From a virus: a stretch of DNA of 46,037 nucleotides. How positions within the stretch are numbered: position 1 is the stretch's first letter; each line of letters starts with the position of its first letter. The notes under the pieces were generated by a model. That model ran no database searches and had not been told where the DNA came from. It was given only the letters and a program-made list of their open reading frames with translations. A program made the position numbers and the translations under genes. The DNA lies in IMG/VR virus record IMGVR_UViG_3300046096_000407, positions 1 through 46,037 of that record. One strand, given 5' to 3'. This document shows, piece after piece, positions 1 through 46,037 of this stretch.

Positions 1-264
1 CCGGCGCTTCTGCAACCACCCTCACAGGTGCTCTGGGCACCGCAACTGGAGCTGCAAATACTCTGGCCGGCGCTTCTGCAACCACCCTCACAGGTGCTCT
101 GGGCACCGCAACTGGAGCTGCAAATACTCTGGCCGGCGCTTCTGCAACCACCCTCACAGGTGCTCTGGGCACCGCAACTGGAGCTGCAAATACCCTGGCC
201 GGCGCTTCTGCAACCACCCTCACAGGTGCTCTGGGCACCGCAACTGGAGCTGCAAATACCCTGG
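1..264 (+). repeat. 66-bp tandem repeat, 4 copies, inside the tape-measure gene
   Basis: Copies begin at 1, 67, 133 and 199 and are identical except for isolated silent changes (ACT or ACC in the Asn-Thr-Leu part). The unit is exactly 22 codons, so the frame is kept; each copy encodes GASATTLTGALG followed by TATGAANTLA. The array probably continues to the left of the window. Near-identity at the DNA level points to recent expansion or homogenisation. Confidence 0.97.
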
Positions 265-2096
265 CCGAAAACTTGGCGAACCCAACTACAGGCTTGAGCG
301 GCCAAATATATTTCATGAACTCGATCTTGGGGGACAGTAGCAGTAAGGTTCTGGCTTTCCGTGAGGGGATTGCCCCCCTCAGTGAGCGCCTAGACGCCTC
401 CCAATTGGCAGTGGAGGCCCTTAGAGGCCAGATCACCTCTTTGGGTGCTGCAGCTGACGCCTCCAACATCCAATTTGACGCCTTGGCCGGTAAGCTAGCG
501 ACTGTAGACACAACAACACTCGTAACCACCTTGGGGTTGGTGTTCGAGAATCTGGCGGAGCGCATCAGCCGGGTCATGGGAAACATTTCTACAGAGCGGG
601 CAGCTGTGCGCGAGGCGGCCATCAGTATTATTGACCCACTGCAGATGAACAAACTGCAGATTGCAGACCAGGTTAGTGGGGTGATGACCGCCAAGCCTAG
701 CGACATATCCGTTCTAGGGCACGAAGAAGAAAGAAGCCGGCTGGCTGCTATCGCGACTACGGCTGACGCAAAGGTGGTAGAGGCTTCTGCAGCGTACCAG
801 AAATCCTTGGAGGCTCGCACAGCTCTAACGAATGCCAACAACACCTGGCTCTCAGCGAACCAAGAGTGGAGCGCAGCTAAGAATACTTTGGCATCCACTC
901 CTGCAGAGGTGATGACTCACGGCACTTACCAGACGATGTGGGGTGACCGAGGCTACGACTACATGGCTACTAACCCGGCTTACGCGCCTGCTCAGGCCGC
1001 TGTAGCTAAAACTCTGGCAGACCTCACCGCTGCTGGTGTAGCCTTCAGTAAGGCCAGTGAGAACTACATTGCCACAGGATTTGTAGAGAGCACAAGCGTA
1101 GTAAAGTCGGCAGCCCTAGCCGAGCAGGCCAGCGTTCAAAAGCAGCTGGCCACAGCAACTAACAAGTCATCGGAGTCGGTTCTTGCCTACCAGAAAGCCT
1201 TGCAGACGTTCATCAACACCTCTGACACCTCCGTCGGCCGCCTCTCTAAGCTCAAAGACGAGACGGTCAAATACTACGAGGCTCAGAAGGCATTGGCCGA
1301 GCTTCTGACCAACTCCGCCGCAGGCATCCGAGAGACCATTCGAAGCTACAACTTCAGCCAGATGACCGACGCCCAGAAAGCAAACGACCTGAAATCCCAG
1401 TTTGCCCAAGCCACACTCTTGGCCCAAAGCGCGACAGGGGAAGGCTTAGTTGCTGCAGGTGATAAAGTCAACTCACTAATCAACCCTCTGATTGAAGCTC
1501 TGAACAACACAGGCCAAGAAAGTTTGATTAACAAGGTTTTGGCTGATGCGGAGGGCGTCGCCACTTTGGTAGACAAGAACATCCTGTCGATGGGGGACTA
1601 CAAGGCCGATAGCTTGTACCTTCTGGACATGATTGACATGAAATTGGCAGAGCTGGACGCCACCACTGCGGGAGCGGAGGTGGTTATAGCTGCTGCTATC
1701 GCAGCCGGTGCAGACAAAACATCTAACGGCCTGCGCGGGGTAATCGCCGCTGTTCTTGGCCAATCCATCCCTGCGTTCGCTACCGGTGGATTCCACACTG
1801 GCGGTGTGCGCTTGGTCGGTGAGCACGGGCCAGAATTAGAGGCCACAGGCCCGAGTCGCATCTATAATGCTGCTCAGACCCAAAGCCTGTTGACCGGCTC
1901 CGGCGGGGACAGCACAGCGAGACTGGAAGCCTTGATTGCACAGCAGGCTGAAATCATGCGTCAACAGAGCCGCCAGTTGGAGAACATGAGTTATGAGTTG
2001 CGAGCCATTGCGGGCAGCACAGGCTACACCAGCGCAGTGCTCAAGAAAGTCACTCAAGGCGGGGAGTCCTTACAAACTACAGAGGTTGCAGCGTGA
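1..2096 (+). CDS. Tail tape-measure protein, C-terminal part (5' end outside window)
   Basis: The frame is open from the left edge (first full codon at base 3) to the stop at 2094-2096, so the start lies outside the window and about 698 residues are visible. The protein is Ala/Ser/Thr-rich with long predicted helices, as expected for the ruler that sets tail length and is threaded through the tail tube. Residues encoded at about 1770-1870 carry the Gly-rich motif typical of tape-measure C-termini (ATGGFHTGG, then VGEHGPELEATGPSRI). The N-terminal 88 residues seen here are four tandem 22-residue repeats. An internal TTG at 273 is not needed as a start because the frame runs upstream through the repeats. 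The gene overlaps the next one by 4 bases. The product call rests on the C-terminal motif, composition and position before tail-tip genes. Confidence 0.85.
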   Translation, partial: GASATTLTGALGTATGAANTLAGASATTLTGALGTATGAANTLAGASATTLTGALGTATGAANTLAGASATTLTGALGTATGAANTLAENLANPTTGLSGQIYFMNSILGDSSSKVLAFREGIAPLSERLDASQLAVEALRGQITSLGAAADASNIQFDALAGKLATVDTTTLVTTLGLVFENLAERISRVMGNISTERAAVREAAISIIDPLQMNKLQIADQVSGVMTAKPSDISVLGHEEERSRLAAIATTADAKVVEASAAYQKSLEARTALTNANNTWLSANQEWSAAKNTLASTPAEVMTHGTYQTMWGDRGYDYMATNPAYAPAQAAVAKTLADLTAAGVAFSKASENYIATGFVESTSVVKSAALAEQASVQKQLATATNKSSESVLAYQKALQTFINTSDTSVGRLSKLKDETVKYYEAQKALAELLTNSAAGIRETIRSYNFSQMTDAQKANDLKSQFAQATLLAQSATGEGLVAAGDKVNSLINPLIEALNNTGQESLINKVLADAEGVATLVDKNILSMGDYKADSLYLLDMIDMKLAELDATTAGAEVVIAAAIAAGADKTSNGLRGVIAAVLGQSIPAFATGGFHTGGVRLVGEHGPELEATGPSRIYNAAQTQSLLTGSGGDSTARLEALIAQQAEIMRQQSRQLENMSYELRAIAGSTGYTSAVLKKVTQGGESLQTTEVAA

Positions 2097-3679
2097 AAGT
2101 AATCAAACCTACTCCGGTCACAGCCGGGGCCTTCGCCAGAGCCAGCACTGCTACCTACATAAACAGTGCTGGCGTCATGCAGACCGCTGCCATCGACGTG
2201 CCGCGTGTAACCTTCGACCCTACCACCAAGGCTTTCCAAGGCTATTTAGCTGAGCTGGCCACCACCAACCTGCAAATTCACAGCAGCCAGTTCGGGGATG
2301 TGGCATGGACAAAGACTGGTACCACCGTTGCGGTAAACACCGCAACGGCACCCGACGGCACCACCTCCATGGACCGACTGGTCGAGGATAGCAGCACAGG
2401 GGCACACACCCTCACGTCTGCCGGTCGAAGTGTCACCGCCGGTCAGGCCTACACGTTCTCTGTCTTCGTGAAGGCTGATTCCGGCTCCCGTCGCATCGGC
2501 CTGTCTCCGGGCTACTCGCCGCACTTCGCTTCCACAGACTTCGCTATCTTTGACTTGGCCACAGGGGCCTTCACTAGCACCGGAACTCTGACCTGCGCTG
2601 TAACTGCGTTTGACGGGGGCATCTACCGTATTGCAGGCAAGGCTACTGCCTTGTCCACCGGCTCAGCGACCAGTCGTATTGAGTTGGTGAGCGGCGCAAC
2701 TAGCACCTACACAGGTGACGGTACGTCCAGCGTGTTCCTCTGGGGTGCTCAATACGAGCAAGGTAACCTGTCCAGCTACTACGCGACAACTCACCTCACC
2801 GCAACCCGCGCAGCAGACATGGCAGCAGGAGGCTTGGTCTACACCAATGTGACTGACGTGGACGCAGCCTACGCCGCTGGTACCCCCTACACAATCAATC
2901 AGCGGGTGACTTACGACAAGCAGATTTGGGAGTGCATCCTGTCACCTAGCACAGGCAACACCCCCACAACGTCACCAACGTACTGGCTCAACAAAGGGCC
3001 CTCAAATTCGTGGGCCGCCTTTGACTCTCAAGTCAGCACAGCCAGCACAGCAGCTACGGAGCAGATTTACATATTGAAGCCCGGGTACGCCTCCGGCTTG
3101 AGCCTGTTTGGGTTGGTCGGGTCTAGCGTGGAGGTGAGTGTATTGAGTGAGCCCGGTGGAGCCCTGCTGCGCTCCTCGGTCTTCCTCTTGGACGGCGCTA
3201 TCATATCTGACTGGTACCAATACTACTTCTCCGAGGCGGAGCAACAGACCGAGTACATCCTGACAGACCTCTCCACTTACGACTTGTCCTACGTTACCGT
3301 TCGGATTGTTGGCTCCACTACCCGCTGTGGGCATCTCAGCGTTGGCAAGGTGATAGACCTTGGGGGTTCCCAATATGGAGCTTCCGTCGGCATTACAGAC
3401 TACAGCACAAAAAAGACTGACGCCAATGGCGTTACCACCTTTGTGCAAAAGGGCTACAGCAAAGACCTGAGCGTGAACACCCTGTTTGACAAGTCCCAGT
3501 TGAACGGCATCTACAAGACCTTGGCAGGCCTGCGGGCCACACCTTGTACGTGGATTGTGGCTGATGAGGCGGAATACGCGCAGCTTACCACCTTCGGAAA
3601 CATCCGAGACTTCTCTATTAACGTAGAATACTACTCTACATCCCTCTGCAACTTTGACATCCAAGGGCTATCCGAATGA
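2093..3679 (+). CDS. Tail/minor structural protein with carbohydrate-binding-like modules
   Basis: 528 residues from a GTG at 2093 whose GTGA overlaps the tape-measure stop, so the two are probably translationally coupled. The N-terminus (ARASTATYINSAG) is one I recognise from phage tail proteins placed just after the tape measure. Residues about 50-225 look like a beta-sandwich of the carbohydrate-binding type (FSVFVKADSG, SSVFLWGAQ). Residues about 260-300 resemble a CBM5/12-like segment (YTINQRVTYDKQIWECI ... YWLNKG). The C-terminal third has no recognised domain. It probably sits at the tail tip or fibre base and may touch host surface sugars. Exact role is inference from fold and position. 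Confidence 0.65.
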   Translation: MKVIKPTPVTAGAFARASTATYINSAGVMQTAAIDVPRVTFDPTTKAFQGYLAELATTNLQIHSSQFGDVAWTKTGTTVAVNTATAPDGTTSMDRLVEDSSTGAHTLTSAGRSVTAGQAYTFSVFVKADSGSRRIGLSPGYSPHFASTDFAIFDLATGAFTSTGTLTCAVTAFDGGIYRIAGKATALSTGSATSRIELVSGATSTYTGDGTSSVFLWGAQYEQGNLSSYYATTHLTATRAADMAAGGLVYTNVTDVDAAYAAGTPYTINQRVTYDKQIWECILSPSTGNTPTTSPTYWLNKGPSNSWAAFDSQVSTASTAATEQIYILKPGYASGLSLFGLVGSSVEVSVLSEPGGALLRSSVFLLDGAIISDWYQYYFSEAEQQTEYILTDLSTYDLSYVTVRIVGSTTRCGHLSVGKVIDLGGSQYGASVGITDYSTKKTDANGVTTFVQKGYSKDLSVNTLFDKSQLNGIYKTLAGLRATPCTWIVADEAEYAQLTTFGNIRDFSINVEYYSTSLCNFDIQGLSE

Positions 3680-4137
3680 CCGTACTTATCCCAATCAACA
3701 CCACACCCGCACCAAGTCGTGTGGATACGCCCAACTTTGCTGCAAGGGCTGACGCGTACCACGCTTGGCTGCCGTCTGCTGTGGATGCAATGAATCTGCA
3801 GAACGCGGAGAACAATGCCCTGAACGCGACGGTAGTTGCTGCCGCTGCGTCCGTGGTGGCCGACCGGGTTTTGACTCAGGCGGCTGCGGCGACTGTCACA
3901 GCTACAAACCCGTCAGTCAACGCAGCAGCAGCAGCAGCGAGCGCCACTGCTGCTGCCCTCTCAGCGAGCCAAGCTTTGGCTGCTGTCCCCGAAGGGCCTT
4001 TTAGGCTAAACCCACAAACCATAACCGCTAGCATTGTTGTCCCAGCGAACTATAATGCTGCAAGTGTCGGCCCCATAACCGTCGCAAGCGGAGTCACCGT
4101 CACCATTTCCACCAACTCAGTCTGGAGCATCCACTAA
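3676..4137 (+). CDS. Small Ala-rich tail-fibre-associated protein
   Basis: 153 residues; the ATG overlaps the previous stop (ATGA at 3676). Residues about 50-105 are a long Ala-rich helix or coiled coil (NAAAAAASATAAALSASQAL), the kind of rod that connects fibre heads to the tail. The C-terminal 40 residues (PQTITASIVVPANYNAAS ... VTVTISTNSVWSIH) are a beta segment often seen at fibre C-termini. It lies between two structural genes and ends in a one-base overlap with the large fibre gene, so it probably works in the same tail-tip assembly. No enzymatic motif seen. Confidence 0.6.
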   Translation: MTVLIPINTTPAPSRVDTPNFAARADAYHAWLPSAVDAMNLQNAENNALNATVVAAAASVVADRVLTQAAAATVTATNPSVNAAAAAASATAAALSASQALAAVPEGPFRLNPQTITASIVVPANYNAASVGPITVASGVTVTISTNSVWSIH

Positions 4138-5819
4138 TGTCAACCCTCGTAACATATAACGTCACTACCCCTAATAGTAGTGCAGTCCAGTTTCCCTCTG
4201 GCCTTAACACACCTACAGTAACCGCAACTAACGCAACCATAGATAACCTAATTACGGGTAATCTAACTACACCACAGGGTGGACCTATAGAAATAGGTAA
4301 GTACGTTGACTTTCACTCCTCTAATAGTATAGATTATAACGCCCGAATTGAGGTGCTTGACGGTTCTGTAGTTGGTGGTAGTGCTTTCAACCTGTACGCT
4401 GGTTCTTTTAACTCCGCAGGCCCAATAACTGCGCCCGGTCTAGTCCTAAGTTCTGGCCTTAGCTTTGGCTTTTCAATGACTACATTTGCCACAGGTCTTA
4501 AGCTAAAGGTAGCAAACTTACCACTTAGCGATGATAGCACTAGAGATATTCTACGAATTGAAGGTGTAGCGGGCCCTTGGACAGCCGATGCTGTAAGTTT
4601 TGGTATAACAATTCAAAACCGCAGCGGGCCTCGTGTAAATGTTGACTACGGTTACACCTTTGGCTGTTCTTTTGAACTTTGGACAGAGGTAGACGGTACT
4701 GTATCCGTGTGGGCTACGCTACCCAACGGCTTTTTCAATATGCAGTTTAATGTAGTTAGTTCTTCTAACTGCACGATATACCCACAGGGAGTAGGTGGCA
4801 CACCTACAGGTACATTACTTTATGCTACACCAGTTTGTACAGTAAATAGTAATACATCGGCGGGTGCGTATGCTCTTAGGAGTAATACCACAGGTGCAGT
4901 CAATACATCTTTCGGCCTTCATGCCCTGTACTCTAATACTACAGGTTCGAATAATACAGGTGTTGGTAAGGGTGCGCTAGAGTACAACACCACAGGTTAC
5001 CATAACACAGGTGTTGGTGTTAACTCCTTGCGGGATAACACAACGGGTTATTATAATACAGGGGTGGGTCTGAACGCATTGGTATCCAATACTACAGGTT
5101 ACTATAATACAGGTATTGGTATTTCGGCATTGGCCTCTACTACAACAGGCTCTCTTAATGTTGGTATAGGTGTTGACGCGCTAGGCTCGAACTCAACAGG
5201 TACTAGTAATGCTGCAATTGGTGTTAATGCAATGCAGAACAGTACCAGTGCTGGTGGTTGTGTTGCCGTGGGCAAGGACGCTCTACGCTACGTTACCACT
5301 GGTAACTACAACATAGCAGTGGGTCACGCAGCAGGTAGTGGTATTACTTCAGGAATATCCAATATTTCTATTGGTGGTTTAGCATCTAATGATTCCTATA
5401 CCCCTGCATTCAATATCACAACTCAAAGTGACTACGCATCTTTTGGGTCTACATCTCTAACCAACGCCTACATACAAGTTGCTTGGACTACTACTTCTGA
5501 CGTTCGTTACAAAACTGACTTTGCAGAAGTACCCCACGGTCTTGACTTCTTAACTAAGGTGACACCCACAGCTTTCCGATACAAGCAGTCCAAGGACGCT
5601 ACAGAAGGTGTAGGTGACTTGCGCTACGGTTTCAAGGCTCAAGAGATTCTTGCACTCGAAGGCGAAAACCCAGTCATCATCGACGTTAATGACCCAGATA
5701 CTCTACGCTTCAAAGAGCAGTCCATGATGGCTGTGATGGTTAATGCAATCAAAGAGCTAAAGGTAGAACTTGATAATATCAAGTCCGACTTTGACCTTTA
5801 CAAATCAACCTACCCCTAA
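4137..5819 (+). CDS. Tail fibre with beta-roll repeats and C-terminal S74 self-cleaving chaperone
   Basis: 560 residues; start ATG shares one base with the previous stop. Residues about 242-420 hold roughly ten 15-16-residue repeats of the pattern NTTGxxNTGVGxxAL, which predict a trimeric left-handed beta-roll like YadA-type heads. The C-terminal ~107 residues match the intramolecular chaperone / peptidase S74 domain: Ser454-Asp-Val-Arg-Tyr-Lys459 is the Ser/Lys dyad, with predicted autocleavage just before Ser454, and the end is a helical LKVELDNIKSDFDLY coiled coil. In known families the domain trimerises the fibre and is then released. Base composition is visibly AT-richer than the flanking tail genes, suggesting acquisition from another phage. 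Likely the host-recognition fibre. Confidence 0.85.
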   Translation: MSTLVTYNVTTPNSSAVQFPSGLNTPTVTATNATIDNLITGNLTTPQGGPIEIGKYVDFHSSNSIDYNARIEVLDGSVVGGSAFNLYAGSFNSAGPITAPGLVLSSGLSFGFSMTTFATGLKLKVANLPLSDDSTRDILRIEGVAGPWTADAVSFGITIQNRSGPRVNVDYGYTFGCSFELWTEVDGTVSVWATLPNGFFNMQFNVVSSSNCTIYPQGVGGTPTGTLLYATPVCTVNSNTSAGAYALRSNTTGAVNTSFGLHALYSNTTGSNNTGVGKGALEYNTTGYHNTGVGVNSLRDNTTGYYNTGVGLNALVSNTTGYYNTGIGISALASTTTGSLNVGIGVDALGSNSTGTSNAAIGVNAMQNSTSAGGCVAVGKDALRYVTTGNYNIAVGHAAGSGITSGISNISIGGLASNDSYTPAFNITTQSDYASFGSTSLTNAYIQVAWTTTSDVRYKTDFAEVPHGLDFLTKVTPTAFRYKQSKDATEGVGDLRYGFKAQEILALEGENPVIIDVNDPDTLRFKEQSMMAVMVNAIKELKVELDNIKSDFDLYKSTYP

Positions 5820-5835
5820 ACCGAAGGAATCTAAA

Positions 5836-6165
5836 ATGGAAAATACAGAAAATACAGAAAGCATGACAACACCAGACCCAGCGCCCCCGCCCGGCCCAAA
5901 CCTCGGGAGGATTCACGCTTCAACAATGGACTCAGTTGACCTGATTAACAGCTTACTAGCTGGTACTTCATCCCAAGAGAGCGAAAGTATAATCGCTCGA
6001 AACGTAGCACACATCTACACAATCAAGGCGAAGTACGGGTGGTCGGAGGTTGAGCTGGAGCCATTTGTTGATGTGATTGCAGACGTTGCTGAAGCATATC
6101 CCTCGCTAGCAACGGAGGCTGAGGTGCTGGCTCGTATGGTTGAGCTAGGAACCCCCAACCCATAA
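5836..6165 (+). CDS. Hypothetical protein after tail fibre
   Basis: 109 residues from the ATG at 5836, chosen because AAGGA lies 8 bases upstream; a longer upstream reading would overlap the fibre gene. The first 35 residues are acidic and Pro-rich (ENTENTES, PDPAPPPGP). The rest is helical and acidic (ESIIARNVAHIYTIKAKYGW). It occupies the place where phages often keep a fibre-assembly chaperone or tail accessory protein, but I recognise no domain. Confidence 0.7.
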   Translation: MENTENTESMTTPDPAPPPGPNLGRIHASTMDSVDLINSLLAGTSSQESESIIARNVAHIYTIKAKYGWSEVELEPFVDVIADVAEAYPSLATEAEVLARMVELGTPNP

Positions 6166-6181
6166 CTGCCAATCTCATCAT

Positions 6182-6221
6182 AACCTGCAGCGCCTCACAA
6201 GGGTTCTGCAGGTTTTGCTTT
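6182..6221 (+). terminator. Probable rho-independent terminator after tail genes
   Basis: Nine-base perfect inverted repeat AACCTGCAG (6182-6190) / CTGCAGGTT (6206-6214) with a 15-base loop, followed by TTGCTTT. It sits between the tail block and the lysis block. The loop is long for a classical terminator, so partial read-through into the lysis genes is likely. Confidence 0.6.
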
Positions 6222-6256
6222 ATGCTTCGCATAACCCAAATCACAAGGTCCTTGCG

Positions 6257-6442
6257 ATGTTTCAATTACTCAAATCCCGGACTGTCCAGTTCGCCCTAGC
6301 ACTAGCGGTGCTTTCCATTCTGCAAGGCTACGTCGGCTTGCTGCCCCTGACCCAAGTTGAGCAGATGCTCGTTGGCATTGCCATCAGCGTAGCTATCACG
6401 CTGCTGCGTATCATCACAACTCAGCCGGTGTCAGAGAAATGA
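6257..6442 (+). CDS. Small two-TM membrane protein (holin-like)
   Basis: 61 residues from the ATG at 6257 (AAGG 8 bases upstream). Hydrophobic stretches at about residues 10-30 (VQFALALAVLSILQGYVGLL) and 37-52 (QMLVGIAISVAITLLRI) with charged ends indicate two membrane helices. It is the first gene of a four-gene overlapping cassette with an endolysin and a second holin-like protein, so a role in timing or modulating lysis is likely. It could be a holin, antiholin or pinholin; sequence alone does not decide. Confidence 0.65.
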   Translation: MFQLLKSRTVQFALALAVLSILQGYVGLLPLTQVEQMLVGIAISVAITLLRIITTQPVSEK

Positions 6443-6840
6443 CCTCTTACAGCCGCCGCAGTACAGACAACCGGGTAGGGGATATTGAGACCCTAATCTC
6501 TGAAGAGAATGACCCCAAGCAGCGAGCCTTCCTAATCATTCTCAACAGTATCAACGCCTCTATGGTGGCCAATACAGATGCCACCCGCGAAGTGGCCGAC
6601 AAGCTGGACAACCACCTGTCCCTGTTCGAGAAAAAGTCCGAAGCTGACGCCCTGCTGCTCAACCAAGGTCGGGGGGCTTGGAAGGTTTTGGCTTGGGTCT
6701 TGGGCACCGCACAGGTCGCAATCTTGGCCATCTCCGGGTACGTTTTTTCCGACCTAGAGAAATTGCATGATGGCCAGCAAACCTCCAGACTTGCTGAGGC
6801 CCGCCTTGAGGTGCGGATTTCCAACTTGGAACGCAAATGA
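6439..6840 (+). CDS. Single-TM coiled-coil protein of the lysis cassette
   Basis: 133 residues; ATGA overlap with the previous gene. Residues 1-80 are charged and helical. About 82-104 form one membrane helix (VLAWVLGTAQVAILAISGYV), and the C-terminal 28 residues are a heptad-like helix (SRLAEARLEVRISNLERK). The layout resembles XhlA/hemolysin-type phage membrane proteins or a spanin-like bridge. No lipobox, and no classical Rz/Rz1 pair, was found in the cassette, so this gene is one candidate for that role. Function inferred from position only. Confidence 0.6.
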   Translation: MTSYSRRSTDNRVGDIETLISEENDPKQRAFLIILNSINASMVANTDATREVADKLDNHLSLFEKKSEADALLLNQGRGAWKVLAWVLGTAQVAILAISGYVFSDLEKLHDGQQTSRLAEARLEVRISNLERK

Positions 6841-7277
6841 ACCTCTCCCCTCACTTCAACCTGACCGAGTTCTGTGCTTCTCAAACAGCAGCACGGCACG
6901 GAATCGACAACAGCTTACCGATTGAACTGTATGAAGCAGCGAAAAGAACCTGTCTCGGACTTGAAGAAGTTCGAGTTCTTCTTCGGTCTAATCCAATTAG
7001 GCTTAGCTCTGGTTACCGCTGTCCTGCTCTCAATAGCCTTCTAGGCTCTCGAAGTACAAGTCAGCACTTGAAGGCAGAGGCTGTAGATTTTACCTGCCCT
7101 ACTTACGGTAGCGTAGACAAGATCGTTAGGGCTATCGTAAATAGCCCTATACAGTATGACCAGTTAATACGTGAGTTTGATAAGCACGGTGGTGGATGGG
7201 TACACATTAGTTTTAGTGACAAGCCTAAATGTCAGGCACTAATTATTGACCAAGATGGAACAAGGGCATACACATGA
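6837..7277 (+). CDS. Endolysin, peptidase M15 family (zinc D-Ala/L-Ala peptidase fold)
   Basis: 146 residues; ATGA overlap with the gene before and after. The zinc-binding signature of the M15/VanY family is complete: SQHLKAEAVDF gives His77 and Asp84, and WVHISF gives His123. The conserved SSGYRCPALNSLLG (about 57-70) precedes them. The length matches single-domain phage M15_3 endolysins that cut peptide cross-links of Gram-negative peptidoglycan. No signal peptide, so release would depend on the neighbouring holin(s). Base composition is somewhat AT-richer than the tail genes. Confidence 0.9.
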   Translation: MNLSPHFNLTEFCASQTAARHGIDNSLPIELYEAAKRTCLGLEEVRVLLRSNPIRLSSGYRCPALNSLLGSRSTSQHLKAEAVDFTCPTYGSVDKIVRAIVNSPIQYDQLIREFDKHGGGWVHISFSDKPKCQALIIDQDGTRAYT

Positions 7278-7780
7278 GCGATTGGATTAAGACACTAGCC
7301 CCGCTTTTGGGGACGGCGCTGGGCGGCCCTCTTGGAGGTGCCGCTGCTGCTTTCATTGCTGACAAGCTAGGCCTTGAGTCTAAAACACTTGAGTCAGTTA
7401 CAGAAGTTTTGAATAGCGGGAAGATGTCACCCGAACAGATTTCCCAAATCAAGTTGGCAGAAGTGGACTTCAAGAAGTTCATGGCTGACCACGAGATTAA
7501 GTTGGAGCAGATTTCTGCAGACGACAGAAAGTCTGCGCGTGATATGCAGGTGTCTTCAAGGTCTGCAACTCCTGCTGTGCTTACATACCTGATAACTATG
7601 GGATTCTTCGGGGTTTTAACTGTTATGCTGTTTTACCCTGAAACTAAAGAATCTGCTCCGCTAATGATTATGTTAGGAGCGCTTGGTACGGCTTGGACTA
7701 GCGCCTGTGCCTATTGGTTCGGAAAGAACGCAGGCAGTGATCGCACCAAAGAATTGTTAGCTCAAGCCACTATCAAGTAG
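7274..7780 (+). CDS. Holin, three-TM GTA-holin-like
   Basis: 168 residues; ATGA overlap with the endolysin. The N-terminus (LAPLLGTALGGPLGGAAAAF) is a Gly/Ala hydrophobic helix. A charged central part follows (KKFMADHEIKLEQISADDRKSARDMQV), then two more hydrophobic segments near 105-125 and 130-150 (MIMLGALGTAWTSACAYWF). This order matches the three-TM holin family of gene-transfer agents and many phages. Last rightward gene in the window; its stop overlaps the stop of a leftward gene by 8 bases. Confidence 0.8.
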   Translation: MSDWIKTLAPLLGTALGGPLGGAAAAFIADKLGLESKTLESVTEVLNSGKMSPEQISQIKLAEVDFKKFMADHEIKLEQISADDRKSARDMQVSSRSATPAVLTYLITMGFFGVLTVMLFYPETKESAPLMIMLGALGTAWTSACAYWFGKNAGSDRTKELLAQATIK

Positions 7781-8093
7781 CTGAGCTAAAGAAAGCCAAG
7801 AAGAGCGGGTCCGTAGGGGCCCGCACTTTTGTCGGCTCTGCCAATGGTACCCGAATGCCGTCGCAGTACACAACCGAAGGCACGGCCACCAATTCGTAGC
7901 GGGCTACCGGCCTGCCCACACCTGCGGACGGGACCTTGCCGGCAACCCTCACCACACCAGAAGCGGTGAGCCTGGTTAGCACCGTGGCAATAGTGCCATC
8001 CGATAACCCAGTCTTGTTGACAAGTTCGGCACGGGTCCCAGGCATAGCCAAGAACACTTTTGTTTCTGAGGGGGTGAGGGCAGATTTTTTCAT
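7773..8093 (-). CDS. Winged helix-turn-helix DNA-binding protein
   Basis: 106 residues; ATG at 8093 with AGGAAAC upstream. Residues about 5-55 form a winged HTH of the MarR/helix_turn_helix type (LTPSETKVFLAM, TRAELVNKTGLSDGTIATVLTRLTASGVVRV), and the following RPVARYEL is a likely wing. Last gene of the leftward replication block, 8 bases after SbcC. A transcriptional regulator role is likely, possibly on the late promoter; the target is unknown. Confidence 0.7.
   Translation of the reverse strand: MKKSALTPSETKVFLAMPGTRAELVNKTGLSDGTIATVLTRLTASGVVRVAGKVPSAGVGRPVARYELVAVPSVVYCDGIRVPLAEPTKVRAPTDPLFLAFFSSAT
7805..7830 (+). terminator. Terminator of the rightward late operon
   Basis: GCGGGTCC (7805-7812) pairs with GGGCCCGC (7817-7824), with one G-U pair, over a GTAG loop, followed by ACTTTTG. 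It lies 25 bases after the holin stop, inside the 3' end of the convergent gene, so that coding sequence and terminator share the same DNA. Confidence 0.65.
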
Positions 8094-8101
8094 CAGGTTT
8101 C

Positions 8102-10159
8102 CTAGAAAGTTACGACGCTACTGGCGAACGACTCGCCTAACTCGCTATGGCTGACCATGAGCACTTGAGGGAATCCACAACTTGCTACAACCCCAAGCAT
8201 GGCGGCTTCCCGGTTGTTGTCACAGGCTGCTGCAGGCTCGTCAAGTATAAGCCAAGGCACGTTGGCCAGAAACGTACGGGTCAGCGCGATGCGAATTGCC
8301 AAGCCCAAGGCGTCCAGTGTGGAGCCGGACAACCCCTCTACAGGCTTTCCGTCCACAAGGAAGCCGCCACCTTCGCGGGTAACTACCGACTGGGTGCCAC
8401 GCACTTGGCTGAAGTAGTGGCTGACGGTGCCCAAGACGGTGCCCCACAGCTGTTTGGCGACCAAGGGTCGAGCCTCACGAATCTTCTTGATGACGCGGTT
8501 GTTCAGCGTGTAGGTGGACAAGTCATCCTTGGCCTTGGCCAGTGCAGCTTGGGACGCCGCGTAGGAGTCCTGCGCAGCCGCGAACTGCCCCTTGGCCACT
8601 GCCAACGCCATGGCTATACCCACAGCTTCAGCCTGTGCCTGCTTCTCATCATTCTGAGACGTACGCAACTCAGACTTCCACTTAGCGGAGTCTGCCAAAA
8701 GCTCAGTCGCCATGCCAACTTGCGCCTGCAGGTTATCTGATACGGCCCGCAGTGCCGGTAAGTCCAGGGCAGCCAAGCCGTTGCGAGCGGCCTCGACGCG
8801 GGCCAAGGTGTGCTGTCTGGCAGAGTTCTTGGCCTCCACCTCGCGCAGCAACTTGTTGTAGTCGGTGGTGTCCAGTTCTGGCACATCGCCGCCGACCCAC
8901 TTGTACTTGCGCGGGTATCCGCCGAAGGCCTCGACAGGCAGACGCGACATTTGGGCATCCAAGGCTTTGGCTGCCGACACGGTTTCACGTACATCCTGCA
9001 CTTGGGCAGCCAGCACCTCCGCCTCAGCCTTGAGCGCTGTCATGCGGATTGCTGCGGCCTCAGCCAGCGCAGCGCATGCGGTGTTCTTGGCGATGACTTC
9101 CGGTACCTCGGAGAAGTCCTTGCCGCAGAAGTCACAGAGCTTCCCTTGGATAATAGCCATCTCAGCCTGGGCAAGTTCACGGGTGACCTGCAGAATCCCG
9201 GCCTGCACTGCCTTCTGGCGGTAGGTAGCGGCGAGGCCGCCATCGGCAAATTCTTCCGCGCTCGTGGCGACGTGCTCATACTGGTCGATGCGGGTGAACT
9301 CAGCGTACTGAGACCGCAGAGCAGCCGCCGCCGACTGCGCGGTCGCCTTATCGCGGTAGTATTGGGTGTCCAGCAGGTCGGGCACCTCAACTTCCGCCTC
9401 AGCAGAGAGGTCCGCGTGAGTCTTCACCCCCTTGACCAGTGTGGACTTGGCATTGGCTGCGTCAGCCAGCAACTTGCTCGCTGCTGACGTGTCTGTGGCT
9501 GCCAAGACGCTGTGCAGCTCGACTTGGGCGGTGGCCGCAGCCAAGAACTCTTGAGCCTTGGCCAAGCTCCCCTCCAGCTCCGCGAAGTCCGCCACGGGGG
9601 GCTTCACCTCGGCCAGCTCGGTGATACGGGCCTCAAGCAACTTGGTGTTGCCAGACGGCAGGTGCTCTTGGGCCTTCTCGACCAAGCGGTCAAGTGCATC
9701 CACGTCGGCCAGCTTCTCAATCAGAGATACCGCCGCGCCGGGGCCGCCTTCCAGCGCCCCGCGCAGAGCGCCTTGGTTGGCGAACATCAGGGATGTGGCA
9801 ACGGCAGCAGAGCAGCCGAACAAGCGGTCCACGAAAGCGGTGACCTCAGCTTGGCCAGAGGCCGTAACGCCGTCGCCGCGCAACTCAGCACCGCCCTTAT
9901 GGCGCTCTACTTCAAATTCAGAGCCATTAAACGAGAAGCGAAGTAGAACACGAAGAGAGGTCTCAGGCTTGCCGTAGGTGACGGTAGCGGCCAAGGACAT
10001 GGGCAGGGCCCGAGCCCCATACAGTGCATAGGCAATAGCCTGCAACATGGAGGACTTGCCTGCCTCTGAAGCTGCACGGATGAGCTGAAGACCGCCACCG
10101 AAGTTGATTTCCAAGGACTCGTGACGTTTGAAGTTTGTAAGTTTGAGGTAGTTAAGCAT
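8102..10159 (-). CDS. sbcC: SbcC/Rad50-like recombination nuclease ATPase (T4 gp46-like)
   Basis: 685 residues. The N-terminal ABC half carries Walker A at residues 29-36 (AASEAGKS, Lys35). A long coiled coil is broken at the centre by a zinc-hook CDFC (Cys342, Cys345). The C-terminal half has the signature GLSGS (609-613) and Walker B LILDEP (637-642, Asp640/Glu641), then a switch His (VSHSE). Shorter than E. coli SbcC (about 1048), closer to phage gp46. It should pair with the SbcD-like nuclease encoded 8 bases upstream to process DNA ends and hairpins. Start at 10159 is preceded by TAGGAAATACT. Odd point: the first Walker A glycine is alanine. Confidence 0.92.
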   Translation of the reverse strand: MLNYLKLTNFKRHESLEINFGGGLQLIRAASEAGKSSMLQAIAYALYGARALPMSLAATVTYGKPETSLRVLLRFSFNGSEFEVERHKGGAELRGDGVTASGQAEVTAFVDRLFGCSAAVATSLMFANQGALRGALEGGPGAAVSLIEKLADVDALDRLVEKAQEHLPSGNTKLLEARITELAEVKPPVADFAELEGSLAKAQEFLAAATAQVELHSVLAATDTSAASKLLADAANAKSTLVKGVKTHADLSAEAEVEVPDLLDTQYYRDKATAQSAAAALRSQYAEFTRIDQYEHVATSAEEFADGGLAATYRQKAVQAGILQVTRELAQAEMAIIQGKLCDFCGKDFSEVPEVIAKNTACAALAEAAAIRMTALKAEAEVLAAQVQDVRETVSAAKALDAQMSRLPVEAFGGYPRKYKWVGGDVPELDTTDYNKLLREVEAKNSARQHTLARVEAARNGLAALDLPALRAVSDNLQAQVGMATELLADSAKWKSELRTSQNDEKQAQAEAVGIAMALAVAKGQFAAAQDSYAASQAALAKAKDDLSTYTLNNRVIKKIREARPLVAKQLWGTVLGTVSHYFSQVRGTQSVVTREGGGFLVDGKPVEGLSGSTLDALGLAIRIALTRTFLANVPWLILDEPAAACDNNREAAMLGVVASCGFPQVLMVSHSELGESFASSVVTF

Positions 10160-10167
10160 AGTATTTC

Positions 10168-11175
10168 CTAGATTAGAGTTTCAACAACAGCTCGCTCTTC
10201 AGCATCCAAGGTCTCCAGTAGACACTTGATGACATCGAAGCCCTTGGCCGCCTCCAAGGTGGATTCAAAGTCAGCGGACAGCCCTTCGACGCTTGCAATC
10301 TGCACTGCGTTGGTGATGACAAACGCTTCGGACGTGCGCCGGAAGGCGGCGATGGCGTTGACAACTTCGTGGGCCTCTTCCTGCGCCGCACTGCCGCTCA
10401 CTCGGATGAACTTGTGACCGGTAGGCTGCAGGTCTCGCCAGCTCATCTCGACAAACTCTTGGTCCCGGATAGCCGTCGTCTCGAAGTGAACCCCAAAGCC
10501 ACCACGGATGACCACCTTGTACTTGTCGCCGTCTGAGAGCCAGTCTGATACTGATGTGGCCAGTTGGTTGCCCGGAATCAGAACCTTGCCCAAGCGTCTA
10601 GCGTGGTGCTCGTGGCCAAAGATGGCCGTCTTGCAGGGTAGGGCTGCGGCCTGCTCTTTGGAGACGTTCAAGCTCTGGTCAGCCTGCTTGGCAAAGAAGT
10701 TGTCGTAGTTGGCATGCAGGAACACGTACTCACACTTGGGTGTGGTTGCAAGCGCTGCGTCAAACACATCTTGGTTTACCAAGTGGGGAATCACGTACCC
10801 GTAGGGTGTCATCGTCGGCTGCTCGATATGCACATAACGCTCGGGGAAGTTTCGGCTTAGGAGTTTGCCTAGGAACTGAAAACTAGATAGCGTTGTAGAA
10901 GTTTTGCTAAGGTCGTGGTTGCCCGCTGAGTTATACAGCTTGGAACTTGGGTTAGCTTCAAGCCAGTCGCCTAGAATCTCGTACGTCTTTAGAACATCAC
11001 TGATTGGCACATTTGCCGTATCAAATAAGTCCCCGTTTATGAGTAGGTCGCCCTCTACAGGCAGTAAACCTGCAAATTCCTGCAGTACGTGCTGTCGTAG
11101 AGCCCACTGGGTGGCTGGTGTGGTACCGGAGCTACGAATAGCTCCTAAGTGTAAGTCGCTGATTACTGTAAGCAT
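10168..11175 (-). CDS. sbcD: SbcD/Mre11-like metallophosphoesterase nuclease (T4 gp47-like)
   Basis: 335 residues with the full calcineurin-like metal-binding series: Asp7-x-His9, GDLFD (Asp49), GNHD (Asn86, His87), His154 in FLHAN, and GHEHH (His188, His190). The family makes a two-metal nuclease that acts with Rad50/SbcC ATPase on double-strand ends. Residues after about 230 are the smaller capping and SbcC-binding part. It lies 8 bases before sbcC and overlaps the upstream nuclease gene by 13 bases. The first third of the gene is AT-richer than the rest. Confidence 0.92.
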   Translation of the reverse strand: MLTVISDLHLGAIRSSGTTPATQWALRQHVLQEFAGLLPVEGDLLINGDLFDTANVPISDVLKTYEILGDWLEANPSSKLYNSAGNHDLSKTSTTLSSFQFLGKLLSRNFPERYVHIEQPTMTPYGYVIPHLVNQDVFDAALATTPKCEYVFLHANYDNFFAKQADQSLNVSKEQAAALPCKTAIFGHEHHARRLGKVLIPGNQLATSVSDWLSDGDKYKVVIRGGFGVHFETTAIRDQEFVEMSWRDLQPTGHKFIRVSGSAAQEEAHEVVNAIAAFRRTSEAFVITNAVQIASVEGLSADFESTLEAAKGFDVIKCLLETLDAEERAVVETLI

Positions 11176-11579
11176 AATTCTATTGCCTCTTTTAAGTTAA
11201 GTTCTGATGTATTTCTAAGGTCCCAAGAGCCTGTGTCTTGCGTACCGAAGTAGTCAAGGCCGATACACCGCCACACTTTAGTCTTGCTGTGGTGTATCAG
11301 TATAACGCACTTTGCACCTGCTAATTGGAATATTCGCATCCTAGCCCGGTTCTCCAGCTTGAAGTTACCGACTGGTAACCTAAAGTCATGGGCTGTCTCT
11401 TTTACCTCAAGCAGAATCGGCAGCCCTTGATTTACAAGCAGGAAGTCGGCCAAGGTTGGCTGCCTTGACCCTGCGTGGGCGTCAGGTAGCCGGTTCCATG
11501 CGAAGTCCTGTCGGGTGATAGAAGACAGAATCTTCTTCACCTGACCCTCAGCTATCTTGCCTCGGTTTGTGGTGGTCAT
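11163..11579 (-). CDS. PD-(D/E)XK nuclease, Holliday-junction-resolvase-like
   Basis: 138 residues. Glu11 (GKIAEGQVKKIL), Asp45 (TLADFLLV) and Glu58-Val-Lys60 (ILLEVKET) fit the E...D...ExK catalytic pattern of restriction-like nucleases, with spacing as in RecU/Hjc-type resolvases and phage endonucleases. GGAGAAAGC precedes the ATG at 11579, and that ATG overlaps the polymerase stop (ATGA). Placed between polymerase and SbcCD, it is likely to cut branched or recombining phage DNA. It could instead be a ssDNA or VRR-type nuclease. Confidence 0.75.
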   Translation of the reverse strand: MTTTNRGKIAEGQVKKILSSITRQDFAWNRLPDAHAGSRQPTLADFLLVNQGLPILLEVKETAHDFRLPVGNFKLENRARMRIFQLAGAKCVILIHHSKTKVWRCIGLDYFGTQDTGSWDLRNTSELNLKEAIELCLQ

Positions 11580-14500
11580 GCTTTCTCCATTTTCTTCAGG
11601 CCGCCGACGATGGCAGCCTCAACAGGCAAATCACCAATCTCAATCTGCTCGCCAAAAGACGGGCCGAATGAAATCGAACTCTTGATTGGCAACTCCATGC
11701 CAGCGTAATCACCCACCATGCAGGCATGGGCAGCGACCATGAAGGGCACCAAGTCTGGGATAGCCACGGAGAACACACACTCGTCGTGAATCGGTGCGAT
11801 GACCTCACAGTCAAACACCTGCTCAAGACGGGCCTTCCACATGCGGCCTTCAGCCAACTTGGTCATCTCGGCTGCAGAACCCTGGATTCGGAACGACAAG
11901 GCTTGGCGCTGGGGGCCTTCCTCGTCCCCGCTGGATGCTTGGTCAATCATCTTGGCCAAGTGGCGAACAGCCCCCAACAAGGTCTTTACCGTGCCGTGCT
12001 CGTATATAGCTGCCATCTCTGTCTCAGCCCATGCTTCAGCTACTGGGAAGGCTACAGCTTTAGCCTCAAGCATATCTGTAGCATCCTGTTTAGTTACCAT
12101 CAGCATACGACTTAGTTTTCCGGGCTTAATCCTATATTGGCTTCCGAAGTTACAGGCTTTACCTAAAGCTCTGCACTTTTTTGCTGTCTCATAGAGTGGA
12201 TTAGACTTATCGTCTTTAGCGGCAACAAACTGCTCATAAGTTATAGCCTCATTGCGTCCATTGTAAATACCTAAGCCAGTAATCGAGTGCATATCTTTTG
12301 GCGAGTCACCTACAAATACTTCACGTAGAGTCGGGTCTTTGGACCATTCAGCCAAGAGCAGAATCTCTTGACTAGAGAAGTCCATCGAGACGATAACAGC
12401 GTTGCGCTTGTGTGGCACGATTACCTCGCGGAACCTTGCAGCTTGACCCTCAATCTTGGCGTGTTTTGGAAGCTGTTGCAGGTTTGGTGCTGAACTGCTG
12501 GCCCTGCGTGTGTTAGTTCCACACTGGTTATGGTTAGAGTGAATTCTACCAGTTTTCCAGTGGACTAACTTAGGATAAGTCTCGTAGTACAGACCGCTAC
12601 GTGTCTGCACCATCTTAATCAACTTCAAGGCCTCAAGGGCTGCCTTCTCTTCTTCTGGTGCATCCAGCAAAGCATAGGCAATCGCCGTAGTGTCCGTCGA
12701 AGGGTTCGGCAGCCGAGCGCCGGGGGGCGGCGGCATCGCGTTGTAGGCCTCCAAGGTCAGCGGCACGTCCATGGCGTTGCGGATAGCTTCGTTGGAGCGG
12801 GTACCTGGCCCGTTATTGAACAAGCGCAGAGGCAAGCCCATCACGGCGTACATCAACTTGGTAATCTGCTTGGGGCTGCCTGCGTTGAACTCCGGTGCGG
12901 CGACGAAGCGGCGATGCACGTAGCACGTCACAGCGGCGGCGTCATCAGCGGACACCAAGTCTGCCAAGAGCTTGTCCTGAATCATTGGGACAAGCTTTGC
13001 CGGTGTGCGCACCGCTGTCTTCAGCTCTTGACCACAAATCAGTGCTGCCTGCTTGATGGCTGCTGCGTCCAGCTTCTCGAACACCGGTGCAACGGTGCCT
13101 TCCCACCCATGGGTGATGAGGTACTTGTGTAGCACGGCCTCAGCGTCAACCTTGGTCTTCGCATCTAGCTCAGCCAACTCGTAGAGCTTGGCAACGTCAA
13201 CCTTAACGCCGTGGACATAGCTTTGGGCATGCAGGTAGGACGCGTCAATCTCAACGTCCAAGTACACCTTCCAGTGGCGCTCAAGTTGCATGTGCAACTT
13301 GAAGAAGTTGTGCAACGAGGCGGTGACGATGGTGTCATCGCAAGCGTAGGACTTGACGTGTGCAGCGGACAACTCACGCATCTTATACTGGCGGCGCTCA
13401 GTGGCCTCGAAGACTGGCGGTTCGACTTCGATGGTGCCACCTTCGACCAAGGTCGGGGCGGGCGGGCGAGGCAGCTCATCGTCTGTGTAAGGGAGGTCGC
13501 GCTCCCATTTGCCCATCGCCACGGCGTACTTCTGGGACTCCATCTCTACGTCAGCCGCCGTGACCTCACGGATTACAGCTTCCTTGACACACTTGTCAAA
13601 GGCGCTCAGCAACTGGCCGCCCTGCAGAGTACCGATAGGGCCTTCCAAGGTTGTCACAGCGCTGTACTCAACTTGGTCGTAGCCGAAATACATCTTGGCC
13701 AACTTCTTCAAGCCCAAGGACTCGTTCTCGTTGACGTAGGAGGCTTCCAGCTTGGTGTCCAGCCAGTTGGGCAAGTAGCCCTCATAGCCGTTGTCCTTGA
13801 AGCGCTCGCCCCAAGCGTTATAGAGTACCGGACCCTCGAACGCCACGTTTTGGATGACCAACTGCTTGCCCAAGTTCATGGCGAAGTCAGCCACGTCGTC
13901 GAGGGGTACGTAGTCGGTGTCTACGTGGTCCACGGGGATGTAGACGGTGTACTGCAGGTTATCACCGAAGGTGAGTGACATGCCGGACAACTCAGAGCCG
14001 ATGACATCAACGATGCCCCCGTTGGACTCGACCCACTCGTCAGACTCGTCAGGTGTAGAAGTCTCGATGTCCAGTGCCACGAAGTCGGACTGGGCAATCA
14101 GAGGTTTGGCCCACGACTTGAACGACTCCCACTTGGAGCCGGATACAAGGTGGGACTGCCCCTGCCACTTCGCCAGCCGCTCGTCATCCACCTTGCCGCG
14201 AATCAGGCCGGGGGACCACTTCAGCGGGTTCTGCAAGGTGTTGACCCACTCGGTGTGAATCTTGGCCAGCTTCCACGACTTGATGAACTCGGCAGAGCCG
14301 TCAAAAATCTTCTTGACCACTTTGACGCCGCACTCTGGGTGTAGCTCGTCCAAGTTGCCAATCTCAGCCAAGCGGGCAAGCTCTTCAAGGCCTGCATCGC
14401 CATAGCCCCGGTAGAATTCCGCGAAGGCTGCGGGGCCAAAACCCTTGATGCCCTTGATGTTGTCGGAGGAGTCACCGACCAGCGCCTTGTACACGCTAAT

Positions 14501-15049
14501 CCAGCGATTCTCGAACGGGCCAAAAGGGTTCTCGTCTAAGTCGCGGTCACCGATGCCGGTGTGGATTGTCGCGCCGTAGGCGTTGACGCCGGACAGTACA
14601 GCCAAGTCGCCATCGCCGGAGCGGATTACGAGGTCCTCTTCCGTGTGCTGGGCCAGCCAGCCGAGGATGTCGTCACCCTCGACATAATCTTGGGTCAAGG
14701 ACAGGGCACCGAGCTTGAAGAAGACGCTCTGCAACTGCTCTTTGAGGTTGTTGAACTCTACGTAGGCCTCGTTGGGGCGCTTGCCGCGACCGGCCTTGTA
14801 CTCTTTGTCGATCATGCCGCGCATGACCTTGCTGGACTGACCCTCGAACACAAGGATGGCGTCCTTGGGGGTCAGGTTGAATTTCTTGAGAGAGGTGATG
14901 ATGGAGTTTACGGCGTTCTCGTAACCGTACGCTTGGGTGTTTACCCAGTAATCTTTGCCGTCTTCTGTGACAGCGTTGAAACCTTCTTGGTCTTTTCCTA
15001 CTGAGAGGCAGGTCCACATAATAGAGGACATGTCGAATGCAATTTTCAT
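11576..15049 (-). CDS. polA: Family A DNA polymerase I with 5' nuclease, 3'-5' exonuclease and polymerase domains
   Basis: 1157 residues, longer than E. coli Pol I (928). Residues about 1-300 are a 5'-3' exonuclease/FEN domain: Asp6, EGDDILGW, RSGDGDL and the H3TH loop GDSSDNIKGIKGFGPAA. About 320-530 are a DEDD proofreading domain, with Asp327 and Glu329 in LDIETS. The polymerase follows with motif A (SMDFSSQE, Asp890), motif B (KKCRALGKACNFGSQY) and motif C (IHDE, His1088-Asp1089-Glu1090). Extra length includes a Pro-rich insert (LPRPPAPTLVEGG) between exo and polymerase parts. Start 15049 is preceded by TTAGGAAATAT. It would be the replicative polymerase and could also remove primers. The 12.04-12.62 kb part is AT-richer than the rest. 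Confidence 0.95.
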   Translation of the reverse strand: MKIAFDMSSIMWTCLSVGKDQEGFNAVTEDGKDYWVNTQAYGYENAVNSIITSLKKFNLTPKDAILVFEGQSSKVMRGMIDKEYKAGRGKRPNEAYVEFNNLKEQLQSVFFKLGALSLTQDYVEGDDILGWLAQHTEEDLVIRSGDGDLAVLSGVNAYGATIHTGIGDRDLDENPFGPFENRWISVYKALVGDSSDNIKGIKGFGPAAFAEFYRGYGDAGLEELARLAEIGNLDELHPECGVKVVKKIFDGSAEFIKSWKLAKIHTEWVNTLQNPLKWSPGLIRGKVDDERLAKWQGQSHLVSGSKWESFKSWAKPLIAQSDFVALDIETSTPDESDEWVESNGGIVDVIGSELSGMSLTFGDNLQYTVYIPVDHVDTDYVPLDDVADFAMNLGKQLVIQNVAFEGPVLYNAWGERFKDNGYEGYLPNWLDTKLEASYVNENESLGLKKLAKMYFGYDQVEYSAVTTLEGPIGTLQGGQLLSAFDKCVKEAVIREVTAADVEMESQKYAVAMGKWERDLPYTDDELPRPPAPTLVEGGTIEVEPPVFEATERRQYKMRELSAAHVKSYACDDTIVTASLHNFFKLHMQLERHWKVYLDVEIDASYLHAQSYVHGVKVDVAKLYELAELDAKTKVDAEAVLHKYLITHGWEGTVAPVFEKLDAAAIKQAALICGQELKTAVRTPAKLVPMIQDKLLADLVSADDAAAVTCYVHRRFVAAPEFNAGSPKQITKLMYAVMGLPLRLFNNGPGTRSNEAIRNAMDVPLTLEAYNAMPPPPGARLPNPSTDTTAIAYALLDAPEEEKAALEALKLIKMVQTRSGLYYETYPKLVHWKTGRIHSNHNQCGTNTRRASSSAPNLQQLPKHAKIEGQAARFREVIVPHKRNAVIVSMDFSSQEILLLAEWSKDPTLREVFVGDSPKDMHSITGLGIYNGRNEAITYEQFVAAKDDKSNPLYETAKKCRALGKACNFGSQYRIKPGKLSRMLMVTKQDATDMLEAKAVAFPVAEAWAETEMAAIYEHGTVKTLLGAVRHLAKMIDQASSGDEEGPQRQALSFRIQGSAAEMTKLAEGRMWKARLEQVFDCEVIAPIHDECVFSVAIPDLVPFMVAAHACMVGDYAGMELPIKSSISFGPSFGEQIEIGDLPVEAAIVGGLKKMEKA

Positions 15050-15068
15050 ATATTTCCTAATGTAAGAA

Positions 15069-15088
15069 AAGCCCTCCGAGGAGGGCTT
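15069..15088 (-). terminator. Leftward terminator upstream of the polymerase gene
   Basis: AAGCCCTCC / GGAGGGCTT, nine-base perfect stem with a tiny loop (15069-15088). Reading leftward it is followed by a T-rich tail (TTTTCTTAC). It ends the transcript of the DUF6378-like gene, so the polymerase would be expressed by read-through or a weak promoter I cannot see. Confidence 0.8.
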
Positions 15089-15093
15089 GGGTT

Positions 15094-15441
15094 TTAGCGT
15101 ATGTTGCCTTGCAGCTCGTCTGCAACTAATTTTGAATATCCTGCCACATCGGTCCAGGAGTCATCGTAATTGGCATCGCCGTTTACGATTCGTCCAATCT
15201 TGTGGAACACCATCTCAAGCGCTTCCTGTTGTGTGTCTGTCAGCACCTTGTTTCGGGAATCCAAGTGCTTCTTCAGCAGCCGCTTGAAGTCTTGTGTGAC
15301 GTTAGCGTGGCCTTGGAAGGTTCCGTAGCGAGAGCCCCGCTCTGCGAGGATGGTGACCAAGGTGGGGGCCGTCTTTGGTGCTTCCTTGGCTGGGCGTCCG
15401 CGTTTTTGGGTCTGAACAAAAGGCATCTTACGTGTTGTCAT
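15094..15441 (-). CDS. DUF6378-like phage protein
   Basis: 115 residues. Residues about 30-110 match a small phage domain I recognise as DUF6378: RGSRYGTFQGHANVTQDFK, then TQQEALEMVFHKIGRIVNGD and the closing YDDSWTDVAGYSKLVADEL. The N-terminus is basic (MTTRKMPFVQTQKRGR). No catalytic motif is known. It is helical, resembles MazG-like folds in pattern, and lies next to a MazG-like gene with which it overlaps by 14 bases. Function unknown; nucleotide metabolism is a guess from context. Confidence 0.75.
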   Translation of the reverse strand: MTTRKMPFVQTQKRGRPAKEAPKTAPTLVTILAERGSRYGTFQGHANVTQDFKRLLKKHLDSRNKVLTDTQQEALEMVFHKIGRIVNGDANYDDSWTDVAGYSKLVADELQGNIR

Positions 15442-15853
15442 TTAGTTTCTCCGATAAAAGTTGTGAAATCTTTGGCTCTGGTTTCCAATATCCGGGACCC
15501 TTCTGGAGCTTCCCGAATTGGTCTTTGATTGGGTTTCCGTCCGCTCCCATCTTGCTGAAGTTGGACTGCATGATTACAGAGATAACTTCCTGCATTGGTA
15601 GGCCGTACTTAGTACCTTCAGAGGCACAATAGACCATAATATCACCAAACCAGTCAGCAAGGTTAGTCAAGGTTTCTAGATTCGTCGAACCTTCTTTATT
15701 GTAGGTTTCGATGATGTCAAATCCCTCATCCAGCTCATCACGAAGAATCTTCGTGAAGTTGAGCAGCTTCAAAGGGAAGCCGTCTGGCAGCGCAGGCTTG
15801 TCTGGGCAGGGGAACCCATACATCGTATTGAACTTCTTGATGTCATCAAACAT
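15428..15853 (-). CDS. MazG-like nucleotide pyrophosphohydrolase
   Basis: 141 residues. A helical core has Glu40-x-x-Glu43 (ILRDELDEG) and, about 25 residues on, LADWFGDIMVY (Asp67, Asp71), the arrangement of all-alpha NTP pyrophosphatases; the second ExxD element is not exact. The tail SNFSKMGADGNPIKDQFGKL ending GPGYWKPEP is typical of phage members of this family. It would hydrolyse (d)NTPs to monophosphates, adjusting nucleotide or ppGpp pools in the infected cell. Overlaps its neighbours by 14 and 8 bases. Confidence 0.8.
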   Translation of the reverse strand: MFDDIKKFNTMYGFPCPDKPALPDGFPLKLLNFTKILRDELDEGFDIIETYNKEGSTNLETLTNLADWFGDIMVYCASEGTKYGLPMQEVISVIMQSNFSKMGADGNPIKDQFGKLQKGPGYWKPEPKISQLLSEKLNDNT

Positions 15854-16496
15854 TTTTCATTTTCTCCAAGGTGTATTTGAGGTCTTGGTCAAGTCCGGCT
15901 TGGCCCATCAGCCAGTTGCGGTAGTCTGCTGGCACGTTCAGGATTGGCACACCCTTGTGCTTCCCGAAGGGCATGACATGCAGCATCTTAGGTGTGCTGG
16001 CCCGCTTGAACAGCGCTTCCAGCGTAGTGCCCGTCTTCGGCAGAATCACTTGCAGCAAGTCATGCACTGTCAAGATGTCACCCAAGGCTGAGTGTGACTT
16101 TCGGTCGGGTAGACCAAGTTCTGATTGCAGGGTGGCCAACTTGTGGTTGGTGGTGCCTGTAATGTATTTTCTGGACAAGGCCAGAGTACATAGGGTCGCC
16201 GCTGGTGTGTAAACACTAGCAATCATTCGAGTATCGAATGGTGCGTTGTGGCAGATCATCCACCCAGACTCTGGAAGTAGCTTTGCTACTTCAGCAAGTT
16301 TAGGTTTGCCAACACACATCTCGTTAGAGATTCCGTGAATGGCAAATGCACCGGGTTCAATCTGGCGCTCGGGGTCTACAAGGGTCTCATGTTGTTCGAG
16401 AATGTTGAGGTTCTCGTCCATGGTGACCCATGCGATTTCACATACGCCACCTGATAGGCCCGCAGTTTCTGTATCTAAAATTAGGTAATTGTTCAT
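15846..16496 (-). CDS. DnaQ-family 3'-5' exonuclease, ExoX-like with DUF3820 tail
   Basis: 216 residues. DEDDh residues are all visible: Asp8 and Glu10 (LDTETAG), Asp88 (CHNAPFDTRMI), His135 and Asp140 (SHSALGDILT). Residues about 172-200 (MPFGKHKGVPILNVPADYRNW) are the small DUF3820 domain found at the C-terminus of ExoX-type enzymes. Likely a DNA exonuclease in repair or host DNA breakdown. ATG at 16496 lies just after a terminator. Confidence 0.85.
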   Translation of the reverse strand: MNNYLILDTETAGLSGGVCEIAWVTMDENLNILEQHETLVDPERQIEPGAFAIHGISNEMCVGKPKLAEVAKLLPESGWMICHNAPFDTRMIASVYTPAATLCTLALSRKYITGTTNHKLATLQSELGLPDRKSHSALGDILTVHDLLQVILPKTGTTLEALFKRASTPKMLHVMPFGKHKGVPILNVPADYRNWLMGQAGLDQDLKYTLEKMKNV

Positions 16497-16500
16497 GCGT

Positions 16501-16528
16501 GAAAAAGGCCCAGAAATTCTGGGCCTTT
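16501..16528 (-). terminator. Leftward terminator between the possible SSB gene and the exonuclease gene
   Basis: AAAGGCCCAGA / TCTGGGCCTTT, eleven-base perfect stem with a three-base loop (16504-16528), followed leftward by TTTTTC. Strong classical shape. It limits transcription from the 17.3 kb promoter into downstream genes. Confidence 0.85.
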
Positions 16529-16542
16529 CCTAAGTTTAGTTG

Positions 16543-17220
16543 TTACTGAGCAATATCAAACACAACCACTGTGTATGTATTGTTTCCGGCGGTAGCAAGT
16601 TCGGTACGAGCCCGAACCTTGGTGACTGACTCAGCAGTCGCCTTCCCTAGTCGCAACGCATTCAGAGCCATCAACTGGTATCGGCTGAACTTGCCCTTGG
16701 ACTTCGGTGACAGGTCGAACTGTACCAAGTCATCGACCAGCTGCGGGCCTTTAGCACAGGAGACTACACTACCGACAACAACTGCGCGTTCCTTCACGCC
16801 GGCTTTCTCATAGCCCATCTCACGAAGGGCTTCAAGGTGCTCTTTGACCAAGGTGCCGTCCGAGCAAACTACGCCGTCATCACTGTACCGAACTGTGGTT
16901 TTATCGGCTCGGTCGTCGCCTGCTTGAACAACATAGCTATCTTGCCAAGACAGCAACTCAAACACAATCTCGTCGCCAACAGGCTTCTTAGACTCACGCT
17001 CAAGGAAGTTACCGTTGCTGGCTACGAGGCAGGTCAAGCTGTCGTAGGCCACTTTAACTGCGTCTTTCAACCCGGTGATTGGGTTGGTGATGCTACCGAA
17101 GCTTGGTTTGGCTACTACTGCTTGTGGCTTGGTAGTTACTACTGCTGTGGTTTGGGTTGGAGTTTCAGTCATTGTCTCGTCTTGAGCTTCGAAGTCTGGG
17201 GTTACTTTGTGGAGTGCCAT
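16543..17220 (-). CDS. Conserved phage protein, possible single-stranded DNA-binding protein
   Basis: 225 residues; ATG at 17220. The N-terminal ~40 residues are Thr/Ala/Pro-rich and probably disordered. The remainder mixes beta strands (EIVFELLSWQDSYVV, VKERAVVVGSVVSCAKG) and helices, and ends in a beta strand (NTYTVVVFDIAQ). No zinc site or catalytic motif. Monocistronic: its own strong promoter about 75 bases upstream and a strong terminator after it imply high expression, which fits an abundant protein such as an SSB next to primase-helicase and polymerase. That assignment is inference from context; I do not recognise the family with certainty. Confidence 0.55.
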   Translation of the reverse strand: MALHKVTPDFEAQDETMTETPTQTTAVVTTKPQAVVAKPSFGSITNPITGLKDAVKVAYDSLTCLVASNGNFLERESKKPVGDEIVFELLSWQDSYVVQAGDDRADKTTVRYSDDGVVCSDGTLVKEHLEALREMGYEKAGVKERAVVVGSVVSCAKGPQLVDDLVQFDLSPKSKGKFSRYQLMALNALRLGKATAESVTKVRARTELATAGNNTYTVVVFDIAQ

Positions 17221-17293
17221 GATAAGTTTACTTTCAGTTTTGTTTGGCTGTCTAATTCCAGCCGGGCCAACCAGAGAAGTCTGGGTTTTTGAA

Positions 17294-17322
17294 ATTATAC
17301 TGCCATTTTTTGGCGGTGTCTA
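17294..17322 (-). promoter_or_regulatory. Sigma70-type promoter, leftward
   Basis: On the minus strand TAGACA (17322-17317) and TATAAT (17299-17294) are separated by exactly 17 bases: five of six and six of six matches to consensus. Expected start near 17287, giving a leader of about 65 bases before the ATG at 17220. The -35 box overlaps the last codon and stop of the homing endonuclease gene. Clearest promoter in the window. Confidence 0.85.
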
Positions 17323-17988
17323 TAGTGGTTCGGAAAAATTTTCACTTTCTAGGGCTTGTGGGATTGACCAGCCGCGTCGGAGCCGCTTGTGGACCGGGTG
17401 GTACGGTAGACCAGCAATCTCACAAGCCTCGGCCAAGCTGATTAGCTTGCCGAGGTAGCTGACAAGTCGGTTGTTTCGCTTGTTACGTTGCTGCTGTACG
17501 GCTGTCGCCCACACGCAGTTCTCAGGCGAGTAGCCTAAGTCGTTGTCTACCCTCTCTAGGCTGAGTCCGGGCCGGTGACTAGGGCTCAGGTCCGAAATAA
17601 AATTCTCGACTGAATGCCATCGCTCGCAGACCGTGATGCCGCGCGCGCCGTAGGCTGCAAACTTCGGGCTCTTTTGGCTGTAGCACCGCCTCATCATCCC
17701 GCTGTGCGTGTCATACAAATGGTGCTTTTCCAGCCCGTGAGTAGTGTTTGCCCGCCCGGTTGCGGCCATAACCCCCCTCTGGCCACATCCACAACTCGTG
17801 GTGTGGCCGTTGCGCAGGTTGCTCATCTGGACCTGCCGCGCCTCGCCGCAGTCACAGCGGACTACCCACCTAGAACGCCCCTGCCCCTCTACCTTACTCA
17901 CGAGTGTAAGCCGCCCGTACCTGTCACCGGCTAAGTTAGGCTCTCTACCTGTGGGAGGCTCTCTACCTATAATTTTATTATTAAACAT
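17320..17988 (-). CDS. Free-standing homing endonuclease, zinc-binding N-terminus, EDxHD/HNH-like core
   Basis: 222 residues from the ATG at 17988, chosen because GTAAGGGTAAAT is directly upstream and it clears the primase stop at 17997; a start 33 bases earlier would overlap primase. Residues about 18-70 are a zinc module (GDRYGRLTLV, CDCG at Cys45/Cys47, SCGCG at Cys66/Cys68). The core has YGARGITVCERW (113-124) and LERVDNDLGYSPENCVWAT (144-162), the pattern of phage endonucleases related to the Vsr-like EDxHD family. The C-terminus (LISLAEACEIAGLPY) looks like a NUMOD-type DNA-binding helix. It sits between primase-helicase and the possible SSB gene as a selfish insertion. Confidence 0.75.
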   Translation of the reverse strand: MFNNKIIGREPPTGREPNLAGDRYGRLTLVSKVEGQGRSRWVVRCDCGEARQVQMSNLRNGHTTSCGCGQRGVMAATGRANTTHGLEKHHLYDTHSGMMRRCYSQKSPKFAAYGARGITVCERWHSVENFISDLSPSHRPGLSLERVDNDLGYSPENCVWATAVQQQRNKRNNRLVSYLGKLISLAEACEIAGLPYHPVHKRLRRGWSIPQALESENFSEPL

Positions 17989-17996
17989 ATTTACCC

Positions 17997-20846
17997 TTAC
18001 TTTTCGGAAAATACTGTGCATCCACTGTCAAGCAGCGATTCATAGTCCAACCTAGTAGTCGCTGCTGGTAGGTGCTTAGTGCCAGCAGAGATATCCATGA
18101 ACTGACCACAATCCTTCAGTGCCAAGGCTAAAGAGTCCTCACCGTTGAACAGTGGCTTCATACCCAAGTTCTTGCAGTATATGCGGTACTTGTTGTACGC
18201 TGGCCTCACCGCTAACTCTAAAACTCTACGCCCACCCATGTCCTTCAGTTGGAACTCATAACCGTAATTCAGCTTAGCTTGGGAGTCCGGCTGCAAGTGG
18301 CTCATGTCACCGAGATGCTGCAGCACCCTTACGTACTCTGGGACGGTGTTGGATACCAAGTCTGACATACGGCTATAGCATGCGTTTCTCAACTCAGCCA
18401 TTTCCTTGTCAAACATATCACCGAACTGTGTCTTCAGCACCCAGCCGAATACGCCAAGCCCGAATTCAGCGACTGCGTAGTTGTAGACAATACGCTCCCT
18501 GCCGTGCCCCTTACGCTTGATTTCCTCGGCGCTCAGGGTGTCCAAGTCGCCAGGTTGCAAGCAGTGCTTGGCCCGGGCCGCTGCGTAGAGTGCGTCGAAC
18601 TTCGAGGAGAAGCTCTCCCTGTCCAGTCGCGCCAGCATGTTCTGCAGTATGAACGCCCCGATATGGGACAGGACAACTTGTCCCTGCTGGAACCGCTGGA
18701 AGTGTGCGAACTGCTGAGCCCCTTTAATCCCCGGCAGCCGGCGGAATGTGGCCAAGACCACCCGCTCCAAGAGCGCAGTCTCAGCTTCAATTGCTTCGGC
18801 TACGAACATTGTGGGGGCTGTCAAGGTCTGCTCTGACACACTGGCAAAGCCGTCAGCCCCGCGCTTGCCTCCGCCGCGCATCACAGGCCGGCAGTTGTAG
18901 GCATCCCGCAGCATCAGCTTCAGGGCATGGTGCTTCTCAAACGGCATGTCATTGGGCTTGTACTCGTCCACAAACAGCGGGATGCTGGCCGAAGACATCA
19001 TAAAGCTCTGAATGGCAAACACCGTGGACGTGGGGCTAATCTGCACCGGGTCAGCATGATGGTAGTGCAAGCGCAGCAGGGCAAGGTTCATCTCCGACTT
19101 GCCTGCGCCGGCCTGTCCTACAACGTGCAGCAACGGAAACTTGCCGTAGCACACATGGAAGACGCTACGGTAGAAGCATGCCACTTGCCAGCCCAAGAGC
19201 TTGCCCAGCACCTCAGCAGGTTGTGCCCTAAACAGGTTCCACAGGGCGTCTTGGGCTTTCTCCCTATTCCCTTCCACAGCCAAGTAATCCTCAAAAGAAG
19301 GGCACCGGCTGAGGTCCGAGTGGAACTTGCCTGTCGGGTCTGGGTACCCGTTGAACTTCAGCGGGTAGTCGCCCTGCACATGAACGCTTGGCCTCACGCC
19401 CCTCTCGTCAGCGTAAATCAGGAACCCCTTGCGAAGCTCCTCCTCGTCTGAGCGAGCAGACTTGAACCAACTGAGGCCTTCCTTTTCTACCAGCAGGGTG
19501 TTGGCCCCTGCCCGTTTTGACTCGTCGATTAGCATTTCATACAACTTTCTAGCCACAATGTCGCTGGCCGTAAATGAGATTCCAGTACGCGATACCGCCC
19601 TCTGCATGGCAGAAGAACTTTGGAAGTCTTCTGGGGAGAAGGTCAAGTCCTGTCCTGCCATCTTGCCGGTGAGCGCCATGATGGCACCTGTGTTCGGGTC
19701 TACCAAGGTTGTGACTTCCTTGACTATTCCGCGCATGAAATAGTTCTCAATCCCCTCATCGTTTCTGGTGTAGTACCCGTCTGGTCCCCGGTAAATGCCA
19801 CAGTCGTAACCAGCATGCTCCCCGTCCTCAAGTGGCCCGTCGCCGGCCCCTGCCGTGGGGCCCTCTGGCGCTGCTACAGGGGTCAGCAACTTGGCGAAGG
19901 CTCCGCTGTTGTACTCGTAGGCAAAGTTGTCCTCGACGTACATCAGCATGTTGCAGAGTTCACGCTCCCGCGCCTTGGCAGTGCCGTAGCGAGAGCCGCC
20001 CTTGTGGTTGGCAATCAGGCCTTGGGCCCGGTTGATGAACTGCTCTTCGTTCCAGCCGGATTCACGGGCATACAAGGCCAACTGCATTGCAATCAGGTTG
20101 AAGCCCGCTTCCGACTCACCGTTGAGCAGCTTGACCACCACAGGCAGGTCTTGCTGAATCTGTCCGGGGGTCACCACCTTGGGCTTGCGCCGTTTCTTGG
20201 TGACACCGGCCTTCTGTACTGCCTCGTCGAACAGCAACCCGAACTGGAACCGGAACTCGGGCCGCGCCGGTGGCATGTGCCGGGGCGCTGCACACAAGGA
20301 CTTGTAGGTCTCTGGGGTCAGTGACTCAAGCTCCTGCAGAGAGATCTGCACCTTGTAGTTGCCGTTCTCCCGGACGTTGTAACAAGTCCGCAGCATGCGC
20401 CCCTTGCGCCCAGTGTAGACCCGCAGGTCGGTACTGGGTGTGGAGAGCTTGAATGCGATTTCCTTGTAAACGTCAAACAGCCGGTACATGGGCACCGGCT
20501 TTTGGTTGAACGCTACTTCCGGGATGATGATGTGCAGCCCCTTCTTGCCGCTCAAGTACACCTCAAAGTCGTAGGCCTGAAGCCCATAACTCTGCAGGCG
20601 CTGCACTGTCACCTTGGCGTCAGCAATGGCGTCTTGGATGTCCTCTGCGTCCAAGTCGAAGTACAGTGGGCCGCTGTACTTGGCCGCGTCCAAGTCTTCC
20701 CTTGTTGGCTTTTCTGCCAGTAACGTGTCCACCGCCAAGATGGTCACGAACGTGGGACGCACACCCTCCAAGGTCTGCTCTGCTTGGATAGGCTGCCACG
20801 CTTCCTTGCCACCAATGAGTTGGTAGTATTTGTAGAGCTTGGCCAT
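17997..20846 (-). CDS. Primase-polymerase (AEP) fused to SF3-like helicase
   Basis: 949 residues. N-terminal archaeo-eukaryotic primase: YFDLDAED with Asp64 and Asp66, SGKKGLHIIIP with Ser99 and His105, and the third acidic region STDLRVYTGRKGRMLRT (Asp140). Middle part helical (residues about 230-330). C-terminal ATPase: Walker A GQAGAGKS (577-584, Lys583) and Walker B LFVDEYKP (Asp627-Glu628), as in SF3/D5-type replicative helicases. This fusion would both prime and unwind at the phage fork and replace host DnaG/DnaB. Starts 3 bases after the upstream gene's stop. Confidence 0.88.
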   Translation of the reverse strand: MAKLYKYYQLIGGKEAWQPIQAEQTLEGVRPTFVTILAVDTLLAEKPTREDLDAAKYSGPLYFDLDAEDIQDAIADAKVTVQRLQSYGLQAYDFEVYLSGKKGLHIIIPEVAFNQKPVPMYRLFDVYKEIAFKLSTPSTDLRVYTGRKGRMLRTCYNVRENGNYKVQISLQELESLTPETYKSLCAAPRHMPPARPEFRFQFGLLFDEAVQKAGVTKKRRKPKVVTPGQIQQDLPVVVKLLNGESEAGFNLIAMQLALYARESGWNEEQFINRAQGLIANHKGGSRYGTAKARERELCNMLMYVEDNFAYEYNSGAFAKLLTPVAAPEGPTAGAGDGPLEDGEHAGYDCGIYRGPDGYYTRNDEGIENYFMRGIVKEVTTLVDPNTGAIMALTGKMAGQDLTFSPEDFQSSSAMQRAVSRTGISFTASDIVARKLYEMLIDESKRAGANTLLVEKEGLSWFKSARSDEEELRKGFLIYADERGVRPSVHVQGDYPLKFNGYPDPTGKFHSDLSRCPSFEDYLAVEGNREKAQDALWNLFRAQPAEVLGKLLGWQVACFYRSVFHVCYGKFPLLHVVGQAGAGKSEMNLALLRLHYHHADPVQISPTSTVFAIQSFMMSSASIPLFVDEYKPNDMPFEKHHALKLMLRDAYNCRPVMRGGGKRGADGFASVSEQTLTAPTMFVAEAIEAETALLERVVLATFRRLPGIKGAQQFAHFQRFQQGQVVLSHIGAFILQNMLARLDRESFSSKFDALYAAARAKHCLQPGDLDTLSAEEIKRKGHGRERIVYNYAVAEFGLGVFGWVLKTQFGDMFDKEMAELRNACYSRMSDLVSNTVPEYVRVLQHLGDMSHLQPDSQAKLNYGYEFQLKDMGGRRVLELAVRPAYNKYRIYCKNLGMKPLFNGEDSLALALKDCGQFMDISAGTKHLPAATTRLDYESLLDSGCTVFSEK

Positions 20847-20848
20847 GG

Positions 20849-21322
20849 TCAGACTCCCGGAAATGTAGAGTCGAAGACTGCTCGCTCAAGTATGTATGGC
20901 ACACCCTCTACCGTGTGCTTGTGGACGTTGTGGGCACTTCGGTAGGCTAGTGGGAACTTGACCTCAAAGCGACCTTTATGGGGGATAAAGGAGACTGAAC
21001 TGTAGAACACCTGCCAAAGGAAGACGCCTGCGGCGACCTCGACCGGTGTGTGCCCTACTTCAACGGTCTTGCCGTCACCGTCTACCCAAGTGGAGTGGAG
21101 TCCTCCGTTCATGGTCAAACCAACGTCGGTGCAGGTCAGCACTCTCATTGTCTGGGGTTCGCCGTAGAACAAGGAGAACACCACAAGTTGCTTGTCTTTG
21201 TAGGCGGCGAAACGGTGGGCGCTGCGGCAGGCTTCCCATCGTGATAGGGCTTCCGGGGGGAGGGATTGAGCGAAAGTGTCAGAATACTGACGCTCTAGTA
21301 AAAGTTGTGGATTTTCTTGCAT
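20849..21322 (-). CDS. Hypothetical protein between helicase genes
   Basis: 157 residues from the ATG at 21322. A TTG 96 bases further upstream would overlap the SNF2 gene by 59 bases; the ATG has a weak ribosome site, so the start is not certain. The protein mixes helices and beta strands (QLVVFSLFYGEP, GVFLWQVFYSSVSFIPHKG) with no motif I recognise. Tightly packed between SNF2 helicase and PrimPol genes, so probably part of the replication operon. Confidence 0.65.
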   Translation of the reverse strand: MQENPQLLLERQYSDTFAQSLPPEALSRWEACRSAHRFAAYKDKQLVVFSLFYGEPQTMRVLTCTDVGLTMNGGLHSTWVDGDGKTVEVGHTPVEVAAGVFLWQVFYSSVSFIPHKGRFEVKFPLAYRSAHNVHKHTVEGVPYILERAVFDSTFPGV

Positions 21323-21359
21323 AGGGGTTTCGTAAGTGAAGCGACGGATTCTACGGCAA

Positions 21360-22748
21360 TTAAGTGCCGCGAATCCAGTCTCGAATTGAATCTCGTGTAT
21401 TTTCCACCCGCTTAACAAGGTCGTCGTTGTCCATCAGCATGCCCAGGAGTCGGGTTTGGATGGTGTTGTTGGCCACCGCCACCTTAATCCGGGGCTTGCG
21501 TTTCTGCCCCATCCTGACGACACGGCCAATGGCCTGCCGAGCAAGAAGGGGCGTCGTCGGGGTCTCGACAAACAGCATCTCGCTGCAGACGCCTTGGGCG
21601 TTGAGGCCTACACCTGCTGACTGGGGCTGAGCGACAAGGATGCGCACCGTAGGGTCTTCCATGAACAGCTCAAAGGACTTGTTGCTGTTAGCTTCTCCGT
21701 AGGCGGCGACGGCCTTGTGCCCTTGGGCAGCGAGGTACTCCATGACGTTGCGGGTGGTCATCTTGTAGAACGTCCAGATGATGAGCTTGGAGTCCGTGGG
21801 CAGCACCTCTTCAAGCGTCTGGTCGATAATGTCATAAATGGCACTGCGCTTGTCCTCGCCGCTGAAGTGGGCCCAGTTGCAGACGATTTGCTGTGCTGCG
21901 TGGAACAACTTGGTGCTGGTGGTGGCGTCGATTTTGGTACCGTCACCCAAGAGCAGCAGCTGCTCTTCCATCAGCCGCTCATACAACTTGGTGTGCGCCG
22001 GGTCAAGGTCGTAACTGCAGTCCGGGAACTGCGGGTCCAAGTCCAAGCCGAATAACTCTTCCTTGGTGAAGCGCACGGTCTGTAGCGACAGGTTCTTGGC
22101 TACCTCGTCAAGGGCTTGCCACTGCGTAACCTTGCCAAAGAAGTCTCGCTCGGCAATGTGCATGTTCTCGAAGTGGCCGAAGGTTCTGTAGAGCTTCGGA
22201 GTCTTCTGCTTGATGTAGACATAAGCATCAGTCGGCTTAGAAGTCGGTGTGCCAGTTAGAAGTTGTAGGTTGTGTCCTAGTGAGAGTCTGGCTACGTTTT
22301 TATAGAGTATTGAAGACGGGTTTTTTAGTGAATGCGACTCATCTACGATTAGTTCTAATTCGTAGCTGTTTAGTGCATGATACAACTTCTCGTAATCCAT
22401 ACGAAAGATTGCATGACTCATCACTACGAATCTTGCAGTAATGTTTAGTTTACGTCTTTCTGTAGGCGTCCCACGGTAGTCTGTTACAGAGTCTGTGAAG
22501 CGGCGCAGCCACTTGCACCACTGCGGGATGATGATAGGCGGTACCAAGACCAAGGTGGTGTCCTTGCCCGTCATCAGGCTGACGGCAGTGGACATTACCG
22601 TCTTGCCGGTGCCCACCTCGGAGAAATTGGCGTTGCGTGGGTAAGTGGCCAGCTCTTCAATGCCGGCCACCTGCTTGTCGGCCAGATTGAAGCCGGCCTT
22701 GGTCTGAAAGTCAGTAGCAGCGTCTAGCGCTGCGAAGGTGGGGTACAT
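21360..22748 (-). CDS. SNF2-type superfamily 2 DNA helicase/translocase
   Basis: 462 residues with ordered SF2 motifs: I SEVGTGKT (43-50), II VDESH (Asp136-Glu-Ser-His139), III LTGTPTS (164-170), V-like VAQPQSAGVGLNAQG, and VI RQAIGRVVRMGQ. It has two RecA-like lobes and no accessory nuclease or DNA-binding domain. Phage relatives are thought to remodel forks or branched DNA. The segment 22.23-22.50 kb is AT-richer than the rest. One-base overlap with the upstream gene. Confidence 0.9.
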   Translation of the reverse strand: MYPTFAALDAATDFQTKAGFNLADKQVAGIEELATYPRNANFSEVGTGKTVMSTAVSLMTGKDTTLVLVPPIIIPQWCKWLRRFTDSVTDYRGTPTERRKLNITARFVVMSHAIFRMDYEKLYHALNSYELELIVDESHSLKNPSSILYKNVARLSLGHNLQLLTGTPTSKPTDAYVYIKQKTPKLYRTFGHFENMHIAERDFFGKVTQWQALDEVAKNLSLQTVRFTKEELFGLDLDPQFPDCSYDLDPAHTKLYERLMEEQLLLLGDGTKIDATTSTKLFHAAQQIVCNWAHFSGEDKRSAIYDIIDQTLEEVLPTDSKLIIWTFYKMTTRNVMEYLAAQGHKAVAAYGEANSNKSFELFMEDPTVRILVAQPQSAGVGLNAQGVCSEMLFVETPTTPLLARQAIGRVVRMGQKRKPRIKVAVANNTIQTRLLGMLMDNDDLVKRVENTRDSIRDWIRGT

Positions 22749-23089
22749 CAGCGCACCAAGCTTAGTTGCAACTTGATTCCGTGCGCTTGGCAGTAGGCGG
22801 TGAAGGCCTCTTGGCCCAGCAGACAGGCTAGCTCTCCGAGTGTGCCGCCTTCAGCCGGTCGCTCCAGAATCTTCTTGGCCGTTGTCGCATACATGACAGC
22901 AGCCTCTTGTCCGGCCCACGTTGACAAGTCATACCGTGCCCAGCACAGGTTGAAGGCTGGCCACAGGCTTGGGTCCTTCTTGACAAGGAGGCCGATGCCT
23001 GCTGGCAGCCCGCCCTTGGGGTGGGGTAGCACGTAGGAGGTTGGGTGCTTGGGGGACCAATACCACTTAGCTAGTTGCTTGAAGTTCAC
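22748..23089 (-). CDS. Hypothetical protein upstream of SNF2 helicase
   Basis: 113 residues from a GTG at 23089, preferred because AAGAAAG lies upstream and the overlap with the next gene is only 23 bases; an ATG at 23158 would need a 92-base overlap and lacks a ribosome site. Helical, with many aromatic residues (LAKWYWSPKHPTSYV, SLWPAFNLCWARYDL). No family recognised. It shares one base with the SNF2 start, so the two are probably coupled. Confidence 0.6.
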   Translation of the reverse strand: MNFKQLAKWYWSPKHPTSYVLPHPKGGLPAGIGLLVKKDPSLWPAFNLCWARYDLSTWAGQEAAVMYATTAKKILERPAEGGTLGELACLLGQEAFTAYCQAHGIKLQLSLVR

Positions 23090-23348
23090 GGGATTTTGCT
23101 TTCTTAGTTGGGGTTGGGTCGATTCGCTGGAGCCATGATACGGCAAAGTCAGCTTCATTTGTTTCTACATAGGTGCCTGTGTCGGTCAACTGTTTGATAC
23201 CTTGACCTGTGCAGCGGAAGATTCGGCCTCTGCCGCTATGCTCACCTTGGAACGACTTGACGGTCACCGTCAGCCCGATGTTCGGACTCTTGGATTGGCC
23301 TAGGCCGCCTACGACAAGGCAGCGGTCTCCGGCTGAAATTGGTCTCAT
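23067..23348 (-). CDS. Conserved small phage protein (SH3-like beta barrel pattern)
   Basis: 93 residues; ATG overlaps the previous stop (ATGA). GDRCLVVGGLGQSKSPNIGL, then TVTVKSFQGEHSGRGRIFRC and DFAVSWLQRIDP, is a pattern I have seen in many phage replication regions: a small beta protein with a Lys-rich tail. Function unknown. An SH3-like fold is inferred from the alternating strands and the GDR...G opening. Confidence 0.75.
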   Translation of the reverse strand: MRPISAGDRCLVVGGLGQSKSPNIGLTVTVKSFQGEHSGRGRIFRCTGQGIKQLTDTGTYVETNEADFAVSWLQRIDPTPTKKAKSRELQATS

Positions 23349-23509
23349 GCTAGGTCCTTTTGAAGTTTTTGTATGTCCAGTTTCAGGGCTTCTATTTCCT
23401 GCCTGAGTAGTTCGCCCTCTTGCTCGTTTGCCACAGAGCGTTTGTACTCACAAGTGACGCAGCGGGGGCTGAGCGGTGCAAGGGTCAGGCATTGGTAGCA
23501 GGGTGTCAT
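23345..23509 (-). CDS. 54-residue zinc-finger plus coiled-coil miniprotein
   Basis: A short ORF fixed by ATGA overlaps at both ends (start 23507-23509 over the methyltransferase stop, stop 23345-23347 over the next ATG). Residues 4-20 hold two CxxC pairs (Cys4, Cys7, Cys17, Cys20), a likely single zinc site. Residues about 27-54 form a charged coiled coil (ELLRQEIEALKLDIQKLQKD). It probably binds DNA, RNA or a partner protein as a dimer. Product inferred from visible pattern only. Confidence 0.75.
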   Translation of the reverse strand: MTPCYQCLTLAPLSPRCVTCEYKRSVANEQEGELLRQEIEALKLDIQKLQKDLA

Positions 23510-24105
23510 GGGGTGCTCCATTGTTGGGACATGGCTTTTGCAATTCCGCCGAAGGTAGTGGACCGGAGCTTCCAGCGGTCAGCGCTTGGGGCCAGTATAT
23601 TCTGCCCGCTGTCGGTTTGGTTACCCCAGCGCCGCTTGCCGTCGATGATGCGAGGCTCGACGTACTGGGTTGGCCTGAGCAGCGGGAGACCTTTCAGCCA
23701 AAGACAGGTCTTCTTGCTGGCATCGTGGCCAAATTCGTAGGGCTGGATGATCTGGTCCGACTTACGGATTCGGCTGCTGATTATGCTGATAGGGTTTTCT
23801 ATGGCCCACTTGGGTATGTTGCAGCCCATCAGCTTCTGTACGAACTCAAGTGCATCTTCAGTCAGTTTTGGGTCCCGCAGGCCTCGTGTCGTCCAGTGCA
23901 TGCCGCTGACGCTAAGGTATGTACATGGTGGGTTGAATGTGGCCAGGTCCCACCCCTCATTGATGATGTCAAACACGTCACCCTGGTAGTGGTGGGGGCT
24001 GCCGTCGTCGGCAGGTAGTAAGTCACACGAAATGGCGTCGTGCCCTAAAGCTCTAAACGCCTCCCGTATTTTTCCACTATATTCGCACCCGCATAAAATT
24101 CGCAT
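23506..24105 (-). CDS. DNA cytosine-C5 methyltransferase-like protein (short)
   Basis: 199 residues from the ATG at 24105 (AAGAAAG upstream; further upstream codons run into the ligase spacer). SAM-binding N-terminus RILCGCEYSGKIREAF, acidic CDLLPADD, catalytic-loop-like NPPCTYLS (Pro59-Pro60-Cys61) and IENP (103-106) correspond to C5-MTase motifs I, II, IV and VI. It is far shorter than typical C5 enzymes (300 or more residues), with no obvious target-recognition domain. It may be a minimal phage methyltransferase or a related base-modifying or inactive protein. Confidence 0.7.
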   Translation of the reverse strand: MRILCGCEYSGKIREAFRALGHDAISCDLLPADDGSPHHYQGDVFDIINEGWDLATFNPPCTYLSVSGMHWTTRGLRDPKLTEDALEFVQKLMGCNIPKWAIENPISIISSRIRKSDQIIQPYEFGHDASKKTCLWLKGLPLLRPTQYVEPRIIDGKRRWGNQTDSGQNILAPSADRWKLRSTTFGGIAKAMSQQWSTP

Positions 24106-24133
24106 AAAATACTTTCTTAAGTAGGGTCTGTTG

Positions 24134-24991
24134 TTACATATCCAAGGCAGAGCGCCATCCAATGAACCGCGCAAAACGCGGTGCGTCCTTCACCCCATAC
24201 GCCATACTACGGTATTTAAGGATGCGCCCGGAGACAACCGAGTCCCACAGCGCTGTGCGCTCAGCGTGGGTCAGCTTGCCTGGCGCACACTTGAACTCCA
24301 TGTTTGTCTTGAGGTCGCGGCAAACAAACCCGCCGACCATACCTTTGCCTGTCAAGCCTGCGGCATGGGTGCTTCGCTCCGTCTGACCGAGTTCGTTGGT
24401 GAAAGCTTCGTTCTGGTTTTCCATGGCTTCGTACGCGTAGAGAATTACAGCCTCCGCATCAGAAAAGGGCTTCATCTTCAGCATATCCTGTGACTTAGCA
24501 GTGCTGCGACCGTACTTGTACTCGGCGTCGAGGTTCCGCAGAATAGCCCCTTCAAAGCCTTGCTCAAGTGAGTCAGAGTAGTAGGCGTCAAGTTGGGCCT
24601 GTGACTCAATCAAGGTCTGAGTAAGCACTTGTATGAACGCTGGCAGGTCCCGCGCCCTCAACCGGGCCAAGCGTTCAGCATAAGTCCCGCCCCCGCTCAA
24701 GTCGTCGAACACGTAGAACGTGAATTCTGGCTCACCTTCGTGAGACATCACCGCAGAGTTGGTTGCGCGGTAGCAGTCCGGCGCAGCCGCCGAACCGGCG
24801 ATGACTTCCCCATCCAAGTTCTGGTACTTTGACAGCACCTCTCGGATGTGCAGATTCGGGACCGGCTTGAGCGACCGGGTGAGCGCCCCTCCGAACTTGG
24901 TGACGACGCGGATTCCATCGAGCTTGATAGATGCTAATTTTGGAAATTCTACAGGGCCTGCGGCCTCACATGCCAGGTTAGTCTTAAACAT
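24134..24991 (-). CDS. ATP-dependent DNA ligase
   Basis: 285 residues. Nucleotidyltransferase motifs: I SIKLDGIR (adenylated Lys23), III LDGE (59-62), IIIa FYVFDDL (92-98), IV EGAILR (147-152), V LKMKPF (171-176). The C-terminal ~90 residues (GMVGGFVCRDL ...) form the OB-fold. Minimal phage ligase, like T7 in size class but smaller. It seals nicks using ATP during phage replication. Start ATG at 24991 is directly adjacent to the stop of the upstream small gene. Confidence 0.92.
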   Translation of the reverse strand: MFKTNLACEAAGPVEFPKLASIKLDGIRVVTKFGGALTRSLKPVPNLHIREVLSKYQNLDGEVIAGSAAAPDCYRATNSAVMSHEGEPEFTFYVFDDLSGGGTYAERLARLRARDLPAFIQVLTQTLIESQAQLDAYYSDSLEQGFEGAILRNLDAEYKYGRSTAKSQDMLKMKPFSDAEAVILYAYEAMENQNEAFTNELGQTERSTHAAGLTGKGMVGGFVCRDLKTNMEFKCAPGKLTHAERTALWDSVVSGRILKYRSMAYGVKDAPRFARFIGWRSALDM

Positions 24992-25168
24992 TTAGGTTTT
25001 CTCAATTGGTTGAAATGCTTTGGTACCGTCAGGGAAGTGGCGGTAGGGTCCGATTCGGCTTGGGAAGGCCAAGATTGCGTTGCAGCCGGGGCGGCCATCG
25101 TAAGGCTTGAGTTCAAGTCCTTGGTACTGGTCTGCCGGCGGCTTGTAGGGTTTTTCGGGTTTTGTCAT
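24992..25168 (-). CDS. 58-residue hypothetical protein upstream of ligase
   Basis: ATG at 25168, stop directly abutting the ligase start. Pro/Lys-rich N-terminus (MTKPEKPYKPPADQYQG), then a short beta-like segment (PGCNAILAFPSRIGPYRHF). Too short for domain recognition, but placement without a gap supports a real gene. It follows a strong terminator, so it needs its own promoter or read-through. Confidence 0.6.
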   Translation of the reverse strand: MTKPEKPYKPPADQYQGLELKPYDGRPGCNAILAFPSRIGPYRHFPDGTKAFQPIEKT

Positions 25169-25175
25169 AGTTTAG

Positions 25176-25205
25176 GCAAAATAAAACAGGGCCTAGGCCC
25201 TGTTT
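25176..25205 (-). terminator. Leftward terminator
   Basis: AAACAGGGCC / GGCCCTGTTT (25184-25205), ten-base perfect stem around CTAG, followed leftward by TTTTATTTT. It separates the accessory-gene block from the ligase and replication block. Confidence 0.88.
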
Positions 25206-25224
25206 GTTGTGGAGTCAAGTCCGA

Positions 25225-25485
25225 TTAAGCTGCTACGCGCCACACGCCTACAGCATCCTTGCCGTCAATGACGACAGAACGGACGGCGAACTTGGGAGCG
25301 CCTTCACCGTAGGACTTGCGGTAGTTGGTTACAGCCGCAGACAAGCGGTTGATGACCTTGGTAACGCTTACGACTTCATCTTCGATGAAGCAATCGCCTT
25401 CAGCCAAAGAGGCGAAGTCATATTTGTGCTCACGTTTAACGGTGCGCTTGGGGAGAGGAATGTTTTTGTGAATGGTCAGTGCCAT
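25225..25485 (-). CDS. Small phage protein, DNA-binding-like
   Basis: 86 residues. Basic N-terminus (LPKRTVKREHKYDF), an acidic strand (EGDCFIEDEVVSVTKVINRL), then a basic helix (SAAVTNYRKSYGEGAPKFAVR) and a closing beta hairpin. The order resembles ~80-residue phage proteins with a loose Arc/ribbon-helix or wHTH look; I cannot name a family. Followed by a strong terminator and likely abundant. Confidence 0.65.
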   Translation of the reverse strand: MALTIHKNIPLPKRTVKREHKYDFASLAEGDCFIEDEVVSVTKVINRLSAAVTNYRKSYGEGAPKFAVRSVVIDGKDAVGVWRVAA

Positions 25486-25523
25486 GATATTCTTTCGTGG
25501 TGGTTGATGGAAATCTGAGGAAG

Positions 25524-25763
25524 TCAGGGTTGATATTTTATATCAATTCCCTTGGTCGGGTGGTGTGAGTAGAAAATAAATTTGCTGTTGTCTATGCTGG
25601 CCGCAAGTTCTAGTGTGTTTGGCCTCTGGCAGGCTTTGATGTCTACTGGCCGCCTGTGTGGTGCCTGTACAACAACATGCTTTGCGTCTAACGGTACCAG
25701 CTTCAGTAACTCCGCTAGGTGCTCAGTCTCGTAGGGCAGCGGCCCGTAAATCTCGGTCTTCAT
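25524..25763 (-). CDS. Hypothetical protein
   Basis: 79 residues from the ATG at 25763 (GAGGATG upstream, ATGA overlap with the upstream gene). Contains KHVVVQAPHRRPVDIK and KFIFYSHHPTKGIDIKY, alternating strands rich in His/Arg. No family recognised. Confidence 0.65.
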   Translation of the reverse strand: MKTEIYGPLPYETEHLAELLKLVPLDAKHVVVQAPHRRPVDIKACQRPNTLELAASIDNSKFIFYSHHPTKGIDIKYQP

Positions 25764-26080
25764 CGCTGCATCCTCAACCATGCTTGGTCGATGGCCGCCT
25801 TCGGTATGCGCGGGGCATGCCAAAGGCAGGTGTCAAGGCCTCGGATAATCAGCTTGACCGTGGCCTTCTGCAGCGCGTTGCGCTCTATCTGGTGTAGGCA
25901 GGCTCGGAAGTCAGACTCCAAGGCCTTGGGCGGCTTCTTTGAGGCCAGCAGCACAAGCTCCATGGTGGCCGCGATGCCGCTTAGAAGCTCAGCGCAGGGT
26001 TCGCCCTCGTCGAGCATGAGTACAGCAATTTTTTGGTCCATCACTGCGCGTTGCAGTGGGGTCACTGGTAGGCCTATCAT
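25760..26080 (-). CDS. Hypothetical helical protein
   Basis: 106 residues from the ATG at 26080, which overlaps the stop of the membrane miniprotein. A longer reading upstream would cover that miniprotein and lacks a ribosome site. All-helical pattern (LQRAVMDQKIAVLMLDEGEP, ELLSGIAATMELVLLASKK), with a C-terminal part rich in Ala/Arg. No motif recognised. Confidence 0.65.
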   Translation of the reverse strand: MIGLPVTPLQRAVMDQKIAVLMLDEGEPCAELLSGIAATMELVLLASKKPPKALESDFRACLHQIERNALQKATVKLIIRGLDTCLWHAPRIPKAAIDQAWLRMQR

Positions 26081-26205
26081 CGCAGGAACACCTCGATAAC
26101 AGCCACAACCAACCACACTGCGGCCAGAATTTTCCCTGTGGTTGCTGGTGTGTGTGGGGCTATCCAAACGGCGGACATAAGAAGAGCGAGGTCTACTGGG
26201 GTCAT
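26077..26205 (-). CDS. 42-residue membrane miniprotein
   Basis: Short ORF with ATGA overlaps at both ends (26203-26205 start, 26077-26079 stop). Two hydrophobic stretches: residues 3-16 (PVDLALLMSAVWIA) and about 26-41 (ILAAVWLVVAVIEVFL), with Gly-Lys between them. Likely inserts in the inner membrane. Function unknown. Confidence 0.6.
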   Translation of the reverse strand: MTPVDLALLMSAVWIAPHTPATTGKILAAVWLVVAVIEVFLR

Positions 26206-26402
26206 TTTGTTTTCTCAGTTTTGGGCATAGGGAACCAGCCACGTATCCAAGTGGCCTGTGGGCTGTACTGGCCGATGGTGGCGACACCACCCTCAGTCAG
26301 CAACAGAACTTTTACACCCCGAGGTGTGTCCTTGTCAATCGGCAGCCAGTACACGTCTGTGGCGACGGCTGCCGTCTTCTCAGAATTCACTTTAAAATTC
26401 AT
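26202..26402 (-). CDS. Small conserved phage protein (DUF551-like pattern)
   Basis: 66 residues. VYWLPIDKDTPRGVKVLLLT, GGVATIGQYSPQ and WFPMPK follow the W-P-x-x-x-P-x-G ... G-x-W-x-P-x-P layout of a small beta protein that recurs in phage early regions (similar to DUF551). Function unknown. ATGA overlap with the downstream miniprotein. Confidence 0.7.
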   Translation of the reverse strand: MNFKVNSEKTAAVATDVYWLPIDKDTPRGVKVLLLTEGGVATIGQYSPQATWIRGWFPMPKTEKTK

Positions 26403-26610
26403 GGTACTTTTTCGGTTGGGTCAGTCCTCGGTCTTGGTCCAAGGCCAGTACGAAGGACTCAAGTGCTTGTGGGTCAAATTCAAACACAGGCGGTACACCG
26501 GGCCGGTACCGTGTCGCAGTCGTCATGGCCAAGGTTTCCAAGGACTTGCAGGCTCGTGCTGGGCAGTTGAAACCCCGTGTGCGTTGGCCGAAATCATCAC
26601 AACAGTTCAC
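26392..26610 (-). CDS. Small Cys-containing phage protein
   Basis: 72 residues from a GTG at 26610, chosen because AAAGGA lies 6 bases upstream. The N-terminus NCCDDFGQRTRGFNCPARA is a short Cys cluster (Cys3, Cys4, Cys16 counting the GTG as 1) seen in several phage miniproteins. The C-terminal half is helical (PQALESFVLALDQD). Overlaps the gene after it by 11 bases and the one before it by 14. Confidence 0.6.
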   Translation of the reverse strand: MNCCDDFGQRTRGFNCPARACKSLETLAMTTATRYRPGVPPVFEFDPQALESFVLALDQDRGLTQPKKYHEF

Positions 26611-26899
26611 GTCTAATCCTTTCAAGCGTTTGACGGCGGCCTATCGTATCACCGCCAAGCGTATCACAGTAGTTGAGCACCGATTCGTGGGCCTGCAGCA
26701 GCAAGTCCAGTTCGCGGCGCAGCTTGATGCCCTCGTCACGCAGGTCGATGTTGGCGCAGCGGAGTTCCATGTTCTGGGTCAGTTCCCGGTTTGGGTCTGC
26801 ATACGCGATGGCTGAGAGAGCCTCCGAATACTCCTCGTAGTCGTCGTCACCTAGGTTCTGTCTTAAGAACCTGTCTACCATATCAAAATCTGGCGTCAT
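26597..26899 (-). CDS. Hypothetical coiled-coil protein
   Basis: 100 residues; AGGAGCAACAC before the ATG at 26899. Acidic N-terminus (LGDDDYEEYSEALS), then a long helix (RDEGIKLRRELDLLLQAHESVLN) and a basic end (IGRRQTLERIRRELL). Coiled-coil dimer likely; function unknown. Confidence 0.65.
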   Translation of the reverse strand: MTPDFDMVDRFLRQNLGDDDYEEYSEALSAIAYADPNRELTQNMELRCANIDLRDEGIKLRRELDLLLQAHESVLNYCDTLGGDTIGRRQTLERIRRELL

Positions 26900-27072
26900 G
26901 TGTTGCTCCTGCTATTTTCGTAATGATAAAGCTCGTAGAACCGAGCCTTCTGCCACTGCCCCCACTCCCACTCTCCGGGTGCGTTTGCTGGTGCTGCGTA
27001 CCTCACCATCAGCACAATTCCGAATAGCGTCTGCTTGTGGGCGAATTCTATAGCGTCATTTTTTAGGCTCAT
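26896..27072 (-). CDS. 58-residue hypothetical protein
   Basis: ATG at 27072, stop overlapping the next ATG (ATGA at 26896-26899) and start overlapping the previous stop. Contains the aromatic run EWEWGQWQKARFYELYHY. Supported by the exact overlaps on both sides rather than by homology. Confidence 0.65.
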   Translation of the reverse strand: MSLKNDAIEFAHKQTLFGIVLMVRYAAPANAPGEWEWGQWQKARFYELYHYENSRSNT

Positions 27073-27263
27073 GCTCTTTCCTTATAAGTTGTAAAGCGCT
27101 TGGCTGTACCTTCAGTCTCAATACGGGACCATATCTCAGCTTTTAGCTCAGGGCTGTAAGTGTTCCAGTTAGCCACTTCTAAGTAGTGCCTACCACAGCC
27201 GGTGCAGACATCCTTGTAAAGTGTATCGCACAAGGCGATACACGGCGAGTCTGGCCTTGTCAT
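27069..27263 (-). CDS. DUF1289-type small zinc protein
   Basis: 64 residues from the ATG at 27263 (ATGA overlap with the upstream stop). SPCIALCDTLYKDVCTGCGR gives the Cys-x3-Cys ... Cys-x2-Cys pattern of DUF1289, followed by the usual EVANW. The family binds a metal; cellular role unknown. Common as a stray host-type gene in phages. Confidence 0.8.
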   Translation of the reverse strand: MTRPDSPCIALCDTLYKDVCTGCGRHYLEVANWNTYSPELKAEIWSRIETEGTAKRFTTYKERA

Positions 27264-27622
27264 AGCCCTTCGTCCGCTAGGACTTCGCTGATTAAAAGTA
27301 GAAATAGGCTCTTGTCTAGGTTTGACATGCACCTATACACCTCATCGCTGGACTTGTACTTGTTTATGTACTCATTTACTGCTGGCCCACCTCCGATTGT
27401 CGATGGGGGAGGATTCTTCGCCAAGGTCCTGAACTCCGAGCTTATGGGTCCGTATTGGCGGTGGGCATCCTCGGGGTTGATGCGCCACACGTAATCGCTG
27501 TCAATCTTGTCGTGGTCGCCAAGTCGAACTATCCGTGCTGCCTCCCAGTGGTTGGGGTGGTCCTTGAAGTGCTGCTGTTGAATCCTAGCGCCTCGCGCTG
27601 CTGCAAAAAGTAGTCTACTCAT
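27260..27622 (-). CDS. Conserved phage hypothetical protein
   Basis: 120 residues; GGAG before the ATG at 27622. The N-terminal half (LFAAARGARIQQQHFKDHPN, DSDYVWRINPEDAHRQYGPIS) resembles a widespread small phage protein. The C-terminal half is helical (DEVYRCMSNLDKSLFLLLIS). Function unknown. Confidence 0.7.
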   Translation of the reverse strand: MSRLLFAAARGARIQQQHFKDHPNHWEAARIVRLGDHDKIDSDYVWRINPEDAHRQYGPISSEFRTLAKNPPPSTIGGGPAVNEYINKYKSSDEVYRCMSNLDKSLFLLLISEVLADEGL

Positions 27623-28431
27623 GTTTTGTCTCCTATGCCGTGGGCACGCTCAACGGCTCGTACAGTTTTACGCATGGACTTGCTATCGACTGGGCAGAAT
27701 GGGTTATTGATGCTGAAAGTCCTATCCCTTAGTGTTTCAATCTGCTCATCAGTCAAAGGCAACCGTACTGGCTGCGCCACAACAATCGGAGTTGTCTGCG
27801 CTGTATTTGCACATCCGCTGTGCCCACGTTTTACGCACAGTTCGCAGAGTGACTTGCATGGCTCCCGTACTGGCAGCGCGGCGGTGTAAAGCCTTGCAGC
27901 CCTCCATGCGGCTCTCGCAGCGTTTGCAGGATTGCATGGGTAGTTATACTCCTTCATCATTGCTGCGATTGCATCGGCGGCTTCCTGAGATATTTCTGAG
28001 GGTAATGCCACTAGCTGCGCGGCCTGAATTGAATCTGCACGGACTATCACAGCATCCACGCACCCGTCTTCACACTCCGTACCTACCTCAAACCACTCCC
28101 AGTCATCGGGCTCACCATCCTCGCCTTTGAAAGCGTGGAAGCGCCCACGCGCAAGAATTTCTGTATCAGCGGCTGTCTTATTTGTCCATGCCTCAAGCAT
28201 TTCAGCTTCTTTAGACCATGGCACGAATGGCATTGCAGTTGGCTGCGCGATATGTACACTTTCAGGCGAATTTTGTACACGTTCTTGCGATGTGTATAAA
28301 TCCCGTTTATTTTTAAGTGCTTCCGTCAGTGCTGCGCGTAGGGCTTTGCGGGTTTGTGCTGTTCCTTCCCCTACTTTCAAGTCGCGGTAGCGGTCAGCCA
28401 GCGCCATAAGTGTGTCTACTGTGTGGGTCAT
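27619..28431 (-). CDS. Ead/Ea22-like accessory protein
   Basis: 270 residues; GGGAGG 6 bases before the ATG. Mosaic look: helical N-terminus with RYRDLKVGEGTAQTRKALRAA, an acidic middle (EDGEPDDWEWFEVGTECEDG), a Cys segment (CKSLCELCVKRGHSGC) and a C-terminal module (LTDEQIETLRDRTFSINNPF ... RKTVRAVERAHGI). The last module is repeated at the N-terminus of the next gene upstream. Such proteins vary widely between temperate and lytic phages; function unknown. Confidence 0.6.
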   Translation of the reverse strand: MTHTVDTLMALADRYRDLKVGEGTAQTRKALRAALTEALKNKRDLYTSQERVQNSPESVHIAQPTAMPFVPWSKEAEMLEAWTNKTAADTEILARGRFHAFKGEDGEPDDWEWFEVGTECEDGCVDAVIVRADSIQAAQLVALPSEISQEAADAIAAMMKEYNYPCNPANAARAAWRAARLYTAALPVREPCKSLCELCVKRGHSGCANTAQTTPIVVAQPVRLPLTDEQIETLRDRTFSINNPFCPVDSKSMRKTVRAVERAHGIGDKT

Positions 28432-28760
28432 GCTGTGCCTCCCTTGTCTGCATGAAATTCCGACATAAGAATGTCAATATGGGCATCAAAATACTCTCCT
28501 GTCATTGGCTCCAATGCAATGAAGTCATCGACAGAGTTTTCGGACTTTGTTGCGAAGTGGTCGCGCAGGAACCTGTAACGCTCCGCATCACGCTGCGCTT
28601 CGTCAGCAATGGCTGGGGCGGCGAGTTTTCTTTCTGCCCATCGAACCGCCACTTGCATAGTCTTGCTACTGCAAGGGCAATAGGGGTTACCTGTGCTGAA
28701 AATATCTTTGCGGCCCTGCTCAATTTGCTCATCTGTCAATCGCTCGATTAGATTTGTCAT
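28428..28760 (-). CDS. Ea22-like small protein, shares a module with its neighbour
   Basis: 110 residues; AAGGAAG before the ATG. N-terminus LTDEQIEQGRKDIFSTGNPY ... VAVRWAERKL matches the C-terminal module of the 270-residue downstream gene. The middle RDAERYRFLRDHF is a motif common in Ead/Ea22-like phage proteins. ATGA overlap with the next gene. Confidence 0.65.
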   Translation of the reverse strand: MTNLIERLTDEQIEQGRKDIFSTGNPYCPCSSKTMQVAVRWAERKLAAPAIADEAQRDAERYRFLRDHFATKSENSVDDFIALEPMTGEYFDAHIDILMSEFHADKGGTA

Positions 28761-28936
28761 ATCTTCCTTAAAATTGGTTTGAATAACATCGAATAACTCT
28801 TGCCGAGTCGTCTGTGCATGGTGTTCATCTGCCGGCGCTTGTTGTCCTCAAGGACTTTGGCCTTGTAGGCGGCCCTGCGGCGCATCCGGCGGAGGGTTAC
28901 CAGTCGGATTAGCTTCTCGTAGTAGGCGTCATTCAT
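28757..28936 (-). CDS. 59-residue very basic protein
   Basis: ATG at 28936, stop overlapping the next ATG. Rich in Arg/Lys (RLVTLRRMRRRAAYKAKVLE, DNKRRQMNTMHRRLGKS) and helical, so nucleic-acid binding is likely. No family recognised. Confidence 0.6.
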   Translation of the reverse strand: MNDAYYEKLIRLVTLRRMRRRAAYKAKVLEDNKRRQMNTMHRRLGKSYSMLFKPILRKI

Positions 28937-29078
28937 CTAACAATTCCTCCAACAATGCCTTAAAAGCCTTTTCCAGTGAGTCACCTATCTCTTTCGGGAT
29001 AGGCTCTTTTAGGGCCAGAGCCCAGCCCTCAATCTGGGACAGCAGCATAATGATGGCGGTAATTTGTGGTTTGGTCAT
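28929..29078 (-). CDS. 49-residue acidic helical miniprotein
   Basis: ATG at 29078 overlaps the previous stop (ATGA), and the end overlaps the next start by 8 bases. Hydrophobic helix (AIIMLLSQIEGWALAL), then an acidic amphipathic helix (GDSLEKAFKALLEELLDE). Function unknown; placement argues that it is real. Confidence 0.6.
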   Translation of the reverse strand: MTKPQITAIIMLLSQIEGWALALKEPIPKEIGDSLEKAFKALLEELLDE

Positions 29079-29470
29079 TTCAGTACCTTAATAGTGGCAA
29101 GTGCTATTGCTTTTTGTGGGTCACCGCTTGCAACAGAGACCCAGCTAAGCTTCTTGTAATCATACACAATGACTTCCCACATGCTCACATCGGTATAGCC
29201 TTGTATTCTTGACTTCTTTAAGTCTCCGCTACTGATTGCAGAGGGCCAAGTGCTGTACTTGGCAGCTATTGGGCCGGTTACACTCCAGTCTCTGTAATCG
29301 AAGACTCTAAACTCAAGGACTGTCCACGGTTCTTTTCCCAGTATAGCACTCGGAATCTGCACCTTGTCAGCGGGGTCCCCGGTGTAGACAATACACACGC
29401 CGTCGGTAATAGAGGCTGTGGTCCATCCTACAGCTTGGGCTAGTAGGAAGTTGATGTCTTGGTCAGTCAT
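29075..29470 (-). CDS. NinX-like (DUF2591-type) phage protein, copy 1
   Basis: 131 residues. Residues about 5-130 follow the NinX layout: ALA-type helix (INFLLAQAVGW), FDYRDWSVTGPIAAKY, a middle strand pair, and GDPQKAIALATIKVL at the end. A paralogue lies at 37836-38129 (DWNVIGPIAAKF ... PQKAIALAVI). NinX function is not established. ATGA overlap with ThyX. Confidence 0.65.
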   Translation of the reverse strand: MTDQDINFLLAQAVGWTTASITDGVCIVYTGDPADKVQIPSAILGKEPWTVLEFRVFDYRDWSVTGPIAAKYSTWPSAISSGDLKKSRIQGYTDVSMWEVIVYDYKKLSWVSVASGDPQKAIALATIKVLK

Positions 29471-30249
29471 ATGATTTGCCTAAATTGAATCCACCCTGTT
29501 AGATTCCCACTACGGGTATCAGCGCTGAGCGCCGGTGTGGCTTGGTGTTCTAAGGGCGAAAGGTGCTTGGGGTCACTACCTGCCAAGCGCTCATACAGCG
29601 CAAGGTCCGCTTCTACGCTAGGCGTCCTACCCTCATGGGTCAGGTAGCTTACCCTGGCGCAGCGAGCCGCTGAGATTTTGCAGTCTAGCATCGCTACTGA
29701 ATCCACGTAGGGCAGGTGCCACTGGCCGAGTCTGAGCTCTCGAACAATTGAGATGTCCATGGCGAATTGCATGTGCTTGGCCAAGCCCTGGAAGTGGGGC
29801 TCAGCGTCTGGGTGGGCTCGCAACTCAAAGAAGTTGTCCCATTCAGTGGCGGTCACTACCGTTCGCATCCACTGGAAAGGCTCTAGGATTCGGTTGCCGA
29901 TCTGTTTGTGCAGGCCAAGCTTGGATAGGCCCCATGCAAAGACGCAGGCGGCCTTGGAGGCGGCCACCCAAGTGAACTTGGCAAGGGCTCGACGTGCCCC
30001 TGTGACCTCTGCTCCGGCCTGCATGCCTGGCTTGTTGGAGCCCCAGACCATTGGAATGAACGGATCGTTCCATACTTCTGAAATTAACTTAGAGACTGGA
30101 ATAGCCCTACTAGACATTGCGTTACGTGAGAAAACCCTATGGGTCATTACCTCTCCGTGAATGATACGGGGGTAGGTCAGTGAAAAAGTTGTAAGTCGTA
30201 CGCCATGCTCACTAATTGAGTCGGCAATAATGTCAGCGGTAATATTCAT
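29467..30249 (-). CDS. thyX: Flavin-dependent thymidylate synthase (divergent phage type)
   Basis: 260 residues from the ATG at 30249; a start 39 bases upstream would run into the neighbouring gene. The ThyX signature RHRxxSxNxxSxR appears as THRVFSRNAMSSR (36-48), with Thr in place of the first Arg, as in a set of phage ThyX-like proteins. The C-terminal third contains CARVSYLTHEG and HLSPLEHQATPAL, matching nucleotide-binding segments of the family. It would methylate dUMP with FADH2 and folate to supply dTMP. The first 200 bases are AT-richer than the rest. Confidence 0.8.
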   Translation of the reverse strand: MNITADIIADSISEHGVRLTTFSLTYPRIIHGEVMTHRVFSRNAMSSRAIPVSKLISEVWNDPFIPMVWGSNKPGMQAGAEVTGARRALAKFTWVAASKAACVFAWGLSKLGLHKQIGNRILEPFQWMRTVVTATEWDNFFELRAHPDAEPHFQGLAKHMQFAMDISIVRELRLGQWHLPYVDSVAMLDCKISAARCARVSYLTHEGRTPSVEADLALYERLAGSDPKHLSPLEHQATPALSADTRSGNLTGWIQFRQII

Positions 30250-30551
30250 TTTAGTGCTCTTTCTTTGTGTGTAGACCCAAACCACCAAGTGGTGCAGGCG
30301 GTTCGTAGGAGGGCTTGATTATCGAGCAGGCGGGATTTCCAAGAGGTCTCGAAGGTCTCTAGCGCCTGCTCTGTGGCTGCGGCCCGCACTTGGCTCACGT
30401 AGTTGTCAAGCATTGGCAGTAGCAGTAGAGTGCTGAGCGCCAAGCCTGCGGCGGCTGAAAATCCGATGTGGGCAAGTGCCCGCTTGCCCTTGGCCGTTGC
30501 GGGGTTCGGCAGTTGCGGGATTCGCATGGTGGGGAGTGGCTTAAGCACCAT
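30246..30551 (-). CDS. Single-TM membrane protein
   Basis: 101 residues from the ATG at 30551, which overlaps the upstream stop by 11 bases; a longer reading covers the upstream gene. Basic N-terminus, then a hydrophobic helix at about 28-50 (IGFSAAAGLALSTLLLLPML) and a helical tail (RAAATEQALETFETSWKSRL). Function unknown. Confidence 0.6.
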   Translation of the reverse strand: MVLKPLPTMRIPQLPNPATAKGKRALAHIGFSAAAGLALSTLLLLPMLDNYVSQVRAAATEQALETFETSWKSRLLDNQALLRTACTTWWFGSTHKERALK

Positions 30552-30738
30552 AGCTCGCCACCAGCAGGGTGATCGCGCCCGCCATTGACAGGCCTCCAAC
30601 GGCCAAGCGGGCATCGTGGACTGCTTGCTCTGTAGCAGGCGGCAATGGCCCCGTGCCGGTCAGGGCGAACGCCGTAAGGTTCACCAGCAAGATGATTGAG
30701 GGCAGGGCCACTATCAGTGCCAGAATTTTTAGTCCCAT
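30541..30738 (-). CDS. Two-TM membrane protein
   Basis: 65 residues. Hydrophobic segments at about 3-27 (LKILALIVALPSIILLVNLT) and 46-63 (AVGGLSMAGAITLLVASYG) around a short charged loop. With the overlapping next gene it forms a small membrane pair. No family recognised; far from the lysis cassette. Confidence 0.65.
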   Translation of the reverse strand: MGLKILALIVALPSIILLVNLTAFALTGTGPLPPATEQAVHDARLAVGGLSMAGAITLLVASYGA

Positions 30739-30739
30739 A

Positions 30740-31018
30740 CTAGACCCCTAACCATTTTGCACAAACCCCTACGGGTTCGTGTTGAAACCCGTAGCAGTGC
30801 CCGCCGTCAGTGAACTCCTGAAGGTTGGCGTAGCCGCAGGTTCGGCAGTTGGACAAGCACTTGGGTTCTGGCGCTGCCGCCTTGCGGCCCTTGATAACCA
30901 GTATCAGCACATCCCGCAGGGCAGCATCTCGGTCGGACCGGGGTTCAAAATAGCCCCCATCCAGCTTAGTGACGGCATACTCAAGCATCTCGATAACCTC
31001 GTCATGATGGTCAGTCAT
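30740..31018 (-). CDS. Cys-rich zinc-binding-like phage protein
   Basis: 92 residues from the ATG at 31018 (AAGGTGA upstream, ATGA overlap). N-terminal helix (EVIEMLEYAVTKLDGGYF); C-terminal Cys cluster CLSNCRTCGYANLQE ... GHCYGF ... GVCAKW, with five cysteines likely holding a zinc. Seen as a type in phage accessory regions; function unknown. Confidence 0.65.
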   Translation of the reverse strand: MTDHHDEVIEMLEYAVTKLDGGYFEPRSDRDAALRDVLILVIKGRKAAAPEPKCLSNCRTCGYANLQEFTDGGHCYGFQHEPVGVCAKWLGV

Positions 31019-31272
31019 AAAATCACCTTCACAATTTTCACGGTACCGCCAGTGGGTAGCGCTGCTTGGCCGGCCAAGGCGGCTTCTTGCTTGGTCGGAA
31101 ACAGGGGCCAAGGGCAGCGGGCTCGGTCGTAGGTCGCCCCTGCTGGGGCGCTGACCACCATCCACTGAGTGCCGCTGTCCCAGCGGTAGAAGGCCAGCCA
31201 ACCCTCGGGTTTAGGAGGTGGCACGAGGATTTCGGTTACTGGCTGTGGGTCTAGTTCTTGAACTTCGATCAT
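31015..31272 (-). CDS. Hypothetical protein
   Basis: 85 residues, ATGA overlaps on both sides. Pro-rich start (ELDPQPVTEILVPPPKPEGW), then beta-like WLAFYRWDSGTQWMVVSAPA. No family recognised. Confidence 0.65.
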   Translation of the reverse strand: MIEVQELDPQPVTEILVPPPKPEGWLAFYRWDSGTQWMVVSAPAGATYDRARCPWPLFPTKQEAALAGQAALPTGGTVKIVKVIL

Positions 31273-31553
31273 TTCAACACCTCAGCAGCTTTCAGTTGGT
31301 GTGTCTCACCGTCGAATGTGAGTTTGATATTGGGCTTGCTAATGTAATTTATCTGCACTGAGCCGTTCATTGCTAAGCCGTATGTGTGGTAGTCTGGCTT
31401 GGGTTCTGGTTTGAAGCGGTACTGGATTGCCTCATTCCATGCAGGAGGGTCTACGCAGTTATCCCAGTCATACGCAGATGTGTATCTGTACTGCACAACC
31501 CTACTTGTATCAAGTGCCCACTCTCGGATTAAATCTGCATGTTTGTGTTTCAT
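31269..31553 (-). CDS. Conserved small phage protein
   Basis: 94 residues from the ATG at 31553 (AAGGCAC upstream). KHADLIREWALDTSRVVQYR, WNEAIQYRFKPEPKPDY and IKLTFDGETHQLKAAEV follow a family common in phage accessory regions. All-beta look after the first helix; function unknown. Confidence 0.7.
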   Translation of the reverse strand: MKHKHADLIREWALDTSRVVQYRYTSAYDWDNCVDPPAWNEAIQYRFKPEPKPDYHTYGLAMNGSVQINYISKPNIKLTFDGETHQLKAAEVLK

Positions 31554-31554
31554 A

Positions 31555-31812
31555 TTAGTGCCTTGTAGTCGTTTGTGCCTTGAAAAGGTGCTCGTCAATA
31601 CTGACGACTTTTGGGTGGGGTCCAGACAGGTCAACGTAGTAGACAAAGTAGACAGGCCCTACTTGCTGACCTTGCCAGTAGTAATCTCGGCAATAGCCAA
31701 GGACTTCCGGGTCAATCATTATCTCGGGCCCGTCTTCAATCTCTATGTAAGTTGTGCCACCGGTGGTGTAGATTATGTTTGGTGTGTTCTTCTCGTATTT
31801 GGGCTTTTTCAC
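31555..31812 (-). CDS. Hypothetical protein
   Basis: 85 residues from a GTG at 31812. Acidic and Tyr-rich (YIEIEDGPEIMIDPEVLGYC, RDYYWQGQQVGPVYFVYYVD). Ends one base before the next gene. No family recognised. Confidence 0.6.
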   Translation of the reverse strand: MKKPKYEKNTPNIIYTTGGTTYIEIEDGPEIMIDPEVLGYCRDYYWQGQQVGPVYFVYYVDLSGPHPKVVSIDEHLFKAQTTTRH

Positions 31813-31889
31813 TGGTGTTCCTTGTTAGCCTTGAGATACTTTTCGCAGAGGTAGTCGATGTAGGCCCAGAGGCGCTTAACCAATAACAC
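31809..31889 (-). CDS. Possible 26-residue miniprotein
   Basis: GTG at 31889 with GAGGAT upstream; stop overlaps the next GTG (GTGA). Encodes VLLVKRLWAYIDYLCEKYLK plus a short tail, an amphipathic helix. It bridges what would otherwise be a 63-base gap between two coupled genes. Very short, so uncertain. Confidence 0.35.
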   Translation of the reverse strand: MLLVKRLWAYIDYLCEKYLKANKEHQ

Positions 31890-32253
31890 GATATCCTCGA
31901 CCTTGCATACACCGAGCCACAATACCCTTGCGGTCATCTGTACTTCCGCCTTTTAACAAGCCTGTTAGGGCTCCTGTCTGGGACAGTTCTCGGGTGTGTT
32001 CTTTAGAACTCATGGCAGCAGCGAACAGGCCGCCAAGTAGTGCGCCGCCGATTGCACCTGCCAAGGCGTTATCTGAGGCGGAGGCTACCTGCTTGGCAAG
32101 GTCGTTGCAGGCTGTCAGGTCTGGGGCTATCGCAGACTCAGGCCCGCTGAAGTCAATCACAGGGCGGATTGGGTACTTAGAGGTCACGAAGGTGTTAGGG
32201 CCGCTAGTGGCGCAGCCGGTGAGCAGGAGGGAGATTATGATTGCTGTTTTCAT
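31876..32253 (-). CDS. Glycine-zipper lipoprotein
   Basis: 125 residues. Signal peptide with lipobox (MKTAIIISLLLTGC, lipidated Cys14), then a Gly zipper (LAGAIGGALLGGLFAAA) and two further Cys (Cys49, Cys114). Similar to YMGG/Rcs-type outer-membrane lipoproteins. Possible roles: superinfection exclusion or envelope change. It is far from the lysis cassette, so an Rz1 role is unlikely. Confidence 0.75.
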   Translation of the reverse strand: MKTAIIISLLLTGCATSGPNTFVTSKYPIRPVIDFSGPESAIAPDLTACNDLAKQVASASDNALAGAIGGALLGGLFAAAMSSKEHTRELSQTGALTGLLKGGSTDDRKGIVARCMQGRGYRVIG

Positions 32254-32453
32254 TTGTGGAAGTTCCTCTCTTTTACCATTGAATCAGCCAAGTTATAGGC
32301 CATTGTTGCGTATTCGCCCCAAGTTGCGTTCTTGGCATCGTTAGCCAAGAGGCCTTGCAGGGCGGCTGCGGCGAAGTAGTCACGCATGGTGAGTCCCGGA
32401 TAGTAGGGCGACCCATGGCCGGAGTCGTGGTGGGGGAACGCTGGGTCGCTCAT
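32250..32453 (-). CDS. Widespread small phage protein
   Basis: 67 residues, ATGA overlaps. AFPHHDSGHG, PGLTMRDYFAAAALQGLLAN and YNLADSMVKERN follow a very common phage miniprotein family (G-M-T-x-R-D-Y-F-A-A core). Function unknown. Confidence 0.75.
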   Translation of the reverse strand: MSDPAFPHHDSGHGSPYYPGLTMRDYFAAAALQGLLANDAKNATWGEYATMAYNLADSMVKERNFHK

Positions 32454-32749
32454 ACAGCCTCCAAGGCTTCAATGTATTTCGCTACTACTTCCAGCGGCAC
32501 ACGGGAGTAGGGGTCGCCGTCGCTGCCGTAGGGGTCCAGCAACTCGTGCCAAGGGCAGTTATACAGCTCAACTGAGCCGATGCCGCACCAGTGAATGTCG
32601 CTTTGCTGAATGGAGATTGTGATGCCATTCTCCGTCTTGAAGTGTTGCCGCACACCGATATAGTAGAACGGGCCGCTGGTTGAGTCTGCCCTGCGGAACC
32701 AGTTGTCAGAGTTAAGGTGGATGTCAAGTCGTTCTGCTGCTGCTGTCAT
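32450..32749 (-). CDS. Hypothetical protein
   Basis: 99 residues; ATGA overlaps both sides. Aromatic, beta-rich (DNWFRRADSTSGPFYYIGVR, IHWCGIGSVELYNCPWHELL), ending in a helix (PLEVVAKYIEALEAV). No family recognised. Confidence 0.65.
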   Translation of the reverse strand: MTAAAERLDIHLNSDNWFRRADSTSGPFYYIGVRQHFKTENGITISIQQSDIHWCGIGSVELYNCPWHELLDPYGSDGDPYSRVPLEVVAKYIEALEAV

Positions 32750-33207
32750 TTCTTTGCTCCTACTGGCCAGCCTAGGGCCTTCAATTCGTTTACGGGACTC
32801 TGCACAACCAGCGCGTTAGTGCTCTTGGTGACTTCTGCCGGAGCGTACTTGACAAATTCCGGCAGACGCTCTTGAAGCTGCTTCAAGGTGGTGCAGGCCT
32901 GGATGGCCGCCGATACCTTGCTCATTGTGGCTTCACGCTGTATGCACTTGTCTCTGAAGGGTTTTGTCACAGCAGCAAAGTCTGCATCCCCGATGTAGTA
33001 TTCACAGCAACTTCCACCTTGGAGAAAGTAATTGGAGTAGGTGTGCGAGGTTTTCAGGGCTCCAGGAGTCAACTTGTACAGCTTGCGGCACAGAGGACTC
33101 ATCGCCTTCTCTAGTGCGGCTTGAATGGCTGTACTGTCGTCAATTTCCGGTAAGTCACGCTTAATTGCGCTCAACATGGTGGATTTGTCGTATTTAGTCA
33201 ATTTCAT
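32746..33207 (-). CDS. Possible Nmad5-type nucleotide-modification-associated protein
   Basis: 153 residues. The N-terminus (MKLTKYDKSTMLSAIKRDLP), followed by helical AALEKAMSPLCRKLYKLTPG, resembles proteins annotated as Nmad5. The C-terminal half is helical with Cys and Lys residues (DKCIQREATMSKVSAAIQAC). Nmad families are predicted to act on modified DNA bases. The match is by eye on the N-terminus only. Confidence 0.45.
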   Translation of the reverse strand: MKLTKYDKSTMLSAIKRDLPEIDDSTAIQAALEKAMSPLCRKLYKLTPGALKTSHTYSNYFLQGGSCCEYYIGDADFAAVTKPFRDKCIQREATMSKVSAAIQACTTLKQLQERLPEFVKYAPAEVTKSTNALVVQSPVNELKALGWPVGAKK

Positions 33208-33335
33208 TTCTTTACTCCATAAAATTTCAATAGGATTGCCGAAGCGTCGCTTCGTGGGTACTGGTCCAACAAGTCAGCCGCATCTCGAACAAGGGCTTTC
33301 ACAAGGTTGTCCAAGTAGCGGTTGGGTATGTACAT
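33204..33335 (-). CDS. 43-residue miniprotein
   Basis: ATG at 33335; stop overlaps the next ATG (ATGA). Helical: YLDNLVKALVRDAADLLDQY, then ASAILLKFYGVKK. Supported by the coupling to the Nmad5-like gene; no homology seen. Confidence 0.55.
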   Translation of the reverse strand: MYIPNRYLDNLVKALVRDAADLLDQYPRSDASAILLKFYGVKK

Positions 33336-33418
33336 GTCGTCATATCTTTATCTGGGTCTGGCCCGTTTAGGGTTTGGCTTAGGACTTTTAGGTGCAGGTT
33401 GATAATGTGCTTGTTCAT
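33299..33418 (-). CDS. 39-residue miniprotein
   Basis: ATG at 33418 overlapping the upstream stop; the end overlaps the next gene by 37 bases in another frame. Begins MNKHIINLHLKVLSQTLNGP. The overlap and short length make it uncertain. Confidence 0.4.
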   Translation of the reverse strand: MNKHIINLHLKVLSQTLNGPDPDKDMTTCTYPTATWTTL

Positions 33419-33561
33419 AACTTCCCCACAGGTTTAGCCAGCAACCACTTGTCACCAAGCATCCTGACAGACTTAGCCCAAGCCCTCCGGTTGTGGCGGT
33501 CTGTTGACCGAATTCCCGAGCTAAATAACCGCTTAGTCAGCCGCAGATAGTAAGTTTGCAT
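33415..33561 (-). CDS. 48-residue basic miniprotein
   Basis: ATG at 33561, stop in ATGA with the next gene. Arg/Lys-rich (YYLRLTKRLFSSGIRSTDRH, RRAWAKSVRMLGDKWLLAKP), so probably binds nucleic acid. No family recognised. Confidence 0.55.
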   Translation of the reverse strand: MQTYYLRLTKRLFSSGIRSTDRHNRRAWAKSVRMLGDKWLLAKPVGKL

Positions 33562-33706
33562 AGTATTCCTCGTATTTAAGATTTACATAGAGCCAGTAAT
33601 AATAACCCATAGATTCTGGCAGGTACTTTTGGTGAGCATGAAATTCTTCAACAGTATATTTAGGGTGACCGTTAGGCCATCTCACCTGAAGCTCGTCAGT
33701 GGTCAT
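33533..33706 (-). CDS. 57-residue Tyr-rich miniprotein
   Basis: ATG at 33706 (ATGA overlap upstream). Composition like a real protein: DELQVRWPNGHPKYTVEEF, then GYYYWLYVNLKYEEYYANLL. Similar Tyr-rich small proteins occur in other phages; function unknown. Overlaps the next gene by 29 bases. Confidence 0.6.
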   Translation of the reverse strand: MTTDELQVRWPNGHPKYTVEEFHAHQKYLPESMGYYYWLYVNLKYEEYYANLLSAAD

Positions 33707-33804
33707 ACAAGAACCTCAAATCCCCATTCACCAAGCACAATCTTAGGTCGAAACCCGCGCTCTCGTAAAGAGCCAGCCAAGATTGAAGCATCAATTTCAG
33801 ACAT
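33703..33804 (-). CDS. 33-residue miniprotein
   Basis: ATG at 33804, 8-base overlap with the peptidase end and ATGA overlap with the next gene. Encodes SEIDASILAGSLRERGFRP, then KIVLGEWGFEVLV. Short but exactly spaced between two coupled genes. Confidence 0.5.
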   Translation of the reverse strand: MSEIDASILAGSLRERGFRPKIVLGEWGFEVLV

Positions 33805-34846
33805 ACACTTCTCCCCAAAGTAAAGACAGAACGTACTCATAAGCCTCGCCCTCAAGCAGAGCCTCAAACGCTAGGTCTATCGCTGTCTCGGAGAAAGTTA
33901 GGGAGTTGACGTAGGACATGTAATCAACACCCAAGTAGTCCATTAGCAGGCCCCGCAACGGAGTAAAGGTGCCTGCCTCTGCATCCACAAGTGCGGCGTA
34001 CAGCTCGTCGCTATCTTCTACGGCAGAGCCGGACCGTGGGGCATCGCTGTCGTCAGCACCCCAGCAAGCCCAGTCCTGCGCCCAGCGGGCCTTTGGCTTC
34101 GGGGCCGCCTCCCGCTTGACAGGCAGAGCGTCCCAGTCTACCATCACAATCTGTGAAGCCAGTAACTGTAAGAACTCTACATCTTGCTTCTCACGGTCAC
34201 CATGCTGTGAAAAATACCCCACCGACACATTTGTGCACTCAGATGCAATATCAATCAGATTAGCAGTATCGGTAAACACGCCAGTATCACAGGGTGTAAA
34301 GGCTAGTGTAAACTCTTCGTTTGTGAGGGCCTCTGCAAGTGCCGTTGCAAACTCGTCTGAGCAACACCTGCCGCCTGACTGCTTGGTGATAATGTCATGG
34401 TAACCTGCACGGTCAAATGCTATGGCACGGTCTACGGTAGAGAACAACTCAACCATATTAGCCGCTGCCCACACCGAGCCAGTACCACCGCACTCTTCGC
34501 CACGGAATAAAACATAAAGTGCAGGCACCTTGTGGTCAATCAGATACATCAACAGGGCTATACCAGCACCGTCGTCAGCACCTAGCGCATCGCCGTCAGC
34601 CTTCCAGAACTGTCCGTCAACGGTATAAGTGTTAGCCCCTGACTTGTGGTGTACCGTGTCGATGTGTGCCGTAAAGCAGGTCTTGTGGTGCGGCTCGGTA
34701 CGCAAGTCCACATACAGGTTTCCAGCCTCGTCGATCATGGAGATTGGCAGGCGCTGGGTCAAGTAAGCAGCGTATTGCATTTCAGTTACCGTGCCGGAGC
34801 CTCGTTTGAGGCGGACTGCGCGGTGCAGGTCGTCAAGTAAATTCAT
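33797..34846 (-). CDS. Zinc aminopeptidase-like protein (M28/M42/M20 clan)
   Basis: 349 residues. A full set of co-catalytic zinc residues is visible: AHIDTVHH (His61, Asp63), LGADDGAG (Asp91), FRGEECGG (Glu117-Glu118), AFDRAG (Asp145) and SQHGDREK (His215), the layout of clan MH exopeptidases. The C-terminal 120 residues, with an acidic linker, have no recognised domain. Unusual in phages; target unknown (host peptide, signalling peptide or defence component are possibilities). ATGA overlap with the large downstream-numbered neighbour at 34843, so the two are likely co-translated. Confidence 0.8.
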   Translation of the reverse strand: MNLLDDLHRAVRLKRGSGTVTEMQYAAYLTQRLPISMIDEAGNLYVDLRTEPHHKTCFTAHIDTVHHKSGANTYTVDGQFWKADGDALGADDGAGIALLMYLIDHKVPALYVLFRGEECGGTGSVWAAANMVELFSTVDRAIAFDRAGYHDIITKQSGGRCCSDEFATALAEALTNEEFTLAFTPCDTGVFTDTANLIDIASECTNVSVGYFSQHGDREKQDVEFLQLLASQIVMVDWDALPVKREAAPKPKARWAQDWACWGADDSDAPRSGSAVEDSDELYAALVDAEAGTFTPLRGLLMDYLGVDYMSYVNSLTFSETAIDLAFEALLEGEAYEYVLSLLWGEVYV

Positions 34847-36222
34847 AGTAAAACTCCAGTTTGTTGCGAAGCACGTTCAGCTTCAATATCACATACGCGC
34901 CACAGCTCGCCATCAACCTCTTCGGACTCCTCGTCCATGGTCCACTTATCACCGGCGTAGTCTTCCCAGTGCGCTTTCTCGTCGTGGTAGCGTTTACCAA
35001 GACCATCTACCCAGGTGTTCTCCTTGAAAGCGTAGTGGTCGCCATCTTCCGTCTCTTCATCAAGTGGGAATACTCGGTAATCACCCTCCATGTAATACTC
35101 ACCCTCAATGCAGACGCAATCGTCAATATCCGCATAATCGCCGTCCTCCAGACAAACTATGTCATCGGGCAGGTTCTCGGTGTCGTAATCCGTGCCGTTC
35201 ACGAAAACCGCTTGGTCATCCGGCACGTAGTATTCGCCGTAACGGCGGCTAGTGCTTGTGCGCACCAAGGTGTAACCGTCAATACAGCAAGAGCCTACGC
35301 AGCGGTCTTCGTGACGTCCGACGAAATAAGTTTCGTCTTCACTGACTCGGCAGCCGCAATCTTCGCAGGTACTGCCGCCCCGCTCTTCAAGGGTGCCGTC
35401 AGTCTGTTGCGCCGCGTACTCGCCGCTGGACACAATCTCCAAGTAATCTCGGTACACGTCTACGTTGTCACGACTACCATCCAAGTAGGGGCACATCGTA
35501 CCGCCCTCTGGGTGTTCCAGCTTGGCCAACTTGGTACCCGCTGGCCACGAACTGGCCTGAGTGATGCCCTGAATCTCTAGCCAAGCCTCTAAGTGCGGGT
35601 CTGGCTCTGAGCGTCCGGCTCCTGATGGCACGGCGTAAGAGCGGACGAATTTGGTTCCGTTGACAAGGGCGCGGCCCAGAATCTTGTCACCCGACTTGCG
35701 GGTGGCCATACGCCAGCCGTACGCTGGGTCGTAGCAGGCATATGGGTGGGTATCTAGCTCGCTCTCGTCTATGGTGCCGTCCATGAGGGCGGGGAGGTTA
35801 TCAGAATTGAACGGGATGTTGGAGTAGCGATTAGTGGACTGCATGCACGAGCTCGGGCCGAACTCCGCGGCACGGATAATGTCTAATTTGGTGTTCTGCA
35901 GGTAGAAAGTGTCCGGGCTGTAAGTCGCTGCCCACGAGTGCAAGATGTGGTCTGGAGTGTCGGGGTAGTGCCGTTTGAGATACTTGCCGATTGACGTCAC
36001 AGTCTGGAGGTTGTCAAGTGCCTTTTTCTCGTTCTGTGTATAGGCAAGGCGTAGGTTATCGTCGGCTATGTGTGGATGCTCAAGGATCAAAAGGTGCCAG
36101 TTTTTTGGGCGCTGTTTAGTGAGGGCTGTGGCTACTGCAGGGTGCAGCTTGGCTTGTTGCTGCTCGCGGGCATGCCACCGACGGGATTTTGCTAGGATGG
36201 CTTGGAGGTCAGCGATATACAT
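34843..36222 (-). CDS. Large acidic Cys-rich protein of unknown function
   Basis: 459 residues; AAGGAG 7 bases before the ATG. Residues about 1-110 are basic and helical (LAKSRRWHAREQQQAKLHPA). About 120-270 form a conserved-looking core (FGPSSCMQS, HPYACYDPAYGWRMATRKSG, ILGRALVNGTKFVRSY, CPYLDGS). About 290-325 hold a Cys cluster (CEDCGCRV ... CVGSCC). The last 130 are strongly acidic with short beta repeats (VCLEDGDYADIDDCVCIEGE). I have seen the core in other phage proteins without a known function. The acidic tail could mimic DNA or bind a partner. It precedes the peptidase gene with an ATGA overlap. Confidence 0.7.
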   Translation of the reverse strand: MYIADLQAILAKSRRWHAREQQQAKLHPAVATALTKQRPKNWHLLILEHPHIADDNLRLAYTQNEKKALDNLQTVTSIGKYLKRHYPDTPDHILHSWAATYSPDTFYLQNTKLDIIRAAEFGPSSCMQSTNRYSNIPFNSDNLPALMDGTIDESELDTHPYACYDPAYGWRMATRKSGDKILGRALVNGTKFVRSYAVPSGAGRSEPDPHLEAWLEIQGITQASSWPAGTKLAKLEHPEGGTMCPYLDGSRDNVDVYRDYLEIVSSGEYAAQQTDGTLEERGGSTCEDCGCRVSEDETYFVGRHEDRCVGSCCIDGYTLVRTSTSRRYGEYYVPDDQAVFVNGTDYDTENLPDDIVCLEDGDYADIDDCVCIEGEYYMEGDYRVFPLDEETEDGDHYAFKENTWVDGLGKRYHDEKAHWEDYAGDKWTMDEESEEVDGELWRVCDIEAERASQQTGVLL

Positions 36223-36268
36223 GAAAAGCTCCTTAGTTAGATTGGACCTAGACGGTCCGGGGGTGGTG

Positions 36269-36297
36269 ATTATATGGCTAGCCGAAATTGGCGAATT
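36269..36297 (-). promoter_or_regulatory. Possible leftward promoter after the first AP2-HNH gene
   Basis: TATAAT on the minus strand (36274-36269), about 47 bases before the ATG at 36222. The -35 position at 17-base spacing is AATTCG, a poor match. A small GGACC/GGTCC hairpin lies in the leader. Called on the -10 box and the position after an inserted gene. Confidence 0.4.
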
Positions 36298-36772
36298 CTT
36301 TATGATATTTCAATGCAGCTTCTCGATAGGCTTTTGCTGCTTCTTCGACTTCGGTGAAGAGGCCTAAGTGTATGCGCTTGCCTTCGTGGCGGATTGAGGC
36401 TTGCCATTTCTTGAGTTGCCTGTTCCAGCATACGCCTTTGTGGCCTGATGTGTTGTCGTCTCGCATCTTCGCGTTCTGGCTGTTTCCTGCATTCGTCGCC
36501 ACCCTCAAAAACTCTTTTTGATTTATCCTTGGGTCGTTGCTTCTATGGTCTACTAACTTGCCTTCCGGACCGCCCATTACAAGTCTGTGCAGCTGGAGCG
36601 TCCTGTGTTTGCCGTTACCGAGAGGCAGGTTTGTCACTACGTATCCATGGCTAAGGCTCCAATTATACTGGCCTACCAATTCCGCATCTTCTGCGTCTAT
36701 GATTGCCTCTGTGCCATCTGCTAGAGGCACGTAGCCGATGTCGCCCTCAATTCTGATCTTTCGCTTCTTCAT
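36278..36772 (-). CDS. AP2-HNH homing endonuclease, copy 1
   Basis: 164 residues from the ATG at 36772 (GGAGAATTAAG upstream). N-terminal beta module (KIRIEGDIGYVPLADGTEAI). HNH nuclease about 65-110: LQLHRLVMG, LVDHRSNDPRINQKEFLRVA, NSQNAK. AP2 DNA-binding domain about 112-160: SGHKGVCWNRQLKKWQASIR, HEGKRIHLGLF, EEAAKAYREAALKYH. This type is a free-standing mobile gene that cuts a homologous phage lacking it. A close paralogue lies at 40256-40747. Confidence 0.9.
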   Translation of the reverse strand: MKKRKIRIEGDIGYVPLADGTEAIIDAEDAELVGQYNWSLSHGYVVTNLPLGNGKHRTLQLHRLVMGGPEGKLVDHRSNDPRINQKEFLRVATNAGNSQNAKMRDDNTSGHKGVCWNRQLKKWQASIRHEGKRIHLGLFTEVEEAAKAYREAALKYHKEFANFG

Positions 36773-36783
36773 CTTAATTCTCC

Positions 36784-36864
36784 AATGAAAAAGCTCCACC
36801 TGCATTCTCCCCTTGCGGGGTTGGCCGAACGGGGAAGTACCCGCCAGAATGCATGTGGAGCTTT
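36784..36864 (-). terminator. Large nested hairpin / leftward terminator before AP2-HNH copy 1
   Basis: Outer stem AAAGCTCCAC (36790-36799) / GTGGAGCTTT (36855-36864), a 2x2 internal loop, second stem GCATTCT (36802-36808) / AGAATGC (36846-36852). The centre contains CCCC-GCAA-GGGG as read leftward. The leftward T-run TTTTTC follows. It ends the upstream transcript and forms the 5' boundary of the HNH unit. Confidence 0.8.
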
Positions 36865-36900
36865 ACTTCTGAATTCCCGGCCAAGGGAATTTGGATTCTA

Positions 36901-37287
36901 TCACAGGTCCCGATGCACAAGCTTCCCACCACCGCCATAAAGCGCAAAACTTAAACAATCAACCAAGTGGTAAGTCATCGACATCCCCGCGCCCTGCACA
37001 CAAATCGCATCCCGAATCCGCCAGTCAAGCGCTTGGCTGACCATCCAGTCAAGGTTCTTGATCTCTTTGCCCTCGATACAAAACACGCTAATCTGACGGC
37101 TCAGACCGGACTTGGAGACTGAGCGCACAAGGGTGAATACAGTCGAACCCTCCGGCAGCCATTCACGCAGGTACTTCTTCGCCTGCTCACAATACTTGCG
37201 CTTGCCCTCCGCCTTGGAGAGCTTCACAGCCCCGTTCAGCGGGCCGCTGAGTTGGTAAATAGTACCGTCTAATTCGTAGTAGTGCAT
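36901..37287 (-). CDS. Conserved phage protein
   Basis: 128 residues from the ATG at 37287, with GGAG 6 bases upstream; an ATG 12 bases earlier is part of that ribosome site. LREWLPEGSTVFTLVRSVSK, SGLSRQISVFCIEGKEI and QGAGMSMTYHLVDCLSFALY with a C-terminal HRDL follow a family common in phage accessory regions. Mixed alpha-beta; function unknown. Overlaps the next gene by 19 bases. Confidence 0.75.
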   Translation of the reverse strand: MHYYELDGTIYQLSGPLNGAVKLSKAEGKRKYCEQAKKYLREWLPEGSTVFTLVRSVSKSGLSRQISVFCIEGKEIKNLDWMVSQALDWRIRDAICVQGAGMSMTYHLVDCLSFALYGGGGKLVHRDL

Positions 37288-37649
37288 GTCAATCTCCATT
37301 CGTCAGGTACGCCGTAACCAAGGTACTTCCCGTGTGAGTCCAAGTTACAGGCAAGGGGTACACAAGGCGAGCACTGCTGCCCCTTGTGCAGGACGGGTGA
37401 GTCAAAAATAAAGAAGTTCAGCGCCCCACCAAGCCAAAGCGTTGCGTAAGTCACGCCGTCAAGCGTTCCTGAGATGCTCGGCTCAGGGTCGTGGTAGGGT
37501 TCGGAGTAATCCTCGCTGAAGTCATCGGGGTATCCGTGGTGCTTGGCGTCTGGCCCATACATCAAATCGGCTACCGTGTCCTCATGCAACGAGGCGGCGC
37601 TTATGACGCCGTAGGGGATTCCAGTGGTGGGGTTACGATTTGTGGTCAT
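37269..37649 (-). CDS. Conserved phage protein
   Basis: 126 residues. The opening NPTTGIPYGVISAASLHEDT and CSPCVPLACNLDSHGKYLGY, then VPDEWRL, are hallmarks of a widespread but uncharacterised phage family. The two cysteines of CSPC may bind metal. Overlaps its neighbours at both ends. Confidence 0.78.
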   Translation of the reverse strand: MTTNRNPTTGIPYGVISAASLHEDTVADLMYGPDAKHHGYPDDFSEDYSEPYHDPEPSISGTLDGVTYATLWLGGALNFFIFDSPVLHKGQQCSPCVPLACNLDSHGKYLGYGVPDEWRLTCTTTN

Positions 37650-37839
37650 CTATTACCTTTAAGTTACGTGGGTCAAATCCTCTGCCTACGGGATACCATC
37701 GGTCCCCAGTCCAGAACTCGTAGCGGGTGAGTTCCTGCCACTCTTCAGCGACGTGATTGAGGTGCTGCACCTTTATCTGCTTATACAGGTGCTCTTCACC
37801 GTAGATGATCTGGTAGTGGGTGGCTTCAGTGTGGCTCAT
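37633..37839 (-). CDS. Hypothetical protein
   Basis: 68 residues from the ATG at 37839 (GAGGCAAC upstream, ATGA overlap). Aromatic and charged (HYQIIYGEEHLYKQIKVQHL, WQELTRYEFWTGDRWYPVG). No family recognised. Confidence 0.65.
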   Translation of the reverse strand: MSHTEATHYQIIYGEEHLYKQIKVQHLNHVAEEWQELTRYEFWTGDRWYPVGRGFDPRNLKVIDDHKS

Positions 37840-38129
37840 TTTGTTGCCTCTATCACCGCCAAGGCGATGGCTTTCTGTGGGGTTTCTGCGTACACCTGTA
37901 CCTTGTCGGTTACGATTGCCCACTGATCGGCGTGACACGCAGCCACCATCGGGAACAGGTCAAACTTCGCCGCAATCGGCCCAATGACGTTCCAGTCTTG
38001 GAAATCAAACTCACGCCAATGCGCTCCTGTGTGTACGACCATCGCCCACATATCCTCGTGAAATGCTACGTCTGTCGAGTTGTAACCAATCGCAAGTGCG
38101 AGGGCTTTGGAGATTTCTAAGTCAGTCAT
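37836..38129 (-). CDS. NinX-like (DUF2591-type) phage protein, copy 2
   Basis: 97 residues from the ATG at 38129, the third of closely spaced ATGs, preferred for the GGATGAAG upstream and the small overlap with the previous gene. ISKALALAIGY, FDFQDWNVIGPIAAKFD and TPQKAIALAVIEATK match copy 1 at 29075-29470. Function not established. Confidence 0.68.
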   Translation of the reverse strand: MTDLEISKALALAIGYNSTDVAFHEDMWAMVVHTGAHWREFDFQDWNVIGPIAAKFDLFPMVAACHADQWAIVTDKVQVYAETPQKAIALAVIEATK

Positions 38130-38403
38130 CATCTTCATCCGGTTTAATCTGGTCAGCAAACACATACGCCAAGTCTGCAATTCGCTGTAAGGCGGCGATG
38201 CGCTCATCCTTTAGCTTGATGTGGTACAGGGCGGAGTCAAGTGCGGCAAGCAGGGCATCTTCCCTGCCCTTGGTCTTGTACACAAGGTTGCACTGCGTCT
38301 GCTCGCTCCAAATCCAGTGCCGTCCAAGGTGGTCTACTGTGAGGTTGCATTTGCGCACCTCTCGGGTAGCTCCGTGGTGGTCGGTGTAGGTGAGTTTAGT
38401 CAT
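38122..38403 (-). CDS. Hypothetical protein
   Basis: 93 residues. Beta N-terminus (TKLTYTDHHGATREVRKCNL, GRHWIWSEQTQCNLVYKT), then a helical half (DALLAALDSALYHIKLKDER) with an acidic end (KPDEDDD). ATGA overlap downstream. Confidence 0.65.
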   Translation of the reverse strand: MTKLTYTDHHGATREVRKCNLTVDHLGRHWIWSEQTQCNLVYKTKGREDALLAALDSALYHIKLKDERIAALQRIADLAYVFADQIKPDEDDD

Positions 38404-38603
38404 GTCATCTCCTCCCTTACAAGTTGCATCAACTGGCGGGGTGCATCCTTAGTCAGGTCGATAAAAACTCGCCTATAAACTTGGCCGTAATGCACAAAAT
38501 CAGCCAGCTCGTAATTTTCCGAGTAGTGCTTAACATCTACGTAAAAGTCACGGTGCTTGTAAATTACGCAGCGGGAGCCTGATGTGGTGGTGTTTACTCG
38601 CAT
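38400..38603 (-). CDS. Hypothetical protein
   Basis: 67 residues from the ATG at 38603 (GGAAA upstream), overlapping the upstream stop by 10 bases. Contains VNTTTSGSRCVIYKHRDFYV and VHYGQVYRRVFIDLTKDA. No family recognised. Confidence 0.62.
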   Translation of the reverse strand: MRVNTTTSGSRCVIYKHRDFYVDVKHYSENYELADFVHYGQVYRRVFIDLTKDAPRQLMQLVREEMT

Positions 38604-38776
38604 AGTGCGTATTTCCAAGTCCGTTGTGTTGAATTCCACCTACTGATTAACTCTTTCGCCTTCAGTAACTGTGTACGTTCCCCGTACATGCCGCAAAAGA
38701 CCTCGTGATGGGTTGCGTTAAAGGCTGCTTTGTAAGTCTCGCCGGAAGCGATGTTGGTGCGAGTGAAGCTAATCAC
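38594..38776 (-). CDS. 60-residue hypothetical protein
   Basis: Contains SGETYKAAFNATHHEVFCGM and LLKAKELISRWNSTQRTWKY, a likely small alpha-beta fold. Overlaps both neighbours by 8-10 bases. Confidence 0.6.
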   Translation of the reverse strand: MISFTRTNIASGETYKAAFNATHHEVFCGMYGERTQLLKAKELISRWNSTQRTWKYALCE

Positions 38777-39107
38777 AGGTGTACCTCATAATCACTTGGT
38801 CAAACATAGTGAGCTCGAGTCCGTCTGCAACTTCTTGCAGGCCCTTGATGGGTCCGTAAGAGGAATTCTCACCCCATATGAAGGTGTACTCTGAACTTCC
38901 GGGTATGAATTTCCCTACCCGTATGCGGTTGAGCTTGGGTTTCATTACGAAGCCGGTACCGTTGCGCAGCGTGTCGCCGTCGAGGTGCCAGCCTTGGGCA
39001 AGGGCTCGCTCAACAACTTCGGGCCAGTCCTCAAGTGCGGTACCGCCAATCATGGTGGCGGTCACTGGGTGGTCTTTGAACTTTGCGAGAAGTGCTTTTT
39101 TAGACAT
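38769..39107 (-). CDS. Hypothetical protein
   Basis: 112 residues from the ATG at 39107. Helical start (MSKKALLAKFKDHPVTATMI), then EVVERALAQGWHLDGDTLRN and a beta part (SEYTFIWGENSSYGPIKG). No family recognised. Confidence 0.65.
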   Translation of the reverse strand: MSKKALLAKFKDHPVTATMIGGTALEDWPEVVERALAQGWHLDGDTLRNGTGFVMKPKLNRIRVGKFIPGSSEYTFIWGENSSYGPIKGLQEVADGLELTMFDQVIMRYTCD

Positions 39108-39342
39108 GATTGACAGTAAATCCAAGTTGTTTGAAATAAAACTCTGCTAGGGTTTCTCTGTTTGTTGAAAAAACGGCAAGTTTCTTGCTGTGGTACACGG
39201 TGACAAGAGTGCCGCTGCGCGGTATGGCCCAAGTTCCTCCGTCTGAGAGGGAGTTGGCGAGGTTTCGAGTCCATGCTAGGTGTGCGTTGTATGGTGCCTC
39301 ATCGTCGTCTGATGGGTCTGGGTCGTGGTCGTAGGTAGTCAT
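39100..39342 (-). CDS. Hypothetical protein
   Basis: 80 residues; acidic N-terminus (DHDPDPSDDDEAPYN), then SDGGTWAIPRSGTLVTVYHS and ETLAEFYFKQLGFTV. ATGA overlap upstream; function unknown. Confidence 0.62.
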   Translation of the reverse strand: MTTYDHDPDPSDDDEAPYNAHLAWTRNLANSLSDGGTWAIPRSGTLVTVYHSKKLAVFSTNRETLAEFYFKQLGFTVNHV

Positions 39343-39668
39343 TTTGTGAGCCTTTCCAGAATTTCCTCGTCCGACAGGTCGTTGAGCAGTTTGTCGATCT
39401 GTTCTTTCCGGTCCTTGGCAAGCTGAGCCGCAATTTGCTGGTCGCGGTGGTAAGCTTTTATCTTCTCAGGGTAATCCGAATGGTCTTCGGGGTTCAGCCT
39501 CATGTAGACGTTTACGTGCCGGCCCTTGCAGTCAACCAAGGTTGGGCGTCCTGATGGGAGAATACGCACGGTGTGGTCGTTGAGGAGGGCGGGGGTGCTT
39601 TGTATCGCCCCTGATGTAATCTTGTCGTCAGTGTCGGCGTGGCGTGTGTGGTAGTGGATGTAGGTCAT
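39339..39668 (-). CDS. Hypothetical protein
   Basis: 109 residues from the ATG at 39668 (GGAG 8 bases upstream). Beta N-terminal half (TVRILPSGRPTLVDCKGRHV, NVYMRLNPEDHSDYPEK), then a charged helix (AAQLAKDRKEQIDKLLNDLS). No family recognised. Confidence 0.65.
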   Translation of the reverse strand: MTYIHYHTRHADTDDKITSGAIQSTPALLNDHTVRILPSGRPTLVDCKGRHVNVYMRLNPEDHSDYPEKIKAYHRDQQIAAQLAKDRKEQIDKLLNDLSDEEILERLTK

Positions 39669-39672
39669 GGTG

Positions 39673-39888
39673 TTACTCCAATGGTTCAAATTCTTGCTTC
39701 AAGGTCTCGTACAAGGCTTTGCGCTCTTGGCGTTTAATCTCTGCGCCGTACAGTCGGTCTCGGGCGGTGTCGAGTAGGGCTTCTAAAATGTAGTAGTCAC
39801 TGTCCTCCCCGTTTCTATCCCTATCGTCCCGGTCGTTAAACACCTCAAGCGTGAGGGTTGCGAATTCGTTGAATTGGTCTAGGGGCAG
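39673..39888 (-). CDS. Helical ORF without a clear start (possible -1 frameshift extension)
   Basis: Frame ends at 39673. It encodes LDQFNEFATLTLEVF, RNGEDSDYYILEALLDTARD and KRQERKALYETLKQEFEPL, which look like genuine protein. No ATG exists in the open stretch that does not overlap the upstream gene heavily. A CTG at 39888 and a GTG at 39843 are the nearest, neither with a good ribosome site. The upstream gene ends with codon CCC in a CCCC run just before its TAG, so a -1 slip there would enter this frame. Start given is a placeholder. Confidence 0.45.
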   Translation of the reverse strand: MPLDQFNEFATLTLEVFNDRDDRDRNGEDSDYYILEALLDTARDRLYGAEIKRQERKALYETLKQEFEPLE

Positions 39889-40238
39889 GGTATTCGTGTG
39901 GGTTTCATAGTGAGGCCGTGATGGGCTGCGATTTTGGGTAGCTCTGCTGGCCAGTCTTGTGGGGGAGTGGCGTCGTGCAGGTTTTGCAGGTCTGACAGCA
40001 AGGTTATGGTTTTGTACGTCGGCTCTATGCCGGAGTCTCTCAAGGCTGCCCGGAGGTCCAAGGCGACTACCCCCTGCCCCTCCAAGCCCTCGCTGTAGAC
40101 CTCTGGCGCTATCAGACACCCTACGGCACAGGACAAGCCTTCAGACGTGCGGTAGCAGCATTTGCCGCCTTCCATGGCGGGTTTGTTCTGTTGTAACAAG
40201 TGCGCTGATACTCTGTCGAAAATTTCTTGGTCGGTCAT
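39879..40238 (-). CDS. Conserved phage protein
   Basis: 119 residues from the ATG at 40238 (AAGAAAG upstream). TDQEIFDRVSAHLLQQNKPA, CCYRTSEGLSCAVGCLIAPE and LLSDLQNLHDATPPQDWP match a family common in phage and plasmid accessory regions. Helical, with a Cys pair around GLSCAVGCL. Function unknown. Confidence 0.75.
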   Translation of the reverse strand: MTDQEIFDRVSAHLLQQNKPAMEGGKCCYRTSEGLSCAVGCLIAPEVYSEGLEGQGVVALDLRAALRDSGIEPTYKTITLLSDLQNLHDATPPQDWPAELPKIAAHHGLTMKPTRIPCP

Positions 40239-40255
40239 AAAATCTTTCTTAGGGT

Positions 40256-40747
40256 TTAGAGTCTCGCAAATTTGCCATGGTATTTTTGGGCAGCTTCTCG
40301 GTAGGCTTTTGCTGCTTCTTCTATGTCTGTGAACAGGCCTAGCCTTATGAACTTGCCTTCGTGGGTGATTGAGGCTTGCCACTTTTGGTCTCGCTTATAC
40401 CAAGAGACCCCCTTGTGGCCTGATGTGTTATTCGAGTTGGCACCTCGGTTATAGCCGTTCTCTGAATACGTCGCCAGCCGCAGAAGTTCTTTTCGGTTGT
40501 CAAGTTTATTGCCTTCTCGGTGGTCCACTAACTTCCCCTCTGGGTCCCCCATAACAAACCTATGCAGGCTGAGTTGCCTGTGTTTACCTTTACCAGTCAA
40601 TAGGGACGTAACGGCATAGCCCTTGGCAAGTTGCCAATTATGTTTTCCTACTAACTTCGCATCTTCTGAGTCGATAATCGCTTCCGCCCCACAAGCTAAG
40701 GTCACATAAGCCGCGTCACCTTCAATCCGAATCGGTCTCTTCTTCAT
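40256..40747 (-). CDS. AP2-HNH homing endonuclease, copy 2
   Basis: 163 residues from the ATG at 40747 (GGAGCCTAAAA upstream). Same order as copy 1: PIRIEGDAAYVTLACGAEAI, then HNH (LSLHRFVMG, KLVDHREGNKLDNRKELLRL, ENGYNRGAN), then AP2 (SGHKGVSWYKRDQKWQASIT, HEGKFIRLGLF, EEAAKAYREAAQKYH). Close to copy 1 at both protein and DNA level, so a duplication or separate arrivals of one family. Confidence 0.9.
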   Translation of the reverse strand: MKKRPIRIEGDAAYVTLACGAEAIIDSEDAKLVGKHNWQLAKGYAVTSLLTGKGKHRQLSLHRFVMGDPEGKLVDHREGNKLDNRKELLRLATYSENGYNRGANSNNTSGHKGVSWYKRDQKWQASITHEGKFIRLGLFTDIEEAAKAYREAAQKYHGKFARL

Positions 40748-40756
40748 TTTTAGGCT

Positions 40757-40815
40757 CCAAAAATAAAAGCCCGCTGGGTCGGCCTGTAGTCGCAATACAG
40801 GCTCTCCCAGCGGGC
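40757..40815 (-). terminator. Nested hairpin / leftward terminator before AP2-HNH copy 2
   Basis: Outer stem GCCCGCTGGG (40769-40778) / CCCAGCGGGC (40806-40815). After symmetrical three-base internal loops comes an inner stem GCCTGTA (40782-40788) / TACAGGC (40796-40802). Reading leftward it is followed by TTTTATTTTT. Same placement as the hairpin before copy 1. Confidence 0.88.
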
Positions 40816-40937
40816 AGTTAAAGCTTTGAGATGTGTCCGTTGCGACCGGAAATTTCAAAGCCAGCCGCAAGTGTAGCACCTGTTCCCGTTGGCGTTGAAA
40901 TAGGAGCCGATTTCAAGTGCGGCGAAGGTTGTGCGCT

Positions 40938-41492
40938 TCATAAGTATGCTTTGAGGGTTTCTATTTGTTTTTGTTGCATAGCCGCAGCATCCCGAGCCGC
41001 AGCATCCCGAGCAGCATCAGCAGCAGCATCAGCAGCCCAAGCAGCAGCACGAGCAGCAGCACGAGCAGCAGCATCAGCAGCAGCATCAGCAGCAGCACGA
41101 GCAGTAGCATCAGCAGTAGCATCAGCATCAGCATCAGCAGCCCAAGCAGCATCAGCAGTAGCAGCAGCAGCACGAGCAAGCTCCAACTCCTCTTTTGTGG
41201 CGGCGTCGTTAGCGAACTTCTCAGCCACGTCAAGTGCCGCAAGGCTTCTGGGGTCGGTCATCAGGTGTTGCACTTCTCTAGCGAAAGCAACAGCTAACAA
41301 GCGCTTTTCCTTGTCAAAACCTTCGACCGCTCGCAAGCACCAGAGGGCATCATCGAATCCGTTGGACTCCAAGACTGTGAGCAGTGGTAGGGGTTCGTCG
41401 TCTGCGGTTGTCTTGTTGAGGTGCTTCAGGAGTTGGGCCCAGCCTTCTTTACAGGGTGCGTGCTGGCGGATTTTGGTTAATGTGGTTTTCAT
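40938..41492 (-). CDS. Phage protein with conserved N-terminus and Ala-rich repeat tail
   Basis: 184 residues. The N-terminal ~105 residues (KTTLTKIRQHAPCKEGWAQL, FDDALWCLRAVEG, RSLAALDVAEKFAND) are a widespread phage domain. The next ~70 residues are almost only Ala with Asp/Arg at regular intervals (TADATARAAADAAADAAARA), encoded by a GCA/GCT/GCC-rich simple repeat at about 40985-41180. A long helix is predicted. No Shine-Dalgarno is visible before the ATG at 41492. Function unknown. Confidence 0.8.
   Translation of the reverse strand: MKTTLTKIRQHAPCKEGWAQLLKHLNKTTADDEPLPLLTVLESNGFDDALWCLRAVEGFDKEKRLLAVAFAREVQHLMTDPRSLAALDVAEKFANDAATKEELELARAAAATADAAWAADADADATADATARAAADAAADAAARAAARAAAWAADAAADAARDAAARDAAAMQQKQIETLKAYL
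40985..41180 (-). repeat. Ala-codon (GCN) low-complexity repeat
   Basis: Trinucleotide-periodic GCA/GCT/GCC tract within the preceding gene. The opposite strand reads as an Ala/Ser-rich open frame, which is a by-product of the repeat. Confidence 0.85.
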
Positions 41493-41603
41493 GGGGGTGT
41501 GGTGTGGTTAGGTTAGGAGCCCTGCGCCAAGGCCTCAAATCGGGCGTTTGAGCCACTTTAGCGTTCAGGTAAGGGCATTGGTGCTTGACAGTGCGTTTTT
41601 GGC

Positions 41604-41810
41604 TTAGGCGGGCTCTAGATTTACAAGTTCTACTCGGCGGCCAAGTTCAACAAGTTCGCCGCAGCCTGAGTACCGGTTCGTTTGGGAGAAGCCTTTGTGC
41701 TCTATGGTCACTGTGAAGGGCTTGCCCCTGGCGTTCGGCACTCCGATGTGTCGGATGGCCATGGGGAGGGACATGGTTGTGGTCTTGTTGTGTAGGGTTA
41801 TGGTGGTCAT
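41604..41810 (-). CDS. Small hypothetical protein
   Basis: 68 residues. TTITLHNKTTTMSLPMAIRH, KPFTVTIEHKGFSQTNRYSG and RRVELVNL suggest a small beta protein. The ATG lies 3 bases after the upstream stop. Function unknown. Confidence 0.62.
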   Translation of the reverse strand: MTTITLHNKTTTMSLPMAIRHIGVPNARGKPFTVTIEHKGFSQTNRYSGCGELVELGRRVELVNLEPA

Positions 41811-41813
41811 GAG

Positions 41814-42077
41814 CTACCAGTCTAGGGTGTTGCCTACGGCTGGCCTCCAAGCGGGCTCGGGTCCGTAAACGGGAGGTGATAAGGAGGGCAGGGGCTGGCA
41901 GCCGCAGTTTTGGGCGACTCCAAGCATCATAGGTACTACCTCAAAATCCTTGGTACCACAGTCGCAGTCGCACAGCCACAAGGCTTTGCGACCTCTCTTG
42001 TGTTTCTGAAAGGTTTTGAGCGTCAGAAGCCCGAACCGCAGTCCGGGTCTCGGGGTCACGTAGGTTCGCATGTCCAT
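41814..42077 (-). CDS. Stand-alone zinc module like the N-terminus of homing endonucleases
   Basis: 87 residues. PGLRFGLLTLKTFQKHKRGR, then LWLCDCDCGTKDFEV (Cys36, Cys38, Cys40) and QNCGCQP (Cys58, Cys60), reproduce the G-x-R-F/Y-G-x-L-T-L ... CDCG ... SCGC module seen at the front of the 17320-17988 homing endonuclease. There is no nuclease domain after it; the tail is Pro-rich. It may be a relic of a homing endonuclease or an independent DNA-binding protein. Confidence 0.65.
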   Translation of the reverse strand: MDMRTYVTPRPGLRFGLLTLKTFQKHKRGRKALWLCDCDCGTKDFEVVPMMLGVAQNCGCQPLPSLSPPVYGPEPAWRPAVGNTLDW

Positions 42078-42079
42078 GG

Positions 42080-42925
42080 CTACATGAAGTCGTCAAAGCT
42101 TACGGTCGGAGGCGCGGCCTTGGAATCTGCTGCTGTCCCGTAAGCGGGCGGCGTGAACCAAGCGCGGGGCTCCCCTGCGGGGCCTTGCCATATCTCGGAG
42201 GCAATCTCCCACTCGTAGGGTGGGTCCCCTGCGTCGAACTCCCAAGCGTTGTCGGGGCGGTCGGGTCTGGGGGTTGGGTCTGGCAGGTAGATTTCTTTCC
42301 CTGCCTTTGGGACGTGTGCAGAGGTCACCCAAGCGTAGCCAAGGGTTGTGGCTAGGGCTTGGGCTTGGGTTAGGTCTTTGGCCCGCAAAACGTGTATTTT
42401 TCTTTGTAGGGGGAACGAACCGGCGAAGAATTTTTGATACCCACGCTCGTCAGCTATCACCCCGTTAATTTGGCTGCAATGCAGGCATGAGCCTCCTTGT
42501 AGGAAGTAGGTGGAAATGCCCAGGGTGAACTTGTTGCAGGCGGTGCATTGCCCAATCCAGACGCGGGCACCTCCAAGGCTTACCTTGGTGAGGCGGGTTT
42601 TGTCACTACTTAGGATTGGTGCCAGGTTTTTGGTTGGCAGAAAGGTCGGGGGCATGGGTTGGACATGGCTCGGCTCCACCAAGAACCAGCCACCCTCCCA
42701 CCGGATGCGTTGGCGGTAGTGCTTTACCACTACGTCAGGCTTCACACCTTCCCAGTTGGAGGGGATTAGTTTGTCGGGTTTGTCTGGTGCAGGCACCAGT
42801 TCGGTAAGGGTTCGGCTCTTTACCCAGCCGGAGAGCTGTTCCAAGGCCTCCAAGGTGGAGCGTTTGGGGCTTCGCAGGCCTCCGGGCAGGGGAGGGAGGA
42901 CTCTTTGTCGGGTGATTGTGGTCAT
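42080..42925 (-). CDS. Hypothetical protein with CxxC pair
   Basis: 281 residues. Residues about 125-150 hold CTACNKFTLGISTYFLQGG and CLHC, a likely zinc site. The middle has KIHVLRAKDLTQAQALATTL; the C-terminus is Pro/Trp-rich and acidic (PDRPDNAWEFDAGDPPYEW), ending SFDDFM, a short acidic tip that could bind a partner as in SSB tails. The ribosome site before the ATG at 42925 is weak. No family recognised. Confidence 0.65.
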   Translation of the reverse strand: MTTITRQRVLPPLPGGLRSPKRSTLEALEQLSGWVKSRTLTELVPAPDKPDKLIPSNWEGVKPDVVVKHYRQRIRWEGGWFLVEPSHVQPMPPTFLPTKNLAPILSSDKTRLTKVSLGGARVWIGQCTACNKFTLGISTYFLQGGSCLHCSQINGVIADERGYQKFFAGSFPLQRKIHVLRAKDLTQAQALATTLGYAWVTSAHVPKAGKEIYLPDPTPRPDRPDNAWEFDAGDPPYEWEIASEIWQGPAGEPRAWFTPPAYGTAADSKAAPPTVSFDDFM

Positions 42926-43354
42926 ACTATTCTATTTCGATATGTTTAGAGGATACGGAGGGGTAAAAACCAAAACCCAAGCGTCTTTGCTTTTTAAGGC
43001 TTAAAAACTTTTAGGCTTATAAATGGCCTGTAATGTATTCTTGAAAAGTATGGAATAGGTTTTATAGAATAGTTAAACCCTTATAAAACAACAACTTACT
43101 TATCAAAACCTTGTCGATTCTATCCTAGGAAAATCCTTGTAATAGGTAATAACAATAATTTTTGACCACAAACTTGTAGGGGGCTTTGCCTAATAACCCT
43201 AAAAACGCGTAAAAATTTTATTTAGTCTCTAGAACGGGGCTATTCTTCGAGTTTTCTAGGAGGGAATAGCCGTAGAAGCAGATAATGTTTGACAAACTAG
43301 CAATTTAGTTCTAGGCCCAAGATAAAACCCTTGTGAACGCCTGATCCTTTGTTA
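42926..43354 (-). other. AT-rich non-coding gap with palindromes
   Basis: About 430 bases with no convincing gene on either strand. Contains TTTTTAAG-G-CTTAAAAA (42991-43007), a second AGGCTTA at 43013, and a GGCTATTC / GAATAGCC stem (43238-43245, 43264-43271). Possible operators, promoter or attenuator for the genes to its left. TATAAG-like -10 boxes occur, but none has a good -35. Confidence 0.5.
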
Positions 43355-43459
43355 TCAAACCCACAAAATCACAATCACACCGACTATGCCAACGATCACG
43401 ATAATCAAATCCGATACCCGAAAAGGGTCTGATTCAAGGGGCTCAAAGGGTTTTTTCAT
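43355..43459 (-). CDS. 34-residue single-TM miniprotein
   Basis: ATG at 43459 with GAAAGG upstream. Charged start (KKPFEPLESDPFRVSD), then one hydrophobic helix (LIIVIVGIVGVIVILWV) to the end. Likely inserts in the inner membrane; function unknown. Confidence 0.65.
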   Translation of the reverse strand: MKKPFEPLESDPFRVSDLIIVIVGIVGVIVILWV

Positions 43460-43522
43460 AAATACCTTTCATAAATTTCGGTTAATCCGTACTCGGAAGC
43501 TGCCTCGTAAGGCAGCAACCGG

Positions 43523-43702
43523 CTACGCCCTCCGCAAGGAAGGCACCTCGCCCCGCAAGAGGGCCGCAACATCAATCAAAATTTCGGAAACTGGCATATT
43601 CAGAACGCAAGCCAGCCCCGAAAAGTCACGAGACACCGCAAAATTGACAGCATCTGCGTAAAGCTCTTGTGGTAGGAGTGCGAGTAGGGTGGTGGGGTTC
43701 AT
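43523..43702 (-). CDS. 59-residue helical miniprotein
   Basis: ATG at 43702 overlapping the upstream stop (TGA at 43699-43701). MNPTTLLALLPQELYADAVN, then FAVSRDFSGLACVLNMPVSE and ILIDVAALLRGEVPSLRRA. All-helical, with a possible HTH-like turn. The DVAALLR segment recurs at the end of the 43935-44333 gene. Confidence 0.6.
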   Translation of the reverse strand: MNPTTLLALLPQELYADAVNFAVSRDFSGLACVLNMPVSEILIDVAALLRGEVPSLRRA

Positions 43703-43938
43703 CGAACCAGCCCCATAGCTTCATTGCGCTGCTGTACAGCCCACCGACACCGCTCACGCCCCGTAAGGGTGCAGCGGTCGTAGAAATGAATGTAGCCTTG
43801 CTCTTTTATGCCCATGGCCTCCCAAGCACTTGGCTCCATGTCAGCAGGGCGCTCAAATATAGGTACTGGCCTTGGCCGTGGTAGGGCCGAAAGTTTTTCG
43901 GTAAGAATAGCCTCAGGGCTTAATCCGTAAGTGTTCAT
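43699..43938 (-). CDS. Hypothetical protein
   Basis: 79 residues from the ATG at 43938 (ATGA with the upstream gene). Pro/Arg-rich (LPRPRPVPIFERPADMEP), then WEAMGIKEQGYIHFYDRCTL and RERCRWAVQQRN. No family recognised. Confidence 0.6.
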   Translation of the reverse strand: MNTYGLSPEAILTEKLSALPRPRPVPIFERPADMEPSAWEAMGIKEQGYIHFYDRCTLTGRERCRWAVQQRNEAMGLVR

Positions 43939-44333
43939 AGTACCCACTGGCTATCACGGCGCAACAAGGCCGCAACGTCCGACACCAGCCCCAGCAAGCG
44001 GGCCTTGGTTTCGCCTTCATGGGCGTTCATGATGAACACCAAGGCCCCGAAGTCGTACTTGCGAGCCGCTGCGATGGCGTCACCGCAATAAGGGGAGTTT
44101 AGGAGGGATGCCGCAAGAGTCTGAGCCTCCCCTTCACCCTCAACATGACCCACCATGACCCAGTTCGACTTGCCCCATGACCTCCCAGCCCCCTGCTGGA
44201 CGGCAACGCGGTCACCCTCCAGTACGCTTGTAAACAGGTTGGTCGCTGAGACTAACCCGAGGCTTGTGTTGGCCCCGATGCGGTCGCCTTGGTCATCCGT
44301 GGCCCAGCCCCGAAACGTAGTAACTTTGAACAT
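43935..44333 (-). CDS. Hypothetical protein, first of the leftward accessory block
   Basis: 132 residues; GAAAGGTAAACC before the ATG at 44333 is a strong ribosome site. Beta-rich front (FKVTTFRGWATDDQGDRIGA, SVLEGDRVAVQQGAG), then a helix-rich end (LLGLVSDVAALLRRDSQWVL). The DNA just upstream is packed with hairpins. Function unknown. Confidence 0.65.
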   Translation of the reverse strand: MFKVTTFRGWATDDQGDRIGANTSLGLVSATNLFTSVLEGDRVAVQQGAGRSWGKSNWVMVGHVEGEGEAQTLAASLLNSPYCGDAIAAARKYDFGALVFIMNAHEGETKARLLGLVSDVAALLRRDSQWVL

Positions 44334-45016
44334 GGTTTACCTTTCATAAGTGTGCGAAATTGCACTTGAAAGGGCACATATATGCCCGATCAGCTGGAAT
44401 TTCAGCCAGCCCCGCAAGGGGCCGTTCAGGGCGTTTTTCAGCCCTTGAGCTGGGTAGACATCACCCAGTTAGATGGAGGCCGCTGCGAGGCTTCCCATAC
44501 GTTAATACTGGCATGGGAGACAGGCAGGGCGTTCGGTTAAAGGTTAAGGCTTTGTCGCTGCGCCTGGTTACAGCTCACACAATTCTGCCGGTGTGATCGA
44601 CTCTTGCTATGTTCCGCAAGACGGACCTATTTTGTTTGATTGACGGCGCGTATTCCGGCTGACATTGCCGAAGTCTTGAACGTGTTGTCAGGGAGAGCAG
44701 GGACGGCATAACCCATTGGAACTATAAAGGGACCCGCAAGTGAGCATGGTTTTTAGAATAGTCCCGCAAGGTGTCGGCGTAAGTCAATACACTAGGCCGT
44801 GTGTCTGTGTTGTTCAATATATCGGATTCTCAGGGGGTGGAATCGTTACCATAAAGCTCCATCGCGTTAGCTGGGAGCTTTGTCCCGCTTAGGTAGGCGG
44901 GTCCGTAACTGGTGGACAGCGGGGGAACGTACCATGCTCGTGCATACGTTTGCTAGTCGCCTAGGTTACGGGGTTTTGTTGCCGGTTACTATCACGGGTC
45001 CGGGGTAAGAGTAGCG

Positions 45017-45089
45017 GGGGCCGGGGCTCTGATGTAACCGATACGGGGCCGTTATCGGGCCGCATAAGGGAAACGAAAAGAACCGGGGC
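45017..45089. repeat. 73-bp direct repeat, copy 1
   Basis: Matches 45141-45213 at a 124-base offset. Starts GGGGCCGGGGCTCTGATG and ends AAAAGAACCGGGGC, with no differences seen. Confidence 0.95.
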
Positions 45090-45113
45090 CGGGGCCGCTA
45101 TCGGGGGCCGGGG
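45085..45113 (+). other. G-quadruplex motif
   Basis: Four runs of 4-5 G (45085-45088, 45091-45094, 45103-45107, 45110-45113) with loops of 2, 8 and 2 bases on the plus strand. It sits between the two 73-bp repeats. Confidence 0.6.
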
Positions 45114-45140
45114 CTGTAATGGCTTGAATTGTTAATGACC

Positions 45141-45213
45141 GGGGCCGGGGCTCTGATGTAACCGATACGGGGCCGTTATCGGGCCGCATAAGGGAAACGA
45201 AAAGAACCGGGGC
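45141..45213. repeat. 73-bp direct repeat, copy 2
   Basis: Second copy of the 45017-45089 repeat. A shorter, diverged inverted relative (GGCCCCGATAACGG ... GATTACATCAGGG) lies at about 45283-45330. Confidence 0.95.
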
Positions 45214-45245
45214 AACGCTACGGGGTAGCGGGGCGCGTAAGATTA

Positions 45246-45283
45246 CGCTATAAAATTAATAGCACGCTATCAATTTTATAGCG
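45246..45283. repeat. AT-rich inverted repeat
   Basis: Perfect 12-base arms CGCTATAAAATT (45246-45257) and AATTTTATAGCG (45272-45283) with a 14-base spacer. A related hairpin GCTATCAA/TTGATAGC is found near 45573-45590 inside the next gene. Confidence 0.9.
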
Positions 45284-45307
45284 GCCCCGATAACGGGGCC
45301 GGGTCGA

Positions 45308-45814
45308 TTACATCAGGGCCGGGGCCGGGGCTTTGATTGTGGGGGCCGTTTGCAAGGCCTCAGTAATGGCCGCAATATCTTCGGGGCTGTATAACCCCGC
45401 GCTAAGGGCTGTTAGGATGTCATTCAAGGCCGGGGCCTTGATTGTGGGGGCCTTAGGGACCGGGGCCGCCTTTGGTGCGGGAGTTAAGGCCGCGCAAATT
45501 TGCGCATAAATCGCATACCCGTAATTGTTGAAGTCTTCCAAGCTGGCCCCGGCCATGTGCCGGGGCTTTCCTGCTATCAATTTGATAGCGGCCCGACAGC
45601 GGGCCGCGTTTGCCCCTTTTGTTGTCAGGGTTTTTTCAAATTGAATGTGTGCATCGTTGCCGCTATGGGCCCATTGCAAGGCACACCCTGCGAGCGTGTT
45701 GGCTAAATTTTCCCGGGCCGCGTTCTTGTCGCTCAGGCTGTCGTAATCCGTTTGTAAATCGCGGGAAAAGAATGGGCGAAATTCGCCTTTGAGTGTGTTC
45801 ATAGAAATCGACAT
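45308..45814 (-). CDS. Hypothetical protein with repeated APTIKAPA tail motif
   Basis: 168 residues; AAGG 7 bases before the ATG at 45814. Helical N-terminal 110 residues (SLSDKNAARENLANTLAGCA, AARCRAAIKLIAGKPRHMAG). Then a Pro/Ala/Lys linker with two APTIKAPA motifs flanking a short helix (LNDILTALSAGLYSPEDIAA). First gene of the leftward direction next to the right-edge repeats, so an early or regulatory role is possible; no family recognised. The GGGGCC-rich composition of the flanking repeat continues into its 3' end. Confidence 0.65.
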   Translation of the reverse strand: MSISMNTLKGEFRPFFSRDLQTDYDSLSDKNAARENLANTLAGCALQWAHSGNDAHIQFEKTLTTKGANAARCRAAIKLIAGKPRHMAGASLEDFNNYGYAIYAQICAALTPAPKAAPVPKAPTIKAPALNDILTALSAGLYSPEDIAAITEALQTAPTIKAPAPALM

Positions 45815-45873
45815 TTTGAAACCTTTTCTTAATTAGCCGTATTAGATAGATTCTAATTTATCGGCATAGGTTT

Positions 45874-45902
45874 ATTATACATAGAATTTTAGGTTTTAGG
45901 GA
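45874..45902 (-). promoter_or_regulatory. Possible leftward early promoter
   Basis: Perfect TATAAT on the minus strand (45879-45874) in an AT-rich stretch, 60 bases before the ATG at 45814. The -35 position is a poor match, so it may need an activator or an UP-like AT tract (45885-45928). Confidence 0.45.
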
Positions 45903-45928
45903 TAAATTTAATTTTATTTTTTAATTTA

Positions 45929-45979
45929 GGCTTGCCAGGTAACGGGGCTTGCCAGGTAACGGGGCTTGCCAGGTAACGT
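45929..45979. repeat. 17-bp tandem repeat, 3 copies
   Basis: GGCTTGCCAGGTAACGG at 45929, 45946 and 45963 (last base of copy 3 is T). Iteron- or operator-like, immediately upstream of the AT-rich promoter-like stretch. Confidence 0.95.
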
Positions 45980-45980
45980 T

Positions 45981-46001
45981 GTGGTACTTGACGTGTACCA
46001 C
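45981..46001. promoter_or_regulatory. Palindromic site GTGGTAC-N7-GTACCAC
   Basis: Perfect seven-base arms (45981-45987, 45995-46001) with a TTGACGT spacer, one base after the 17-bp repeats. Size and symmetry suit a dimeric regulator binding site. A TTGAC inside the spacer could be a -35 box for rightward transcription out of the window. Confidence 0.5.
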
Positions 46002-46037
46002 CTACGACAGCGACCAGGCGCCAGCCCAGTCCAGGCC

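Follow-up and report, generated by a model that had tools for sequence, protein, structure and literature searches.

Compact phage genomes seldom contain long noncoding elements that are conserved; those that have been studied turned out to be large RNA assemblies. The closest described systems, GOLLD and ROOL, comprise RNAs of phages and prophages whose function is unknown and which often, but not obligatorily, lie near tRNA genes (PMC12286853). Here we describe a noncoding block in a siphophage-like virus known from a 46-kb fragment, an IMG/VR virus record of 46,037 nucleotides that we call the window. Like GOLLD and ROOL, this block is long (about 600 nt), noncoding, phage-borne, conserved and rich in hairpins. 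Unlike them, it has only two known members, one in the window and one in a 75-kb relative whose polymerase is 97% identical (G003, IMGVR_UViG_3300043391_000446), and any extensive covarying structure in it is conjectural. No match to the GOLLD and ROOL covariance models reached the gathering score in the window, and even with E values of up to 5 allowed, neither 44200-45400 nor the G003 copy gave one; ARAGORN found no tRNA genes in the window. Since there is neither a tRNA gene within 46 kb nor a model match, the block is not filed under GOLLD or ROOL, though it may work like one of them.

The comparison with other described families gave a similar picture. Rfam families did not fit at gathering or at permissive thresholds, all matches being at chance level. 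Three candidates were considered and rejected: the nrdJ RNA (20.4 bits for a gathering cut-off of 40.3, E 0.48, no match in G003); a self-splicing intron or HEARO element (Rfam intron and HEARO models without match in 44200-45400, the window or the G003 copy); and an HNH-associated RNA (an HNH gene lies beside the block in G003 only, and the HNH-free site of the window is about 830 bp from the block). Phage early operons can also carry structured leader or antitermination RNAs, e.g., HK022 put. The block resembles these in having hairpins in what would be the early part of the early transcript, but it greatly exceeds them in length, its place is behind the first gene, and a sequence link was not found. 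Iteron-type replication origins of phages and plasmids bring together direct repeats, AT-rich palindromes and G+C-rich repeats. All three occur here in one gene-free stretch, but the repeats are one local duplication, are unconserved in relatives and are separate from the conserved block.

The left side of the window carries rightward tail genes (tape measure, tail, fibre or spike), followed by the leftward genes among which the locus lies:

From 7.8 kb on, leftward: early and replication genes (SbcC-like nuclease subunit, DNA polymerase, primase, helicase, ligase, thymidylate synthase, HNH genes).
43935-44333, minus strand: 132-aa gene after the block; directly follows the leader in L005, absent in G003.
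45308-45814, minus strand: first early ORF, 168 aa; distant or unrelated ORFs instead in G003 and G007, absent in L005.
45810-45939, minus strand: AT-rich conserved leader with a TATAAT-like box, the putative early promoter.

The two minus-strand ORFs are separated, as originally predicted, by a gene-free gap of nearly 1 kb (44334-45307, 974 nt), in which the sole ORF is a plus-strand one of 78 aa with a TTG start. No other minus-strand gap within the early region is as long, yet contrary to what had been proposed the genome has further gaps: the same rule gives gaps of 773 nt (42926-43698) and 589 nt (33208-33796). The former, another long stretch without a minus-strand ORF of at least 60 aa, is 95% identical in G003 up to 43352. 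Beyond the right edge of the leader, G003 runs on into a rightward block with the terminase large subunit and portal genes, which places the gap, by its sequence context, near the start of the leftward early block and beside the divergent junction with the late genes.

Three relatives cover the locus: G003, G007 and L005 (IMGVR_UViG_3300022744_000090). The other genomes found by their polymerase (G001, G002, G004-G006, G008, G009) have no match to the leader or to gene 42080-42925 and probably do not cover the region, so that absence of the block from them is uninformative. In L005, the leader (window 45825-45933) is directly followed by a homolog of gene 43935-44333 (74% identity), and the 168-aa ORF and the entire gap, about 1.47 kb, are missing. 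Because L005 lacks both the first gene and the block, this module looks dispensable. Gene starts in the region have the ribosome-site sequence TTATGAAAGG in common, and a simple reading is that L005 would have lost the module by recombination between TTATGAAAGG-type repeats. G007 has the leader, then a different first gene of 231 aa, long inverted repeats and a (GTGGCTCTGCCC)n array at which the contig stops, and it is uninformative on the presence of the block. Related contigs tend to end at repeats of the kind seen in an Ala-codon repeat ORF of the window (AGCAGCAGC units, 40980-41178) and in the tape measure gene at its left end (66-bp tandem repeat, 1-267).

G003 keeps the block (44401-44982, 90% identity) between two different flanks. 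On the left, gene 43935-44333 is absent and the block has an HNH gene beside it. A deletion at a shared GCCCCGCAA seems to have created this left edge, and the block may therefore naturally begin anywhere in 44340-44408. On the right, GGCGGC-rich sequence and a 154-aa ORF (29% identity) replace the repeats and the first ORF. The gap as read from these alignments is composite: a conserved noncoding block of ~580 bases adjoins a fast-changing repeat tract that is foreign to G003.

The HNH genes themselves show signs of movement. The one in G003 (plus strand, phrog_99, L017:944-1500) is inserted between flanks that meet without it at 43460-43580 of the window, a with/without pair for a mobile HNH gene. 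Another (phrog_374, 17320-18021) adjoins the primase gene in the window, whereas its relative in G003 is found far from there, within the late genes (40466-41091), which suggests that it is mobile too.

The block and its hairpins comprise the following features:

44408-44981, unstranded (minus slightly favoured as the strand of action): noncoding block shared with G003 (L017:1501-2103), 90% identity.
44340-44485, unstranded: array of short perfect hairpins (z -3.4 on the plus strand, -4.3 on the minus strand).
44897-44917, unstranded: terminal hairpin, invariant left arm.
44921-44950, unstranded: terminal hairpin, hypervariable apical loop; insertions of 5 and 13 nt (18 nt) in G003 and most positions substituted.
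44955-44978, unstranded: terminal hairpin, invariant right arm, ending in GGGGTTTTG.

Over 44408-44920, i.e., without the hypervariable loop, 29 of 513 positions differ from G003 (5.7%), compared with 22 of 147 four-fold sites (15%; Fisher P=0.0006) in gene 42080-42925, the nearest shared syntenic gene in genomes that are mosaic and lack alignable neutral sequence right beside the block. Genome-wide, the differences at four-fold sites amount to 30% (874/2951). The block contains eleven invariant runs of 21-60 nt each. A hidden gene is ruled out by stops in every frame, the lack of codon periodicity (substitutions 5/8/5) and frame-shifting indels, and the window block and the G003 copy share no reading frame. 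The pattern of substitutions indicates purifying selection on the left two thirds of the gap (about 44340-44986), which form a separate noncoding element. Beyond G003, we found no homologs in 398 genomes of one phylum, with exact DNA probes in IMG/VR and GTDB species genomes or with blastn in phages and plasmids, methods that distant homologs could escape; the other matches were of 16-41 nt, at chance level.

Many hairpins had been predicted in the gap, and part of it bears this out: the excess of local structure is real in two stretches, 44320-44519 with z from -3.4 to -4.1 and 45200-45359 with z from -3.7 to -5.0. In the middle of the block (44480-44800), structure does not go beyond chance on either strand. 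The portion of the hairpin array to the left of 44401 is missing from G003, at the presumed deletion junction. At the other end, the triplet pairing near the terminal loop changes from AGC/GCU to UGC/GCA between the two phages, and invariant complementary arms around a scrambled loop are what would be expected of a hairpin kept for its stem. The two-sequence consensus fold of the minus strand has a z of -3.7 (0/100 shuffled alignments), with -4.7 at the left end and -2.7 at the right end. Among 18 coding control segments folded on the same strand (mean z -1.3, sd 1.5), two fall below the value of the block, so that the fold alone is no proof of an RNA. With two sequences only, there are few consistent changes on either strand, and the placement of substitutions in the block shows no clear strand preference.

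Our tentative reading, and the most likely one, is that the leftward early transcript includes the block as a structured noncoding segment. The conserved leader with its TATAAT-like box would drive the minus strand, and a transcript starting near 45.88 kb would place the RNA segment between the first early gene and gene 43935-44333, with the long, variable-tipped hairpin first and the hairpin array last. The segment could act as a long structured leader controlling the downstream genes or as a stable RNA cut from the early transcript. We infer transcription, RNA-level function, strand and mode of action from the sequence, and several observations speak against them: the fold is not exceptional relative to coding controls, the middle of the block lacks an excess of structure, the two members provide no deep covariation, there are hints of a plus-strand product, and L005 does without the module.

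The right third of the gap has a different character, and its features are the following:

45017-45240, unstranded: 124-bp tandem duplication (1.8 copies, TRF) holding both 73-bp repeats; not conserved.
45085-45113, plus strand: four-run G motif, G-quadruplex-capable by pattern.
45247-45263 and 45266-45282, unstranded: tandem 17-nt palindromes GCTATNAANTTNATAGC; counterpart at 37175-37191 in G003 with 2 mismatches.
45286-45326, minus strand: inverted repeat copy, extending into the 3' end of ORF 45308-45814.
45573-45589, unstranded: third, perfect copy of the GCTATNAANTTNATAGC palindrome, within the first early ORF.

The repeats described in the original prediction are present. The 73-bp direct repeats (45017-45089 and 45141-45213) are 100% identical at a spacing of 124 bases, the diverged inverted copy near 45.30 kb is 41 nt long (80% identity), and the G motif between the copies, GGGGCCGGGGCCGCTATCGGGGGCCGGGG, is the sole plus-strand match in the region. 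The predicted AT-rich palindrome of 12 bases exists as well but is larger than described, being part of the two tandem 17-nt palindromes at 45247 and 45266; apart from the listed copies, none occurs in the window at up to 2 mismatches. Of the features of the tract, this palindromic site alone has a counterpart at a similar position in G003. The 73-bp repeats, the G motif and the GGGGCC words of 44987-45307 are not conserved in relatives. GGGGCC words are 23-fold enriched in the tract and the adjacent first gene (15 copies in 828 bp), and the short words of these two stretches are phage-specific: GGGGCC in the window, GGCGGC in G003 and other repeats in G007. By this comparison, the repeats are a local 124-bp tandem duplication inside a hypervariable, phage-specific tract, and the right third as a whole (44987-45307) would be part of the turnover of the first early gene.

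The first early gene (45308-45814; L023:6186-6650; L024:7509-8204) is itself hypervariable, with an abundance of low-complexity words that are specific to each phage (GGCCCC, GCCGCC, TTTEA codons). All that its three proteins have in common is a C-terminal motif like I(I/L)xAIxAGLYxxxxIxAI, and they belong to no known family; the family search with the 168-aa ORF gave none either, and its AF2 model (pLDDT 44) was left unused. Three tandem 17-bp GGCTTGCCAGGTAACGG units (45929-45978) lie upstream of the leader, on the stretch that separates the putative early promoter from the late (terminase) side. They are a candidate operator or packaging-related repeat, of which G003 retains only a GCTTGCCAGG piece.

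Another possibility, which we consider rather improbable, is that the locus works as a DNA-level cis element, i.e., that the hairpins of the block and the neighbouring palindromes and repeats form a replication origin or lie next to a packaging site, with proteins binding the DNA or extruded hairpins. The hairpins are strand-symmetric, the palindrome cluster has its counterpart in G003, and the early/late junction is near: in G003, some 1.7 kb separate the block from the start of the terminase large subunit and portal genes on its right, and a regulatory or packaging role nearby is conceivable. Yet the repeats are conserved neither in sequence nor in spacing, unlike iterons, which would be kept in close relatives (in G003, GGCGGC words replace the GGGGCC type), and the cumulative GC skew of G003 has no minimum near the locus. 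That the repeats are unconserved and that L005 lacks the whole module both argue against their being the basis of an essential origin or packaging site. The original interpretation (a replication origin, packaging or recombination site, or an abundant structured RNA) holds in part: G003 conserves a constrained, noncoding and partly hairpin-forming block (44408-44981) that fits a structured RNA or another cis element, but not the 73-bp repeat, the G motif and the inverted copy on which most stress had been laid.

The block is unlikely to be a functionless relic, a leftover spacer or dead module shared by recent common descent or exchange. The mosaicism of the genomes (four-fold divergence of 0.13 to 0.7 between genes) and the presence of the block in two members, with L005 devoid of it, are compatible with such a history, but the block has diverged less than half as much as the four-fold sites of the least diverged gene, and invariant arms flanking a scrambled loop within one tract would be unexpected in a uniformly recent, unconstrained sequence. 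It is very improbable that the block gives rise to a noncoding RNA of its own that is read rightward, in opposition to the early genes, and ends about 44986. In favour of such an RNA, conservation with G003 stops right after GGGGTTTTG, the C(GCAA)G loops stay GNRA through one change to GTAA, and helix 44728-44734/44748-44754, where one pair changes from A-U to G-C and another from G-U to A-U, depends on plus-strand G-U pairing to form in both phages. Against it, the plus-strand consensus fold has a z of only -1.3, no plus-strand promoter-like site occurs in 44000-46037 and the end was not called a terminator.

The comparison of these genomes shows that the conserved noncoding element at the locus is real, and that the repeats beside it are not conserved. 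If it were only a hypervariable early spacer, it would still illustrate that eye-catching repeats and G motifs can be the least conserved part of a gap. An early transcript segment of the kind we favour might even, though we consider this doubtful, belong to a class of large structured phage RNAs (about 600 nt) that is new: it would have no relation to GOLLD, ROOL or other Rfam families, and the early module that encodes it in uncultivated siphophages would be dispensable. As a further candidate, unrelated to GOLLD and ROOL, the block has its conserved core mapped, and L005, which lacks the module, provides a clean plus/minus comparison.
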